Source of the DNA: Nannocystis punicea
GTDB taxonomy: Bacteria > Myxococcota_A > Polyangia > Nannocystales > Nannocystaceae
Length of the DNA: 64,000 nucleotides
Direction of reading: 5' to 3'
Assembly (NCBI RefSeq): GCF_026965555.1
Contig: NZ_CP114040.1
Location: forward strand, 9,212,001 to 9,276,000
The position numbers and the translations under genes were made by a program. This document shows, in pieces, positions 1 through 64,000 of the stretch (positions within the stretch are counted from its first letter, which is position 1; the number at the start of each line of letters is the position of its first letter). Below the pieces are notes generated by a model. The model saw nothing but the letters and a program-made list of their open reading frames with translations. It did not search any database and was not told the origin of the DNA.

Positions 1-270
1 CCGGACGGGTACGTTCAAATCGAGGTTATGGTCCTCGGGACGAGCGCCGATGGCGGACACGAGCGCTCCACCAGCAGCGAGGGCCACCTTCGGGTGCGCG
101 GCGGGCAGATCGAGGTCCTCGATTTCCACGGGTGGTACGAGGCGACGGCCTCCATGAACGTACATGAGGCCCTGCCCGGCCAACCGGACCCGGTGCCCGA
201 GGGTCCGACCCCGGGCGAGCGGCTGTATGAGCAGTTGCGGGCGCAGGCCAAGCGACCCGCCACGCCGTGA
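1..270 (+). CDS. 3' end of a gene of unknown function
   Basis: The reading frame is open from the first base of the window and ends at a TGA at 268-270, so only the last 89 or so residues are visible. The visible part is mixed polar and hydrophobic sequence (for example VQIEVMVLGTSADGG and FHGWYEATASMNVHEAL), with a proline-rich stretch and a charged C-terminus. I see no signal peptide, membrane segment or known motif. High GC at third codon positions supports coding. The true start lies outside the window and I cannot name a family. Confidence 0.5.
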   Translation, partial: PDGYVQIEVMVLGTSADGGHERSTSSEGHLRVRGGQIEVLDFHGWYEATASMNVHEALPGQPDPVPEGPTPGERLYEQLRAQAKRPATP

Positions 271-495
271 TCCGTCTCGAGCTCGCTCCAGCCCAGATCC
301 GCCGGGCCACTGAGCGCGTCGGGGGCCGCCGGGCGCGAGGATGTTCAAGGAGAAGGCCAAGGGCTGACAGGCTCGTCAGCAATGACGTGCAGTGCACGGC
401 AACGACGCTTGCATCAACCCGTGAGCGCCCCCGCGCCGCCCGCCGCGCGTCCGCGACTGAAGATGATAGGCTGCCCGGATATCACCATCCCGCCG

Positions 496-891
496 TCCGG
501 GCCCCTGCACTCTCGCCGCGCTGGCCCTGTTCGCCTGCGGCCCGACCCCCGGCAGCGACACGACCACCGACGCGAGCACGACGAACGCCACGAGCTCCTC
601 GGAGCCGATCGCCGACACGACGACGACCGGCGCACCAACGACCGGCACACCGATGACCGGTGAGCCGACGACCAGATCCGACGGCGACACGGCCGCCACC
701 ACGACTGTCGACTCGACGATGACCGGCGTCGACCCGGGCACCACGAGCGACACGACCACCACCACGACTGTCGACTCGACGATGACCGGCGTCGACCCGG
801 GCACCACGAGCGACACGACCACCACCACGCGAGACACCCCTTCGAATCCGGGCCCGCAGATCGCGGTCTTGAGGAGCGGACGTTTCGACCG
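496..891 (+). pseudogene. Truncated lipoprotein with Thr-rich linker
   Basis: The frame reads a hydrophobic lipobox-like segment (TLAALALFACGPTPGSD) followed by a long Thr/Asp/Ser linker, the standard opening of lipoproteins in this window. No start codon lies between the upstream in-frame stop and the hydrophobic segment. After the linker the frame runs into the 3' end of the convergent gene without a folded domain. It therefore looks like a lipoprotein gene that has lost both its start and its C-terminal domain. An alternative is an upstream frameshift separating it from a start codon near 462. It is not expected to be functional. Confidence 0.45.
701..826 (+). repeat. 63-bp tandem duplication in lipoprotein linker
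   Basis: A 63-bp unit occurs twice head to tail (701-763 and 764-826) with no mismatch seen. It encodes a duplicated 21-residue linker segment containing VDSTMTGVDPGTTSD. It looks like recent replication slippage or unequal recombination. Confidence 0.85.
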
Positions 892-1359
892 TCACTCGAT
901 GTCCACTTGCAGGACCGTCGTCTGGCCGTCGCGCTCGATGGCAAAGCGGCTGGTGCCCGTGGTCCGGAGGTGCTCGAAAGCAGCATCGACGCCGGCAACG
1001 TCGACCACGGGAGCGCCATCGACATCCGTGAGCAAATCGCCGTTCTTGAGGCCGACGAGCTTGGGCAGGCTGTCGGTGCGCAGGCCGTAGACGAAGACCC
1101 CGCGACGGACGCCGTCTTCGATGAAGGGGATCAGGCGGGCCTGCTCACGCACGGGCGCGGTGTTGACGGCAAGCGTGTCGACGAATCGTTGATCGAGGGT
1201 GCATCGAACGTCGCAGCAGCGCACGAAGGGCGACGCATTGTCGAGCTGGGCGGCGGCGTCAGCGGCTGGGCGAGCGTTGAAGGGAGAGAGGAACAACACG
1301 CCAGCGCAGGTGAGGCCGGCGACAAACGAGCCGAGAGCGAGGTGGACGGACGAGCACAT
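892..1359 (-). CDS. Membrane-anchored PDZ protein (GspC-like)
   Basis: The product is about 155 residues from the ATG at 1359, chosen because one N-terminal hydrophobic segment (LALGSFVAGLTCAGVLFL) follows directly and upstream codons look non-coding. After a short linker the C-terminal ~90 residues have the shape of a PDZ domain (GLRTDSLPKLVGLKNGDLLT, then VDGAPV and a final beta strand FAIERDGQTTVLQVDIE). One TM helix plus a C-terminal PDZ resembles the inner-membrane component GspC of type II secretion. No other gsp genes are nearby, so it may be an orphan. A Cys pair (RCCDVRC) sits between the two parts. Confidence 0.6.
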   Translation of the reverse strand: MCSSVHLALGSFVAGLTCAGVLFLSPFNARPAADAAAQLDNASPFVRCCDVRCTLDQRFVDTLAVNTAPVREQARLIPFIEDGVRRGVFVYGLRTDSLPKLVGLKNGDLLTDVDGAPVVDVAGVDAAFEHLRTTGTSRFAIERDGQTTVLQVDIE

Positions 1360-1597
1360 GCAGAGAGGCCTAGCAAGTCCGATGCCACCATCATGACAAG
1401 TATCCGCCGAGAGAATCGCCAGCAGACGCCGTGGGAGCCGACATTTTGTCATCCGTACGCCATGCCCGGGACTTGTTGATCCCGCCCACGGCATCGAGGC
1501 GATGATGACGAGGCGCCTCGGCGACCTGGGCGGCGACCAGGTCGAGGTCGAGGCTGGCCTCGGCGACCTCGGCGACGGTGAAGTCGTCGACCCGCGA

Positions 1598-2722
1598 TCA
1601 GGGGGTGCAGTCGCCGCCCCCGCCGTCGACGGCGGTGAGCCGGAGCCGCGGCATCGCCAGCGGGTTGCCGTGCGGGCTGAAGTCGGCCTCGGGGAACACG
1701 ATCGTCGCGTCGGCGAGCAGGAGCTGGTGCGGCAGGACGATCCAGGCCGGCGTCATGTGGTTGAGGGGGGCAGCGCCGCTGAGGACGAACTCGTTGTCGC
1801 CCGGCGCGTGCATCGAGGGCACGCGTTCGGCGACGAGGGTGGACAGGTCGGCGCCGTCGAACGGGTTTTCGGCGCCCGCGGCGGTGAGCGCTGGGAGGCA
1901 CTGGCCCGTGCTCCCCAGCACGGGCGCCTCCGCATTCTCGACCACGACGGCGAGCGTCTCCTTGATGAGGGGCTCGATCGCCGGATCCGCGTCGCCGTCC
2001 GCGACCGTCGTGAAGCGGACGCGCACCGGGAGCGTCGGCTCCACCTCATATTCGAAGGCGGGGTCGTCCGGATCGGGCGCGTGGTGCGAGATGACGCCCT
2101 CGGCGGCCCGGCCGGCGAGGAACCCGAAGAACGCCGCGTCGGGCACGAGGATCGCCGGGACGCTGGCCGTGACCCTGTCGGTGTCATCGAGGGTGACACG
2201 GTAGATCGCGTAGCCGTAGCGCCGCAGCTCGACCGTACCGTCGATGTCGAGGCCCATCACGGCGAGCTCCTCGGTCTCGAGGAGGCGTGGGTCCTCGCCG
2301 CGGATGAAGATCGAATGACCATCGGTGGCGGCGTGGACGATCGACCCGCTGTCGACCGGCGGTCGCACGTAGGGTGTGTCGGCGAACAACTCGTCGCACA
2401 CGACGACCGGGTGACCGTCGCTCGTCACGCCGTCGTGGGTCTTCGGGCACACAACGTCAGGTACGTCGCCCGTGCTCTCGCTCCCGCCGTCGCCCGTGCT
2501 CGCGGACGGCGGGGAGGAGCTGCCGTCGTCGGAGCCGCCGGTCGTCACTTCCTCGGTGCTCGACGCGTCTGACGCGGCGCTCGTGGAACCCGTCTCCTGA
2601 CCCGCGCCATCGTCGGAGCAGCCGGCGGCCACGAGTATGGTGAGGAGGATCGCGGCGCCCGTGTCACGCCGCGCCAGCCGCGATGCCCTCGCTCTGCCAG
2701 GGATGTCGTGATTCTTCGTCAT
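1598..2722 (-). CDS. Lipoprotein of unknown function
   Basis: The product is 374 residues. The N-terminus is basic, followed by a hydrophobic stretch and a lipobox (LLTILVAAGC), then a roughly 60-residue Ser/Thr/Gly/Asp linker, so it should be exported and lipid-anchored. The folded part begins near VVCPKTHDGV and has Cys residues at both ends (VVCDELF, GQCLPAL, GGGDCTP) that could form disulfides. I do not recognise the domain and see no catalytic signature. It is a single gene with no tight neighbour. The linker style matches the other lipoproteins in this window. Confidence 0.75.
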   Translation of the reverse strand: MTKNHDIPGRARASRLARRDTGAAILLTILVAAGCSDDGAGQETGSTSAASDASSTEEVTTGGSDDGSSSPPSASTGDGGSESTGDVPDVVCPKTHDGVTSDGHPVVVCDELFADTPYVRPPVDSGSIVHAATDGHSIFIRGEDPRLLETEELAVMGLDIDGTVELRRYGYAIYRVTLDDTDRVTASVPAILVPDAAFFGFLAGRAAEGVISHHAPDPDDPAFEYEVEPTLPVRVRFTTVADGDADPAIEPLIKETLAVVVENAEAPVLGSTGQCLPALTAAGAENPFDGADLSTLVAERVPSMHAPGDNEFVLSGAAPLNHMTPAWIVLPHQLLLADATIVFPEADFSPHGNPLAMPRLRLTAVDGGGGDCTP

Positions 2723-3076
2723 CGTGTGTCTCTCCGCGTCGTTTCAACGACGCTGACGCGCTTGAGCAAGACGTGTGCCAGCGAATGGACAGCGGCTGCT
2801 GGCTCGTCGTGCGTCCGCACGCTGTACAATTTTTGCGGGCGTGAGCCGCAAGCGACGCCGACGGCTTGATGTCCCTTTCACGTCTTATCCTTGAGGGAGG
2901 GTTGAGGGGCGTGGCCTGGCGACCAGGTCGCGCGACTTCGCGACCAGGTCGAGGCGCGGCGACCTCGGCGACGAGGTCTGCAAGTTTGACCTGGCAGCCC
3001 GTCCCGTCAACCCGCATTATCGGGTAAAATGCAATTTAATCATTTGCTTATGCGAGGAGACCGCGCCGACAAAAAT
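2723..3076. other. Intergenic region, no gene seen
   Basis: No convincing coding frame. A segment near 2915-2990 repeats the string GCGACCAGGTCG-like several times. The last 70 bases are unusually AT-rich for this DNA (CATTATCGGGTAAAATGCAATTTAATC), with a short CCCG-cattat-CGGG dyad, which suggests a promoter or transfer boundary. Nothing more can be assigned. Confidence 0.4.
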
Positions 3077-3271
3077 TTACGGCGAGCCGAGCGCTGGGTC
3101 GCGCTGGGCCGTCGAGGTCGCTGAGCATCGAGCGCCTGCGCCACTGACCGCTGGCCCGGCGACCAGGGCGACGCGGTACCCGGGCGGATCGGAGCTACCA
3201 GTCCCAAGTATCAGCTCCTCGGCTCCATCCAGTGTCACTCGGACCTGTTTCCCACCGTAAAAGAAGGCCAT
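3077..3271 (-). CDS. Possible small hypothetical protein
   Basis: A 64-codon frame starts MAFFYGGKQVRVTLDGAEEL and ends in low-complexity Ser/Ala/Gly sequence. The first 40 residues look like beta-strand-rich protein and the upstream DNA is AT-rich, but no clear ribosome site is visible and the C-terminal half looks random. It could be the remains of a longer gene. Confidence 0.25.
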   Translation of the reverse strand: MAFFYGGKQVRVTLDGAEELILGTGSSDPPGYRVALVAGPAVSGAGARCSATSTAQRDPALGSP

Positions 3272-3299
3272 CGCATCCCGCTATTTTGAAGTATACAGT

Positions 3300-3663
3300 T
3301 CACTTTCTTACGGATCCGACAACAGAGCTCGTCACAGAAATGCCCGCTGAAAGCAGACCATACAGAGGATCATCCGCACTTCGATGTCCTTCGTGTCCAT
3401 GTCGCCGACGGTACCTTTGGTCGTGCGGCGGCAACGCCTCGTAGGCGACGCGCAGAGCCTCGCGTCCGCGCCCATACGCGATCATCCGGTTCATCCTCGC
3501 CGATCCGACGCTCGGCCAGGAACGGCATGATGAACGTGTACTCCTCCCACGTCACCGATTGCCCGTGGATGAAGACGAGCGAGGTCCCCCTGGCCGGCCC
3601 ACCGACCTCGCCGGTATGGAAGTACGTCTCCGCGAAGCCGGCCCTCTGCAGCGCCTTGTCCAT
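3300..3663 (-). pseudogene. Alpha/beta hydrolase remnant
   Basis: From the ATG at 3663 the frame reads about 60 residues typical of the start of an alpha/beta hydrolase, including SLVFIHGQSVTWEEYTFIM with the HG oxyanion-hole motif after the first beta strand. The frame then becomes basic nonsense. A neighbouring frame (MNRMIAYGRGREALRV) may carry a little more of the gene. The nucleophile elbow and catalytic His are absent. This is a broken 5' fragment. Confidence 0.5.
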
Positions 3664-3765
3664 GGTCGTCAATCTAGACGCCCCCGCCTCGCCGCTCAGC
3701 GTCGGCGATCGAGGAGGACTCCTGCCCGACTCAACATGGCCTATAAACATGTCTAACAGGACAGA

Positions 3766-5277
3766 TCAATGCCTGCGCGACGCCGCGAGCGCCTGTCGGT
3801 CGAGCCACGCCGCGGCCGCCTCGGCGCCCGCCGGCAACGACCCCAGCGTCTGCGCGATTCCCTGCTCGATCGCCGCGCGCGCCGTCGGCTCGACCGCCAG
3901 CACCGGCGGCACCAATCGCAGCACCTCGTCCGGCTCGAGCGGCCCTTCGAGCGCCTGCACGAGCGGGCCGCGCAGCTCCTCGAGGTTGCCGTCGCGGGCG
4001 AGGCCCGCGCAGACCTGGACGCGCGCCGCGATCGCCGGCATCTGCTCCGTGAGTCGGCGCAGGGCGGCCAGAGCACGGCCCTCCGCGCACGCCAGCAGCT
4101 CGACGCTCGCCGCCTCGACGAAGGCCGGTTCATAGCGACCCCATTCGTCTGCGGGGCCCCAGTGTCGCTCGAGCGCCTCGAGCGACTCCCGCACCTCCGC
4201 GGCGCCGCCGACGGCGACCAGCGCCCGCGCGCTCCCGAGCAATCGACGGTACGCCCGCAGCCAGGGAGGTGATTCGCCGGAAGCCTCCTCGACGTCCGCC
4301 CGCATCGCCTGGACCCGCCGGGCGAACACCGCGTGATCGCGTTGCGAGCCGGCATCCGAGAGCAAGGACTCGGCGAACCTGCTCGCCGCCCCGTGCGCCT
4401 CGACGAGCATCGCGGCCAGCAGCGCATTCACGTCCTGATACGAATGCGGGCGGATCAGCGTATTGCCGACCCGCGCCGCCCAGCGCCCCTCCTCGTCGAT
4501 CCACCCTTCGAGGTACAGCTCCTCCATGCGCTCCTCGGTCCACCCGAACGATTCATGCCAGGCGTCGGCCGCTCGACCCGCGGCGAGCGTCGCCGCCACG
4601 TACCGGTTCATCGTGCCGCGCGACTCGAGAAATTGCTCGGCCGCCGCGAGGTCGACCTGCCCCGCGACGAACGCGGCCCACACCGCCAACCCCGCCCACG
4701 GACGATCCGACGCGCGGCCCCAACCACCCAGGCGACGCATCGCCAGGATCAGCGCCGCCTCGCTCGCCGCCTCGCCGCCGAGCTCGCCGAGCGCGGCGAC
4801 CAGCGCCGCCTCGGCCTCGTCGACTCGACCGTGCTCGGCGAGCCAGGTCGCGCGCAGCGCCCCCTCGAGCGCCGGCATCGTTCCACTCGCCAACGTCCCG
4901 CGAAATTCGCAGGTGCGCAGCGAGAGCACCTCGTCGCCGTCGCGGTCGGCGAGTCGGCGCGCCGTATTCAGCACCGTCGAATGCTCGGCGAGCGGCACGA
5001 GCGCGAGCGCCGGCAACCTGGCCTCGTCGTCGCGCGCCTGCTGCAGGGCCGCGAGCGAGGCCTTCTTGACGCGCGACGAGTGCGGCTCCGGATCCAGCGC
5101 GCTGAACCATGCGAGCTGAAACGGGCGCGTCTCAGGCGAGTGGAGCCCCGCGATCGCATACACCGGCGCGACGTCCCCGCGCGCCCACAGGGCCTGCAAC
5201 GCGACCGGCGGGATCGCCTGAGCCCACACCGCCGAGACGGCCGCGCCGACTTGCTGCTCGATCGATTGCTCGTACAT
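3766..5277 (-). CDS. Large helical repeat-like protein, unknown
   Basis: The product is 503 residues, very rich in Ala, Leu, Glu and Arg, with repeated amphipathic helices (for example AEHGRVDEAEAALVAALGEL). This looks like a TPR- or HEAT-like solenoid. There is no signal peptide or membrane segment, so it should be cytoplasmic. The start at MYEQSIEQQVG gives a clean N-terminus. I see no enzyme motif. It is a stand-alone gene and a protein-protein interaction role is only a guess from the architecture. Confidence 0.7.
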   Translation of the reverse strand: MYEQSIEQQVGAAVSAVWAQAIPPVALQALWARGDVAPVYAIAGLHSPETRPFQLAWFSALDPEPHSSRVKKASLAALQQARDDEARLPALALVPLAEHSTVLNTARRLADRDGDEVLSLRTCEFRGTLASGTMPALEGALRATWLAEHGRVDEAEAALVAALGELGGEAASEAALILAMRRLGGWGRASDRPWAGLAVWAAFVAGQVDLAAAEQFLESRGTMNRYVAATLAAGRAADAWHESFGWTEERMEELYLEGWIDEEGRWAARVGNTLIRPHSYQDVNALLAAMLVEAHGAASRFAESLLSDAGSQRDHAVFARRVQAMRADVEEASGESPPWLRAYRRLLGSARALVAVGGAAEVRESLEALERHWGPADEWGRYEPAFVEAASVELLACAEGRALAALRRLTEQMPAIAARVQVCAGLARDGNLEELRGPLVQALEGPLEPDEVLRLVPPVLAVEPTARAAIEQGIAQTLGSLPAGAEAAAAWLDRQALAASRRH

Positions 5278-5758
5278 GAACCCGTGGCCTCGAGTGACGC
5301 GATGATTAACGAGCAGCCCCGACAGGTCAACACCTCGCTCTCCAGAGCCCCGGAATGGGGCGATGCACGGCCTCGCGCCCGCATCCTGGCGAGGATCCCG
5401 CGCAACCTCACAGTTACGACCCTGTCTCGGCGGACCGCCGACTGGCGGCGCCCGATCTGGGCAGTCTCCGACACTGCCCCTCGAATTCGAGCACGTATGG
5501 GGGTCAGTGGCGCGAGATCCCGTACGCGCTCTTTGACGACGGCGCGAACCGACGTCGACGCGATGATCAATGTCTGCGTCTTCGGCTGGTGAGGGATCAG
5601 CGGACCGGCGGCAGGTCGAAGGGCAGGCAGTCGGTCAGCACGCCGAGGTCGCAGACGCCCGACCGGCCGGGGGTTCGCCGGGCAGTCGCGCGCGGGCGCG
5701 ACGTCGTGGCCGGTGTCGGTGAACGGGGTGGCGCACTCCTGCAGTGGTGCGGCCCGTT
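5278..5758. other. Intergenic region, no gene seen
   Basis: Frames here give only basic, proline- and arginine-rich shadow sequence. I see no RNA gene, clear promoter or terminator. Confidence 0.3.
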
Positions 5759-6985
5759 CTATTCGCTCTTTCGCGCGTCGTACCAGCGTCCGGTGCACGA
5801 CTTCTCGCCGCCCGGACGATAGTGGTACAGGAGCTCCGCGCGATCGGGGCTCTCGCAGATCCCGAGCAGCTTCTCGCGCGGGCACGGTGCCGCGAAGTCG
5901 AACGGCATCTCGCAGAACCCGGCGAAATTCGTCTCCCTGCCGTCCCACGCCTCGCGACAGCCGGCCGTCCCCTTGCCCGTCCGTTCGGGGGTGCACGATC
6001 CTCCGGGCAGCGGAGGCGGCAAGGGCCGGTCCTGCGTCGGCTCGAACGGCCGGTCCAGCCCCAGCCGCGCGCGCCCTTCCTCGCGTTCGCGGTCCCACGA
6101 CGCCAGCGCGGTCTTGATGATCAGCTCTTGACTGCCTTCCGCGCGCGCGTAGTCCCCGGGGACCGCGAGCTTCTTGACCGGGATCTTCTCCTTCGTCACC
6201 GCGACGACCGCGTTCTTCACGACGACCTTGCCGCCCGCGAGCGTCGACTCGACCTCCACCGGATAACCGGGCAAGGCCTCGAGCGCGGCGAACAGGGCCT
6301 CGTCGGCCTTGCTGTACGGGGGCGGGAGCCGGCGCCGGAGCGCGTTCGCGTAGTCGCGCGCGCCGATCTCGAGCCCGGGCACGACCCACAGCCGCACCAC
6401 CAGGTTCGCGCCGCGCCGGACGAAGCTCTTGCCCGCTCCCGCGATCACACCGGCCGGCGGCGTCGCGCGCTGATCCTCGGTGAACAGCGGCGACGGCAGC
6501 ACGATCGCCCCGTCGGCCGCGACCTCGAGGCCGAGGTCCCCCGCGACCATCACTCGCGCCGCGGCCCCGTCGGGCGCGTCCATCGGCGCCGCGAGCCGGG
6601 CGGTGTCGTCGAGCACCCACGCGTGTGGTTCGTTGCCCGTCCAGATCAGCGTCATGGCCGGGATGATGCCGGTCGGCTCCGACTCCTCCCGCCGCCGGCT
6701 GCCGTCCTGCCAGGTCACCATCCGGCTGACCGACTGCTCGACTTGAGCCCCCAGCTTCTGCGTGAGCGTGATGGTTCGATCGACCCTCACCACCTCGACC
6801 AGGGCCGCCGCGACCGCGCTTTCGGCGGGCGGCGCAGCCGGGGCCGCGACCGGCGCCGTGACCGGAGCAGGGGTCGCTACCGGCGTCGGTTCCGGGTGCC
6901 CCGGCGTCGCCCCCCTGGGCTCCACGGAGCCGCACGCGGCCCAGAAGATCGACCACCCGACGAGCACGGAGTGCCGGCGCGACAT
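5759..6985 (-). CDS. Lipoprotein of unknown function
   Basis: The product is 408 residues from the ATG at 6985. MSRRHSVLVGWSIFWAACGS is a short signal with a lipobox ending in Cys, followed by a Pro/Ala/Thr linker of about 40 residues. The mature part begins around SAVAAALVEVVRVDRT and is a mixed alpha/beta protein; its last 100 residues hold several Cys (GSCTPERTG, GCREAW, GFCEM, APCPRE, GICES) that could form disulfides. No catalytic motif recognised. A longer in-frame extension upstream is basic and low-complexity, so I chose this start. Confidence 0.7.
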   Translation of the reverse strand: MSRRHSVLVGWSIFWAACGSVEPRGATPGHPEPTPVATPAPVTAPVAAPAAPPAESAVAAALVEVVRVDRTITLTQKLGAQVEQSVSRMVTWQDGSRRREESEPTGIIPAMTLIWTGNEPHAWVLDDTARLAAPMDAPDGAAARVMVAGDLGLEVAADGAIVLPSPLFTEDQRATPPAGVIAGAGKSFVRRGANLVVRLWVVPGLEIGARDYANALRRRLPPPYSKADEALFAALEALPGYPVEVESTLAGGKVVVKNAVVAVTKEKIPVKKLAVPGDYARAEGSQELIIKTALASWDREREEGRARLGLDRPFEPTQDRPLPPPLPGGSCTPERTGKGTAGCREAWDGRETNFAGFCEMPFDFAAPCPREKLLGICESPDRAELLYHYRPGGEKSCTGRWYDARKSE

Positions 6986-7098
6986 GGCGGTATGCTTCGC
7001 ACGATTCACACGCAGTGCATAGCGTCGGCGCCGGGCCGGCGTGTGCATCCGGGGCGCCAGAGGACGGCGGCGCGGAGGTGGCGCGGATGGCCCGGGGG

Positions 7099-8457
7099 TC
7101 AGGTGGTGGTGATGATGATGCTGTCGTGGTTGCGCTCGGGGAGCACCAGCAGCTCGATCACGTCGCCGGGTTGCCAGCGCCCGGCCACCGCCGGGATGAC
7201 GGTGTCGACGCCGCGGTGGGTGGCGCCGGCGTGGACGAACTCGTAGGTGACCTGGATCCACTCGGTCTTCTGCACCTGCAAGATGCGCCCGGATACCGGC
7301 ACGCCGTGGAGGAAGAACGGGCGGGCCCGGGTGCACCGCGTGTTGTAGTAAATCCAGAAGACGAGCGGGGCGAGACCCAGGGAGAGCAGGCCGAGCAGCA
7401 CCATCAGGCTCCGCTGGGCCGCCGAGAGCGGCTGCGCCGGGTGGTGGTCGGCGAAAAGCAGGCGGATGGGCGACAGGGTCACCTGGTCGAAGCGGGTCCG
7501 GAGCTCCCCCGCGAGCGCCCGAGGCGTCGGCGCCAGGGTCGACATCGTCGGCTGGCCCCGCGCGAGCGCGACGGTCCCCGACGGCGTCGCCGCGCCGCCG
7601 TGGACCGGGGCGAGCAGCGCCTCGCGGACCTCCCGCGCCGACTGATAGCGGGCCGATGCTATCGGGGCGAGCAGCCGCGCGATCACCCCGCGCACGACGG
7701 CCCCGCCCGGCAAGTCGACAGGCACCTCGATCACGCCGTCGCGCGAGGCGAACTCCGACGGCGGGCGGCGGGTGATCAGGTGGAGCAGCGTCGCCCCGAC
7801 GGCGTACAGGTCGCTGGCAGGGCCGGCCTGGCCCATCGTCTGCTCGATCGGCATGTAGCCGAAGGTGCCGACCACCGTCGAGCCGCCCTCCTCGGCCGCG
7901 CGGAACACGGTGCGCACGGCGCCGAAGTCGACCAGCGCCGGCGCGCCGTCGGGGCGGAGGAGGACGTTCGCGGGCTTGATGTCGCGGTGCAGCACCGGCG
8001 GGACGCGGGCGTGCAGGTACTCGAGGATGTCGAGCAGGCCGAGCGCCACCCGCAGCAGCGCGGCCGGGTCGAGGCTGGCGCCGTCGTCGATCCGCTGCTC
8101 GAGCGAGACCCCGTCGATGTACTCCATCACGAGGTAGGCGATCAGCGCGTCGCCGGCGGTCTCGCGCAGGTGATCGAAGATCTCGGGGATCCCGTGGTGA
8201 CGCAACGACCGCAGCGCCGCGGCCTCGCGCTCGAACAGCTCGAACGCCTTCCAGCCGCTGTCACCGTCGGTGCGCAGCTGCTTGACCGCGACCTCGCGGT
8301 CGCTGGCGGCGGTGTCGACGGCGAGGTAGGTGTGCCCGAACGAGCCGCGCCCGAGCGCCCGGACGATGCGGTAGCGCTCGGCGACGACGTCGCCCGGCGA
8401 GAGCGTCCGCCCACCGCGTCGCGGGTGGGATTCGGGGGCGCTGCCATCGGCGAGCAC
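7099..8457 (-). CDS. Ser/Thr protein kinase, membrane-anchored
   Basis: A Hanks-type kinase domain fills the N-terminal ~270 residues: glycine loop LGRGSFGHTY, VAVKQL lysine, catalytic HRDIKPANVLL, DFG, and an activation-loop end reading GYMPIEQ where GYMAPEQ is usual. A TM helix (LMVLLGLLSLGLAPLVFWIYY) follows, then about 70 residues of a beta-rich domain predicted to lie outside. The kinase would phosphorylate cytoplasmic Ser/Thr targets in response to an envelope signal. The start is uncertain: I place it at the GTG at 8457, just before the kinase domain; the frame is open further upstream but looks non-coding there. Confidence 0.85.
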   Translation of the reverse strand: MLADGSAPESHPRRGGRTLSPGDVVAERYRIVRALGRGSFGHTYLAVDTAASDREVAVKQLRTDGDSGWKAFELFEREAAALRSLRHHGIPEIFDHLRETAGDALIAYLVMEYIDGVSLEQRIDDGASLDPAALLRVALGLLDILEYLHARVPPVLHRDIKPANVLLRPDGAPALVDFGAVRTVFRAAEEGGSTVVGTFGYMPIEQTMGQAGPASDLYAVGATLLHLITRRPPSEFASRDGVIEVPVDLPGGAVVRGVIARLLAPIASARYQSAREVREALLAPVHGGAATPSGTVALARGQPTMSTLAPTPRALAGELRTRFDQVTLSPIRLLFADHHPAQPLSAAQRSLMVLLGLLSLGLAPLVFWIYYNTRCTRARPFFLHGVPVSGRILQVQKTEWIQVTYEFVHAGATHRGVDTVIPAVAGRWQPGDVIELLVLPERNHDSIIITTT

Positions 8458-8765
8458 GGAGACCGCAGGGTAACATACGCCCCCGACCTCGCGGCGGCGA
8501 GAGCCGTGCTTGACAGAGGGTCTGCAGGAGCGTGCCGTCCTCCCACGACCGGGCGAGTGCGACGAACAGCATCGGCGAGCCCCGGCGTCGAGGCGGATCG
8601 CCGGGCGCGGTGCGTGAACTTTTAAGCGGGATTTAAGCCGCGGCGGCCGTCGCCCGCACAGGCCCGGATCTGCCGCCACGGGCTCGCGGGCCGCGTTCCG
8701 GCCGGTTCATCGGCGCCGCGTGGCGGGTCGTTCTGCGCCCGCGGCGTTCGTGGCAGGGTGTCGCG

Positions 8766-10225
8766 ATGGCAAACCGTCTCGCCCTCGTCCTCGGCACCCT
8801 CGTCGCCGCCTGCGGCCCGGACACCGGCATCGAGGCGACATCCGACCTCGGCACCTCGAGTGAATCCGGCTCGACGAGCGCCGACGACGACACGGGCGTC
8901 ACACGACCGCGCCGACCGGCGACACGACGGACACGCCGACCTCCTCCCCGACGAGCGAGGGCACGAGCGGCGAGCCGCCACCGCTCGACTGTAGCGAGCT
9001 GTCGATCGCCGATCCGGGCCTGCTCGCGGCGATCCGCGACGCGCTGGCGATCCCCGAGGGACCGATCCCCGGCGAGGCCGCGACCACGCTGATCTTCCTC
9101 ATTCCGATGCAGCCGGTCGCCTCGCTCGCGGGCATCGAGTGCCTGACCGGCTTGCAGCGGCTGGTGCTGTACGAATCGACGGTCACCGACCTCGGTCCGC
9201 TCGCGTCGCTGCACGCGCTGCACGACCTGGAACTCTGGAGCAGCGCCGTCGCCGACCTGGGGCCGCTGGTCGGCCTGCCGCTCCGGAGCCTGTACGTGGG
9301 CGACGCCCCGCTCGCGGATCTCGGGCCGCTGACGCAGATGCCGCAGCTGGAGTACCTCTCGCTCGCGGGCACGGCCGTCGCGGATCTGACGCCGCTGACC
9401 GACCACCCCGGCCTGCGCGCGTTCAGCCTCGCCGATTCGACGCCGCAGAGCATCGCCCCGATCGCATCCATCCCGGCGATCTACAACCTCAGCCTTAAAA
9501 ATTGCGGCCTCACCTCGGTGAGCGAACTGGCGGCCCTGCCCAACCTCGAGATCCTCGGGCTACAGGACAACCAGCTCACCGACCTCACCGGCCTCGCCGG
9601 CATGACCAAGCTCGAGAACCTGTGGGCCGCGAACAACCAGATCGGCGACCTCTCGGCGCTGGCCGGGCTCCCTGCGCTCGCGACCGTCGAGCTCGCGAAC
9701 AACCAGCTCGTCGACCTGAGCCCGCTGTCCAGCGTCCCCCAGCTCAGCCGGTTGCTGGTGAGCGACAACCTGATCTCCGACCTGACCCCGCTGGCCGCGG
9801 CGACGAAGCTGAGCGCTCTGTACGCCGACGGCAACCCGCTGGCCGGGCTGCAGGGGCTCGAAGCGCACGACCTCGGCTGGCTCAGCGCGGCCCACGCCGG
9901 GCTCACGGAGCTGCCGGTCCTCGCCCCGGAGACGCTCCGCTACCTCAACCTGGCGAACAATCACATCACCGACCTCGGACCGCTCGCGGGCCACGCCGCG
10001 CTCGCTGAAGTGCGGCTCGAGCACAACGCCATCACCGACCTCGGGCCGATCGCCGAGGCCCCGTGGCTGTCCGCGGGCTGCGTGCAGCTCGACGTGCGGG
10101 CCAACCCGCTCGACGCCACCAGCGTCGCGGTCACGCTGCCTTCGATGTGCGAGCACGACCTGACGGCGACCTGGGATCAGGGCAGCTGCGCCTGGGATCC
10201 GCGCATCTGCGAGATCCCGATCTGA
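8766..10225 (+). CDS. LRR lipoprotein, interrupted by a frameshift
   Basis: The start MANRLALVLGTLVAACGPDTG is a lipoprotein signal with lipobox Cys, followed by a Ser/Thr/Asp linker. Near 8901-8903 the linker leaves frame; adding one base there (GTCAC-ACG to GTCACCACG) joins it to the next frame, which reads through to 10225 for about 486 residues in all. The rest is a tandem array of ~22-residue leucine-rich repeats (LENLWAANNQIGDLSALAG style), the internalin-like bacterial type used for protein binding at surfaces, closed by a Cys-containing cap. A paralogue lies at 15757-17357. The frameshift could be a sequencing error or real. Confidence 0.75.
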
Positions 10226-10364
10226 CGCCCCCTGCGGGAGATTCCCAGCTCGTGGACGACCTCCTCGATCTCGCCCCTGGTCGTCCCCGGCAGGTGCGAG
10301 GGTCGGGCCTCGATCGTCTCGCCCTCGTCGGGCGCGCGATCTGGTACACTCGGGTCCTCGGTCC

Positions 10365-12053
10365 ATGTCCGACCGACCCGACGCCGAAGCGCAGCAACTC
10401 AGGGCCCGCGTCGCTGCGCTGGAGGCCGAGCTTGCGTGCGTCCGGGCCGCGGCGTCCGGCGTCGAGTGGACCGCCGAAGCGGTGCTCATCCACGACCTCG
10501 CGGGTCGGATCCTGGTCGCGAACGATCGCGCCGCCGAGCTGCTCGGTTGCAGCGTCGAGGCCCTGCTGCGGCGCGACATGTTCGACCTCGAGGAGACCCT
10601 CAAGGACGCCGATCGTGAGGCCACCCGTGAGGCCTGGCTGCTGGCCGCGCCCGACCTCCCGCTCATCGCCCGCGGGCGCTTCCTTCGCAGCGACGGGGTC
10701 GCTCTGCCGGTCGAGCTCACCGTCATCGCCCGCGACCTCGCCGGCGTCCGTCAGATCCACCTCGTCGCGCGCGACATCACCGACCGCCTGCGCGTCGAGC
10801 GGGCCCTGCGGGACAGCGAGCAACGGTTCCGCTTCCTGTTCGAGGCCTCGCCGGTCAGCATGCTCCGCGCGCGGCCGCACGGCGAGCTCCTGCAGGTCAA
10901 TCGGGCCCTCGGTGCCTGGCTCGGTCTTGCCCCCGACGCCGCCCCCGGTGTCCCCGCGCGCATGCTCGTCACCCCCGACGACCGGCCGGAGTTCGACGCC
11001 CTGTTCGCCGCCCTGACCGGCGCCGACGACCGCCCGCGCAGCGCCCAGCTGCGCCTCCTCGTCGCCGGTGCGCGCCCTGTCTGGTCGCAGCTCACCCTGT
11101 TCGCCGAGGCCGACAACGCCGGCGGCCTGCGGCAGATCATCGGCGTGCTCGAGGACATCGACGCGCGCAAGCAGGCCGAGGCCCAGGTCCAGGCCCTGCT
11201 CACCAGCCTCGAGGGACAGGTCGAGGCCCGCACCGCCGAGCTGCAGCGGACCAATCAATTGCTGCGCGTCGAGATCGGCGAGCGCGAGCGCACCGAGTCG
11301 CTCCTGGTCCACGCCCACGCGCGCGCCGAGGCGGCCAGCCAGGCCAAGAGCCGCTTCCTCATGATCATGAGCCACGAGCTGCGGACCCCGCTCAACGCGA
11401 TCCTCGGCTACACCGAGATGCACCTCGCCGGCCTCAAGGGCGACGAGCCGCTGGCTCCGCGGGAGGAGCTGGCTTCCGACCTGGGCAGCATCCGAATCTC
11501 CGGCCACCACCTGCTGTCGCTGATCGACGACATCTTGCACATGACGCAGATCGAGTCCGGCGACCCGCAGCAAGCGCCCGCGGCGGTCGAGCTGCTGCCG
11601 CTCCTCCACCGCCTCGTCGACGCCGCGCGCGCCCGACTCACCCGTCCAGACCTCGAGGTCGTGCTGCTCGCCGACGGCGACCTCGGCACGATCGAGACCG
11701 ACGTCGTCAAGATCGAGCACATCCTGCGCCACCTGCTGGGCAACGCCGTCAAGTTCACGCCGCGCGGTCGCGTCGAGCTGCGCGCGGCTCGCATCCGCGA
11801 GCCCGCGGGTGAGCACCTGCGGTTCGACGTGTGCGACACCGGGATCGGCATCCCACCCGAGCAACGCAGCCTGCTGTTCGCCCCCTTCGTGCAGCTCGAC
11901 GACTCGCCCACCCGCCGCTACGGCGGTCTCGGCCTCGGCCTCGCCCTCTGCCGCCGCTACTGTGACGAGCTCGGCGGTTCGATCGCCGTCAAGAGCGCCC
12001 CCGACCAGGGCTCCTGGTTTACGGTCCGGCTCCCGATCGCCGGCGCGCTCTGA
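10365..12053 (+). CDS. PAS-domain sensor histidine kinase
   Basis: The product is 562 residues. It has a short coiled-coil start, two PAS-like domains (about 25-145 and 150-275), a coiled-coil linker rich in Glu/Arg, a HisKA phosphoacceptor (MSHELRTPLNAILG, His near residue 337) and an HATPase_c domain with N-box HLLGNAVKFTP, DTGIGIP and GGLGLGLALC. There is no signal peptide or TM segment, so this is a soluble kinase. No response regulator gene is adjacent. The small gene 21 bases downstream is probably cotranscribed and could be a partner. Confidence 0.9.
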   Translation: MSDRPDAEAQQLRARVAALEAELACVRAAASGVEWTAEAVLIHDLAGRILVANDRAAELLGCSVEALLRRDMFDLEETLKDADREATREAWLLAAPDLPLIARGRFLRSDGVALPVELTVIARDLAGVRQIHLVARDITDRLRVERALRDSEQRFRFLFEASPVSMLRARPHGELLQVNRALGAWLGLAPDAAPGVPARMLVTPDDRPEFDALFAALTGADDRPRSAQLRLLVAGARPVWSQLTLFAEADNAGGLRQIIGVLEDIDARKQAEAQVQALLTSLEGQVEARTAELQRTNQLLRVEIGERERTESLLVHAHARAEAASQAKSRFLMIMSHELRTPLNAILGYTEMHLAGLKGDEPLAPREELASDLGSIRISGHHLLSLIDDILHMTQIESGDPQQAPAAVELLPLLHRLVDAARARLTRPDLEVVLLADGDLGTIETDVVKIEHILRHLLGNAVKFTPRGRVELRAARIREPAGEHLRFDVCDTGIGIPPEQRSLLFAPFVQLDDSPTRRYGGLGLGLALCRRYCDELGGSIAVKSAPDQGSWFTVRLPIAGAL

Positions 12054-12074
12054 CTTGACGTAAGCTCTCGTTCG

Positions 12075-12476
12075 ATGCGGCGCGACGAGGGCGATACGTT
12101 CTGGCGGGTCGAGCCGGGTCCGCGGATCATCCGGATCGTCCGCACCGCCGCGCTCTACACCAGCGCCGACGAGGCCGGCGCCTCCTACGAGGCGCTGTGG
12201 CAGCGGGTACACGCCCTCCCGTTCGACCGCAGTCGCCGGGCCGTACTCGTCGATCTCCGCCTCGGCCCGCAGCGCAGCGATCCCGCGTTCGAGGAGGCGA
12301 CCCGCGAGCACCGCGTCCGCGTGTTCGACGGCGCCGGCGCCGGCGCCGTCCTCGTGCGCACCCTCAGCGGAAAGATCCAGCTCGTCCGGCACGAACGCCA
12401 GGACCAGGGCTACCGGACCTTCGACGACGAGGACGAGGCGGTCGCCTTCCTCGAGGAGGCCCTCGCCGGCAAGTGA
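12075..12476 (+). CDS. Small STAS/SpoIIAA-like protein
   Basis: The product is 133 residues, starting 21 bases after the histidine kinase stop on the same strand, so the two are likely in one operon. The alternating beta/alpha pattern (PRIIRIVRTAALY, AVLVDLRLGPQRSD, GAGAVLVRTLSGKIQLV, then an acidic C-terminal helix) recalls small STAS-like or SpoIIAA-like proteins in which a central strand is followed by a helix. I do not see a clear phosphorylatable Ser motif. A role as output or modulator of the kinase is inferred from position only. Confidence 0.6.
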   Translation: MRRDEGDTFWRVEPGPRIIRIVRTAALYTSADEAGASYEALWQRVHALPFDRSRRAVLVDLRLGPQRSDPAFEEATREHRVRVFDGAGAGAVLVRTLSGKIQLVRHERQDQGYRTFDDEDEAVAFLEEALAGK

Positions 12477-12640
12477 GCAATGCGAGGCGGAAACGATGGC
12501 GGAGCCGCTGACAGCCGCCATGTCGCCGCGGGCGCAGGGCGATGAACTCGGCGGTGACGAGGACGCCGGCGCGTCGCCTGCCGCGGATGGGAGCCGGCAG
12601 CCCCGCGCGCGCCGTCAGGATTCGCGGGTCGCCGGTGAGC

Positions 12641-13240
12641 TCAGGGCACACGCGGTGGCTTGAGCTCGGACAGGGAGTCGCCGGGGAAGAAGCCCGGGCA
12701 CTCGCTCTGCACGCGGCTGCACGCCTCGCCTCGCTCGGGCTCTTGCGGCGGCACATCGCCCGTGAACTGCTCGATGTTGCCGCAATCGAACACCTCGTAG
12801 AAGGTTTTGAGGTCGGTCACGATTTCCTCGATGCACGCATCGAGCTCGCCCACCGTCGTCTTGCAGGTGGACCAATCGCCTGGTTGGCAGGATTCTCCCT
12901 GCTCGTCCTCGGGCTCGACGAGTCCCTCCGGCGAGGCGAGGCATTCGTCGCGGGCGGCGTTGCAGGCGTCGACGCTGCCGTCTGACTCCATCAAGGAGAC
13001 CATGATGCCCTCGAAGGAGCACAGCGCGCGATTGACGTCGTCCTCCGTGATCTCGCGGCTGGTGTAAGCCGCGGCGGCCTCGCAGAGCTGCTCTTGCTCG
13101 ACCGTGGTCAGCTCGGAGACTTGCTTGTCCTCGGGCAGGCCGGAAATGGATGAGTCCGCGGGCGGGTCGGCTGCCGCCAGTCCGGGCATGGCGACGAGCG
13201 CGACGAGCGGGAGAAGTCGAGAGAGCTTGGCAATCATCAT
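12641..13240 (-). CDS. Secreted Cys-containing protein, unknown
   Basis: The product is about 199 residues. MMIAKLSRLLPLVALVAMPGLAAADPP is a typical signal peptide with a type I cleavage site at AAA-D. The mature protein is acidic with about eight Cys spread through it (QLCEAA, ALCSFEG, DACNAARDECL, ESCQPGDWSTC, DACIEE, DCGNIE, EACSRVQSECPG), suggesting a disulfide-rich periplasmic or secreted helical protein. Translation could start at either of two adjacent Met codons. No family recognised. Confidence 0.7.
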   Translation of the reverse strand: MMIAKLSRLLPLVALVAMPGLAAADPPADSSISGLPEDKQVSELTTVEQEQLCEAAAAYTSREITEDDVNRALCSFEGIMVSLMESDGSVDACNAARDECLASPEGLVEPEDEQGESCQPGDWSTCKTTVGELDACIEEIVTDLKTFYEVFDCGNIEQFTGDVPPQEPERGEACSRVQSECPGFFPGDSLSELKPPRVP

Positions 13241-13688
13241 TCCACGATTGTGTGGAGCTTCGCCGGGTTTGCAACCGCGAATGATGCGTCCGGGCGGCGC
13301 GCCGGCCTCGTGGCGACAGGCGTCGAGAGCGCCGCCGAACGCGCCAGAAGACCGGCGGCCGCCCGGTTCGCCACGGCGAGCAGAACCTCCACGCGAATTG
13401 ATCGGAATATGACGAGATGCTCGCCGCGCACCATGGCTCCTGGGCCACGAGGGCGCCGATCCGCATACAGTCGAGGGCCGCGGTATTTACCCGATCTTTG
13501 CTCGCAGGGCATGCGGAACCTCCCCCAATTGCACTGAACGTGAGGCAGCACTGTTTCGATGCATCCATCATGATGCGACCGTATCGGTCACGCTCGCAAC
13601 GACGGCTCGTCTTTGAATCTGTACTGACTCGCCTGAGCCGCAACGGCCTGAGCTCTGTCATGAGGAGAGGCGTGGCCAGGAGGCCCGC
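13241..13688. other. Region without a supported gene
   Basis: Short frames exist on both strands but none shows a domain, signal or ribosome site. It lies just upstream of an IS3 remnant and may be older insertion debris. Confidence 0.3.
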
Positions 13689-14131
13689 ATGAAGAAGCAA
13701 GAACGCCGACAGTTCACTCCCGAGCAGAAGCCCAAGATCCTGCGCGAGCATCACCTCGACAAGGTGCCCGTGTCCGACCTGTGCGAGAAGTACAAGCTGC
13801 GGCCGAGCGTGTTCTACGACCGGCAGCGGGCGCTGTTCGAGCGAGCGTCGCCGGTACGACCCACGTGCGAATCTCACCAGGCTACCCTCAATCCAACGGC
13901 AAGCTCGAGCGCTGCATGAGACTTTCAAGTCCACCGCCCTCCGCCCGGCGGCACCGACCACGATCGACGAGGCGCGTCGCGTCACGGCCGATTTCGTCGA
14001 GCACTACAACGCCCGCCGCCTTCACAGCGCCATCGGCTACATCGCGCCCAACGACAAGCTCGCTGGCGTGAAGCCGTGATCTTCGCCGAGCGCGATCGCA
14101 AGCTCGAGGCCGCTCGAGACCTCCGTCGTCA
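13689..14131 (+). pseudogene. IS3-family transposase remnant, copy 1
   Basis: The first 55 residues (MKKQERRQFTPEQKPKILRE, then SDLCEKYKLRPSVFYDRQ) are the helix-turn-helix OrfA part of an IS3-family transposase. The sequence jumps without a gap into the C-terminal part of OrfB (GYPQSNGKLER, then EHYNARRLHSAIGYIAPNDK). The whole DDE catalytic core between them is missing, so this is an internal deletion derivative. One G is missing in the usual RWHET segment (CGCTGCATGAG instead of CGCTGGCATGAG), shifting the frame. It cannot encode active transposase. Confidence 0.8.
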
Positions 14132-15050
14132 ATGCCGAGAGCTTGCTCGTCAACACCAAACCCGCCATCATCCCAACCAGACCTGCCCACCTGCAAGTCC
14201 GTAACCCGAGCCCGCGCTCGGTTGAATTCACGCTGGAGCCAATACAATACGGCCGGCGGCGATGTGGCCGCGGACTCTTGATACACGCCGAGGAACTGCG
14301 GCAGGTCGAGCGACTCAATACCGTAGAAGCCACCGTTACGGACTCTTCGAGCGGCCGGCCTCTGCCAATGCGATTCCGAGGGCCGTTCCGACGCCGATCC
14401 CGATGGGGAGCCAGATGCCCCAGTGCCCCGTGACCCCTCCGAGGATGACCCCCGCGGCGGTGCCGAACGCAATCCCCAGGGGGAGGGCCGCACTGTCTTG
14501 GTTCGGCGCGTTCGCCGGTTGGGTCGGGTCGGGCATGGCTGTCTCCGGAGTGGCGGCACCGACTCTACCTTCCGGGTGCGGGGGGCGCAACAACCACTAG
14601 CCGCCGCGTGGTCAACCGACGCGGCGGCGCGCGAACAGGCGTTGCACCCGCAGTCACGTTGCGAGGTTCGGTTCAGGGCACCAGCGTGACGCGAGGCCGG
14701 CGCGGTCGGCGGCGCGAGGCCTCGAGCCGGCACCGGCCGCCTTGCAGCGTGGCTGGATGTCCAGCGATCGCAGCGGACGCGCTGGCGCGAGCGCCACGGC
14801 AAGGTCAACGAGCACAACGGGTCGAGCGCTGGCATAAGACCTTCAAGTCGACCGCCCTCCGCCCGGCGGCACGGACATCGATCGATGATGCGCGCCGCGT
14901 CACCGCCGACTTCGTCGAGCACTACAACGCTCGCCGCCTTCACAGTGCCATCGGCTACATCGCGCCCAACGACAACTTTGCTGGCCGAGAAGCCGAGATC
15001 GTCACCGAACGCGACCGCAAACTCGAGGCCGCTAGCGACCTCCGTCGTCG
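13908..15050. repeat. Direct repeat pair of IS3 3' ends
   Basis: About 225 bp of transposase 3' sequence occurs at 13908-14131 and again at 14824-15050 with scattered mismatches (both encode TFKSTALRPAA, ADFVEHYNARRLHSAIGYIA). The repeats flank the small glycine-zipper gene, so recombination between them could delete it. Confidence 0.75.
14336..14536 (-). CDS. Small glycine-zipper membrane protein
   Basis: The product is 66 residues from the ATG at 14536, supported by GGAG eight bases upstream. After a polar N-terminus (MPDPTQPANAPNQDSA) come two hydrophobic Gly-rich segments (LGIAFGTAAGVILGGVTG and IWLPIGIGVGTALGIALA), a glycine-zipper hairpin in the membrane. Such small proteins are widespread and poorly characterised. 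It lies between two IS3 fragments, which suggests it was carried or trapped by insertion events. Confidence 0.6.
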   Translation of the reverse strand: MPDPTQPANAPNQDSAALPLGIAFGTAAGVILGGVTGHWGIWLPIGIGVGTALGIALAEAGRSKSP

Positions 15051-15165
15051 ACTTGCTCGTCAACATCTCTGCAGCCTCGCCCCGCGTCTGACGGCGAGAC
15101 GGTCGCCCAGCGGAGCCTCGATGAGCAGCCCTGCGTCGACGGCCGGCCAGTGTATGCGGCAGTAA
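14750..15165 (+). pseudogene. IS3-family transposase remnant, copy 2
   Basis: This is a 3' fragment of an IS3 OrfB: VERWHKTFKSTALRPAA and the RVTADFVEHYNARRLHSAIGY signature are present, without the upstream DDE Asp residues or OrfA. It keeps the base that copy 1 has lost, so its frame through the RWHKTFK motif is intact. The tail after residue RDRKLEAAS is unrelated sequence. Not functional. Confidence 0.75.
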
Positions 15166-15359
15166 ACATCAAGGGGCCGCTGGCAAGCAGGGCATCGAAC
15201 TCGCGAGGCGTGGCAGAACACCCCCCGCTCATCGGCGCCCTACGACCCCTTGATTAAGCCGCACCACGACAATTTAAGTTAAGCGCCTTCACGACAATTT
15301 AGGCCGCTCTCCCGCGATGAACTCCGTTCGTGCCGCGACGAATCGGTTAGGCTCGCGCA

Positions 15360-15509
15360 ATGTCCTGTCATGACCGATTGGTGATTCTCCTCCTCGCCAC
15401 GCAGGCCGCCTGCGGCCCGTCCACCGGTGGCTCGACCGAGAGCAGCGGCGAGGCTCCGACCAGCGATTCGGCGACCGACGCGCCGGGCGTCGCGCACGAA
15501 GCATGCTGA
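15360..15509 (+). pseudogene. Truncated lipoprotein, 49 residues
   Basis: The frame encodes a lipoprotein signal (LVILLLATQAACGPST with lipobox Cys), a short Ser/Thr/Gly/Asp linker and then a stop at 15507-15509, with no folded domain. The start region is well formed, so a lipid-anchored linker peptide could be made, but the gene looks like the 5' end of a lipoprotein whose body was lost. A similar fragment may begin near 15604. Confidence 0.55.
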
Positions 15510-15756
15510 ACGCTCGTAAGTCGAGCTTCCGGTCGCTTCGTCTTCGTTCAGTCGCCCTGCTCGAGCACGCAGGGCTCTTGGGAGGAGCAGAGACCCTGGG
15601 TGGATGCGATCGCTCCCGTCCTCGGGCGCTCTCGGGCCGCTCCTTGCCATCGCTGGCACCTGCGGCCCGGGCGCGGCGGTGTCCGGCGACGACGTCGGCG
15701 TGGCGAGTGTGGAGGCCGAATCATCCGGCGTCTCTTTCCATATGCTCGCAGCGCGC

Positions 15757-17357
15757 TCACGGCGGCGCGACGCCGCCTCGCTGGCAGCACCCCGGGTGCT
15801 GATCCAGGTCACCAACCTGCCGCAAATGCGAAGGCCCGATGCGAGTCGTCGTCGAGCATTCGCATGAAGCCTTCGACCGGCCCCACGGCGGGAAGCATGT
15901 GTCCGCGTTGCACGTCTCGTCGGCGAACCGCACGGCCGCTCCTTGGGCGCACAGGGCCGGGAGCACGACGGCGACGCTGTCGGCGTCGAGAGGATTGCCG
16001 TTGAGGTCGAGCTCGAAACACTCGAGCGACTGCCACGCCGGGGCCATGAACGCGCTGACGTCGGTGATCTGGTTGTCGGCCAGGAGCAGCCGGTGGAGCT
16101 TTGCGATCGCCGCCATCGGTGCGACATCGACGATGTGGTTGCGGGCGGCGCTCAGCTCGTAGAGCGGCACCGCGGCGAGCGGTGAGAGCTCCGAGACCAG
16201 ATTGTCGTCGATGACGAGCCGGGTCAGCTTCGCCAGGCCGGCCAGCGGCGTGAGGTCGCTGAGCAGGTTGTCATGCACATAGAGGGCGTAGAGCGCGGTC
16301 AGGCCGGCCAGCGGCGACAGGTCGGAGATTTGATTGCGTCCCAGTTCGAGGGTTCGGAGCGCCGGGAGCTGCGCAAGGCCGCCGAGGTCGGTGAGCAGGT
16401 TGGAGGTGAGCGAGAGGTCGGTGAGCGCCGGCAGCAGGCCGAGCTCTGCGGAGGTGATGCTGTTCCCCCCGGCCGTCAAATACTCGAGCGAGACCGACCC
16501 AGCGAGCGGGTCGAGGCGCTCGATCGCGTTGCTCCGCAGGTCGAGCCTCGTCAGCTTCGGTTTGCCCGCCAGCGCCGTGATGTCGACGATGTCGTCCGCG
16601 TAGGCGTTGAGCTGCACGAGCTCGGTCGCGTCGGCCAGTGCGCTGATGTCGACGATGTCGTTCCAGTGAATATCCACGTACTTCAGCGCGTGCAGGCCGG
16701 CGAGCGGCGACAGATCGGTCACCTCGGTCTCGTTCACCACGATGCCCTCCAGGCCGACCAGCCCGGCCAGCGGCCCGAGGTCAGCCAACGCCCCCTCGCC
16801 GGCGTACAGCATCCGCAGGCTGTGCATCTCGGCCAGCGGCGACAGGTCGACGACCTCGGTATCGGCGAGGTCGAGGCTGTCGAGCGCGACGAGCCAGCGC
16901 AGCGGTCCGACGTCGGACAGCGGATTACCGCGCAGGTTGATGCGGGTGAGCGCCTCCGCGCAGGCTATGCCGTCAAGATCCGCGATGCCGCGGTGCTCGG
17001 CTCGAGTTTGTCGAGCGCGGCGAGATCGGACGGAAGTATCGGCCCATTGGGTAGCGCCAGCGCTTCACGCACGGCCGCCTCGAGCCCGCTGCTGGCAAAC
17101 ATGATCACGTCGCACACGGGAGGGAGCTCCGGCGCGCCGGTGGTCAAGGTGCCGCCGGGGGTCGAGGTGTCGTCGGTGCTCGAGGTGTCGCCGGTGCTCG
17201 AGGTGTCGCCGGTGGACGCCCCCGTCGTTGGTGCCCCGGATGTTGCTGTCGACGGCTCGGGTTCCTGGCCGGTCGTCGCCGCGTCCTGGACGACGTCATC
17301 GCTGCATGCGCCTACAAACCACGCGAGGATGCTCCCGCAGATCCGCCCTCGAGGCAT
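15757..17357 (-). CDS. LRR lipoprotein, interrupted by a frameshift
   Basis: The start at 17357 gives a signal and lipobox (ILAWFVGACSDD), then a Thr/Ser/Gly/Asp linker with repeated TGDTSSTGDTSS. The frame stops at 16965, but one added base near 16987-16992 (ACCGC-GGC) joins it to the frame that runs on as LDGIACAEALTRINLRGNPL and about a dozen ~22-residue leucine-rich repeats of the LxxLxLxxNxIxDLSPLAxL type. The C-terminal end after a Cys-containing cap is uncertain and may also have shifted frame near 15880. It is a paralogue of the 8766-10225 protein. Likely a surface-exposed binding protein if the frameshift is an error. Confidence 0.7.
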
Positions 17358-17525
17358 ATGTACGACCGTATCAGAGCGACCGGGCGAGGACTACGCTGTC
17401 GGCACCCTGGTAGGCCGCGCGATTGCGGCACGGAGCGACACCGGCGGCCGGAAGTGACACGCGGTCGCCGGCGAGCGACACCGCCTCGCCCGGAGCAACG
17501 ACGCGCGACGGGCGATGTTCTGCAC

Positions 17526-17855
17526 TCAGTACACGCGCATCACCGCGAGCGCGGCGAGGCCGGCCTCGGCTGGCGAGAGCGGGAGCAGCTCGGCGACCAT
17601 CGGTCGTCGGACGGCCCCGGCGAACCCGCCAGCGATCAGGACGCCGACGAGGGCAGAGCTGATCGCGGCGATCAGAAGCGTCTCGCGCTCGTGCGACCCG
17701 CGGTGAGCACGAGCAGGCCGTCGAGCAGGAGCGTCACGACCAGGAGGAGCCCCGCGAGCAGCACGCCTCACTCCCAGCACGGGCCGCGTGGCGACAGCGC
17801 GGCGATTCGCGTGGCGCACGTCGACCTCGTCGGTCAGCCCGGGCGCCCGCGGCAC
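17526..17855 (-). CDS. Possible small membrane protein, frame disturbed
   Basis: The C-terminal half of this frame reads ETLLIAAISSALVGVLIAGG, a clear TM helix, and ends AGLAALAVMRVY. The N-terminal half is Arg/Pro-rich nonsense, while an adjacent frame over the same bases reads VLLAGLLLVVTLLLDGLLVL. This suggests a two-TM protein split by a frameshift, or two tiny overlapping genes. Low confidence. Confidence 0.3.
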   Translation of the reverse strand: MPRAPGLTDEVDVRHANRRAVATRPVLGVRRAARGAPPGRDAPARRPARAHRGSHERETLLIAAISSALVGVLIAGGFAGAVRRPMVAELLPLSPAEAGLAALAVMRVY

Positions 17856-17891
17856 GGAAGCCCGGGCGCGGACGAGGCCGTGCCATGACGG

Positions 17892-18611
17892 TCAGTCCGG
17901 GCACGCGGCGTCCGTGACGAGGGCACTGTTGTTGTTCTCGTCGCACTCGACGATGGAGCCGCCGCTCGGGCCGGAGTCGACCTCGACGTAGTAGTCGCTC
18001 GACTCGCCCGCGGGCGGGGCGAAGAGGACCCAGACCACGTCGGTCGAGCTGCCTGCGGGCAGGGGCTCAAGGGTCGGCTTGGTGCCGAGTTTGATGCCGG
18101 AGGCGTCGGTGCCCTCGTAGAACGTGACGTCGACCCCGGCGGGCACGCCGTCGACGGTGCCCACGTTGTGGACCGTGACGGTCAGCACCAGGCTTCGGTC
18201 GCACTGATCGAAGTCGAGGGCGAGCGAGGGGGTGAGGTCGACCGGGCAGACGTCGCCGCCCGTGGTGGTGTCGGGGTCGAGGGTGCTGGTCGAGGTGGAG
18301 GACGTCGAGGTGGAAGACGTCGAGGTGGAAGACGTCGAGGTGGAAGACGTCGAGGTGGAAGACGTCGAGGTGGAGGACGTCGAGGTGGTGTCGGGCTCGG
18401 AAGGGGCCGTGGTCTCGCCCGTGCTCGTGCTCGGCGGGCCCGACGACGTCGAGGCCACGGTCGTGGTCGACGTGGACGCGTCGGAGGTCGTTTCCTCGTT
18501 TTCAGGATCGTCAGTGGTCCCCGGCTTCTTGTCCTGCGGACAGGCGGCGAGCGCCATCAAGAAGAGACCGAGGAAGCTCCATGGATGTACATGATTAACG
18601 GAAGTGAGCAT
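17892..18611 (-). CDS. Lipoprotein with CARDB-like domain
   Basis: The product is 239 residues. The signal ends in a lipobox (FLMALAACPQD) and a ~75-residue Ser/Thr linker follows, built partly from an exact 15-bp minisatellite. The C-terminal ~110 residues (VDLTPSLALDFDQCDRSL, VTVHNVGTVDGVPAGVDVTF, then VECDENNNSALV) look like a CARDB-type Ig-like adhesion domain: the pattern V-x-N-x-G-x-x-x-A and the closing DENN motif are typical. One Cys pair may form a disulfide. Expected at the cell surface. Confidence 0.75.
   Translation of the reverse strand: MLTSVNHVHPWSFLGLFLMALAACPQDKKPGTTDDPENEETTSDASTSTTTVASTSSGPPSTSTGETTAPSEPDTTSTSSTSTSSTSTSSTSTSSTSTSSTSTSSTSTSTLDPDTTTGGDVCPVDLTPSLALDFDQCDRSLVLTVTVHNVGTVDGVPAGVDVTFYEGTDASGIKLGTKPTLEPLPAGSSTDVVWVLFAPPAGESSDYYVEVDSGPSGGSIVECDENNNSALVTDAACPD
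18301..18390. repeat. 15-bp minisatellite, six units
   Basis: The unit GACGTCGAGGTGGAA occurs six times in tandem with one- or two-base variation in the last two. It encodes the alternating Ser/Thr linker of the lipoprotein on the minus strand. Length change by slippage would stay in frame and alter only linker length. Confidence 0.9.
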
Positions 18612-19233
18612 GCGGCGAGGATGGCAGAATACCGATCAGCACGGAACGCGCTAAAGCGGTTCTAGGCCGGAATTTCGTCGACCGGCGAAGTAAGAAGAGA
18701 GTCCCGGGATTCACCGAGCCCCGGAGGCGCGGGCCTGGACGACGGCCGGGGTGTGGCACCGATTCCGCTTGAAACAGGCCATTGAGACTGATTACGTGCT
18801 TTAACGGCGTTCGGAGACACGGGATTTTGGTGATGTGGTGTAAACCCCAGCTAGCCCCCCCTACGGGCTCATGTTTGAGGGATTGACTCGAAACTTCCCG
18901 GATCGCGATCCTCTCCAGCCAAATTCGCCAGGCTGGAGAGGATCGCGCCGTCGCGCATCCGAGGCCCCAGGCCACCCCGCGCTGGCCCTAACGGGGGTCG
19001 TAAGGCCGCCTGCCCGCCCGTCCACGGCGGAGATTAATCTGGCACTTGAGGCATAGTCATTGAGACATGACCTATCGGACATATTCTCACCTCTCGCGGG
19101 TGGAGCTCCGAGGGGCGGGTCATCGCTGCACGTGGTCGACATGAACGTTGTAGAGCTCGCTCATGGTGGTTCCTGCCTGGCTGGCGAGATCGACGTTGAC
19201 ACGATCGCGCGGGCTCGCTACGTGTCCCGGTGC
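18612..19233. other. Intergenic region with a strong hairpin
   Basis: No protein frame is convincing. The region holds a 17-bp perfect inverted repeat (listed separately) and some less GC-rich sequence around 18785-18850. It may include insertion-sequence debris or a small RNA; I cannot decide. Confidence 0.35.
18904..18947. repeat. 17-bp perfect inverted repeat
   Basis: CGCGATCCTCTCCAGCC and its exact reverse complement are separated by the 10-base loop AAATTCGCCA. No T-tract follows on either strand, so it is not a standard intrinsic terminator. It could be a REP-like element, a transposon-end palindrome or a structured RNA. Confidence 0.8.
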
Positions 19234-20337
19234 ATGTACGACCATGAGGATCACGTCGCGGCGTGGCGCTCGTTCCGGTCGCTGTGGCTCGCCGTGGCGA
19301 TCGCAGGGATGTCGTGGCCGTTTCTCTGGCTCGGATGGGAGGGGATAACCGGGCGCGCACCCGGCGGGAGTCCGCGGGCCACGCTCGGCTTTGGCCTCGT
19401 CGTCCTGGCGGTGGCGGTCTTCGTCGGGGCGCCGCGGCGCGTGCGGACGTTACGCATGACACGCACCGCGTTTCTGGTCGACGGTCGGGCCCGGGAGCTC
19501 GGGCGCTGGACGGACGAGAGGTTGACCGCGGGGATCTTGCGAGCGGGTGGCCAGCACGCGGACGCGAGGCGCTTCGTCGCGGTCCGACAGGCCCGCCTGC
19601 ACCTCGCTGCCGCTCCCGCGGTCGAGTCCGCGGAGGAGCTGCTGCGCGGCGCGGACGCGATGGCGCACGCGGTGGGGTCGTCGTCGCAATGGCCGTATGC
19701 CGCGCTGTTGGTGGAGCCGGGAGCGCCCGCGCAGGTGTGTCTCACGCCGGAGGCCGCGCGGGTGGCCGCGGCGAGCTCGTCGACGGCGTCGGTGTTCGTG
19801 CTCGCGGGCTACCGCTCGGGGCACGAGCATGCGCTGGCCGAGCGCGGGGCCGTGGTGCGGTCGCTGGGGCTCGTGAAGTACGATCCCTTTCTGCAAGCGG
19901 CGGCGAGCAGCGCTCACCACGGCGGGCCGCTGGCCGCGCTGGACGGCGGAGACCTCGACGATCTCGCCGGGTGGGTCGACCGCTTTCGGTCGCGGTCGGG
20001 TGCCGCGACGGCGGACCGGGAGGCGGTGCCGGAGGTCGACGTGTGCCTCGCTCGACGCGGTCCGGCGAGCGACAGCGGATGGCCTGCTCGCCTCGCGGCG
20101 CTGTTCGCCTATCGCGCGGTCGCCGGGCCGAGGACGGATCTCGAGGCGCGGGTCTTCGCGGTGCTGCTGCGCTGGAAGGCCCGGGCCGATGATTCGGATG
20201 ACGCCCTCGACACCTTCTTTCGGGCCTGGCGCGTGTTGATGGCCCAGTCGGCGGTCGGCGAGCCCTGTCAGTGCGTGTCGTGGCCCGAAGGGCTCGCGCC
20301 TTCGAGCTCCGGCGGCGCCAGCGTCGAGAGGTCGTAG
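19234..20337 (+). CDS. Membrane protein with soluble C-terminal domain
   Basis: From the ATG at 19234 the product is 367 residues. Two TM helices near the N-terminus (LWLAVAIAGMSWPFLWLGW and LGFGLVVLAVAVFVGAP) form a hairpin, followed by about 290 residues of soluble Ala/Arg/Leu-rich sequence predicted in the cytoplasm. No family recognised. Two upstream in-frame Met codons (19060, 19141) would add up to 58 residues; I prefer 19234 because the added stretch lacks pattern and no ribosome site favours it. Transcribed toward the convergent TPR lipoprotein gene. Confidence 0.6.
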   Translation: MYDHEDHVAAWRSFRSLWLAVAIAGMSWPFLWLGWEGITGRAPGGSPRATLGFGLVVLAVAVFVGAPRRVRTLRMTRTAFLVDGRARELGRWTDERLTAGILRAGGQHADARRFVAVRQARLHLAAAPAVESAEELLRGADAMAHAVGSSSQWPYAALLVEPGAPAQVCLTPEAARVAAASSSTASVFVLAGYRSGHEHALAERGAVVRSLGLVKYDPFLQAAASSAHHGGPLAALDGGDLDDLAGWVDRFRSRSGAATADREAVPEVDVCLARRGPASDSGWPARLAALFAYRAVAGPRTDLEARVFAVLLRWKARADDSDDALDTFFRAWRVLMAQSAVGEPCQCVSWPEGLAPSSSGGASVERS

Positions 20338-20396
20338 ACCCTCTTGCTTCTCCGCGTGGTGCGGTGAGCAGAGCGCGCGAGCTCCGGGCATTCACC

Positions 20397-22733
20397 TCAC
20401 CGGCTCGGCTTCGCCGGAGCCGCCGGCTTGCCCGGCTTGGCCTTCGATCGGCCCACCAGAGCTTCCATCGTCGGCGCCGGCACGATCAGCATCCAGCGAG
20501 ACACCACCTCGTCGAGCAGCGTCAGCCCCGCGACGGTCGAGTAACCCAGCGACACGTTGAACTCGCTCTGGTCGATCACGCCCCAGCGGCCGAGCGGCAG
20601 GCGACCGCGGAGCGAGCCGCCTTGCTCCTTGTCGAGCGCGGCCGCGAACTCCTGGCGCGTCACCGCGACGTCGCCGAGGCCGGCGTCGGCCAGCGCGACC
20701 AGCCACGCCTGCGCGTGAAGGCGGAGGCCGGGGACCTGGCTGTACTGGACGATCTTGGCGAACATCTCCGGCAATCCGTCGCGCGCTTGCAGCCCGAACG
20801 CCAGCGCCGACATGTTGTAAGCCGGCGTCAGCTCGTCGTTCGCGGCCTCGTGCGCGCGCTGGAGGATCGCCATCGCCGTCTCGACCTCGCTCGCGTGGGC
20901 CACGATCATCGCCGCGTTGTTGTACGCGGTCGACTGCTCCTTGCCGGTCTTGCGCTCGGCCAGCGCCGCGAACGCGTCGACCGCCCGCTGCAGCGCCGCC
21001 TTGTCGCCCTGGCGGCCCTTCACCGCGTCGATGGTCGCGCGGATCGTCGCTGCAGTGTCGGCGTCGAGCTCGTTCGGCAGGGTCGCCGCCGATTGCTCGG
21101 CCGTGGCCAATAGCCCGGCGTCCTCCCAAAACAGCGCCGCGTCGAGCTGCGCCCGCACCTGCTGCAGGCGGATGTCCGGGTCCTGCTGCAGCGCCGGGGG
21201 CAGCGGCGCGGTCACCAGCGCCCGCACCTTGCCGAGCTCGTTCAGCAGCCGTGTCCCCGAGAACACCAGGCGCCAGGCGTCGCGCGACTCGGGGAACTTG
21301 CGCGTCAGCGCCAGCGCCTTCTCACTCAGCTTGCGCAGCCCCGCCAGGCTGGCGTCCCGTTGCTTCGACAGGATCTTCGGGACAGCCTCCTGCGCCGTCG
21401 TGAACAGCAGCTCGAGCACTGCCGCGCGGGCCGGGTCGAACCAGCGGTAGGCCGCGGTCAGCTGGAGCACCTCGGCGAACTCGTCCTGGAGGTCGGGCAG
21501 CGGCGCGCCCGCCGTCTGCGCCATCTGCGTCGCCACCTCGCCGATCATCACGACCGGCACCGTCCCGAGCGCGACCTCGTAGTAGAGCCGGTCGCGGTGG
21601 TCGAGGTCGTTGGCCCAGCGGACGAGCTTGACCACCGTGACGAGGTCGAGGTTGCGCCGGACCGCCGCCACCGCCTGCCCCGTGACCGGCCGCGCATCGG
21701 TCGGGTTGGCCTCGCGCAGCGCCGTGAACAGCTTCTCGGCGTCGCTCAGCCGGCCCAGCTTGAGCAGCAGGTGGCCGCGCTCGAGCTGCGGCTCGAGCTC
21801 CGGCGAAGCCGCCAGCACCAGCGCCTTGCGGGCGATCGCCACCGCCTCGTCGAGCTCCGCCAGCCGCTTCTCGAACGCCGCCGCCTTGTCCTCGCCCGGT
21901 CCGTCGGGCCCGCGCGCCTCGGCTGTCTTTCGCGCCATGTCGGCGCAGGCGACGTCGAGCCCCCTCGCGCACGCCATCGTCAGCCCGGCGAAGTCGCTCC
22001 CGCTCGCCTTCTCGCCCTTGCGCGCGACCGCCAGCTTGCCCAGCGCCACCGCGTCTTCGTACTGCTCGACTTCCATCTTGACCTGGCCTGCGCGCACCAG
22101 CACCGGCGGCACCGTCGGATGATCGGGGTGCTCGCGCAGCAGGCGGGCGGTCGCGTGCATCTGCAGCGCCGGCGCCCGCGCCACCGCGATCTTCAGGGCC
22201 GCCAGCGCCTCTTCGATCTGCGCTGACTCGGCCTTCGCCTCCTTGCGCGCGAGCTCGGCGGCGAGGTTCAACATCTGCCCGAACAAGCCGTTGCCCTGGA
22301 ACATCTGCAGGTCGTGGACGACGCGGTACGCGGTCGTCAGCGCGGCCAGCAGCTCGGGGTCGTCGCTGCCGGCCGTGACCGCGCGCTCGGCGAGGAGCAC
22401 CCCGCGGGCGAACTCGAAGCCGCCCTGCAGCATCGACTGCGGATCGCCGGGCTTGATCTTGTCGACCGCCGCGATCGCCTCGCGCGCCTCGGCGATGAGC
22501 TTCGGCGACTTCGGGTCGCCGGTCAGCGCCGCGTCGACCTTGCTCTTGAGCCAGGCCGGGAGGACCTCGTAGAGCGGCGCCTGCGGCCCCGGGTCGATGC
22601 GATCCGCCATCGCCGTCAGCTCCGGGTCGACGCGGCGCGGCGCCTGGGTCGTCGCCTCCGCCGGCGTCGCCGTCCCGGTCGAGGTCGGCTTGCACGCGCC
22701 CGCGAGGGCCACCAGCAGCGCCAGTCGTCGCAT
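20397..22733 (-). CDS. Large TPR-like lipoprotein
   Basis: The product is 778 residues. MRRLALLVALAGACKPTSTG gives a lipobox Cys at residue 14. The rest is an all-helical solenoid with TPR-like repeats, for example the segments around ERGHLLLKLGRLSDAEKLF and QSTAYNNAAMIVAHASEVET. It should be a lipid-anchored periplasmic or outer-membrane scaffold. The C-terminus is a Lys/Pro/Ala tail. No enzymatic motif. It is a stand-alone gene about 155 bases from the next minus-strand gene. Confidence 0.75.
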   Translation of the reverse strand: MRRLALLVALAGACKPTSTGTATPAEATTQAPRRVDPELTAMADRIDPGPQAPLYEVLPAWLKSKVDAALTGDPKSPKLIAEAREAIAAVDKIKPGDPQSMLQGGFEFARGVLLAERAVTAGSDDPELLAALTTAYRVVHDLQMFQGNGLFGQMLNLAAELARKEAKAESAQIEEALAALKIAVARAPALQMHATARLLREHPDHPTVPPVLVRAGQVKMEVEQYEDAVALGKLAVARKGEKASGSDFAGLTMACARGLDVACADMARKTAEARGPDGPGEDKAAAFEKRLAELDEAVAIARKALVLAASPELEPQLERGHLLLKLGRLSDAEKLFTALREANPTDARPVTGQAVAAVRRNLDLVTVVKLVRWANDLDHRDRLYYEVALGTVPVVMIGEVATQMAQTAGAPLPDLQDEFAEVLQLTAAYRWFDPARAAVLELLFTTAQEAVPKILSKQRDASLAGLRKLSEKALALTRKFPESRDAWRLVFSGTRLLNELGKVRALVTAPLPPALQQDPDIRLQQVRAQLDAALFWEDAGLLATAEQSAATLPNELDADTAATIRATIDAVKGRQGDKAALQRAVDAFAALAERKTGKEQSTAYNNAAMIVAHASEVETAMAILQRAHEAANDELTPAYNMSALAFGLQARDGLPEMFAKIVQYSQVPGLRLHAQAWLVALADAGLGDVAVTRQEFAAALDKEQGGSLRGRLPLGRWGVIDQSEFNVSLGYSTVAGLTLLDEVVSRWMLIVPAPTMEALVGRSKAKPGKPAAPAKPSR

Positions 22734-22888
22734 CCGCGGATGCTACCGCGAGTCAGGCAGCGCCGTCTCGACCGCGGATACAGTGCGGCCGCGAGCGCGA
22801 ACGCGGCCGGCGAGGGCGAAGGCCCGCCGCAGCCCGAGTCGTGCACCTCGATCGCCCCGAGGTGGCGACAGCGTCCACCGCGGCGTCT

Positions 22889-24001
22889 TCAGTCGCCCGC
22901 GGCAGCGAGCGCCGCGGCGATGTCCTGCTCCTGGGGACCGAGCACGCGCACCAGCCGTCCCGCGGCGTCGAGCACCGCGACCGCGGGGATCTCCCGCACG
23001 CCGAAGGCGCGGAAGACCGCACCCGAGGCATCGAGCGCGAGCGGGAGCTTCGTCCCGGTGGTCGTCCTGTATTCGTTCAAGTCGCGCTCCGACGTCCACA
23101 GATTGCTGGAGACCCCCAGCCAGTGAACATCGCCCTTCGCCGCGAGCGCCTCGACCTGCTCACGCACGCGGCGGCAGGCGGTCGCGGTCGCGGGCCGGCT
23201 CTCGGCGAGATACGACTCGCACCACGGCGCGAAGAACACCAGCGCGCTCGGCTTGCCCGCGCCGCCCAGCGACACCGTCTCGCCGCCGGTCGTGAGCGAG
23301 AGATCGCGGACGAGGTCCCCGGGCGCGAGCGGGCGCGCGTCCGGACTCGCCGCGGCGAGGCTCGCGGCGGGGGCCTTGCCGTCGTCGGCGAGCGCCGTGC
23401 GCAGGGCCTCGTCCAGGCGCGCGTCGGCGAGGTGACCGACGTGGGCGATGCGCCCGTCGCGGCCGATCAGCACGTGCTGCGGCGTCACGCGCAGGTTGAA
23501 CGCCTCGGCGAGCCGGCCGTCGTCGATGACGATCGGCATCTGCAAGCCGAACTCCTGGCGAAAAGCGCGTACTGCCGCCTCGTCGTCGGAGAAGCCGGTG
23601 TTGACCGCGATGACCTCGATCCGGTCCGCCATCTTCGCGTGGATGTCCGCGAAGCCCGGCATCTGCTCGCGACAGGGCACGCACCAGGTCGCCCAGAACT
23701 TGAGGTAGACGGGCTTCTTCCCGACGAGCCGCGCCAGATCGATCGGCTGGCCGTCGATCGTCGTCAGCGTGATCGCCGGCGCGGCTCGGCCGACCAGCCC
23801 GGCGCCCGCGGTCACCGCCCGCTGCTCACCGTCGTCTTCCTGCGCCGTCTCGGCGACCGCCGTCGCGGGCGCCGGCCGCGCCTCGAGAGCGCCGGCGGGG
23901 CCGGGATCCTGGGCCCGGCAGGCGCCCAGGCTGGTGAGCATTGCGAGGCCGAGTGCGCGCATTCGCACTGCCTGTGTCCGTGACTTCATCCGTGCGCTCA
24001 T
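22889..24001 (-). CDS. Double TlpA-type thioredoxin lipoprotein
   Basis: The product is 370 residues from the ATG at 24001, chosen because GAGGGAG lies about eight bases upstream. A signal and lipobox (LGLAMLTSLGAC) lead into a first TlpA/ResA-like thioredoxin domain with an intact redox motif (KFWATWCVPCREQMPGF) and the cis-Pro region FNLRVTPQHVLIG. A second thioredoxin-like domain has FFAPWCESYLAESRP, where the second Cys of the CxxC is replaced, so it cannot cycle a disulfide in the usual way. Likely a periplasmic thiol reductase for envelope proteins or cytochromes; the second domain may bind substrate. Confidence 0.85.
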   Translation of the reverse strand: MSARMKSRTQAVRMRALGLAMLTSLGACRAQDPGPAGALEARPAPATAVAETAQEDDGEQRAVTAGAGLVGRAAPAITLTTIDGQPIDLARLVGKKPVYLKFWATWCVPCREQMPGFADIHAKMADRIEVIAVNTGFSDDEAAVRAFRQEFGLQMPIVIDDGRLAEAFNLRVTPQHVLIGRDGRIAHVGHLADARLDEALRTALADDGKAPAASLAAASPDARPLAPGDLVRDLSLTTGGETVSLGGAGKPSALVFFAPWCESYLAESRPATATACRRVREQVEALAAKGDVHWLGVSSNLWTSERDLNEYRTTTGTKLPLALDASGAVFRAFGVREIPAVAVLDAAGRLVRVLGPQEQDIAAALAAAGD

Positions 24002-24305
24002 GGCTGTTCTCCCTCGTTGCCCAAGACAGGCGAGCGCCCGTCCGTGTGACATGGCAGGGCTTCCGCTCGACCTCGTCGGCGCCGCGCCGGCCGTCGTCGC
24101 CATGCGGCGAGAGCGCGTCGCGTCTCGCTGTCGATCACGAGCTCGTCCGCGGCCCGCTCGCTCGCCAGCGCGTCGACCCCCCGCGAGCCGCACCCGGGCG
24201 TGTGCGCCAGCCGGCCGAAACCGCGGTGCGCCCTACCGCGATCGAGTCGTCGCTGTAGCGGGGCGAGAGCACCAGCGTCGTCATGGCCTCACCCCTCGCC
24301 GCGAC

Positions 24306-24977
24306 TCACATTGCCACCAGCGGCCCCAGCACCAGGGACCCGAACAACGCCATCGCCACCGCCCACAGGTAGCGCAGCGACCATGTGGCCGTCGTGACAT
24401 GAACATCAGGACATACGGTCGTCCGCGGAGCGACCACGAAGAACGCGAAGACGACCGGCATGGCGACCAGGAACACGAACCCGAGAGAGAACCATTGTTC
24501 GCCCGTCCAGCCGCTCGACCACGCCTTCGGGGTCGCTAGCGCGTCGAGCATCCCCGAGAACATGTCGGCCAGGACCATCACGAACGGCCACGACAGCGCC
24601 CGCCGCAGCCACCGCGGCGCATACAGCCAGGCCCCGCCACGGAGCGCCTGATGCTGCCAGGCCGCCCCCGCGCCGAGGACGACCACCGCGATCGTGTGCG
24701 CCATCCGCAGCTCGATCGGCGCCCCGACCTGCTTCAGGCCGGCGTCGACCATGATCGCGCACAGGCCCAGGCTCATCAGCAACAGCCCGCCGGTCCGCCG
24801 CGCCTGCCCGCGTTCGCCGAGCAGCGCCGCGGCCCAGAAGCCCGCCGCCGCCAGCACCAGGAAGCCGCAGACCCACCCGCCCTCGAGGAACAACCCCCCG
24901 CTGGCGGGCCGCAAGATCGCCAGCCAACCGGCCCACAGCAGGTCTTCGATCGCGAGGATGCGCCCCAGCCGCCGCAC
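24306..24977 (-). CDS. Multi-pass membrane protein, unknown
   Basis: The product is 223 residues with a GTG start at 24977. I count about six hydrophobic segments (for example WVCGFLVLAAAGFWAAALL, GLLLMSLGLCAIMVDAGL, FSLGFVFLVAMPVVFAFFVV, YLWAVAMALFGSLVLGPLVAM). Charged residues are confined to loops. No transporter or enzyme signature. It stands alone. Confidence 0.65.
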   Translation of the reverse strand: MRRLGRILAIEDLLWAGWLAILRPASGGLFLEGGWVCGFLVLAAAGFWAAALLGERGQARRTGGLLLMSLGLCAIMVDAGLKQVGAPIELRMAHTIAVVVLGAGAAWQHQALRGGAWLYAPRWLRRALSWPFVMVLADMFSGMLDALATPKAWSSGWTGEQWFSLGFVFLVAMPVVFAFFVVAPRTTVCPDVHVTTATWSLRYLWAVAMALFGSLVLGPLVAM

Positions 24978-25676
24978 CGCGCCAGGGTCTCACGCCGACC
25001 CCCGCGCCGACAAGCGCCGCGACCTGTCCCCAAGACCATGTGAGGATCCCCGCCGGCCACGTCCCGCCCCCGCGACCGACGCGTCGACGCGCAACACCGA
25101 TGGACGTCGGTGCGCGCAACCCGACGCGAGCGCCCAACCGCCGCACCTCGCTCGCCTGGCGGACGCGCCGCTCTTCGCCCGCCGAGGGGCTCACTCGCCG
25201 GCCAGCAGCGGCCTGCCTGGGCCGCGTCCGTCGGCTCCGCCGGTCGTGGCCGCGTCCGAGCCTCCGCCTGCCCCAGCCCCGCGGCGGCACTCGCAAGAGG
25301 GAGATCGTCATCGACATCGACGAGGCCGAGCTCGACCTGCGAGGTCTCGTTCACGGCCTGAAGGCGATCGAGCAGGGCGAACTCGTCGATGTCGTCGAGC
25401 TCACCGAACTCGCTGGTGACGACCTGGCCGGTCCATCACCAGCTCGAGCACGTTGCGAATCCCGGCTCCCCGTTGTCGGCCACGTGACAGTGGGTCGCCC
25501 CGAGCGCTCGCGGCCCGCTCTCCGGGGAGGCGGAGACCATCAACTCGTGATCGCGGCGAGCGACGCGAGCCCTGGAATCACCCGAACACGACTCGCTCGT
25601 CGCCGCGACGCATAGATGGGCCGCCAGCGCGCAGGGAATGGCTTGCAAGGGGCGCGCGGGACATGTATCGAAGCTC
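24978..25676. other. No confirmed gene; possible minus-strand relic
   Basis: On the minus strand one frame runs from about 25540 through an in-frame TGA at 25436-25438 into QVVTSEFGELDDIDEF and QVELGLVDVDDDLPLAS, which looks protein-like. Upstream the same frame reads GPRALGATHCHVADNGEP. This may be a decayed gene with a premature stop. I do not recognise the family, and nothing else in the interval is supported. Confidence 0.3.
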
Positions 25677-26279
25677 ATGCAGATCTTCGCGCTCGACGGA
25701 TCGCTCGGCGGCGACGACGGCAACTCCGCGGTGCTGCTCGACGCGGCGGTCGAGTGGTTGCAGGCGCACGCGACGGTCGCGCGCGCGTCGCTGGCGCGTG
25801 CGCCGGGCTTCGCGGCCCACCGCGAGGCGCTGGCGGGGACGGACGCGCTGGTGATCGCGACCGGGACGTACTGGGACTCGTGGTCGAGCCTGTTGCAGCA
25901 ATTCCTCGAGCAGGCGACCCCGAGCGAGGGGACGCCGCTGTGGCTCGGCAAGCCGGTCGCGGTGCTGGTGACGGCACACTCGGTCGGCGGCAAAGGGGTG
26001 CTGTCGCGGTTGCAAGGAGTGCTGGCGACGTTCGGGGCCCTGATCCCTCCGATGGGCGGACTGGTGCTCACGCACGCCGGCGAGCTGGCGCGCGCGCACG
26101 CGGGACCTGACTGCGAGGACATGTGGTGCGTCGAGGACGTCGCGGTGGTGTGCCACAACCTGCTGGCGTGCGCCCGCGGGCAGCGCGAGTTCCGGGCCTG
26201 GTCGGTCGACCGCGGCGATCCGGGCAAGCGCTGGTTGCGGCGCGGAGGGGCGCTTCCAGGCTGCGGTCGGGCCGGGTAG
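25677..26279 (+). CDS. Flavodoxin-like NAD(P)H/FMN reductase
   Basis: The product is about 200 residues from MQIFALDGSLGGDDGNSAVL at 25677. The layout matches the flavodoxin-like NADPH-dependent FMN reductase fold: first strand with a Ser/Gly/Asn-rich phosphate loop, then ALAGTDALVIATGTYWDSWS at the flavin-binding edge, then GKPVAVLVTAHSVGGKGVLS. The C-terminal 20 residues are basic and may be out of register. An upstream Met 13 codons earlier is possible but less natural. Substrate unknown. Confidence 0.65.
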   Translation: MQIFALDGSLGGDDGNSAVLLDAAVEWLQAHATVARASLARAPGFAAHREALAGTDALVIATGTYWDSWSSLLQQFLEQATPSEGTPLWLGKPVAVLVTAHSVGGKGVLSRLQGVLATFGALIPPMGGLVLTHAGELARAHAGPDCEDMWCVEDVAVVCHNLLACARGQREFRAWSVDRGDPGKRWLRRGGALPGCGRAG

Positions 26280-26435
26280 CCCATTCGCCGAGCTGACGAG
26301 AAGCACCACGAGCTCTTCGAGTGCCTGCGCGACCGCGCCGTCGAGCTTACGGAGCCGTGCGCGCACGAGGGCTGATCGCCGCTGGTCATACCGTCGTGAT
26401 CGGCATAGCCTTGAGTGCGCGAGGGAGGCGAACGC

Positions 26436-26903
26436 ATGACCGGAGCAGACAAGGGCGCTGTGGTGCGCGCAACGCTGCTGGCCACATTGGCGGCAGGTAC
26501 GCTCGACATCGGCGCGGCCATACTGACCAACCTGCAAGTGCCGGCCCAGGTGGTGCTGCAGTCGGTCGCCGGCGGTTGGCTCGGCGCCGCCGCCTACCAT
26601 GGCGGCTGGCCGACGGCCTGGCTGGGCTTGGTCTCCCACTACGCCATCATGCTGACGATCGCCACGATCTACATGGTCGTGGCCGCGCGGATGCCGGCGC
26701 TACGGCGATGGTGGATCGGGGCGGGCGTGGTCTTCGGCGTGGCGGTATGGCTGGTCATGTCCTTTGTCGTCGTGCCCCTGTCCGCCTCGCCCCTGACCGG
26801 ACCGCCCGATCTGCTCGCCGCGCTGAAGCCGTTAGCAGTGCATATCCTGGCGGTGGGCCTCCCCATCGCCTGGATCGCCCGGCGAATGCTGGGTCAGGCC
26901 TGA
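26436..26903 (+). CDS. Four-TM membrane protein, unknown
   Basis: The product is 155 residues with GGGAGG about eight bases before the ATG. Four hydrophobic segments are evident (LLATLAAGTLDIGAAILTNL, HYAIMLTIATIYMVVAA, GAGVVFGVAVWLVMSFVVVP, LAVHILAVGLPIAWIARR). His and Asp near the helices (DIGA, HGGW, SHYA) are notable. Codon and residue style recall alphaproteobacterial inner-membrane proteins, so horizontal acquisition is possible. No named family. Confidence 0.65.
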   Translation: MTGADKGAVVRATLLATLAAGTLDIGAAILTNLQVPAQVVLQSVAGGWLGAAAYHGGWPTAWLGLVSHYAIMLTIATIYMVVAARMPALRRWWIGAGVVFGVAVWLVMSFVVVPLSASPLTGPPDLLAALKPLAVHILAVGLPIAWIARRMLGQA

Positions 26904-27403
26904 CGACCCGGCCGAGCAGGGTTGGAGTTCGATGGGGTGCCGTCAGGATCCCTCGCACCCGCCGTGGACCGGACGGACGCTTCAGCCAATCGTCACGCCA
27001 GGGTCCCAAGCGGGCATGCACTCTCGCCTTCTTCTCGACTCTTGCTCCCTCCCGTAGAGGCTCTTGACGCCCTGCTCGGGCCGCGACGATCTCTCTTCGC
27101 ACCTGGGGCCTGCTGCCGGGCGCTCCAGCGCCTACCCGGACGGGACTCTCACCCGCTGGAACGGTGCAGCGTGACGCGGCCGAGCCGCTCACTTCGGGGT
27201 CGCGCTCGTCCGCGTCGTCAGGACGCACCCTGGACCGAGGCTATGGGGCGCATTGCTCGAGCGGGCCCGCTTACTCTTCGAGCGGCCGATGTCTCACGAG
27301 GCCCAGGTCGATCAGAACCACGCGCTCCTCGTCGCCCTGACCTACGACCATGAAGTTGTCCGACTCGTTGAACTGTCCTGCCACGGGCCGCTACTGTCGC
27401 TGC
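26904..27403. other. Region without a supported gene
   Basis: Only Arg/Pro-rich shadow frames are seen on both strands. No RNA or regulatory element is evident. Confidence 0.3.
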
Positions 27404-27694
27404 ATGTGCCGGAACATCCGCGTCCTCAGCAACTTTCAGCCGCCGACGACCGTGGAGGAGATGCAGGCAGCCGCCCTGCAGTACGTCCGCAAGGTCAGTG
27501 GAATGCAAAAGCCGTCGCGGAGCAACCAGGCGAGCTTCGACCTCGCCGTAGTGCGAATCACTGCGGCGACCCGCGACCTCCTCGCCGCCCTCGAGGTGCG
27601 GACGACGCCACGCACACGCGAGGACGAGCTCCGCAAGGCCCGGCAACGCGCGGTCCGCCGCTTCGGCCCGCCCGACGCCGAGTCCTCCGGCTGA
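27404..27694 (+). CDS. DUF2277 family protein
   Basis: The product is 96 residues from the ATG at 27404. MCRNIRVLSNFQPPTTVEEM, then AAALQYVRKVSGMQKPS and ITAATRDLLAALEV, match what I know of the DUF2277 family (MCRNI-start, NF-PP, ALQYVRK-SG motifs). These are small cytoplasmic proteins of unknown function found in many bacteria. The next upstream Met (18 codons earlier) is not conserved in the family, so the MCRNI start is chosen. The C-terminus is Arg/Pro-rich. Confidence 0.85.
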   Translation: MCRNIRVLSNFQPPTTVEEMQAAALQYVRKVSGMQKPSRSNQASFDLAVVRITAATRDLLAALEVRTTPRTREDELRKARQRAVRRFGPPDAESSG

Positions 27695-27963
27695 GGTCGC
27701 CCGTGGCGAGGTCTCCAGCGATGACCGACCGTTCGCAGGTCCGCGAGACCCGCCAGTCGAGGCGCGGCTGGCCGAGCACCAGCGTCTCCGCCTCGAGCAG
27801 TACATGCCGAACGCGGACACCGTGAGCGGCGGCCGGGCCAGCTGGACCGGGGCGCAAGCAGTATCGAACTGCGGACTCACGACCTGCTTCTCCGCGCGCG
27901 CCGCCGCGGCTCGATCGTGATACCCGTCGTCCACATTGAACGTCGCCGGCCCCTCCCTCAGCA

Positions 27964-27989
27964 GAGACATGTCCTCAAGGACATGTCTC
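27964..27989. repeat. 12-bp perfect inverted repeat (GACATGTCC core)
   Basis: GAGACATGTCCT and AGGACATGTCTC are exact reverse complements separated by two bases. The core GGACATGTCC is itself palindromic. Related strings occur at 35883-35892 and, imperfectly, at 59463-59486 inside a coding sequence. It could be an operator or a dispersed palindromic repeat. Confidence 0.6.
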
Positions 27990-28101
27990 ATCCTGCGCTC
28001 CGGACATCCTCCGGCGTGTCCCGGTGGACAGCGCCAGAGGCCGCGCTCGTGATCGCTCCTCGGCCGCGCTCGCAGGTCTGCAGATGCGGTCGCCTGAAAA
28101 G

Positions 28102-28122
28102 AAAACGATTATTCGTTTTTTT
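28102..28122 (+). terminator. AT-rich hairpin with T-tract
   Basis: AAAACGA and TCGTTTT pair around a TTAT loop and run into seven consecutive T. This is the most terminator-like element in the window, but it lies only about 45 bases upstream of the next gene on the same strand, so it may end upstream transcripts or act as an attenuator. Confidence 0.45.
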
Positions 28123-28166
28123 AGTGACACCCCGGCCGGGAGGAGGTGTTGAACCGGCCGGAGAAC

Positions 28167-29486
28167 ATGACGATGCGAGCTTCGAACTGGATGTGGATGA
28201 CCCTGTGGCTCACGGCTTGCGACCCGGCGCCCGCGGGCGGCGATTCGTCGCCGATGTGCGACACCGGCATGGAGCCCGCCGGGCCCGCCGAGCGGGACTG
28301 GTGGGACCTGGGGATGGCCGACCCGGTGCTGAACGAGGTCGCCCTCTATTATCTCGGGCAAGCGTGGATGGGGGCGACCGACGTCTCCGAGGTGCTCGAG
28401 ACGCTGACGCGGGTCGATCCCGCGGATGAGCGCGGGTGGACGGCGGCCTTCCAGCAGACCTCACGGCGCCTGCGAGCGCTCGCCGAGGCGAGCGAGGAAG
28501 GCGGGCACCCACGGACCGCCGCGACGGCCTATCAACGCGCCGCCACCTACCTCCGCGCCGCCCTGCACCGGCATCCCGATCCCTGGGACCCCGAGGTCGC
28601 GGCGCTCGCGGCGGAGGCGGTCGACCTGCACGCGCGCTACCTGCTGCTGTCGAACTCGCCCTGCGCTCCGGTGGCGATCCCCTACGAGTCGACCACGCTG
28701 CCCGGGTACTTCTGCCGCGCGCACGAGGCCGAGGGCGCCCAGCCGACCCTGATCTTCCACGAGGGCAAGGACGGTTGGGCGGAGGACGGCAAGTTCGTCG
28801 TCGATGCCGCCATGGCCCGCGGGTACAACGTGCTGCTGTTCGACGGCCCCGGCATGGGCAAGACCATCCGCCTCCAGGGCCTGCCGTTCCGCCACGACTG
28901 GGAGGCCGTCGTGACGCCGGTGGTCGACTTCCTCGAGGACATGCCCGAGGTCGATCCGGCGCGGCTCGGGTTGTTCGGCGTGAGCCTGGGCGGCTATCTG
29001 GCGCCGCGCGCGGCCGCCCACGAGCACCGCCTGGCCGTGCTGGTCGCCAACCCCGGCGTGCTCGACTGGGGGGCTGCGATCCGGGCCGAACTCGCGCTCA
29101 TCGATCCGGGCCTGCCGGACCTGTACGCCTCGGACCCCGGCGCCTTCGACGCTGCCATCACGCAGTTCATGGAGCACAGCAACTTCGTGCGCTGGGGCAT
29201 TCACGACGCGTACTGGCACCACGGCGTCGACTCTCCGTCGGCCTTCATCGCCGAGGTCGACCGCTTCCGACTCGGAGATTCGGCGGCCGACATCCGCGCG
29301 CGCACGCTGGTGTTCGACGCGGAGGCCGAGGGGCGCGGACAGGCCGCCGAGCTGTATGCGGCGCTCACCTGCCCCAAGGACTACCTGCGCTTCACGGCCG
29401 AGGAGGCGGCGCAGTTCCACGTGCAGCCCGGCGCCACCGCGATGCTCACCCATCGGCTGTTCGACTGGCTCGACGACAACCTGTGA
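28167..29486 (+). CDS. Alpha/beta hydrolase lipoprotein
   Basis: The product is 439 residues. The start at 28167 follows a GGAG and gives a short signal with a lipobox-like WLTACDPAP. An all-helical N-terminal region of about 130 residues precedes an alpha/beta hydrolase core: ATLIFHEGKDGWAEDG-like oxyanion region, RGYNVLLFDGPGMGKT, nucleophile elbow FGVSLGGYLAPRAA, acid segment ARTLVFDAEAEG and catalytic His in EAAQFHVQPGA. The helical cap plus this core resembles the FrsA/2,6-dihydroxypseudooxynicotine-hydrolase type that cleaves C-C or ester bonds. Substrate unknown. The TetR gene downstream may regulate it. Confidence 0.8.
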   Translation: MTMRASNWMWMTLWLTACDPAPAGGDSSPMCDTGMEPAGPAERDWWDLGMADPVLNEVALYYLGQAWMGATDVSEVLETLTRVDPADERGWTAAFQQTSRRLRALAEASEEGGHPRTAATAYQRAATYLRAALHRHPDPWDPEVAALAAEAVDLHARYLLLSNSPCAPVAIPYESTTLPGYFCRAHEAEGAQPTLIFHEGKDGWAEDGKFVVDAAMARGYNVLLFDGPGMGKTIRLQGLPFRHDWEAVVTPVVDFLEDMPEVDPARLGLFGVSLGGYLAPRAAAHEHRLAVLVANPGVLDWGAAIRAELALIDPGLPDLYASDPGAFDAAITQFMEHSNFVRWGIHDAYWHHGVDSPSAFIAEVDRFRLGDSAADIRARTLVFDAEAEGRGQAAELYAALTCPKDYLRFTAEEAAQFHVQPGATAMLTHRLFDWLDDNL

Positions 29487-29562
29487 GCCAGGCGTCGAGC
29501 GCTCGTCCGCGGCCTCGGTGCCGCGGTGCGAGCCGTTCTGGTAGACAGACGTGGAGGTCGCT

Positions 29563-30165
29563 GTGCCCCGCGTCACCCCCGAGCACACTGCCGCGCGTCG
29601 CCGGTTGATCCTCGACGCCGCTCGCGCAGTGTTCGCCCGCAAGGGCACCCGGGCCGCCACCATCGAGGACATCTGCGCGGAGGCAGGCATCAGCGCGGGA
29701 GGCATCTACACGCACTTCCCGAGCAAGGCCGCGATCCGCGAGGCAATCCACGCCGAGGCGCGCGCGGCGAACCGGCGGTTCCCCGCGGCCATCCGCGCGG
29801 CCCCGGACCCGCTCGCCGCCCTGCAGGACATGGCGGGCGACATGTTCAAGCTCCTCGACGCGCCCGAGCTGCAGGCCGACCACCGCATGTCCTTGCAGAT
29901 GCACGCGGACGCGGTGACCGACCCCGAGCTGGCGGCCAGCTACGCCGAGATCCACGTCGACATGATGCATGCCATCCGCGGCATCCTCGACGAGGCCGTC
30001 GCCGGCGGTCGCCTGCCCGAGACGCTCGACACCGAGTACCTCGCGTGGACGATGGTCGCGCTGTACCAGGGCGCCCGCGTCCAGAAGCTCCTCGTGCCGT
30101 CGCTCGACACGGCCCGGCTCGGCCAGATGGTCCGCCGGCTGTTGGCGGGCGTTCTGGGGGGATGA
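29563..30165 (+). CDS. TetR-family transcriptional regulator
   Basis: The product is 200 residues from the GTG at 29563, which has GGAGG five to nine bases upstream; an in-frame GTG at 29551 is less likely. The N-terminal HTH is textbook TetR: RRRLILDAARAVFARKGTRA, then IEDICAEAGISAGGIYTHFP. The C-terminal ~140 residues are the helical ligand-binding domain. It lies 76 bases after the hydrolase gene on the same strand, so it may autoregulate that operon or the convergent DUF1993 locus. Confidence 0.9.
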   Translation: MPRVTPEHTAARRRLILDAARAVFARKGTRAATIEDICAEAGISAGGIYTHFPSKAAIREAIHAEARAANRRFPAAIRAAPDPLAALQDMAGDMFKLLDAPELQADHRMSLQMHADAVTDPELAASYAEIHVDMMHAIRGILDEAVAGGRLPETLDTEYLAWTMVALYQGARVQKLLVPSLDTARLGQMVRRLLAGVLGG

Positions 30166-30678
30166 GCCGGGGCGACGCCCTCCCCGACCAAGCCCCTCCG
30201 TGTGGAGATCCGCGGCGTTTTGGCTGGGTCGCGAACAAGGATCCCGATTTCACCGCGACCACGGTCAAGAAGCAGCGCTGACCCGGTCGGCGCGGGAACC
30301 CGCCTCAGGCCGTCCGCGTGCGCAGCTGCCCCTCGTAGTCGCGCTTGCCGATCGGCACGCCGTGCGACCGCAGGATGTCGTAGGCGGTGACGGCGTGGAA
30401 ATGGAAGTTCGGCAGCGAGAACGAGAGGATGAAGGTTTCCGAGGTGAAGGCCAGCCTGCGGGGGCCGATCTGGAGGTCCAGGTCCTTGCCCACCCATCCG
30501 TCGACCTCGCCGCGGCGGAACGCCTCTAGCAGGGTGCTGAAAAAAGACCCAGGTGTTCGAATATGAACCCATCTCAGCGGCCCGGAGCACTGTACGAGAG
30601 GACTTGTTGGGCCGCTGCCTCCGTGCGAGAGGCCTCCGGGGCCTTCTTCGGGCCAGGGGGCCCCCTGCCCGAGGGGCC

Positions 30679-31830
30679 TCATGCGATGGGCAGCAGCAGC
30701 TTGGCCATCCGAAGCAGGTTGTAGGCGGCGCCGATGAGAAGCGACGCCATCTCGTTGCGCTGTTTTCCTCGGAATCGGGTCTTGCGGTAGTTGGCGACTG
30801 TCTTCTCCCAGCCGAAGACCTCCTCGATCCGCTTCCGGAATCGCTGACTGAGCAGATAGCCCTCATGCCTCGAGGTGCGGCCATCGATCGCCGAGCCGCC
30901 GCTGCGGCCTGTATTCATGGCCACATGCGGAGTGACGCCGATCCGGCGGCAGCCTTCGACGAAGTCGCGTGTATCGTAGCCCTTGTCGGCGGCGACCGTG
31001 CGTCGGCTTCGTGTCGGATCGTTGCGCTCGAGCATCATGTATGCGGCCTCGACCTCAGCGCGTCCATGGGCGTGCGTGATGCACATGTCGACGATGAGCC
31101 CGTTGCGGTTCTCCATCAGCACGTGCTGCGCATACGACAGTTTGGCTTCCTTGCCGTTGCCCTTGCGCGCGAGCCTGGCCTCCGGGTCGGTAGTCGACCT
31201 ATGCGTCTCGTTGCCGCGCTTCTCGCCATGGAAGTCGACCGTCGGGTTCTTCGCATCCTCAACCGGCGGCTTCTCCTCGACCGGCGGCTTCTCCTCGACC
31301 GGCGGCTTCTCCTCGACCGGCGGCTTCTCCTCGACCGATCCGTCCTTGCGCTTGAAGCTCTTGAGCGATGCCCACGCCTCGATCAGCGTGCCGTCGACCG
31401 AGAAATGCTCGCTGCTCATCAGCCCGGCGGCCTTCGCCTGGCCGACGACCAGCGCGAAGAACTCGCGGGCCACGTCGTGATCCATGAGCCGCTCGCGATT
31501 CTTGGTAAAGGTCGTCGGGTGGAACGCATCCTCGGTCATGTCCATGTCGAGGAACCACCGGAACAAGAGATTGTAGCCGAGCTGGTCACAGAACAACCGG
31601 TCGCTGCGGACCGAGAACAGGGCCATCAGCAGTGTCGCCTTGAGCAGCGACTCCGGCGGGATCGATGGCCGCCCGATGGTCGAGTACATGCCCTCGAACA
31701 CCGGCGCGAGGTCCCTCAGCGCCGCATCGACGAGCTTCTTCACCGCGCGCAGCGGGTGCCGCTCAGGGATCTTCGACTCGGGCGAGACGAGGCAGATCAT
31801 GCTGGACTGGGGGACCTTGATGCCGCGCAT
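30679..31830 (-). CDS. DDE transposase (DUF772 type)
   Basis: The product is 383 residues. The N-terminal DUF772-like region reads IPPESLLKATLLMALFSVRS and LLFRWFLDMDMTEDAFHPTTF. The catalytic domain shows VDGTLIEAWAS (first Asp), VAADKGYDTRDFV (second Asp) and a C-terminal RFRKRIEEVFGW with the Glu in the expected YREK-like position. Between the first and second Asp lies an unusual insert of four VEEKPP-type repeats. It should be active unless the insert disrupts folding. Confidence 0.85.
   Translation of the reverse strand: MRGIKVPQSSMICLVSPESKIPERHPLRAVKKLVDAALRDLAPVFEGMYSTIGRPSIPPESLLKATLLMALFSVRSDRLFCDQLGYNLLFRWFLDMDMTEDAFHPTTFTKNRERLMDHDVAREFFALVVGQAKAAGLMSSEHFSVDGTLIEAWASLKSFKRKDGSVEEKPPVEEKPPVEEKPPVEEKPPVEDAKNPTVDFHGEKRGNETHRSTTDPEARLARKGNGKEAKLSYAQHVLMENRNGLIVDMCITHAHGRAEVEAAYMMLERNDPTRSRRTVAADKGYDTRDFVEGCRRIGVTPHVAMNTGRSGGSAIDGRTSRHEGYLLSQRFRKRIEEVFGWEKTVANYRKTRFRGKQRNEMASLLIGAAYNLLRMAKLLLPIA
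31258..31335. repeat. 18-bp tandem repeat in transposase gene
   Basis: An 18-bp unit (CTCGACCGGCGGCTTCTC) is repeated about four times, encoding VEEKPP units on the minus strand. It keeps frame and lies in a loop between catalytic residues. Confidence 0.8.
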
Positions 31831-32468
31831 ACGACCAATGTACGAAATCGCGCATGCCCGGCAAGACCTTCAGCTCTGTCTCCGGTGTGTGGTTACGCTG
31901 CTCTTTTTCAGCACCCTGCTAGCGCGGTCTCTGCCCTGACCATCATCGCCTGCAGCTCGGCGAAGGGGACGGGCCCGACCAGCGCGGGCGGAGTGAACGC
32001 TCCGGTCTTCAGCGCCTCCACGCCCCACACCGCGTGGTGCCAGGCCGCTTCGATCTGGAAATGGAAGGGCGCCATGTCGTCGAACAGGCGCGTGTGCACG
32101 AAGGCATCGGCATCGACACCCGTCTCCGCGAAATGTTGGGCCGCACGGCCGAGAAACCCGCCGATGGCCCGCACGGTCTGCAGGAAGGTCGGCACGCTGA
32201 GGTCATAGAGCGATGTAGGCATTGGCTTCCTCCACTTCCGGCAGGACCGGGCGTAGCTTGCTCACCTGATAAGGTACGGGTCCTCGTCGAGCAACTTGCG
32301 GACGGCCCTGTTCAGAGCTGAGACCGCTCAAGTTAAGGGCGCAAACGCACGCATTTCCATGCGCCGATGAGCGCGTAAGACGGTCGGCGAAGGGACAGCC
32401 GCCGATCCACCCGCTCGCGGAGCGTCCGCGGCCGGAAGTCCATCAGTGTCTGGGGCCTGCAGGAGCGA

Positions 32469-33060
32469 CTAGCCCTCGTCGTCCTCGTCGTCCTCGTCGT
32501 CCTCGTCAGGTTCCATGAGCTGGTCGAAGGTCGCGTAGGCGTCGCGAGGCAAGTCGAGCTTGATCAGCCGCTTGCAGGCATTCTTGGGCGTCGTGCTGAT
32601 CTTCAACGGATTCTCGTCGGTGTGATCGTATAGCTGAGCGATTCCAGCGCGCCGTCGACTTCGATCGAGCCGCGGGCGACCAATTCGATACACCCCGTGG
32701 GCATACGCGGCGAGCGTGGCGATGCGGAAGACGTTGGCGGCCAGGCGCTTCTGAGTGTCCTGCTGCTCGGCGGTCTGCTTCCAGAAGGCCGGGGCGAGCT
32801 CGAGGACGCGGCCCGAGCGCCTTGTAGAAGTACCGCCGCGCATGGGCCCAGCACGCGACCTCGATGACATCGCCGGTCGCGTAAAGGTGGCCGTAGACCG
32901 AGTGCGCGTCGGCGACGAGACGGCCCTTGTAGCCGGCGAGCAAGCGGTCGACCGCGGCGCTGTCGTGCTTTTCGGAGTAGCGGTAGAGCACGTGCCGGCC
33001 GGGCGCGAAGAGGACCCAGAAGTGGGCGCGCCGGCGCGTGCGCGGGCCCGCGCGTCGCCC
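32469..33060 (-). pseudogene. IS66-family transposase remnant
   Basis: One frame reads GRHVLYRYSEKHDSAAVDRL, then VADAHSVYGHLYATGDVIEVACWAHARRYFYKAL, the DDE-core signature of IS66 TnpC. The rest continues in other frames (TAEQQDTQKRLAANVF, then KISTTPKNACKRLIKLDLPR) and ends in an Asp/Glu tail made by a GAC/GTC microsatellite. At least two frameshifts and the loss of the N-terminus make it non-functional. Confidence 0.7.
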
Positions 33061-33120
33061 ACGATGTGAGCGCCGCGCGCCGACGGTCCAGCGCTCGGCC
33101 CGCGCTGCTATACGTCGAGC

Positions 33121-34503
33121 ATGACCCGCGAGGCGCGTCTGTATAAGCTTCTCATGTCCCTGTTCGGCAGCGAGGAGTTTCGCGTCTGCGTTTCCCTCGG
33201 CTATCCTCAAATTGAGGCCGCGCTGCCCGGCCGCGACGCGCCACACAACCGCCTGATCAGCGACGCGATCGCCGAGCTCAACCGCCACGGGCTGATCGAC
33301 GCGCGGTTCTTCGACTGGCTCGCGGAGCTCCGCCCGCGTCGCGCCGACGAGATCGAGCTCGTCCGGCGCGCGTGGCTGGCGAACGAGCCCGAGGAGCACC
33401 CGCCCCTTGAGAATCGCGCCGACGAGCTTGCGTCCGCCGCGCAGGACCTCGAGCTCGCGTGGCGTCCTCCGAAGGACCCCCCGACCGCGCGCCCCGACAC
33501 GCCACGCGCAGATGCGCACGCAACCGCCGGCCCTCCTGCCGCGCCCGCGACCGAGCCGGGCCCCGCGGACATGCCCCGAAAGTCATGGCTGTATCGCCAC
33601 CGCGTCGTGTCGATCGCCGTCGCGCTCGTCGTCTTGTCGGCGGCCTCGCTCGCCCTGTACTTCCCGGAGTCCACGCGTCTGGACCCTTGCAAAGCCGTCG
33701 TCGACAAGCAACAGCTGTGCGCCGCATCCGAGGACAGGCAGGCGGTCGCGGCGAGCGCGACGACGCTCGCGGTGTGCCGCAGCGGGGCGAGTATCGACGT
33801 CGCCAGGGAAGAGGTCGCGTGTGTCCCCTACAGGTGCGGCGAGTTCAAGGACTGCCTCCGGGCAGTCGCCGAGCACGACAGCCACGCGCACCTCGTCCGC
33901 AGGATCCGCTCGGCTGTCGACGGCGACGTCAAGCGCGACGAGGCGCTGACCGAGTGCTTGATGACGACCTCCACCGACCCGACGCTCGCCTCCCTGTGCC
34001 TCAGCCTGTTCGAGCGCAACGTGGCCAGGTTGACGCGAACGGTCCGGGACATCCGCGACGAGCTGTCGCCCGACACGATCAGCCTAAGCGGCGCCAAGCG
34101 CGACGGCTGGGACGAGTGTAGCGAGTTGCTGGCGGTCGCCGGCCGGCTCGACGCCGCGACGACGGCGCAGGCCGAGGCGCTCTGCGACGAACTCGCAGCG
34201 GCCCGGCTCGGCGCCGAGGCCGCGGAAGCTGCCAGGAGGAACATCAAGGACGGTGTCAACGACCTCCCGCTGGACTGCGACATGGCGGCCAAGCGATTGG
34301 CAGTGATCGACGCCGCCTGGGCCCGCCGACAGTTCACCGCCGTCATCGATGATTGTTACGGCTCCCTCGGGACCGTCATCCTCGCCGGCTCAACCGGCAT
34401 GCGCTGCGACGTCGACGTCGACCGCGTGATCGATGCGCTCAAGAAGTACCGCCCCTCTGACCCAGGCGCCGGTCACACGCCGACATGCACGACCCTGCAA
34501 TGA
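33121..34503 (+). CDS. Death/effector-associated-like domain, TM, Cys-rich protein
   Basis: The product is 460 residues. The first ~90 (LMSLFGSEEFRVCVSLGYP, then DAIAELNRHGLIDARFFDWL and RPRRADEIELV) resemble the death-like or effector-associated adaptor domains that link sensors to effectors in bacterial conflict systems. A Pro/Ala linker, one TM helix (VVSIAVALVVLSAASLALYF) and about 270 residues with paired Cys (DPCKAVVDKQQLCAAS, VACVPYRCGEFKDCL, LTECLM, LCLSLFE, DECSEL) follow, predicted outside the membrane. It may be one half of a two-gene signalling pair; the partner with a matching domain is not in this window. Flanked by IS66 and IS3 debris. Confidence 0.6.
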   Translation: MTREARLYKLLMSLFGSEEFRVCVSLGYPQIEAALPGRDAPHNRLISDAIAELNRHGLIDARFFDWLAELRPRRADEIELVRRAWLANEPEEHPPLENRADELASAAQDLELAWRPPKDPPTARPDTPRADAHATAGPPAAPATEPGPADMPRKSWLYRHRVVSIAVALVVLSAASLALYFPESTRLDPCKAVVDKQQLCAASEDRQAVAASATTLAVCRSGASIDVAREEVACVPYRCGEFKDCLRAVAEHDSHAHLVRRIRSAVDGDVKRDEALTECLMTTSTDPTLASLCLSLFERNVARLTRTVRDIRDELSPDTISLSGAKRDGWDECSELLAVAGRLDAATTAQAEALCDELAAARLGAEAAEAARRNIKDGVNDLPLDCDMAAKRLAVIDAAWARRQFTAVIDDCYGSLGTVILAGSTGMRCDVDVDRVIDALKKYRPSDPGAGHTPTCTTLQ

Positions 34504-34730
34504 GCGCTCGCGGCACGATGACCTCGGGCGCCTTGTCGACGAAGCGCTCGCTGTACAGCAACTCCAGCACCTCCTGGCGCTCCGCCGCGCTCAGCGCTCG
34601 CGGCGACTGCCGTGGCTTCACCGACCTCGCCGGCGCGGGACGGCGTCGGCGATAGACGGTCGCCCGCGAAACGCCCAGCGCCTCGCACGCCCCGCGGTAG
34701 ACCTGTCCTTTCAGACAGCTCGTCCGTCTG
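34490..34730 (-). pseudogene. IS3-type transposase remnant
   Basis: The minus strand encodes GVSRATVYRRRRPAPARSVK followed by QSPRALSAAERQEVLELLYSERFVDKAPE, the N-terminal HTH and linker of an IS3-family integrase-type transposase. It then loses the family pattern, and the catalytic core is missing. The fragment overlaps the 3' end of the preceding gene. Confidence 0.6.
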
Positions 34731-34982
34731 CGCGATCAGGGCTTCTCGGACGGATCGATCGCGCTCGGCCTCGAGGTCCTCGTCGCGCCGAGCACCTCGG
34801 CCTGCTCTCGCGCCCGCTCGAGGTCGTCGCCCACCCCACGAAGGAGTGGTCGCCCACCCCCCGCGAGCGCGCTGGCGCTCCACGTGCGCGCGCCCTGCGA
34901 GGCCGACGGCGCGTCGAATTTTTCTCGGACCCCCTGACAGGTGCGCCGCGACCCGGGCACCCTGCCACGGACGCGAGTCACC

Positions 34983-35732
34983 ATGCGATACGAATTCATC
35001 TCTCTTACACCCTGGATCCTGACGTTCACCCTCGCCGCCGGCTGCACGCCCGGCTCCACCGGCGAGACCGCGACAACCGGCTCGACCGGCGCGGACACCG
35101 GCGGCGCGACGAGCACCTCGACGGGCACGAGCGATGACCCGACAACCACGGAGGGCCCCGGGACGAGCACCACGGAGGAGCCCGGGACGAGCACCACGGA
35201 GGAGCCCGGGACGAGCACCACGGAGGAGCCCGGGACGACCACCGCGGGCGACCCGACCGAGACGGACAGCTCGCCCGGCAGCTCGACGGAGGACGACACC
35301 ACGACGACCACCGGCGGGCCCGATCCGGTCGAGGAAAATTGTCAGGGCCTCGAGTTCCCGCCGGAGGCGCCCGCCATGGTCGAGAGTGCCCGCTGGACCG
35401 GGCCGATGTCGATTCGACTGACCGACGCCGAGAAATTCCTGTGCGGCGACGTCTCGCCCGACAGCTTCGGGACCAGCTGCAACAGCGGCTTCCTCGTCAA
35501 CGCCGAATTCCCGGGGCCGATCGTCCCCGGACAGTACGTCGACGGCGAAGACATCACGATGGAAGGCGTCTCCGCCGTGTGGGACCGGGAATGCGCGAAC
35601 GGCGGCTACGGCGGATTCGTGCCCGGTGGGACGGTGACGATCTACGCGGTCAGCGAAACTTGCATCGCCGGCGCGATCTTGGACCCCGAGGACGGGGTCG
35701 AGGGCCGCTTCCTCGCCCCGAAATGCCCGTGA
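34983..35732 (+). CDS. Lipoprotein with Thr/Glu repeat linker
   Basis: The product is 249 residues. PWILTFTLAAGCTPGSTG is the signal and lipobox. The linker contains three exact 8-residue repeats (GTSTTEEP) and further Thr/Ser/Asp runs. The C-terminal ~125 residues (from NCQGLEFPPEAPAMV) form a compact domain with Cys at FLCGD, TSCNSG, RECANG, ETCIAG and a final KCP, probably disulfide-bonded. It is rich in Gly and aromatic turns. Family unknown. Confidence 0.75.
   Translation: MRYEFISLTPWILTFTLAAGCTPGSTGETATTGSTGADTGGATSTSTGTSDDPTTTEGPGTSTTEEPGTSTTEEPGTSTTEEPGTTTAGDPTETDSSPGSSTEDDTTTTTGGPDPVEENCQGLEFPPEAPAMVESARWTGPMSIRLTDAEKFLCGDVSPDSFGTSCNSGFLVNAEFPGPIVPGQYVDGEDITMEGVSAVWDRECANGGYGGFVPGGTVTIYAVSETCIAGAILDPEDGVEGRFLAPKCP
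35160..35231. repeat. 24-bp tandem repeat, three units
   Basis: GGGACGAGCACCACGGAGGA followed by GCCC repeats three times without mismatch and encodes GTSTTEEP in the lipoprotein linker; a fourth unit downstream has diverged. Confidence 0.9.
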
Positions 35733-36194
35733 GTCCGCCGCGGGCCGACGCTCCGGCATCTCCCAGCCGCTCGAGCGGCGGTCGCCGTCGTGGTCGGCCC
35801 GCAGCACCAGCTCGCCCCGGCGCGCGTCGCTCGCGGTGTCTTACCGTCGCGGTCGTCGGCGAGCGCCTGGAAGCCATTGTGTGGACATGTCCCCGAGGAC
35901 AGCAGAATTGCAGGTCGCCTCGATCGCATAGACGGCAAAGCACGATGAGCCGTCGGCACCGACCGCACAGAAATGCTGCGACTCTCTACCCGCAGCGCCG
36001 TTCCCGTCCGCGAATTCCGCCCGAGGACCAGCGGGTCTGGTTCACCCTCGGCCCGAATGGTCAGCTGGCTTTACACATCAGGCGAGAGCCGCCGAGCCGC
36101 CGCGAGGCCAGCGGCATGCCTCATCGGCGAATTCACGCGGATCCTGAGCGGCGCTGACAGCAGGCCCAGGTGGGTGAGGAGATCGTACCAGAGG
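35733..36194. other. Intergenic region, no gene seen
   Basis: Frames are Arg/Ser/Pro-rich shadows only. A GGACATGTCC decamer lies at 35883-35892. It separates the lipoprotein from the convergent AhpD-like gene. Confidence 0.3.
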
Positions 36195-36740
36195 TCAGAT
36201 CGAACCGGCCGGCGGGACCGCGGGAAAGTCCTTCTCGGGATCGAAGACGTTGTTGAAGAAGTTCGTCAGGGAGTACATGGCGACCAGGGCCACGATCTCC
36301 ATGACCTGCGCATCCGTATGGCCGGCAGTGCGGACGGCTTTCAGATCGGCCTCGCTGACCTGGCCGCGGGTCTCGATGACCTTGCGCGCGAATTGCACGG
36401 CGGCATCCCGCTTCGGGTCGGTGGCATGACCCTTCCGCGCGAGAATGATTTCATCGACCGGCAGCTTGGCCATATGCTCGGCCGTATAGCTGTGCACCGT
36501 CAGGCAGTAGTTGCAGCCATTCACTTCCGAGACGGCGAGGCCGATACTGTCACGCGTCTTCACGTCGAGCGCCCGGTTCAGGGAGCCGAGCAGGGTGGCC
36601 CAGGCATTGAATGCGATCGGGCTCTGCGCGAAGGTCGCCATCATATTGGGGGTGAAGCCGATATTCTTGGTGAAGGCACCCAGGGTCGGCTTCGAATCGG
36701 CCGGTACCTGGTCCGGCGTCAGAGCTGTACTTCTCGGCAT
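36195..36740 (-). CDS. AhpD-like carboxymuconolactone decarboxylase family protein
   Basis: The product is 181 residues. The core motif EVNGCNYCLTVHSYTAEHM carries the CxxC-x3-H signature of AhpD-type alkylhydroperoxidases in the CMD family, which reduce peroxides through a Cys pair. The following helices (DAQVMEIVALVAMYSLTNFFNNVF) are typical of the peroxidase-related subgroup. It lies 33 bases downstream of the nitroreductase gene on the same strand, so they form an operon for oxidative or electrophile stress. Residue style is closer to Alphaproteobacteria than to its neighbours. Confidence 0.85.
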   Translation of the reverse strand: MPRSTALTPDQVPADSKPTLGAFTKNIGFTPNMMATFAQSPIAFNAWATLLGSLNRALDVKTRDSIGLAVSEVNGCNYCLTVHSYTAEHMAKLPVDEIILARKGHATDPKRDAAVQFARKVIETRGQVSEADLKAVRTAGHTDAQVMEIVALVAMYSLTNFFNNVFDPEKDFPAVPPAGSI

Positions 36741-36773
36741 CGTATTCTCCGTAGTTGCGGGGTTCTCTGATGA

Positions 36774-37409
36774 TCAGACGAGATCCAGAACATCGGCCAC
36801 CGGCCGGCGCGGCTTCTGCGGCCAGTTGCCCGGACGCTCCGTGCCGATCGACAACAGCATGACCGGCACTTCTTCCTTGCCCAGTCCGAAGGCGCGGTGC
36901 ACGGCTTCGGCATCGAAGCCGATCATCGGCGTCGAGCCCAGGCCCAGCGAACGGGCGGCATAGATCATCGCCGCCGCGCCGAAGGTGCCGGTGCGGATGG
37001 CCTCGTCGCGCCGGCGCTGCGGGTAGTCCATGTAGAGATCGCGGGCGGGGATCTCCCATTCCGGCACCATCTTCGCCGGCATGATGCCCGCTTCGACCAA
37101 AGGCGCCAGGCGCGCCGGGATGACGCTGGAATCGGCGAGCTGGCCGACGATGATGAAGGTCACGGCGGCGTCGGTGATCGCAGGCTGATTCCAGGCGATC
37201 GGCCGCAGCCGCGCCTTGGCTTCAGGCGTGCGGACGGCGATGAAGCGCCAGTTCTGCAGGTGGAAGGAGGTCGGCGCGGTGGTGCCGATGCGCACCAGCT
37301 CGCGGATCTGGTCGTCGCTCAAGCTGGCAGCGGGATCGTAATACTTGGCGGCGCTGCGGCTCAGGATACAGTCGATGACGGGGTTGGTGATGGTCAATCC
37401 GTGAGGCAT
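36774..37409 (-). CDS. Nitroreductase-family flavoprotein
   Basis: The product is 211 residues. SRSAAKYYDPAASLSDDQIR, then GTTAPTSFHLQNWRFIAV, is the FMN-binding N-terminus of nitroreductases, and AARSLGLGSTPMIGFDAEAV is the conserved C-terminal region. Such enzymes use FMN and NAD(P)H to reduce quinones or nitro compounds as dimers. It precedes the AhpD-like gene in the same operon. The leader upstream of its start carries an 18-bp phased repeat. Confidence 0.9.
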   Translation of the reverse strand: MPHGLTITNPVIDCILSRSAAKYYDPAASLSDDQIRELVRIGTTAPTSFHLQNWRFIAVRTPEAKARLRPIAWNQPAITDAAVTFIIVGQLADSSVIPARLAPLVEAGIMPAKMVPEWEIPARDLYMDYPQRRRDEAIRTGTFGAAAMIYAARSLGLGSTPMIGFDAEAVHRAFGLGKEEVPVMLLSIGTERPGNWPQKPRRPVADVLDLV

Positions 37410-37420
37410 GTGTTTCCCTT

Positions 37421-37492
37421 GGTCATGGTGGTTCCGTGGGTCATGGTGAGTGCCCGGGTCATGGAAATCCCCGTGGTCAGTCGCGGGGTCAC
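37421..37492. repeat. Four 18-bp phased repeats upstream of nitroreductase
   Basis: The octamer GGTCATGG begins at 37421, 37439 and 37457, exactly 18 bases apart, with a weaker GGTCAG at 37475. The array lies 12 to 83 bases upstream of the nitroreductase ATG. It could be a multi-site operator or a degenerated tandem repeat with ATG codons every 18 bases on the minus strand. Confidence 0.6.
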
Positions 37493-37967
37493 GGTGAGGG
37501 CGAAGCAGGTCCCAAAATTATTTTTGACAGATCTGCCGCCGGCGCGATGCTCGGGCAGCCCTTGCGGCGCATCCGCCAGATCGATGACTTGAAATCCGAC
37601 ATGAACCAGGACCGCCGCGTTCCCTACCAGGGGTCCCCGTGCAGAGGGTCCTCCGTCTGTGTCCGTGCGTCCGTTCGGTGCCGATGGGAACGTACTTCTA
37701 ACTTCTACCGCTCCTGCGCGGTCCAGCCAGGCGCATCGGTCGCCGCGCCGCCGCAACGCCACCCGTGCACGCAGACTCCGCCCATCGTTCGGATTCGGAG
37801 CTCCATCGCTTCGCGCCGGTGCTTGCATCCGCCCGGCTTCTGCCGCATAGTCCAGGTCAAGATCGCTCGCGTCGCTGTGTGCATCGTTGAGGGCCAGGAG
37901 TCACGAGAGAGCCGCCGTGACCGATCCGCGACGCAGCTCGCGCGGCTTCTCCTCTCTAGGCAACATT
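37493..37967. other. Divergent intergenic region
   Basis: This holds the presumed divergent promoters of the nitroreductase operon and the AraC-type regulator. A short AT-rich patch (CCCAAAATTATTTTTGACAG, 37512-37531) is the best promoter candidate. No gene is supported. Confidence 0.35.
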
Positions 37968-38981
37968 ATGGTTCTCGGCGGCGATCCCAAGGCACCCTCA
38001 CCGATCTCGCGCATCTCGCGTTCGGATCTCGAGCTGCTGATGCGGACGCTCGAGGTCAGCTTTGTAAGGCTGTCCGAGTGTGTCGTCAGTTCGGGCTTCG
38101 GTCTCATGCTCGGTAGCCACGACGCGCCCGGTCTCCACTACAACCTCCGTGGTCATGGGGTCGGTTACATCGGCAACGGTCCAGCGATCGAGCTCGAGCC
38201 CCATACGATGATCATCGTTCCGCCGCACTCTCCGCTGCGAATCGACGTACCCGGAGCGCGTTCCTCATCGACCGTGAAGCTCGTCGACGGAAAGACCAAC
38301 TGCACCCTCATCGATGGGGTGCATCGCTACGTCGCCGGCGGCGGAACACCAGATGTCCTCATGATCTGCGGCTTCTTTCACGCTGTCTATGCGTCGTCGA
38401 TCAGTCTGTTCGGCACGTTGTCTGCGCCGATCGTCGAGCGATTCGAGGCGTGCAATATGCTGGATCAGACGCTGAAAGCCGCGCTCGCCGAGCTCGTCTC
38501 CCAAGAAGTTGGTGCGCACGCGATGTCCTCTGCGCTGCTGAAGCAGGTGATCGTCACATTGCTGCGCCGCGCTCTCTCGTCGCCGAACTCGTGGGTCGAG
38601 CAGTTTTCGCTGCTCCGAGATCCGCAAATCGCGCGAGCGTTCGCTGTCATGGTCGATAATCCGGGAGCACCGCACACCGTGCAGAGCCTCGCGGGCAGCG
38701 CGTCGCTGAGCCGGTCGGCGTTCATGGCTCGCTTTCATGACGTCATCGGCCGCTCGCCCATGCTCGTGTTGCGAGATCTGCGCATGCGGCAGGCGGCGCG
38801 CCAGCTGACGTCGGGGACGTATTCGGTCGAACAGGTCGCGGCGAACGCTGGATACGAGAGCCGCAGCAGCTTCATTCGTGCATTCCGGAACACATTCGGG
38901 CTCGATCCCTCGAGTTTTCGAGCCTCGAGACTGTCCGTCAGCCCGAGCTCAGCTGTCGGTTTCGATCTGGACGAGAAGTAG
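37968..38981 (+). CDS. AraC-family transcriptional regulator
   Basis: The product is 337 residues from the ATG at 37968. The N-terminal ~200 residues resemble the cupin-like ligand-binding domain of the AraC_N type (HYNLRGHGVGYIG, MIIVPPHSPLRIDV). The C-terminal ~100 hold the double HTH: HTVQSLAGSASLSRSAFMAR with FHDVIGRSPMLVLRDLRM, and YSVEQVAANAGYESRSSFIR with FRNTFGLDPSSFR. It is divergent from the nitroreductase/AhpD operon and probably controls it. Lower GC and codon use suggest acquisition together with those genes. Confidence 0.9.
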   Translation: MVLGGDPKAPSPISRISRSDLELLMRTLEVSFVRLSECVVSSGFGLMLGSHDAPGLHYNLRGHGVGYIGNGPAIELEPHTMIIVPPHSPLRIDVPGARSSSTVKLVDGKTNCTLIDGVHRYVAGGGTPDVLMICGFFHAVYASSISLFGTLSAPIVERFEACNMLDQTLKAALAELVSQEVGAHAMSSALLKQVIVTLLRRALSSPNSWVEQFSLLRDPQIARAFAVMVDNPGAPHTVQSLAGSASLSRSAFMARFHDVIGRSPMLVLRDLRMRQAARQLTSGTYSVEQVAANAGYESRSSFIRAFRNTFGLDPSSFRASRLSVSPSSAVGFDLDEK

Positions 38982-39247
38982 GGCCAGTACAGCCGGGCAA
39001 CCTCGACGGCAGCGAAGCCGACACCTGCCTGTCGCCGCGCAGGCGGCTGCAAGCCGCGGCGCGAGCCCCGGTCCTCGCCGGCGAATCTTCGACGGCGTCC
39101 TCAGCCGGAAGGCCGATACCCGAACTTCTGACGCGCGTCGAGGGCATGGCTACGAGCACGGCGCTCGTGGTCCTGCAAACACGGACGGCTTGATCTCGCG
39201 GGCCGCGCGACTTGGCCGGCTGCCGCGCCTGCAGTACGTTGGCTGCC

Positions 39248-39865
39248 ATGCCGAGCGCGCGTCTCTGGGTCCTGCTCCTCGCCATCGGTTGCGGTTCCAC
39301 CGGTTCCGGCTCGACCGGCTCCGGGAGCGACGGCACCACCGGCAGCGGCTCCACCACAGCCGAGACTCTCACGGGCAGCGCCTCGACGGTCTCCCCCGAC
39401 CTCCCGGCGCCGGTGGCGTGCTCCGGCGGCGGCGACGTCATCGAGCAGATCACCTTCGAGGCGACGACCTTCGTCGTCCACGGCCAGGCCGTCGATACCT
39501 CGCTCGACGCCGCGATCGCCTCCATCGTCCACCAGCCGTGCATGGTCGTCACCCAGAGCTCGATCGAGGTGACCGTCGGTTTCGGACCGATCATCGGCGT
39601 CGACACCGAGAGCCTTTTGCGATTCTCTTTCATCAACCAGTCGGGCGAGGTCGATCTCGCCATGGGTGGCGACATCCGGTACTTCTGGCACGACGGCCCG
39701 GTCACGCGCGTGTTCGATTTCCTGGACCCGCCGGCCAGCGGTACGGCGAGCGTGTCCGCCGCGTCGGCGCCGGGCGATCACTTCAGCGTTCACCTCCAGG
39801 GCCAGGTCGGGACGCCCCCCGAGGAATGGACGTTCGACTTCACGATCGACGCCGTGCGGCCCTGA
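39248..39865 (+). CDS. Lipoprotein of unknown function
   Basis: The product is 205 residues. MPSARLWVLLLAIGCGSTGS gives a lipobox Cys, followed by a Gly/Ser/Thr linker made of GSGSTGS-like units. The C-terminal ~150 residues are beta-rich (EQITFEATTFVVHGQAVD, IEVTVGFGPIIGVDTES, then WTFDFTIDAVRP) with one Cys pair. An outer-membrane or surface beta-sandwich is likely. No named family. Confidence 0.7.
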   Translation: MPSARLWVLLLAIGCGSTGSGSTGSGSDGTTGSGSTTAETLTGSASTVSPDLPAPVACSGGGDVIEQITFEATTFVVHGQAVDTSLDAAIASIVHQPCMVVTQSSIEVTVGFGPIIGVDTESLLRFSFINQSGEVDLAMGGDIRYFWHDGPVTRVFDFLDPPASGTASVSAASAPGDHFSVHLQGQVGTPPEEWTFDFTIDAVRP

Positions 39866-40027
39866 GCCGGCGTCCGTTCGGCCACTGCCGCTCCTGTCGG
39901 CCGGGCGCACGAAGTCCTGGTTCAAGGCCGCAGGCTCGCGCGTGAACGCCTCCCGAGCCGTGAGTTTGCGGATAAAATTCGACGGGGTCGTCGGCGACTC
40001 GCGTCGGCGACCCGATCATTGGCGCTG

Positions 40028-40411
40028 TCAGGCCGCCTTTTGCCGCGGCGGACCGCCTGCCATCTTGCGGCATTCCTGGGCGCACGACTTGCACGCCTGG
40101 GCGCACTGCTGGCAGTGCGTCATCGAGTACTTCGCGCATTCCGCCCCGCACGCCTCACAGACGTCGGCGCAGAGCTGGCACATGCTCTGCGCATACTCGC
40201 TGCAGCGCGACATCAGCGATGCCGCGGTGAAGCATACGCCGGCGCAATCCTGGTTCATGCGGATGCAGCGCGCCATCTCGGCGACGCTCGCCTCCGCGAG
40301 ACACGCGGACCCGCACGTCTCGCACGTCTTGGCGCAGACCAGGCACGCGTCGATGCATGCCTGAAACTGCTGGACTTGCTGTGGATCTTGTTGAGTCTGT
40401 TGATTTGCCAT
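40028..40411 (-). CDS. Cys-rich four-helix copper-storage-like protein (DUF326)
   Basis: The product is 127 residues from the ATG at 40411, with AGGAG seven bases upstream. It has about 20 Cys in regular CxxxC and CxxC patterns along helices (CIDACLVCAKTCETCGSACL, then CQLCADVCEACGAECAKY). This matches DUF326 and the Csp-type copper storage proteins, in which Cys inside a four-helix bundle bind many Cu(I) ions. The C-terminus is Gly/Pro/Arg-rich. No signal peptide is visible, so it is a cytosolic Csp3-like form. Copper binding is inferred from family, not shown here. Confidence 0.85.
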   Translation of the reverse strand: MANQQTQQDPQQVQQFQACIDACLVCAKTCETCGSACLAEASVAEMARCIRMNQDCAGVCFTAASLMSRCSEYAQSMCQLCADVCEACGAECAKYSMTHCQQCAQACKSCAQECRKMAGGPPRQKAA

Positions 40412-40982
40412 GATGAACTCCTGCTGATGTGTCGGGTGCAGGGGGTGACCTGTTGTCGTTTCAGCGGCTCCCCCGGGCCTGAACACCATGTCACCGCGGA
40501 CCCCCACGATCACTTCTCGCTGACGGTCGCCCGATGCGCCCTCGCCCGCGGGCAGTGCGGGCAGCGATCTCGCGCTCGTGCCCGGTCATCGCTGCGGCGC
40601 TTTGACGTCGACCAGCTCGAGAGCGGAGCGCGCGTCCTCCCATCGTCGGATGCGGGCGACGTGACCACGCGGGAGAGGCGCCCCCGCCGCCGGCGACCAG
40701 CTCTCACCGAGCCGAGAGCTCCATCATCCAGGCCTCGAGCTCGGCGAGCGCCGGAACACGCAGGCCTCGAACCTCGCGGAAGACGGCATGAGCTGAGCGC
40801 GGTCGATGTTACCGTCGGCGCTCCCGTTCAAGAGCCGCGCGAATTCATGCAAGCGCTCGTTTCCGAACTCGTGGTCCATTCATTCGTAGTAATTCGGAGA
40901 GGACGCGACCGTCCGCGAACAAGACAGCCTATCCATCGGTAGAACGGCTCGTGCCGTCGACCATCCTCCCGCGCCCTGCGAT
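40412..40982. other. Region without a supported gene
   Basis: Upstream of the Csp-like gene, presumably its promoter region. Frames farther right are Arg-rich shadows. No RNA gene seen. Confidence 0.3.
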
Positions 40983-41930
<948 letters not shown>

Positions 41931-42417
41931 CGATCCGCGGGTGGAGGGAGAGGGCGCGACGGAGTACCGCAACCTTCCGAAGGCCGATGCCGTGCGACTC
42001 CGCGTCTGCTCGCCGCACATCGCCGCCGCAGGCTGTTCGCTCGAATGTGCTCGTGTCAGAATCTGCAATCTGTTTCAGGTTGCTGCCTCGTCACTCGCCA
42101 GGGGCGAAATCGCGCGATGCAGGGATTCGAGGTACCATGCCGACAATCCCAGAATCGCGCTGATCAGAGCAATCTCTCGGTTCTGACCAATCTTTCATTC
42201 GAGCGCTCATGCCGCCGCCGCGCAGCGCAACCTGGACGCACAGGGCCGGACAGCGTCAGAGTATCGCGACCTCGACGGGCACATCGACCTGCAGGTCGCC
42301 AGTGTCTTCCACGTGGGCTCGATCCACGAAGCCCACTGCTGCCTCGCCGGGGCGGCCATCTCTGTCCGGTAAACTCGTACCAATTCTGCTCACATCGCCC
42401 GTCATGAAACCCTCCCT
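41931..42417. other. Intergenic region at cluster border
   Basis: No convincing gene lies between the kinase start and the glycosyltransferase stop. Frames are short and mixed. I place the left border of the biosynthetic cluster here. Confidence 0.35.
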
Positions 42418-43656
42418 TCACCGATTGAACGGTCGACTCGTCTCCTGAGCGAACCCGGCGAGCAGCTCCGCCGCCCGGGCCGCTCCACCCGCGCGATACA
42501 GCCCGTCGCCGGCCTCCTGGACTCGGGCCGCCATGTCCCGATCCGCGAGCGCTGCCTCGATTCGACCCTGGAGCGCCGCCGGTTCGCAGTCTTCGGCCCG
42601 CAGCCAGACGCCGAGACCCAGCGCCTCCATGTGCTCGGCGAAGATCGGTTGATCCGCACCCTGGGGGAGCATCAACATCGGCACCCCGGCGAGCAGGGAC
42701 TCGAACACGCTATTGGTCCCGGCGTGGGTGATGAAGACCGACGCGCGCTGCAGGACCGCGAGCTGGGGCACGTAGGGGCGGACCAGCGTGTGCGGGGGCG
42801 GCGGCTCGAGGGCGCTGGTGTCGGCAGCGCCCACGGCGACCACCGCGCCGTAGCGACCCTCCGCGAGCGCCTCGAAGACAGCGCGGAAGATGTCACGCCG
42901 GTCGTTGTAGAGCCGCATCGAGCCCAGCGAGGCGTAGACCAGCGGTCGAGGCAACGCGGCGAGCGCGGCGGTGAAGGCCGGGTCGTCGTCCGCGCTCCGT
43001 TCATCGTAGCAGGGGCCGACGAAGTGATAGCTCGCGTCGAACTCCGCGCGCCGCGGTTGCAGCTGCTCGGAGGTGTAGACGAGGTTGATGTCGCCGCGGA
43101 GGTTCATGCAATTGGGAATGCCGGGCAGGACATCGTCGCCGTGCGTGCGGGTGACCGCGAAGCGGTCGGCGCAGCGCGCCCAGGCCGCTCGATCGCGGGC
43201 CTCGATCCGCCCGATCTCCGCCTCGCTCCGACCCGGCCACCGCGCGGCGAAGACCGCCTCCGAGACCCGAGCTCCCCGAGGCCACAGGGCGTTGGTGTGC
43301 ACGACCGCGGTCGGCAACCCGCACAGCTCGGCGGCGATGGCGGCCCACAGGCACTTGGCGGTGTACACGACGAGCGCCGGCCGCAGCGCCCGCAACATCT
43401 CGACCAGCGCCGGGACCGCCTCCATCGAGTAGTCGATCGTCCGCAGGTTCACCGTGCAGTCCGGCGGCTCGTAGCCGAAGGGCGGCTGCAGCACGACCCT
43501 CGCGCCCGAGGCGGCCACGAGCTCACGGTAAGGCTCGAGCGTGAACGCGTGGACCCGATGACCGCGCTCGACCAGCGCGCGGACGATCGGCAGCGTCGTC
43601 ACGAGCCGCGAGTGGTAGGGGATGTCGAAGAAAGCGATGTCGAGACCGGTCGTCAT
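42418..43656 (-). CDS. UGT/MGT-type glycosyltransferase (GT1)
   Basis: The product is 412 residues. The N-terminal domain opens AFFDIPYHSRLVTTLPIVRA, the acceptor-side pattern of GT1 enzymes. The C-terminal donor site has YASLGSMRLY, then VRPYVPQLAVLQRASVFITH, HAGTNSVFESLLAGVPMLML and PQGADQPIF, as in macrolide-type glycosyltransferases that use NDP-sugars. The ATG at 43656 overlaps the TGA of the methyltransferase gene by four bases (ATGA), so the genes are translationally coupled. It probably glycosylates the cluster product or inactivates it inside the cell. Confidence 0.9.
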   Translation of the reverse strand: MTTGLDIAFFDIPYHSRLVTTLPIVRALVERGHRVHAFTLEPYRELVAASGARVVLQPPFGYEPPDCTVNLRTIDYSMEAVPALVEMLRALRPALVVYTAKCLWAAIAAELCGLPTAVVHTNALWPRGARVSEAVFAARWPGRSEAEIGRIEARDRAAWARCADRFAVTRTHGDDVLPGIPNCMNLRGDINLVYTSEQLQPRRAEFDASYHFVGPCYDERSADDDPAFTAALAALPRPLVYASLGSMRLYNDRRDIFRAVFEALAEGRYGAVVAVGAADTSALEPPPPHTLVRPYVPQLAVLQRASVFITHAGTNSVFESLLAGVPMLMLPQGADQPIFAEHMEALGLGVWLRAEDCEPAALQGRIEAALADRDMAARVQEAGDGLYRAGGAARAAELLAGFAQETSRPFNR

Positions 43657-44206
43657 GGTTCGCGCCTCGCGAGGGCCCACACGTGGTAGGGAAAATCTGG
43701 CTCATCGGTCAGGTCGTGGATCGCCGGGTCATAGACCACCCAATCGTCGAAGTTCGCGGCGACGCAGGCGCGGTTGCCCCACGAGCCGGTGCGGATCGGC
43801 GCCAGCGGGAAGCCGCACTCGTGCAGGAAGTGCTTGAGGCCGAGCTCGGTCCAGCGGGTGCAGTCGACCGGGTAGCGGTGCACCTTGACCAGGAACGGCA
43901 CCGACACGAGGAACCATCCGCCCGGCGCAGCATGTCGTGGACGTTGCGCCCGGCGCGGTATGGATAGAGCAGGTGCTCGAAGACCTGCTCGGCGATCACG
44001 AGATCGAAGGTCTCCGCCAGCGGACCGGCGCAGACGTCGAACTCGGGGAACTCGGCGCTGCGATAGCTGGAGAAGCCGAAGTCGCGCCAGCGCCGGCCGG
44101 AGATCTCGAGCGCGTCGAAGCCGGCGAACGGGAGCGACCGCAGCCACTCGTTGCACGCCTCGTTCATCACGATGCGGCTCCACGTCATCATCGATGGATT
44201 GGTCAC
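43653..44206 (-). CDS. SAM-dependent methyltransferase, frameshifted
   Basis: A GTG start at 44206 overlaps the ABC gene stop (GTGA). The first frame reads [20 protein letters not shown] (SAM loop), then [16 protein letters not shown], typical of class I methyltransferases. At about 43921-43925 the frame breaks: one extra C in CGCCGGGC restores [20 protein letters not shown] and the rest to the stop at 43653, about 184 residues. Since the gene is embedded in a tight operon with overlapping start and stop codons, a sequencing deletion seems more likely than a true null. Possible targets are an N- or O-site on the peptide or lipid product. Confidence 0.75.
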
Positions 44207-45834
44207 GGCGAAGCCTCCGGTGCGGGCGCACTCGCGGCGGCCGCGGCGGCGACCAGGCGACCGTCGTCCAGGTGCAGCCGGCGGTCGGCCAGGTGGAAGA
44301 AGCGGGCGTCGTGGCTGATGGCGATCACCGTCTTGCCCGCGGCGCGCATCTCGGGGACGAGCGTCTCGTAGAAGTAGCGGCGGAGCTCGGGGTCCTGGTG
44401 AGCCGCCCACTCGTCGAGGACGTAGATCGGCCGGTCCTCGAGCAGCGCGACCACCATCGCCAACCGCTTGCGCTGACCGGTCGACAGCTCGAGCGGGGCG
44501 AAGCGCCCGTCCTCGAAGCCCACGATCCCCTCGAGGTTGAAGCGGCGCAGCAGGGCCTCGACCCGCGCCGGGTCGGAGACGTCGAGGCCGTACGGCAGGC
44601 CGAAGAGGTGGTGATCCATGAAGACCGAGGTGAACAGGCCGCGGTAGGTCGCGCGCAGCTGCGGCGAGAGCGGACGCTCGTCGAGGCGGATCTCGCCGCG
44701 CTCGGGCGGATAGAGGCCGGTCAACAGCTTCATGAGGGTGGTCTTGCCGCTGCCGTTGCTGCCGGTGATGAAGACGACCTCGCCGCGGCCGATGCTCAGA
44801 TCCACGGGGCCGACCGTGAACGTGGGTCGACCCTCGTCGACGTAGCTGAAGGCCGCGCCGCGCAGCTCGATCTGCTCGAAGCTCGTCCGCAGCGCGGGCT
44901 CCGATTCGGCCGCGGCCCCGCGCCCGGCGAGGGCCTGCTCGAGCGCGTCCAGGCGGGCGAGCGCGGCCTCGGCGGTGGCGAACACGTGGAGCTCGCGGAC
45001 CAGATAGATGACGGCCGCGAAGCTCAGGAACAGCACGGTGACGACCTCGAAGCGGATCGCCGGCTCGATCGTCGTCTCGACCGGGCGAAACAGCAGGAAG
45101 CCGAGGAAGTAGATCGTCGTCGCCGTGACGGGCCCCTGGTACACCGACTTGTAATGGTGCCCCGCCGCCGCGTCGACCTCGCGGCCGGCGGCGAACGCCT
45201 CGGCCCGCAGCGCCGCACCGGCCGCGGGATCCATCTTGAGCTGGGCGAAGCCGCGGGTGAGCTGCTCGACGAGCCGTCGCCGGCGCGACCAGGCGTGATC
45301 GAGGACGACGCCCGTCTCTCGCGCGTCGCGTCGCTCGCCGTGTAGCCGCCAACCGAGCAGCGAGAGGGTCGCTACCCACACGAGCGCGCCCAGCGGCGCG
45401 AGCGCGGCGAGGTAGACGCCGAGCCCGATGAGCATCATGACGTAGACGAGGCAGTCGATGAGCACCGGCGTGACCGCCTCGAGCTGCTCGATGTCGCGGG
45501 TGAACCCGGCCGCGACGCCATCGAGCCGCTCGAAGACGCGGAGCTCGGCGGCGCGGATCCTGGCGAACAGCCGGCGACGGCGCTCGAACAGCGCGGCCTC
45601 GACCTGATTCATGATGCGCAGCGCCCCGCGCCAGCGCAGGACGAACCCGGCCGCGAGCAGCGCGGCGAATACGAGACCGGCGCCGATCTGGACGCCCGCC
45701 GTACTCGGGTGGAGCACGGTGCGGTTGAGCAGCGCGAGCTGCCCGGCGACCAGGAGCGCCGAGGCGGCGAGCATGACCAACCCGCGCCGCATCACCTGGC
45801 GAGCGTCGCCCGGGAACAGCTCCATCAGGCGCAT
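44203..45834 (-). CDS. Cyclic-peptide-type ABC exporter, fused TM-NBD (second)
   Basis: The product is 543 residues. Six TM helices in the first ~300 residues ([39 protein letters not shown]) are followed by an ABC ATPase with Walker [10 protein letters not shown] near residue 357, signature [11 protein letters not shown], Walker [15 protein letters not shown] and switch His AISHDARFF. The STGQRKR and DEWAA-QDP motifs mark the SyrD/PvdE cyclic-peptide exporter group. The ATG lies inside the end of the upstream ABC gene (10-base overlap) with GGAG seven bases ahead. It probably pairs with that protein to export the product. Confidence 0.9.
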
Positions 45835-47489
45835 ACCGGCTCCATCCTGCCGCCGTGGAAGTGAAACCGGCGGTCGCAGGCGTCGAACGCGTCGTCGTCG
45901 TGGGTGACGGCCACGACGGTCTTGCCGCGGGCGCGCAGCGACGGGAGGATCCGGCGGTAGAACGCCTCGCGGAAGTGCGGGTCCTGATCGGCGGCCCACT
46001 CGTCGAACACGTAGATCGGTCGATCCGCGAGGAGCGCGACGATCAGCGCCAGGCGCTTGCGCTGGCCGGTCGAGAGGTCGACGGTGGTGAAGCGGCCGTC
46101 CTCGAAGCGGACCTTGTGGCCGAGCTCCATCTCCTCGAGGAGCGCGGCGACCCGCGCCGGATCGACGTCCTCGATGCCGTAGAGGCGCTCGAACAGCGCG
46201 ACCTCGGCGAACACCGCGGCGAACCGGCTGCGCCACGCGGGGCCGGGGTCGGCGGGCAAGGCCTCGCCGTCGACCCGCAGCTCGCCGCCGTGGCGCCGGT
46301 AGAGCCCGCAGAGCAGCTTGATGAAGGTCGACTTGCCGCTGCCGTTGGCGCCGGTGACGAATACGACCTCGCCCGGGACGAGCTCGAGGTCGCAGGGGCC
46401 GACCGCGAAGCCTGCCCGGTCGTCGCGTGGCTCGTAGCGATAGCTGACCCCGCGGAGAGCCAGCGACGCGAACGGCTGCGGCGGCGTGCTCGCCTCGGTC
46501 CGCTGGTCGGCCAGGCCTTCGAGTCGATCGGCGAGGTCGATCATCCGCTGCCAGGTCGCGCCGAGCCGCGTGAGCAGCGGCGCGGCCATCAGCAGCATCA
46601 GCACGGGCCGGAAGATGAAGGTGACCGCGACCAGGAGCCGGCTGACCTCGGCGGCCGCGTCGGGCACCACCACCGGGAGGATGAAGCCGATCGCGGCGAG
46701 CAGCGCCAGGTAGACCTGGCGGGTCAGCGTGTCGCGGGCGAAGAACTCGGCGTGGTGGACGTCGCGGCTGCGCCGCAGGGCCTCGGCCTCGCGCTCGAAG
46801 GTTGCGGCGACCGCCGCGCTGCGGGCCCCGTGCTGCTTCAGCTGCTTGAAGCCGGCCAGCAGGTCGTCGATGGGCTCCTGCATGCGGCGGAGGGCGGCCC
46901 GATCGCGGGCCATCTGGTCGGCGACCGCGTGATCGATCCGGGCGATGAGGAGCGCCGTCGCCACCATCGCCACGCCTGCCACCAGCGCCGCTTGCAGCGA
47001 GATCGTCGCCACGTAGAGGGTGGACAGCGCCACCGTCGCCGCGGCCACGAGCGCCTGCGTGACGATCGTGCCGCCGGGGATGATGCGACCCGCGTCGCCG
47101 GTGACCCGGCCGACGATCTCGGCGCCGCCGATCGCCTCGAAGCGCTCGAGATCGAGGCGCCCGGTCGCGTCGAGGACCCGCTCGGTGGTGCGCGACACGG
47201 CCGCGGTGAGGGCGTCGAGGACCCGCTGCGAGAGGGCTCCCTGGTAGCTCGCGTTGACCGCGACCGCCACCACGAAGGTGAGCAGGGCGCCGATGGGCAG
47301 GCCGACGTCGGCCGCGGCGTCGAGACCCTGGTCGACGCTGTGGAGCACCAGCACGTTGGCCGCCGCGACCAGGCCGATCTCGACCGCCCACGTCCGGTGC
47401 GAACGACCGTCCTCGGCGACGATGAGCGCGAGCAGGCCGCCGACGCTCGCGCGCGCGTCACGGCCCGAGTCTGCGGTCGGCCCGGTCAT
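45825..47489 (-). CDS. Cyclic-peptide-type ABC exporter, fused TM-NBD (first)
   Basis: The product is 554 residues. TM helices ([59 protein letters not shown]) precede an NBD with Walker [10 protein letters not shown] near residue 380, signature [11 protein letters not shown] near 470, Walker [15 protein letters not shown] near 490 and [13 protein letters not shown]. This is the SyrD/PvdE/YojI type that exports peptide natural products. It and the next gene are similar but not identical, as expected for a heterodimer. No N-terminal C39 peptidase domain is present, so leader removal must be done by another enzyme. Confidence 0.9.
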
Positions 47490-47571
47490 CGATCCGCTCT
47501 CCCTGCGCCTCGCGGCTGGCGATCGAGGGGCACGTGGGGGTCGAGCACGGAGGACGCTCCTTCGCTCCGCG

Positions 47572-47751
47572 CTACTCGTCCTGCTCCGCCTGCGGCGCGG
47601 GTCTGGGCCCCGCGGCGACGAGGATGAGGAGCGCGACGAGCGGCGTCAGGGCCATGGCGATGACCGCGAAGCCGAGGAATCCGGCCCGGCGCCGGCGGCC
47701 GGCGACGCCCACGACGACACAGGCGAGGAGGTAGAGCGGGTGGAGGTTCAT
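47572..47751 (-). CDS. Small two-TM membrane protein in export operon
   Basis: A 59-residue frame begins MNLHPLYLLACVVVGVAGRR and continues with a second helix (FAVIAMALTPLVALLILVAAG), ending in a polar PAPQAEQDE tail. The ATG is 10 bases after the SPFH stop, with GAGG upstream, and the ABC gene starts 82 bases further on. Two TM helices separated by a basic RRRR loop give a clear hairpin topology. Such small proteins often accompany transporters, but its role is unknown. Confidence 0.7.
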   Translation of the reverse strand: MNLHPLYLLACVVVGVAGRRRRAGFLGFAVIAMALTPLVALLILVAAGPRPAPQAEQDE

Positions 47752-47761
47752 GACGGGGTCC

Positions 47762-48664
47762 TCACGGTGCGCTCCCCGCCCCCGGGCCCGGGGCAGCTGG
47801 AGCCGCTGGAGCGTCGGCGCCGAGGATCACCGGGAGCTGGCCGTCGCCGCTCCCCATCAGGATGACCTTGCTGTTCGCCGAGGTCGCGAGCTTCTCGGTC
47901 GCCTCGATCCCGCGCCACTTGAGGATCGACAGCCCGCTGACCGCCTCGAACTCGTGGATCCCCTCGGCCTCGGTGGTCCGGCGGATCTTCTCCAGCTCCT
48001 CGCGCTCGAGGCGGAACTTGTAGCTCAGCATCTGCTGCTCCTCCGCGAGCTTGGCCTGGATCGCGGCCTCGACCGCTTCGGGGAGGCGGAGGTCGAGGAC
48101 GAGGACCGACACCAGCGCGAAGAAGCGCGGGTCGAGGTCCTTCTCGAGCGTGCGTCGCAGCTCGTCGAGCAGGCCGAGCTCGTCCTTGGCGTAGATCATC
48201 TCGGGCGTGTAGTTGCCGAGCACCTTGCGCAGCGTCGAGGTGGTCTCGGGCACGATCACCTCGTCGACGAAGTTGGGCCCGATCTCCTTGTGAAACAGCG
48301 GCAGGTCGGCCTCGAGCAGGTGGAACCGGACCGACATGTTGACCGTGATCTCGAGCCCGTCCTGGGCGTAGACCACGGTCGTCGGCCGGCTCTGCAGGTC
48401 GCGCAGGTCGTAGACGTAGAGCTTGTCCCACGGCCAGGTGAGGAGCGTGCCCTCGGCGAACGATCGCTCGGTGACGGTGCCGCCGCCGAAGCGCTTCCAC
48501 AGCACGGCGCGGTGGCCCGGGAGGATCTCGTGCACGATGTCGTCGAAGAAGAACGAGGCGACGAGGAGGACGACGACGAGCAGCGTCTTCGTCCACCAGA
48601 CCAGCTGACGCCAGAGTCTGAGGCCCAGGCGCTTCAGGCGGCCGGAGGAGGTCGTCGCTGCCAT
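47762..48664 (-). CDS. SPFH/prohibitin-family membrane protein
   Basis: The product is 300 residues. One N-terminal TM helix (WWTKTLLVVVLLVASFFF) leads to an SPFH/Band-7 domain (ILPGHRAVLWKRFGGGTVTE, then PWDKLYVYDLRDLQSRPTTV and GLEITVNMSVRFHLLEADLP), followed by a long helix rich in Glu/Arg/Ala (EAAIQAKLAEEQQMLSYKF) that usually drives oligomerisation. The C-terminus is a Pro/Ala/Gly tail. SPFH proteins form ring or cage scaffolds in membranes. Its position between DUF697 proteins and exporters suggests it organises export or protects the membrane from the product. Confidence 0.85.
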   Translation of the reverse strand: MAATTSSGRLKRLGLRLWRQLVWWTKTLLVVVLLVASFFFDDIVHEILPGHRAVLWKRFGGGTVTERSFAEGTLLTWPWDKLYVYDLRDLQSRPTTVVYAQDGLEITVNMSVRFHLLEADLPLFHKEIGPNFVDEVIVPETTSTLRKVLGNYTPEMIYAKDELGLLDELRRTLEKDLDPRFFALVSVLVLDLRLPEAVEAAIQAKLAEEQQMLSYKFRLEREELEKIRRTTEAEGIHEFEAVSGLSILKWRGIEATEKLATSANSKVILMGSGDGQLPVILGADAPAAPAAPGPGAGSAP

Positions 48665-48691
48665 CTCGGGCTCTTCACCGCCGGCGCGGGT

Positions 48692-49252
48692 TCACTGGGG
48701 CGCCTTGCCCTTGAGGTCCTTGAGGACCGTCCTGCCGGCCTCGACCTGCGCCTGGAAGTAGTCGCGGAACTTCTCCGGGTCGAAGTCGAGGAAGGTCCCG
48801 CCGGAGCCGAAGTGGGCGGTGAAGACCCGGCCGATCGCGTAGATCAGCGAGCCGGCGAGGGCCGGCGAGGCGGCGGCGGCGAGCGGGACGCCGACGATCG
48901 GGATCACGCGCACCAGCGAGTACGCGGCCGCGGTGGCCAGCGGCGCCGAGGCCCCGCCGAGCAGCGCGGTGACGGCCGACTTGCCGATGTGCCCGCGGAA
49001 TTCGACCCCGTAGTAGCGGGCCAGGCTGTGCAGCATCTTCAGCGCGCATCCGCTGGTCGTGGCGAAGTCGAGCAGGGGGACCGGGAGGATCGCCAGACCC
49101 GCGCCGATCTTCGTCCACCGCAGCACGATCGCGTCGGCGCCGCTGGTCGGCGGCAGCTTGCGGCCGGTCGGATCGCACGCGGCCTCGGGCCTGCGCCCGC
49201 CCGGGTCGGTGGTGTCCGTGGTCTTGGTGGAGGGAGTGGTCGTGTCGGGCAT
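48692..49252 (-). CDS. DUF697-like membrane-associated protein (second)
   Basis: The product is 186 residues from the ATG at 49252 with GGAG upstream. A Thr/Pro/Asp N-terminus leads to a DUF697-like core: KIGAGLAILPVPLLDFATTS, then ALKMLHSLARYYGVEFRGHI and two hydrophobic segments (PLATAAAYSLVRVIPIVGVP, ALAGSLIYAIGRVFTAHF). The C-terminal helix FDPEKFRDYFQAQVEAG is shared with the neighbouring paralogue. These proteins sit at membranes; function unknown. The gene is a tandem paralogue of the next one upstream. Confidence 0.75.
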   Translation of the reverse strand: MPDTTTPSTKTTDTTDPGGRRPEAACDPTGRKLPPTSGADAIVLRWTKIGAGLAILPVPLLDFATTSGCALKMLHSLARYYGVEFRGHIGKSAVTALLGGASAPLATAAAYSLVRVIPIVGVPLAAAASPALAGSLIYAIGRVFTAHFGSGGTFLDFDPEKFRDYFQAQVEAGRTVLKDLKGKAPQ

Positions 49253-49266
49253 CGTCGTCTCCGAGG

Positions 49267-49848
49267 CTATGGGGTGAACGGTCGCTTGGACCCCGACTGC
49301 GACGGCTTGCCGCGCCGGATCTCCTCGACCACCAGCTTGTTGCGCGCGAACTCCTGCCGGAAATGGTCCCGCATCGCCACCGCGTCGAAGTTCAGCAACG
49401 TGCCGCCCGACTCGAAGTGCATCATGAAGACGTTGCCGACCGTCTGGGTCAGCGCCGCGGCGGCGATCGGCATCGCCACCAGGCCGAACGCGGGGCCGAG
49501 CGCGGGGACGAGCTTGAACACGCTGGCGACGAACGCGTAGGACAGCGTCTGGGCGCCGAGGGCCGCGATCAGCGAGCCGACGATCGCGCGGGAGCGGCTC
49601 TCCGAGAACTCGACGCCGTAGACCTGCGAGAGGTCGCGGATCATCTTCAGCTGGGAGGCGAGCACGCCGGCGGCGTCGACGAAGGGGATCGGGATCGCGC
49701 CGAGCCCGAGCGACCAGTACACTTGCCGCCGGATCAGCTGCCTGGCCTGCTCGCCGCGAGTGTCGGCCAGATCCGTCAGGACGGCCGTGTCTGCTGCGTC
49801 GGGGGGTTCGACCTTCGACTCGACGGTGGGCGGCGTGACTGACGACAT
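49267..49848 (-). CDS. DUF697-like membrane-associated protein (first)
   Basis: The product is 193 residues from the ATG at 49848 (MSSVTPPTVESKVEPP), with GAGGAG about five bases upstream; the frame stays open further upstream but crosses the hairpin. The core matches the paralogue: LGLGAIPIPFVDAAGVLASQ, QLKMIRDLSQVYGVEFSESR, two hydrophobic segments, then HFESGGTLLNFDAVAMRDHF. It is the first gene after the precursor peptide. A pair of DUF697 proteins plus SPFH may form a membrane assembly for maturation, export or self-protection. Confidence 0.75.
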   Translation of the reverse strand: MSSVTPPTVESKVEPPDAADTAVLTDLADTRGEQARQLIRRQVYWSLGLGAIPIPFVDAAGVLASQLKMIRDLSQVYGVEFSESRSRAIVGSLIAALGAQTLSYAFVASVFKLVPALGPAFGLVAMPIAAAALTQTVGNVFMMHFESGGTLLNFDAVAMRDHFRQEFARNKLVVEEIRRGKPSQSGSKRPFTP

Positions 49849-49871
49849 TTCGGCTCCTCGCGAACGACGAT

Positions 49872-49915
49872 AAAAACTCGGGGAGGTGATGGCGCGTGCG
49901 GATGCACGCGCCATC
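49872..49915 (-). terminator. Hairpin between peptide gene and DUF697 gene
   Basis: GATGGCGCGTGC and GCACGCGCCATC form a perfect 12-bp stem with a four-base loop (49888-49915), seven bases after the tandem stop codons of the peptide gene. A TTTTTA tract follows 11 bases beyond the stem and lies just before the next ribosome site. It is a candidate partial terminator or RNA-stabilising stem that would make the peptide transcript more abundant than the downstream genes. Confidence 0.65.
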
Positions 49916-49923
49916 GTCCACTA

Positions 49924-49989
49924 CTACCAGTAGCGGTTGGTGTTGAGCTTGCGGTCGGCCACGGTGATGGTCTTGATGGTCTTCTTCAT
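49924..49989 (-). CDS. 21-residue RiPP precursor candidate ending in Arg-Tyr-Trp
   Basis: The product begins MKKTIKTITVADRK and ends LNTNRYW, followed by two tandem TAG stops. Support is strong for so small a gene: GGAG nine bases before the ATG, a TTGACA-type promoter about 90 bases upstream, a stable hairpin right after the stops, and a position at the head of an operon with peptide exporters. In crocagin biosynthesis the C-terminal Ile-Tyr-Trp of a tiny precursor, CgnA, becomes a pyrroloindoline. A Tyr-Trp C-terminus beside two paralogous candidate peptide-binding proteins suggests the same chemistry here with core Arg-Tyr-Trp. The Lys/Thr/Ile-rich start would be the leader. The alternative is a regulatory leader peptide. 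Confidence 0.8.
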   Translation of the reverse strand: MKKTIKTITVADRKLNTNRYW

Positions 49990-50052
49990 GGTTTTACTCT
50001 CCGGACATTCCGTTGCGCGCAGAAACACTCTACGCGAAAGAAAGTCGGGCTC

Positions 50053-50082
50053 AAGCTATCTCGGTCGTTCAAACGATGTCAA
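50053..50082 (-). promoter_or_regulatory. Sigma70-like promoter for the peptide operon
   Basis: On the minus strand a perfect TTGACA (50077-50082) is followed after 18 bases by TAGCTT (50053-50058), or after 16 bases by GATAGC. Either gives a plausible -10. The start site would lie about 50 bases upstream of the peptide ribosome site. Confidence 0.5.
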
Positions 50083-50116
50083 CGATCATTTTGCACCGAC
50101 GGGCCCCTTTGCTGCG

Positions 50117-50166
50117 TGTAAGCGCATTACAGGCGGCTCATCGCGCTGTAAGTGCATTGCAAGCGG
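50117..50166. promoter_or_regulatory. Two operator-like dyads 30 bp apart
   Basis: TGTAAGCGCATTACA (50117-50131) is a perfect TGTAA-N5-TTACA dyad, and TGTAAGTGCATTGCA (50147-50161) is a near copy. The homology extends to 20 bp (…GGCGG and …AGCGG) with three mismatches. The 30-bp spacing places both on nearly the same face of the helix. Lying between divergent operons, they probably bind a dimeric regulator of the cluster. Confidence 0.6.
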
Positions 50167-50183
50167 GCACGACCAGTCGACAG

Positions 50184-50198
50184 TGAAATATCATTTCA
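50184..50198. promoter_or_regulatory. TGAAAT-N3-ATTTCA dyad
   Basis: A 15-bp perfect inverted repeat lies in an AT-rich patch about 75 bases upstream of the rightward operon's first start codon. It may be an operator or overlap the rightward promoter. Confidence 0.45.
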
Positions 50199-50272
50199 GC
50201 TTCAAATGTTCGTTCGCCTCGGATAACTTCCGCGGGCGCTCGGGCTCCGCTCGCTCGCGCGAATACACTGTC

Positions 50273-51235
50273 ATGCAGGCGACCACCTTCTTCAAGCGAC
50301 TGTTCGATCGCACCATGCCGGTCCTCGTCGACGACGCGCGGCACCTGCCGTTCCTCGCCCGGCGGGGCTTCACGGCCCGCCCGATCGGCGACTTCGACTT
50401 CGCGTCGACGACGGCGCAGCCGGTCTTCGTCATCTTCACCGAGGCGGCCGCCCACGAGGCGTTTCTGCAGCGGTGGGGCGAGATTCCGGGGATCACCGCG
50501 CACCTCTCGCTGGCGAAGTTCGACACCTCGCCGGAGATCATCGAGTACTCGATCGACCAGCTGCTGGACATCGACTTCGCGGCCACGCTCGCGCGCAGGA
50601 GCGCGCATTACGACGCGATCCTCTCGTGCGACTACGCCGAGGTCACGCCGCCGCACGGGCCGCTGCGGTGCTCGATGGGCGAGTCGGTCGAGATCGCCAA
50701 CCGCGACGACGAGATGGAGCCCGGGTGGCTGTACTCGGTGTCCGAATTCCTCGAGGCCTCTCTGGTCAACATCGAGCGCGACCGCTCGACCTTCTGCCTC
50801 GACGGCGAATTCGCGTTCGACGGCCTCATCTATCTGTTCAACAACCCCGAGCTGCGCAGCCGCGTCGGCTGGATGCTCGAGGAGTGGGTGCGTCTCGCCG
50901 CGCGCGGCGGCAACTCGGCCACCCTGGTGGGCAACAGCGTCACCCGCCTGACCCTCGGCGGGCTCGACCGGACCGAGCAGCTGTTGGAGCTCACGGGCGG
51001 CAAGGAGCGCCAGAGCGCCGCGACCGAGTTCGCGTTCGGCTGCGTCGACTACTCGCTCGCGGCCCAGGACTGGTCGCGCAACTCGGTGATGCACGAGAGC
51101 TTCTGGGGGATCCACGTCGGCATCGGGATGGGACAGGACATCCCCCACTTCGACCTGATCGCCCGGCGCGCCGAGTGCCGCCACCTCCATCTCGAGCCGG
51201 CGTCTCCGGCCGAGCACGCGCCGCCCCCCGCGTGA
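50273..51235 (+). CDS. Candidate precursor-binding protein (CgnB/CgnE-like), first
   Basis: The product is 320 residues. The start at 50273 is chosen because MQATTFFKRLFDRTMPVLVD aligns with the start of its paralogue at 60996 (MNTSDYFRALQAGRVTIVVD). Shared blocks are SVSEFLEASLVNIERDRSTF, followed by FDGLIYLFNN, and a C-terminal GIHVGIGMGQDIPHFDLIA. The C-terminal pattern recalls M29-type aminopeptidases, but the metal-ligand set looks incomplete, so binding rather than hydrolysis is likely. In crocagin biosynthesis the homologues CgnB and CgnE bind the precursor and guide ring formation. That assignment here is inferred from pairing and context. It is the first gene of the rightward operon. 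Confidence 0.65.
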   Translation: MQATTFFKRLFDRTMPVLVDDARHLPFLARRGFTARPIGDFDFASTTAQPVFVIFTEAAAHEAFLQRWGEIPGITAHLSLAKFDTSPEIIEYSIDQLLDIDFAATLARRSAHYDAILSCDYAEVTPPHGPLRCSMGESVEIANRDDEMEPGWLYSVSEFLEASLVNIERDRSTFCLDGEFAFDGLIYLFNNPELRSRVGWMLEEWVRLAARGGNSATLVGNSVTRLTLGGLDRTEQLLELTGGKERQSAATEFAFGCVDYSLAAQDWSRNSVMHESFWGIHVGIGMGQDIPHFDLIARRAECRHLHLEPASPAEHAPPPA

Positions 51236-51271
51236 GCGCGAGCGGTCGATAACCGTCGCGGTGTACCGCCC

Positions 51272-59289
<8,018 letters not shown>

Positions 59290-59293
<4 letters not shown>

Positions 59294-60999
59294 GCTTCGA
59301 TCTGCCCAGCCTCGCGCGCCTGTTGGTGCTCAGCGCTGGTTACTGGGCGCTGGACGTCGCAGTTCGCCGCGGCCTGCTGCACCGGCTGGCCGACGCCGCG
59401 GGCCGACGTCACCGCGCGCTCGCCCCGGCCCTGGGGGCCGGCGGCCTGGCGGTGCTGGTGGCGACATGTCCCTGGGAACATGTCCCGCAGGTCGAGGTCG
59501 CGCGGGTGTTGATGCTCGGTCTGAGCGTCATGTTGACCTGGAAGGTCGTCACCAAGGACCTCGATCCGGCGATCGGCGAGAGCCACGCGGGGGCGCGGCT
59601 CGCCATGCTCGGCGCCTGCGTCGGCCTGTGGTTCAGCCCGGCGTTCGTGCTGGTGGTGTTGCTGCAGCTGACGCGGCCGTTCGCGCAATGGCGACACCAC
59701 GCGATCCTCCCCCTGCGCTCGCTGCAGGCGGCCGCGGCGTTCGTCGCCGTCGCCCAGCTGGCCGCGCCGCTGCCTGACTTCGCGGCCGCCTACGCGCCGG
59801 ACGCCGCGACCCTGCTGTTCTTCGTCCTCACGATCCACGCCTCGCACTACGTCAGCGCCGGCCTCGCCAAGGTCCGACTGGGCGACCGCTGGTACTCGTG
59901 GGTCCGCGACAATCGCCTGCACTACATGGCCGCCAACGCCTACGCGTGGGGCTGGGGTCGCTTCGTCTCGTGGCCGACCTGGCGCAGGTTCGTGCGGCTC
60001 ATCGCGCGCGGCGACCGCCCGCTGCAAGCCGGCAGCCTGGCGCTCGAGCTGCTGGCGCCGCTGGCCCTGCTCGCGCCCGAGGCCGCGCTCCTCGCCTGCG
60101 CCGCGTGGTCCGCCTTCCACCTCGCGGTCCTCGCGTGCGGCGCGTTCTGGTTCTGGGACTGGGTCGGCGCCAACCTCGTGCTCGCGCTCGCCCTGCTCGC
60201 GCTGCCCGAATCGCAGTACGGCGCGCTGTTCGGCTGGCAGTCGGTGCTGGCGTCGGTCGCCTTCATCGCCGTGTTTCCGCTGCGCAACCGCCTGTGGGGG
60301 CCGACGCTGCTCGCGTGGTGGGAGACCCCCTTCACCCAGCGGATGCACTGGCTGGTGCGCGGGGAGAGCGGCACGACCTACGAGGTCTACAGCGACTTCA
60401 TGTGCCCGCACGAGCGGCTGTACGGCAAGGTCCACGCCTGCTTCCTCGCCCCGGTCCCGCTGATCACCTCGCACCTCGGGACCGTCTGGGACGCCGCGCA
60501 TCGGGACGCAGTGTGCGCCGCCGGGCCCGAGCCGCAGGGGCTCGACGCGGTGCGCGCTCGCTTCGGCGTCCAGCCGCGCGACGAACGGCTGGCGCGCAAC
60601 CACGTCGACTACCTGCATCGATTCTTCGGCTCGCTCAACGCCGGCGCGCGCAAGCACGTCCTGCCCGCGTGGCTCCGCTGGCTCAAGGCGCCCGGCGGGC
60701 ACTACTATTATTGGGGCGACCTGCCGGCGTTCCGCGGCCAGGAGCGGGTGGTCGCGGCCAGCCTCCGGTTCCGTGAGCAGTACTTCGACGGCGAGCAGCT
60801 GGTCTCGATCCGCGACGAGCTGGTGCAGGAGCTCGTGATCGACGAGGCCTCGGCGCGGCGGCCGTGCGAGCCGGAGCCGACGTCGCGGGAGGTCGAGCTG
60901 CTCCTGGGCGCGGCCTTCTGGCGCAGCGAGCCCCTGGACTACCACGCGATCCCGAAGGCGCCGACCGGCGCGCGGCTCGAAGAAGCGAGGGCGAAATGA
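59290..60999 (+). CDS. HTTM/vitamin K carboxylase-like membrane protein
   Basis: The product is 569 residues. The ATG overlaps the megasynthase stop (ATGA). The first ~350 residues hold many TM helices, with the HTTM-like stretch HYVSAGLAKVRLGDRWYSWV and ANAYAWGWGRFVSWPTW. The C-terminal ~200 residues are soluble (TYEVYSDFMCPHERLYGKVH, then GGHYYYWGDLPAFRGQE). HTTM proteins are related to vitamin K-dependent gamma-carboxylases, but most bacterial ones have unknown chemistry. A role in modifying or transferring the lipid or peptide product at the membrane is likely from context only. Confidence 0.65.
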
Positions 61000-61907
61000 A
61001 CACGAGCGACTACTTCCGCGCGCTGCAGGCCGGGCGCGTCACCATCGTCGTCGACGATCCCGCGGCCGCCTCGCCGTGGCTCGACCTCGGCGAGGTGACG
61101 ACGCTCGCCGCCTACGACCTGCTCCGCGAGCACGACCGGCCCGCGCTCGTCGTGGCCTCGCGGCTCGAGACGGTCGGCCGGCTCCACGAGACGTGGGAGG
61201 ACTCGCCGTGCGAGTTCACCTACCTCTCGCTGGCTCGCCACGACCCGAGCGAGGCGGCCGCCCGCCACGCCGCGGCGCTGCTGCGGGCGCTCGACGGCCC
61301 GGCCGCCCTGACGCTCCGCGCCGAGCGCTACGACGCGCTGCTGTCGAGCGACGTCCTCGAGGTCGCCGGGTCGCTGCGCGTGCGCCTCGGCGGCGAGCTG
61401 GAGATCGCCAACATGAGCGACGAGGTCCGGCCTCACTGGCTGCAATCGACGACCGAGTTCCTCGAGGCCTCGATCGTCAACCTCGAGCGCGACGGCTCGA
61501 GCTTCACCGCCGACGGCGTGTTCGCCTTCGCCGGCCTCGCCTACCTGTGCAACTCGGCGGACGTGCACGGCCGCCATGGCGACGCGCTGCGGCGATTGCT
61601 GCGAGCGGCGGCCGGCGGCGACAACCGCCTCGAGCTCGCCGACAACCGCGTCGAGCGCGTCGTCGTCGGCGGGGTCGACGTGACCGCCGCCTTCTCCGCG
61701 CTGTTCGCCGACGACGAGCGCGGCGCGACGGTGCTCGAGCTCGGCCTCGGCTGCGCCGGTCTCGCCCCGGACTGGACGATCGACTCGCCGCTCCACAAGG
61801 GCAGCCGCGGCCTCTTCCTCGGCGTCGGCACCGGCCATCGCGGGCCGCACGTCGACTTCGTGGCGCCGGAGGCGAGCGTGCGCTTCCAGGAGCCGCCGGC
61901 AGCGTGA
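60996..61907 (+). CDS. Candidate precursor-binding protein (CgnB/CgnE-like), second
   Basis: The product is 303 residues. The ATG overlaps the stop of the HTTM gene (ATGA). It is a paralogue of 50273-51235: LEIANMSDEVRPHWLQSTTE, FLEASIVNLERDGSSFTADG and the C-terminal SRGLFLGVGTGHRGPHVDFV all have counterparts there. Compared with the paralogue the N-terminal half is shorter and more diverged, which fits two distinct roles on one precursor, as reported for CgnB and CgnE. M29-aminopeptidase-like ancestry is possible from the HVDF motif. Function is inferred from context. Confidence 0.65.
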   Translation: MNTSDYFRALQAGRVTIVVDDPAAASPWLDLGEVTTLAAYDLLREHDRPALVVASRLETVGRLHETWEDSPCEFTYLSLARHDPSEAAARHAAALLRALDGPAALTLRAERYDALLSSDVLEVAGSLRVRLGGELEIANMSDEVRPHWLQSTTEFLEASIVNLERDGSSFTADGVFAFAGLAYLCNSADVHGRHGDALRRLLRAAAGGDNRLELADNRVERVVVGGVDVTAAFSALFADDERGATVLELGLGCAGLAPDWTIDSPLHKGSRGLFLGVGTGHRGPHVDFVAPEASVRFQEPPAA

Positions 61908-61918
61908 GGCCCACGTCG

Positions 61919-63253
61919 ATGCGACGGTTCAGGACCACGCCGCAGGAGCTCGACGGCACCCCGCCCGGGCTGCCGTACATCATCGTCAACGAGGCCGCGG
62001 AGCGCTTCAGCTACTCCGGCATGAAGACGATCCTCGTCGTCTTCATGACGACATACCTGGTCGATCGGACAGGGGCCCTCGCCCCGCTGTCGGGCGCCGA
62101 GGCCAAGGGCTGGTACCACGCCTTCGCCAGCGCGGTCTACTTCTTCCCGCTGCTCGGCAGCCTGCTCGCCGACGCGTTCCTCGGCAAGTACCGCACGATC
62201 TACTGGCTCTCGCTCGTCTACTGCCTCGGGCACCTCGCCCTCGCCGTCGACGGTACGCGCCTCGGGATCGTCCTCGGGCTCGCGCTTATCGCCGTCGGTT
62301 CGGGCGGGATCAAGCCGTGCGTGTCGGCGCACCTCGGCGACCAGTTCGGCCAGCGCAACCAGCACCGGCTCGAGCGCATGTTCACGTGGTTCTACTTCGC
62401 CATCAACATCGGCAGCATGCTGTCGATGCTGGCGACCCCGTGGCTGCTCGAGCGATTCGGGCCCCACGTCGCGTTCGGCGTGCCGGGGCTCTTGATGCTG
62501 CTCTCGACGGTCGTGTTCCGCGCCGGGCGCGACGTGTTCGTCCATGTGCCGCCGGGCGGCCTCGCGTTCCTGCGGCAGACCTTCGGCCGCGAGGGGCTGG
62601 CGAGCGTGAGCGCCCTGCTGCTGCTCTACGGCTTCGTCGCGGTGTTCTGGGCGCTGTTCGCCCAGACCGGCTCGGCGTGGGTCCTGCAGGCGCAGCGCAT
62701 GGATCGGGTGCTCCTCGGGGTCGAGCTGCTGCCGGCGCAGGTCCAGGCGGTGCAGCCGATGTTCACCCTCGCGCTGCTGCCGTTCTCCACCTACGTGCTC
62801 TACCCGGCGATGCGGCGGTCCTTCGCGCCGACGCCCGAGCGCCGGATCGGCCTCGGCATGGCGCTGATGGCCCTCGTATTCCTGCTGCTGGCGTGGATCG
62901 AGGCCCAGCTCGGCGCCGGAGCCACGCCGTCGATCGCCTGGCACCTGCTCGGTTACCTCATGATCGCATTGGCCGAGATCCTGGTCGCGGTCACCTGCAT
63001 CGAGCTGTCTTACCGGCGCGCGCCCCGGCACATGAAGTCGTTCGTCATGGCGGTCTTCGCGTTCAGCGTGTCGCTCGGCAACCTCTTCACCAGCGCGGTC
63101 AACCTCTTTGTCGTCGACGAGGCCGGCGCCCCGCTGTTGACCGGCCCGACCTACTTCCTGTTCTTCGCCGGCCTGATGGCGCTCGCAGTGCTGCTCTACG
63201 TCCCCTTCGCGCGCTGGTTCGCCGGGCGCCCGGCCCCGGCGCTCCACCGTTGA
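61919..63253 (+). CDS. POT/PTR2-family peptide transporter
   Basis: The product is 444 residues, starting 11 bases after the previous stop. NEAAERFSYSGMKTILVVFM is the ExxERFxYYG motif of proton-dependent oligopeptide transporters, and LIAVGSGGIKPCVSAHLGDQ with FTWFYFAINIGSML are the two PTR2 signatures. About 12 TM helices are evident. POT proteins move di- and tripeptides with protons. In this cluster it could retrieve or expel a tripeptide-sized product or leader fragment, complementing the ABC exporters. Confidence 0.9.
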   Translation: MRRFRTTPQELDGTPPGLPYIIVNEAAERFSYSGMKTILVVFMTTYLVDRTGALAPLSGAEAKGWYHAFASAVYFFPLLGSLLADAFLGKYRTIYWLSLVYCLGHLALAVDGTRLGIVLGLALIAVGSGGIKPCVSAHLGDQFGQRNQHRLERMFTWFYFAINIGSMLSMLATPWLLERFGPHVAFGVPGLLMLLSTVVFRAGRDVFVHVPPGGLAFLRQTFGREGLASVSALLLLYGFVAVFWALFAQTGSAWVLQAQRMDRVLLGVELLPAQVQAVQPMFTLALLPFSTYVLYPAMRRSFAPTPERRIGLGMALMALVFLLLAWIEAQLGAGATPSIAWHLLGYLMIALAEILVAVTCIELSYRRAPRHMKSFVMAVFAFSVSLGNLFTSAVNLFVVDEAGAPLLTGPTYFLFFAGLMALAVLLYVPFARWFAGRPAPALHR

Positions 63254-63273
63254 ACGACGCCCCGGAGACACCC

Positions 63274-64000
63274 ATGCTCGACCACGACACCCTCCAATCC
63301 GAGAAGCTCCAATTCTGGCGCGACGGCTTCGTCGTCGTGCGGAACATGTTCACGCGCGACGAGATGGCGGTCGTCAAGCGCAAGGTCGCCGAGATCGAGG
63401 CGATGAACGCACGAGTGGACCACCTGCGGACGCAGCAGGCGCTGGGCGAGCACCCCTCGTTCGAGACCATCTTCGTCTGGAACGACGTCGTCGGCGACGA
63501 CCTCTTCGCCAAGATCGGCCGCTCGTACAAGATCCTCGACCGCCTGTCGCACTATTACGAGGACGACGTCTACGACTATCACAACAAGATCGTGCTCAAG
63601 TACCCGGGCATCGTCGGCTTCCGCCCGCACCAGGACTACGCGTATTGGCAGGGGTACGGGTGCCGCTTCCCCGAGGCGCACGCGGTGTTCGTGGCGGTCG
63701 ACGCGGCGACGCGGGAAAACGGCTGCCTCAAGCTCGTCCCGCGCTCGCACCTCCTCGGCACCCTGCCCCACGGCGGCTGGAGCGCCCGCGGCAGCGACGA
63801 CGGCGTCCTGCCGGAGGAGCTGGAGGCGCTGTTCGCCAGGGGCTACGCCTTCGAGCCGATCGAGGCCGAGCCGGGCGACGCGATCCTGTTCCACGGCAAC
63901 ACCATCCACGGCTCCGACGACAACGGCTCCGACCAGCCGCGGATCGCCATGGTCGCGACCATGAACACACGGCGCAACAGCCCCGATCCGCGGCACAATC
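63274..64000 (+). CDS. PhyH-type Fe(II)/2-oxoglutarate oxygenase, partial
   Basis: The frame starts at the ATG at 63274 (GGAG nine bases upstream) and is still open at the window end after 242 codons. It opens LQFWRDGFVVVRNMFTRDEM, typical of PhyH. Iron ligands are seen in FRPHQDYAYW (His ~119, Asp ~121) and NTIHGSDDNG (His ~212), with a 2-oxoglutarate-binding Arg in SDQPRIAMV (~223). Such enzymes hydroxylate or oxidatively cyclise substrates. It is a candidate for oxidising the Tyr or Trp of the precursor, or the acyl chain. The C-terminus lies outside the window. Confidence 0.85.
   Translation, partial: MLDHDTLQSEKLQFWRDGFVVVRNMFTRDEMAVVKRKVAEIEAMNARVDHLRTQQALGEHPSFETIFVWNDVVGDDLFAKIGRSYKILDRLSHYYEDDVYDYHNKIVLKYPGIVGFRPHQDYAYWQGYGCRFPEAHAVFVAVDAATRENGCLKLVPRSHLLGTLPHGGWSARGSDDGVLPEELEALFARGYAFEPIEAEPGDAILFHGNTIHGSDDNGSDQPRIAMVATMNTRRNSPDPRHN

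Follow-up and report, generated by a model that had tools for sequence, protein, structure and literature searches.

A crocagin-type RiPP locus of Nannocystis punicea with an Arg-Tyr-Trp precursor core and a megasynthase that may acylate it

The window, by which we mean the whole 64,000-nucleotide stretch of Nannocystis punicea DNA that was analysed, contains a 21-codon gene whose product ends in Arg-Tyr-Trp and resembles CgnA, the crocagin precursor. The gene and its putative expression signals are as follows.

49924..49989, minus strand: precursor peptide gene (CgnA-like), product MKKTIKTITVADRKLNTNRYW; leader residues 1-18, core Arg-Tyr-Trp
49997..50002, minus strand: ribosome-binding site GGAGAG, 7 nt 5' of the ATG, assigned from sequence
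49888..49915, minus strand: 12-bp GC-rich hairpin directly 3' of the precursor stop
50117..50166, no strand: two direct repeats TGTAAGYGCATTRCARGCGG, spaced 30 nt, in the divergent promoter; operator candidate

The translation MKKTIKTITVADRKLNTNRYW comes from the frame 49989..49924 (minus) and is followed by TAGTAG. The ribosome site, the tandem stops and the stable downstream hairpin named in the sequence-only reading of this DNA were all recovered, with the hairpin (49915..49888) having a minimum free energy of -27.6 kcal/mol and a z-score of -4.4 (0 of 200 shuffles were as stable). The consensus -35 element that had been placed upstream did not hold up, as a sigma-70 scan of the divergent region 49800-50350 found no promoter-like site. 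No intrinsic terminator by consensus was found, and the precursor hairpin lacks an immediate T run; it likely sets the ratio of precursor to downstream expression. The two 20-nt direct repeats, 85% identical to each other, lie between the precursor and the cgnB-like gene and are possible regulator sites. A comparison with Rfam returned nothing meaningful.

Short frames are common, and this, together with the missing sigma-70 promoter, might favor the view that the 21-codon frame stayed open by chance within a promoter region. We compared it with CgnA, taking as reference the 21-residue precursor MKKTIKQISAGDRSKKGNIYW from the crocagin locus of genome G514, which has basic residues at the published positions. 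In a gap-free alignment anchored at the C-terminus, the two peptides of equal length are identical at 12 of 21 residues, including K2, K3, K6, R13, N18, Y20 and W21. Because no other short frame of the 80-kb stretch gives more than 4 identities and 40 triplet-shuffled sequences reach maxima of 4-7, a chance frame is excluded. In addition, the precursors of all three loci compared (the window, G218 and G514) have an RBS-like motif and a strong hairpin 3' of the stop. The shuffle and three-locus comparisons refute the chance frame, whose probability we consider negligible; the earlier claim of a real gene stands.

Downstream of the precursor, seven minus-strand genes follow, including two ABC exporters, in agreement with the proposal that it heads an operon with peptide-type exporters.

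49267..49848, minus strand: DUF697 protein a, 58% identical to one beside the G218 precursor
48692..49252, minus strand: DUF697 protein b
47762..48664, minus strand: SPFH/Band 7 protein
45825..47489, minus strand: ABC exporter 1 (cyclic-peptide exporter-like), 38% identical to an ABC protein of the crocagin locus
44203..45834, minus strand: ABC exporter 2 (cyclic-peptide exporter-like)
43653..44188, minus strand: methyltransferase-like gene, interrupted near 43925 by a one-base frame slip
42418..43656, minus strand: MGT-type glycosyltransferase

The best NCBIfam models for the two exporters include TIGR01194, the cyclic-peptide exporter family, just under its cut-off. The frame slip near 43925 could reflect either an error in sequencing or a genuine loss, and the methyltransferase of the G218 locus has no close match in the window's genome.

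Across the divergent promoter, the plus strand carries the two proteins that most clearly define the class of the locus.

50273..51235, plus strand: CgnB-like peptide-binding/cyclising protein with all six zinc ligands intact
60996..61907, plus strand: CgnE-like peptide-binding protein, metal site lost at CgnE's two positions (K268, F274)

The first matches PDB entry 6zsv with E 6.9e-96 and CgnE (6zsu) with 1.9e-67; the second matches CgnE with 3.6e-59 and 6zsv with 9.9e-55. Entry 6zsv was deposited as an uncharacterised protein, and the protein at the CgnB position of the crocagin locus has the sequence aligned there. The text of PMC10070186 gives the zinc ligands of CgnB as E161, E252, E274, H280, H291 and D293, two of which are lost in CgnE (E274K and H280Y). 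The B copy of the window keeps all six (E161, E252, E275, H281, H292 and D294), so that its dinuclear zinc site is predicted to be intact; its E copy has K268 and F274 at exactly the two positions lost in CgnE. In a tree, the B copies of three genera form one group and their E copies another, and a single duplication therefore explains both. The profile search that had been suggested as a check of both flanking proteins thus returned clear homologues with the expected metal-site pattern and orthologous grouping. Judged by its precursor and its B and E proteins, the locus is close to certain to be a crocagin-type RiPP locus, as had been proposed.

Twin B/E proteins occur in 3 of 318 genomes of the class: the window's, G218 and G514. 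G218 is a Polyangia metagenome-assembled genome of the same family as the window genome (contig JAUHWG010000008.1, L004), and its CgnB and CgnE proteins are 66% and 49% identical to those of the window. G514 is an 11.4-Mb single-contig genome with the crocagin locus, which we take to be an apparent Chondromyces crocatus because its genes match the published crocagin cluster. A fourth genome among the 318 has a single distant copy. A distant single-copy CgnB relative with its C-terminal metal ligands kept was observed in G341 (Polyangia) at L013:9472-10836. The twin proteins are absent from the six other genomes of the window's genus, and no plasmid-borne relatives were found.

The short, lysine-rich precursor with a C-terminal Tyr-Trp is conserved in G218, which belongs to another genus; a search of related clusters for the YW ending had been suggested as a check. 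The refuting conditions set beforehand that can be judged from sequence therefore do not apply. Its precursor MTKKTPKTVTPTDRKQNGNRYWKNPKSVSSTDRKTNANRYW, just upstream of its cgnE, contains two copies of TDRKxNxNRYW (TDRKQNGNRYW and TDRKTNANRYW) within one peptide, each ending in RYW. Since the first core is internal, a cut after its Trp would be needed for the usual chemistry. The replacement of Ile by Arg before Tyr-Trp, another of the earlier claims, is real in both RYW loci. These two loci also have in common two POT transporters, DUF697 and SPFH proteins, and paired ABC exporters. At the nucleotide level, the G218 precursor occupies L004:7426-7551 as two repeated leader-core units, each ending in NRYW; a protein with a MACPF domain and hemopexin repeats (L004:5558-7114) lies just before it.

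Beyond what had been noted before, a polyketide synthase with an unpartnered C domain travels with this locus.

51272..59293, plus strand: megasynthase FAAL-ACP-KS-AT-ACP-AMT-C, 2673 aa, ending 28 aa after the C-domain match, HHLVVDG intact

The KS, AT, ACP, aminotransferase lysine and HHLVVDG motifs are all intact. No adenylation module follows the terminal C domain, and a search of the 80-kb region recovered no amino-acid adenylation domain, FAAL being the only adenylate-forming match there. The assembly line of G218 reads ACP-KS-AT-AT-DH-ER-KR-ACP-C-A-PCP, then KS-AT-ACP-AMT-C. The AMT-C parts of the two RYW loci are 64% identical, the next best match among the 318 class genomes being at 45%, and in each protein the chain ends 16-28 residues past the C-domain match, no A domain following. 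Behind the C domain of the other AMT-C loci of the class, an A domain continues in 14 of 16 (among these, G435 is cut by the contig end, but its A-domain match begins there); of the two that remain, G461 shows its next A domain only in a later frame, and the stretch read from G470 contains none. As in known hybrids of polyketides or fatty acids with RiPPs, an acyl synthase is here clustered with a RiPP precursor, and the annotated genes of this cluster include no lanthipeptide-class synthetase.

Alternatively, the product of the megasynthase could be a separate one. Two pathways, one for a crocagin-type RiPP and one, independent of it, for a beta-amino-acyl polyketide, would then be interleaved, their products unjoined, with the C domain using another amine, for instance that of a small polyamine or of an NRPS partner encoded at another place in the genome. 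Enzymes with AMT or AMT-C are widespread (34 of 318 genomes of the class) and nearly all AMT-C proteins feed NRPS modules; moreover, the crocagin locus has no PKS-sized gene in the 38 kb read, and the G218 megasynthase lies ~13 kb from its B/E genes. In the window, however, the cgnB-like and cgnE-like genes flank the megasynthase within a single strand-run of genes whose ends overlap; by far the nearest relative of the megasynthase's AMT-C is that of the sole other RYW locus, and no partner NRPS module is nearby. On balance we regard two unjoined pathways as unlikely.

The remaining plus-strand genes follow the megasynthase, with a candidate leader peptidase beyond the end of the window.

59290..60999, plus strand: polytopic membrane protein, its start codon overlapping the megasynthase stop; no Pfam or NCBIfam match
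61919..63253, plus strand: POT-family peptide transporter 1, 69% identical to one in the G218 locus
63274..64000 (gene to 64128, beyond the window), plus strand: PhyH-type Fe/2-oxoglutarate dioxygenase, candidate for the CgnC role
67259-68959 (L002:5260-6960), downstream of the window, no strand given: M3 oligoendopeptidase, candidate leader peptidase

The membrane protein has relatives at 47-50% in four other Polyangia, but their contexts are without an evident biosynthetic cluster and so give no functional clue. Further downstream, a second, weak PhyH protein (L002:8407-9300) and a radical SAM protein followed by a VWA-like protein (L002:9638-10825) were observed, at about 70406-72824 in window numbering; they possibly belong to another pathway.

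Of the crocagin-locus proteins read, only B, E and the ABC protein have matches among the window genes, with CgnC matching weakly. The CgnD leader hydrolase and the CgnL N-methyltransferase are without a match, these two being marks of crocagin itself and not of crocagin-like clusters. A close CgnC orthologue, the lack of which had also escaped the sequence-only reading, is absent from the window's genome (best match 53 residues at 38%). The window PhyH and CgnC belong to the same Pfam family and have the HQDY-Y-Q motif in common, but the profile match spans no more than ~104 columns, those surrounding the HxD...H core. In G218, by contrast, a CgnC orthologue is encoded (L010:14735-15643) that shares 53-54% identity with the enzyme of the crocagin locus. 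Given how distantly the window PhyH is related to CgnC, the chemistry of ring formation may not be that of crocagin. It is therefore conceivable that the crocagin-like precursor and binding proteins serve a PhyH that installs a different oxidation, giving a core other than the crocagin tetracycle, which would be compatible with acylation of that core. Set against the distant oxygenase are its shared family and motif, the full conservation of the metal-binding B copy, and that of Tyr and Trp, and we hold a different oxidation to be somewhat unlikely.

The missing CgnC orthologue and the frame-slipped methyltransferase might also be read as signs of decay, the locus being a silent relict that lost both functions and makes no product. 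Against decay, the precursor, B and E genes, the transporters and the whole 2673-aa megasynthase are intact with all catalytic motifs, and a single-base slip can be a sequencing error; we find this explanation very improbable.

The M3 peptidase, which stands where crocagin has CgnD and was likewise not part of the earlier reading, is 56% identical to the one directly before the G218 megasynthases, at most 48% to all others found and 38% to its paralogue in the same genome. M3 oligoendopeptidases are usually general peptidases.

Following from the precursor, the B/E pair with its metal-site pattern, the intact megasynthase motifs and the co-inheritance of megasynthase and M3 peptidase, all of which are read from the DNA itself, we propose the following pathway. 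The precursor consists of the leader MKKTIKTITVADRKLNTN and the core Arg-Tyr-Trp. The CgnE-like protein would recruit the core and present it to an Fe/2-oxoglutarate dioxygenase, probably the PhyH protein at 63274-64128, which by analogy with the published route would hydroxylate Tyr and Trp. The zinc-binding CgnB-like protein could then catalyze an elimination and the Tyr-Trp ring closure to a pyrroloindoline-type tetracycle; for the metal-binding B copy, the elimination step has been proposed in the text of PMC10070186. The M3 oligoendopeptidase would cut before Arg in place of CgnD. In parallel, FAAL might load a fatty acid, KS-AT-ACP extend the loaded chain once, and the aminotransferase convert the beta-ketone to a beta-amine. 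The terminal C domain would transfer the resulting beta-amino acyl chain to the freed alpha-amine of Arg, where it would take the place of crocagin's N-methyl cap. Finally, the glycosyltransferase might decorate the product, and the ABC and POT transporters could move it.

Acylation of Arg by the C domain is inferred because of the co-inheritance and the missing downstream module. Several points count against the pathway as a whole: in the stretch read, the unrelated AMT-C protein of G470 likewise has no A domain behind its C domain, no close CgnC orthologue is present although G218 has one, the M3 family is mostly one of general peptidases, and the methyltransferase gene is frame-slipped. Overall, we assign a probability of roughly 0.58 to the full reading, in which a crocagin-type RiPP has its freed Arg N-terminus acylated by the terminal C domain. 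The product of the cell is probably a new hybrid in which a ribosomal peptide alkaloid is combined with a fatty amino acid chain. We see an even chance that it is a new kind of polyketide-RiPP hybrid, in which the terminal C domain of a PKS takes a ribosomal peptide, and not a carrier-bound amino acid, and puts a beta-amino fatty acyl chain on the Arg N-terminus of a crocagin-type pyrroloindoline tripeptide, with G218 working alike through a PKS-NRPS line and a two-core precursor. Calculated by hand, the unacylated RYW tetracycle would have an [M+H]+ of 538.241, the +13.979 shift used being the one that also reproduces the published 495.2238 of the IYW core.

To our knowledge, no product of its class other than crocagin has been characterised, and exactly what roles CgnB and CgnE play is still under study. 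The Arg at the variable position, the non-orthologous oxygenase, the other peptidase and the twin-core precursor of G218 offer material to separate these roles. If the C domain does acylate a ribosomal core, this would constitute a new way of joining assembly-line and ribosomal chemistry, which could be of use in the engineering of lipidated RiPPs.

Iturin- and mycosubtilin-type beta-amino fatty acid synthases have the order acyl-AMP ligase, ACP, KS, ACP, AMT, C. The megasynthase has a similar domain order, but their C domain feeds NRPS modules and here none follows. Compared with crocagin itself (the cgn cluster of Chondromyces crocatus, PMC10070186), the locus likewise has a 21-aa lysine-rich precursor ending in xYW, the CgnB zinc site, a CgnE with ligands lost at the same two positions, an Fe/2OG PhyH-fold oxygenase in the cluster, paired cyclic-peptide-type ABC exporters and a hairpin after the precursor. 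It differs in its core (RYW instead of IYW), in a PhyH that is not a close CgnC orthologue, and in lacking matches to other crocagin-locus proteins (CgnD, the methyltransferase); it adds the M3 peptidase, the MGT glycosyltransferase, POT transporters, SPFH and DUF697 proteins, and the PKS with its terminal C domain. The other mined crocagin-like clusters, for which the text of PMC10070186 describes five architectures, likewise have twin B/E copies, a conserved YW with a variable preceding residue, and glycosyltransferases, the latter in all crocagin-like clusters except crocagin itself. Because its B and E genes lie 9.8 kb apart, and those of all twin-copy cases reported in the main text of PMC10070186 lie less than 2.1 kb apart, our locus does not fit those cases; that main text makes no mention of a polyketide or condensation enzyme, and our literature search found no paper joining crocagin, pyrroloindoline and polyketide. 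The closest parallel in outcome would be the goadvionins and other lipolanthines, which PMC10435860 presents as hybrids of a polyketide- or fatty-acid-derived chain with a ribosomal peptide, an acyltransferase condensing the two moieties in goadvionin (Kozakai 2020, cited in PMC10435860). Unlike those lanthipeptide-class RiPPs, the peptide here is of the crocagin type, and the candidate for the joining is a condensation domain borne by the PKS.

Follow-up and report, generated by a model that had tools for sequence, protein, structure and literature searches.

A crocagin-like cluster at the locus

The window analysed here is the whole 64-kb stretch C1:9212001-9276000 of a genome that consists of a single contig (C1) of 13,228,663 bases, and window coordinates above 64000 refer to the genome beyond the end of the window. 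The surrounding assembled region of 162 kb has a GC content of 69.7%. Judged by its predicted proteins, the cluster is crocagin-like, with a precursor ending in RYW and a CgnB/CgnE pair. The genes that concern us are the following.

42418..43656 (-), glycosyltransferase (UDPGT / EryCIII-like)
44203..45834 (-), cyclic-peptide-exporter-like ABC transporter 2 (TIGR01194, 235 bits, below the cut-off)
45825..47489 (-), cyclic-peptide-exporter-like ABC transporter 1 (TIGR01194, 272.8 bits, below the cut-off of 286.2)
47762..48664 (-), SPFH/Band 7 protein, minus operon
48692..49252 (-), DUF697 protein, minus operon
49267..49848 (-), DUF697 protein, minus operon
49924..49989 (-), CgnA-like precursor of 21 aa, MKKTIKTITVADRKLNTNRYW, ending in RYW; leading gene of the minus operon, preceded by GGAGAG as a good ribosome-binding sequence
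50273..51235 (+), CgnB homologue, first gene of the plus operon (PDB 6zsv, E 6.9e-96; CgnE 6zsu, E 1.9e-67)
51272..59293 (+), megasynthase with AMP-binding, KS, AT, two PP-binding matches, class III aminotransferase and condensation
60996..61907 (+), CgnE-like second copy, with Lys and Phe at the CgnB ligand positions Glu274 and His280 (by eye)
63274..64128 (+), PhyH-family dioxygenase, overrunning the window end at 64000; candidate counterpart of CgnC
68973-69971 (C1:9280973-9281971; L004:6974-7972) (-), FHA protein, 5 kb past the window end (PF00498, 58.6 bits, cut-off 20.7)
71679-72824 (L004:9680-10825) (+), AmcB-type, cyclophane-forming radical-SAM maturase (AmcB model, 458.4 bits, cut-off 425)
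L004:13480-14490 (+), DUF697 fused to a lamin-tail domain (LTD), with an operator upstream

The PDB entry 6zsv is titled as an uncharacterized protein, and we take it to be CgnB. The six zinc ligands of CgnB, which are named in the crocagin paper (PMC10070186), are all present in the CgnB homologue when the positions are mapped by eye. In the second copy, the Lys and Phe are comparable with the Lys and Tyr of CgnE at those zinc positions. The first domain of the megasynthase is read as FAAL-like, the profile match itself being to AMP-binding, and no carrier domain lies downstream of its condensation domain.

A second PhyH-like gene, near 70406, scored 21.9 bits against a cut-off of 22; it bears the common operator described below and precedes the gene of the AmcB-type maturase. 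The operator-bearing genes include three DUF697 proteins (48692-49848, minus strand, and L004:13480-14490, plus strand). A possible counterpart of the N-methyltransferase of crocagin-like clusters lies at about 43650-44300 on the minus strand, where a methyltransferase-like protein, recognised by eye, is seemingly split over two frames. Either the gene is disrupted or the sequence contains an error, and the split stretch (about 43.65-44.3 kb) gave no Pfam match. A Ser/Thr protein kinase gene (40983-41846, minus strand) adjoins the left edge of the cluster and its product is a possible phosphorylation partner of the FHA protein, although Ser/Thr kinases of this type are common in these bacteria.

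Three dyads lie in the divergent promoter region

The preliminary description of this DNA had reported two TGTAA-type dyads and one TGAAAT dyad between the two operons. All three are present as described, and they exceed what shuffles of the window produce.

50117..50131 (no strand), operator dyad 1, TGTAAGCGCATTACA, perfect 5-bp arms; one base off the consensus TGTAAGTGCATTACA
50147..50161 (no strand), operator dyad 2, TGTAAGTGCATTGCA, one arm mismatch; one base off the consensus TGTAAGTGCATTACA
50184..50198 (no strand), dyad 3, TGAAATATCATTTCA, 6-bp arms, the TGAAAT variant; two arm mismatches to TGTAA-N5-TTACA

The dyads occupy the gap between the two operons, whose first gene starts are at 49989 (minus) and 50273 (plus), and dyad 3 fits the 15-bp frame of dyads 1 and 2 in a symmetrically changed form. 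With at most one mismatch, TGTAAN5TTACA matched twice in the 64-kb window compared to a mean of 0.00 in 100 shuffles, and TGAAAKN3MTTTCA matched once, again with a mean of 0.00 in shuffles. Dyad 2 starts 30 bp past the start of dyad 1, which by arithmetic at 10.5 bp per turn is 2.86 helical turns, and the next interval of 37 bp is 3.5 turns. A second pair of sites (67043/67101) is 58 bp apart, or 5.5 turns. Helical phasing, which had been proposed for these dyads, is thus weak as a general rule.

The motif is concentrated in the cluster

We searched the whole genome for the motif, with the reversed pattern in the same genome as a control. Exact TGTAA-N5-TTACA occurs at three places in 13.23 Mb (none for the reversed control), and all three fall within 17 kb; the two besides dyad 1 (9279043 and 9279101, 58 bp apart) lie 17 kb downstream, 3 kb past the end of the window. 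Allowing one mismatch gave eight places compared to 13 for the control, namely C1:9262117, 9262147, 9279043, 9279101, 9282319 and 9287422, and the distant 11410103 and 11663861. Allowing two gave 165 compared to 472. The motif is therefore not over-represented as such, and its clustering is the striking feature: six of the eight one-mismatch places and all of the exact ones fall within C1:9262117-9287436 (25.3 kb), in four promoter regions, while sites are very rare elsewhere. When the two seed sites are excluded, four of the remaining six one-mismatch places are still within 25.3 kb of the seeds, which by our own arithmetic would have a probability of about 3e-9 if places were uniformly distributed. 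In a 20-kb locus (L004) that includes the FHA gene, four sites were found compared to a mean of 0.01 in 200 shuffles. The pattern TGWAAKNNNMTTWCA occurs at four places in the genome, all in the cluster (control 0), although this pattern was written to include dyad 3 and is post hoc for that dyad. Between 42 and 78 kb, TGTAA with a gap of 5 is the only exact dyad family with at least three copies and more than two A/T in the five-base arm. Taken together, these results show that the motif is not scattered at chance frequency but is concentrated in the cluster, although its genome totals are below those of the control from one mismatch on.

Two sites were set aside. The one-mismatch site C1:11410103 is about 1 kb from a gene of an FHA paralogue and was counted as chance, and a two-mismatch site at 67320 lies inside the M3-peptidase gene.

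The central five bases were not used in the site search. When the six strong sites were written in one orientation, the best common core was GTGCA with 22 of 30 matches, and random sets agreed as well in 1 of 400 cases at GC 0.5 and in 8 of 400 at GC 0.7. The resulting 15-base consensus TGTAAGTGCATTACA has four places with one mismatch (9262117, 9262147, 9279101 and 9282319), all in the cluster, and no place anywhere in the genome with two. At three mismatches there are 13 places, the cluster site 9287422 among them, while the reversed control gave 9 per strand. Counted by eye, the exact-arm site 9279043 has four mismatches to TGTAAGTGCATTACA and the TGAAAT variant has five; because these two fit poorly, the central bases are a tendency and not a rule. 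Five operator strings were not found in the literature searched.

Four promoter regions carry the predicted operators

The six strong sites and the variant are all upstream of predicted gene starts, with some sites falling within longer mechanical open reading frames. They are distributed over four regions.

Region (a), 50117, 50147 and 50184: between the CgnA-like precursor/transporter operon and the CgnB/megasynthase operon
Region (b), 67043 and 67101: between an epimerase gene (minus, start 66938) and an M3-peptidase gene (plus, start 67259)
Region (c), 70319: flanked on one side by the FHA gene (minus, 68973-69971) and on the other by the PhyH-like gene (start inferred near 70406), which is followed by the radical-SAM gene
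Region (d), 75422: upstream of the DUF697-LTD gene

Since the operators reach the AmcB-type maturase, the sites would unite the crocagin-like pathway with further peptide chemistry. In region (a), a home-made sigma-70 scan of both strands of the 162 kb pointed to two promoter-like sequences.

50201..50229 (+), TTCAAA-N17-TAACTT, plus operon, rank 3 in the scan
50053..50082 (-), TTGACA-N18-TAGCTT, minus operon, rank 7 in the same scan

The corresponding transcription starts are predicted near 50236 and 50046. A strict promoter scanner found no promoter in 49900-50320. Dyads 1-3 are all between the two outward-facing -35 sequences and cover neither promoter-like sequence, with the end of dyad 3 being 2 bp before the -35-like sequence of the plus operon. 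This placement of all three dyads between the two outward-facing promoter-like sequences favours activation. At the M3-peptidase and PhyH-like genes, the operator overlaps the best -35-like sequence of the home-made scan, and at the epimerase gene it overlaps the best -10-like sequence; such overlaps would suit a repressor, while AT-rich operators themselves raise -35-like and -10-like scores. Activation appears to be the most likely sign of control, with a likelihood only a little above even.

Two related clusters lack both the operator and the FHA gene

Of 317 genomes of the class, four (the present one among them) gave a CgnB homologue, as did 3 of 377 genomes sampled over the phylum. In the cluster of genome G011, the precursor MTKKTPKTVTPTDRKQNGNRYWKNPKSVSSTDRKTNANRYW (C51:153053-153178, plus strand) is a two-unit version of 41 aa with two NRYW ends, which suggests that two cores may arise from one precursor. 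The G011 counterpart of the megasynthase is 52% identical over residues 688-2640, and at a distance of about 5 kb from the cluster genes of G011 a kinase is encoded that is 44% identical to the one at 40983-41846. In genome G512, the CgnB and CgnE sequences correspond to those of the solved crocagin proteins when compared by eye, and a frame ends in MKKTIKQISAGDRSKKGNIYW, the G512 precursor being identical to MKKTIKTITVADRKLNTNRYW at 12 of 21 positions (by eye). Neither of the PhyH genes (63274-64128 and near 70406) had a tblastn match in 34 kb of G512 at E 1e-6. In a third genome (G360), there was one weak CgnB-like match (E 3.9e-6).

Conservation of the operator in related clusters was not borne out, which leaves the motif with no footprint across species. 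With at most two mismatches, TGTAAN5TTACA was absent near the G011 cluster genes (one site, at 194473, is far away), in 34 kb of the G512 cluster and in 19 kb of G360. No other repeated dyad took its place by the measures used: in the G011 cluster, there was no exact-arm dyad family with at least three copies and more than two A/T, and no clear operator among one-mismatch dyads, and in G512 no exact dyad family with at least three A/T in the arm reached three copies. Among 28 other genomes of the family, G017 and G019 each had one exact TGTAAKN3MTTACA, and three had one match to the reversed control. We rejected the G017 and G019 sites, which are from the same genus, as orthologous operators; their 3-kb surroundings match the present region only by short or low-complexity stretches, and no CgnB homologue was found in either genome.

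The gene of the FHA protein follows the same distribution. No FHA homologue was found in 80 kb of the G011 cluster at E 1e-8, the G011 member of the FHA family being on a different contig (C61) outside the cluster, and in 34 kb of G512 even the best FHA match was non-significant (E 0.84). The operator and the FHA gene are thus absent together in the G011 and G512 clusters, which fits a dedicated pair, in two cases only.

An FHA protein is the candidate regulator

The preliminary description had noted that no regulator gene is visible inside the cluster. This holds within the window; beyond its end, the operator-bearing genes include one for an FHA protein that probably also contains a winged helix. 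The C-terminal part of this protein, about 130 residues, is conserved in a family with seven matches in its own genome. The proteins of this family, about 300 aa long with an FHA domain and this C-terminus, gave matches in 74 of the 377 genomes sampled over the phylum, with up to 10 per genome. The C-terminus had no relevant Pfam or PDB profile match, and a shallow comparison with eight OmpR-type domains of the same genome was non-significant (P 0.079). When 69 C-terminal sequences (52 after filtering) were aligned by hhalign with 22 OmpR-type domains, the score was 28.7 over 73 columns (P 1.3e-4, probability 54); the global mode gave a probability of 6 (P 0.0017). None of 150 column-shuffled controls reached 28.7 (top 20.9), and the reversed control scored 15.4. 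We read the C-terminus as a probable OmpR-like winged helix.

OmpR-type winged helices usually bind direct repeats, which makes for a poor fit to a palindrome and counts against the FHA protein. In addition, autoregulation is doubtful because about 350 bp separate the FHA start from the closest good operator. A site at 69934 (TGCAAGACGATTACC) at the FHA start was rejected as an autoregulatory operator; counted by eye, it has two arm mismatches and five mismatches to the full consensus.

The surroundings of the FHA paralogues were also searched. Sites with at most two mismatches numbered 10 in 557.5 kb compared to about 7 expected at the genome rate, where the 557.5 kb are the surroundings of 39 paralogues plus one locus (L062) that was fetched for its own site, one of the ten. 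The notion that all FHA paralogues recognise TGTAA-type dyads was therefore rejected, as the sites near them are at about chance level, and the paralogues may differ in their DNA target. Exact six-base arms were looked for upstream of 25 paralogues, and three dyads turned up in two of these regions, none TGTAA-like; this search was so strict that even the site near the FHA gene in the cluster itself escaped it, and it carries little weight. When the upstream regions of four paralogue groups, each with four members, were aligned, no operator-like dyad was seen by eye among the alignments listed. We know of no operator described for the family with FHA plus this C-terminus, and a narrow literature search, judged by title, gave no paper on one. 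The FHA-winged-helix protein is the best candidate for reading the dyads, and we predict its binding with about even confidence.

Discussion

We propose that the predicted operators are 15-bp inverted repeats, TGTAA-N5-TTACA, most of them near TGTAAGTGCATTACA, with arms about one helical turn apart, and that one dedicated transcription factor would use all seven copies, six strong ones and a symmetric variant, which are spread over 25 kb in four promoter regions. Such a factor would place the crocagin-like pathway, a peptidase and a second peptide maturase under joint control. It would most likely be the FHA plus winged-helix protein (68973-69971), binding a phosphothreonine partner and activating transcription. 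The sites are very probably true operators. That the operators are private to the cluster is well supported by the concentration of sites, and the earlier suggestion of cluster-specific operators between two divergent operons gains from the same result. For the proposal as a whole, with the dyads as operators of a dedicated factor, most likely the FHA-winged-helix protein acting as an activator, we judge the chances to be a little better than even.

The same private operator could instead be read by a classical dimeric factor of the TetR, GntR or MarR kind that is encoded elsewhere or went unrecognised, with a different role for the FHA protein. An inverted repeat of 15 bp whose arms are spaced by 10 bp is a fitting target for small dimeric helix-turn-helix proteins, some operators overlap -35-like or -10-like sequences, and a TetR gene (29563-30165) and an AraC gene (37887-38981) lie about 20 kb and 11 kb to the left. 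However, neither of these genes has a site with at most two arm mismatches beside it, and because there is no site within two mismatches of the consensus outside the cluster, such a factor would not control itself. Moreover, 21 of the 22 genes in 42418-76489 were scanned with Pfam or NCBIfam and showed no known helix-turn-helix family; the scan excluded a 59-aa frame (47572-47751), and a simple gene caller can miss small genes. We regard a dimeric factor as a real possibility, though one that falls well short of even.

TGTAA-type palindromes resemble the sites of several broad regulators, and a global regulator with the cluster as one among many targets had also been suggested. It is difficult to reconcile this resemblance with three exact and eight one-mismatch places of which six of the eight are in one 25-kb stretch, with the lack of any site outside the cluster within two mismatches of the full consensus, or with the 28 family genomes, where the only exact sites are in two genomes without a CgnB homologue. 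A global regulator is already largely refuted and has a very small probability. It is also improbable, if less so, that the dyads are due to chance or are a transcript or DNA feature without a binding protein. The higher reversed controls (13 compared to 8; 472 compared to 165) and the lack of conservation in relatives speak for chance, and chance dyads could explain the genome totals, but they do not explain the clustering before genes and the shared central bases.

On the dedicated-factor proposal, the analysis yields an exact predicted operator for an uncharacterised natural-product cluster, and the operator marks a likely regulon boundary that lies beyond the window. The regulon would tie the crocagin-like pathway to the megasynthase, the peptidase and the second peptide maturase. 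Should the FHA-winged-helix protein prove to be the factor, a DNA target would be at hand for a family with matches in 74 of the 377 genomes sampled over the phylum. More speculatively, a phosphorylation-sensing FHA-winged-helix switch might jointly activate the crocagin-type peptide pathway, a beta-amino-acyl polyketide line and the radical-SAM cyclophane maturase. Since no carrier domain follows the condensation domain, this domain might attach an acyl chain to the amine that is freed in the modified RYW core, giving a lipidated crocagin, a ribosomal-polyketide hybrid. We consider this extended scheme and its lipidated product rather unlikely.

The cluster resembles that of crocagin from Chondromyces crocatus, as described in PMC10070186, in several respects: the 21-aa precursor ends in xYW with Lys2, Lys3, Lys6 and Arg13 in the same places, the CgnB/CgnE pair has one zinc site intact and one changed, and there are ABC transporters and a PhyH-type dioxygenase as a candidate counterpart of CgnC. 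According to the same source, a glycosyltransferase is found in all crocagin-like clusters except that of crocagin itself, and one is also present here. The CgnB/CgnE copies are about 9.8 kb apart in the present cluster, compared to less than 2.1 kb in all cases reported in PMC10070186. In contrast to crocagin, the plus operon here encodes an AMP-ligase-KS-AT-aminotransferase-condensation megasynthase; neither polyketide nor fatty acid is mentioned in the main text of PMC10070186. In the literature searched, the term crocagin-like occurs in the crocagin paper and in a lichen metagenome, and crocagin, polyketide synthase and fatty acyl-AMP ligase were not found together, although the supplementary tables of the crocagin paper, which list the other clusters, may contain a cluster with such a megasynthase. 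A further difference from crocagin is that the operator here is common to the AmcB-type maturase, and no operator of this kind was found in the crocagin-like cluster of G512.

Cluster-situated regulators of natural-product clusters have private operators in several promoter regions. The present system is like them in that its predicted operators are confined to one cluster and occupy several promoter regions, and it differs in that the candidate is an FHA plus winged-helix protein rather than a TetR, LuxR or SARP protein. EmbR is an FHA-containing transcription factor with a winged helix at the N-terminus, whereas that of the candidate is probably at the C-terminus. The EspM model NF052403 matches only the FHA part of the present protein (24.3 bits compared to a cut-off of 550). 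What the candidate would share with EmbR and with EspM, the latter as described in PMC11005418, is an FHA domain and a DNA-binding region in one protein.
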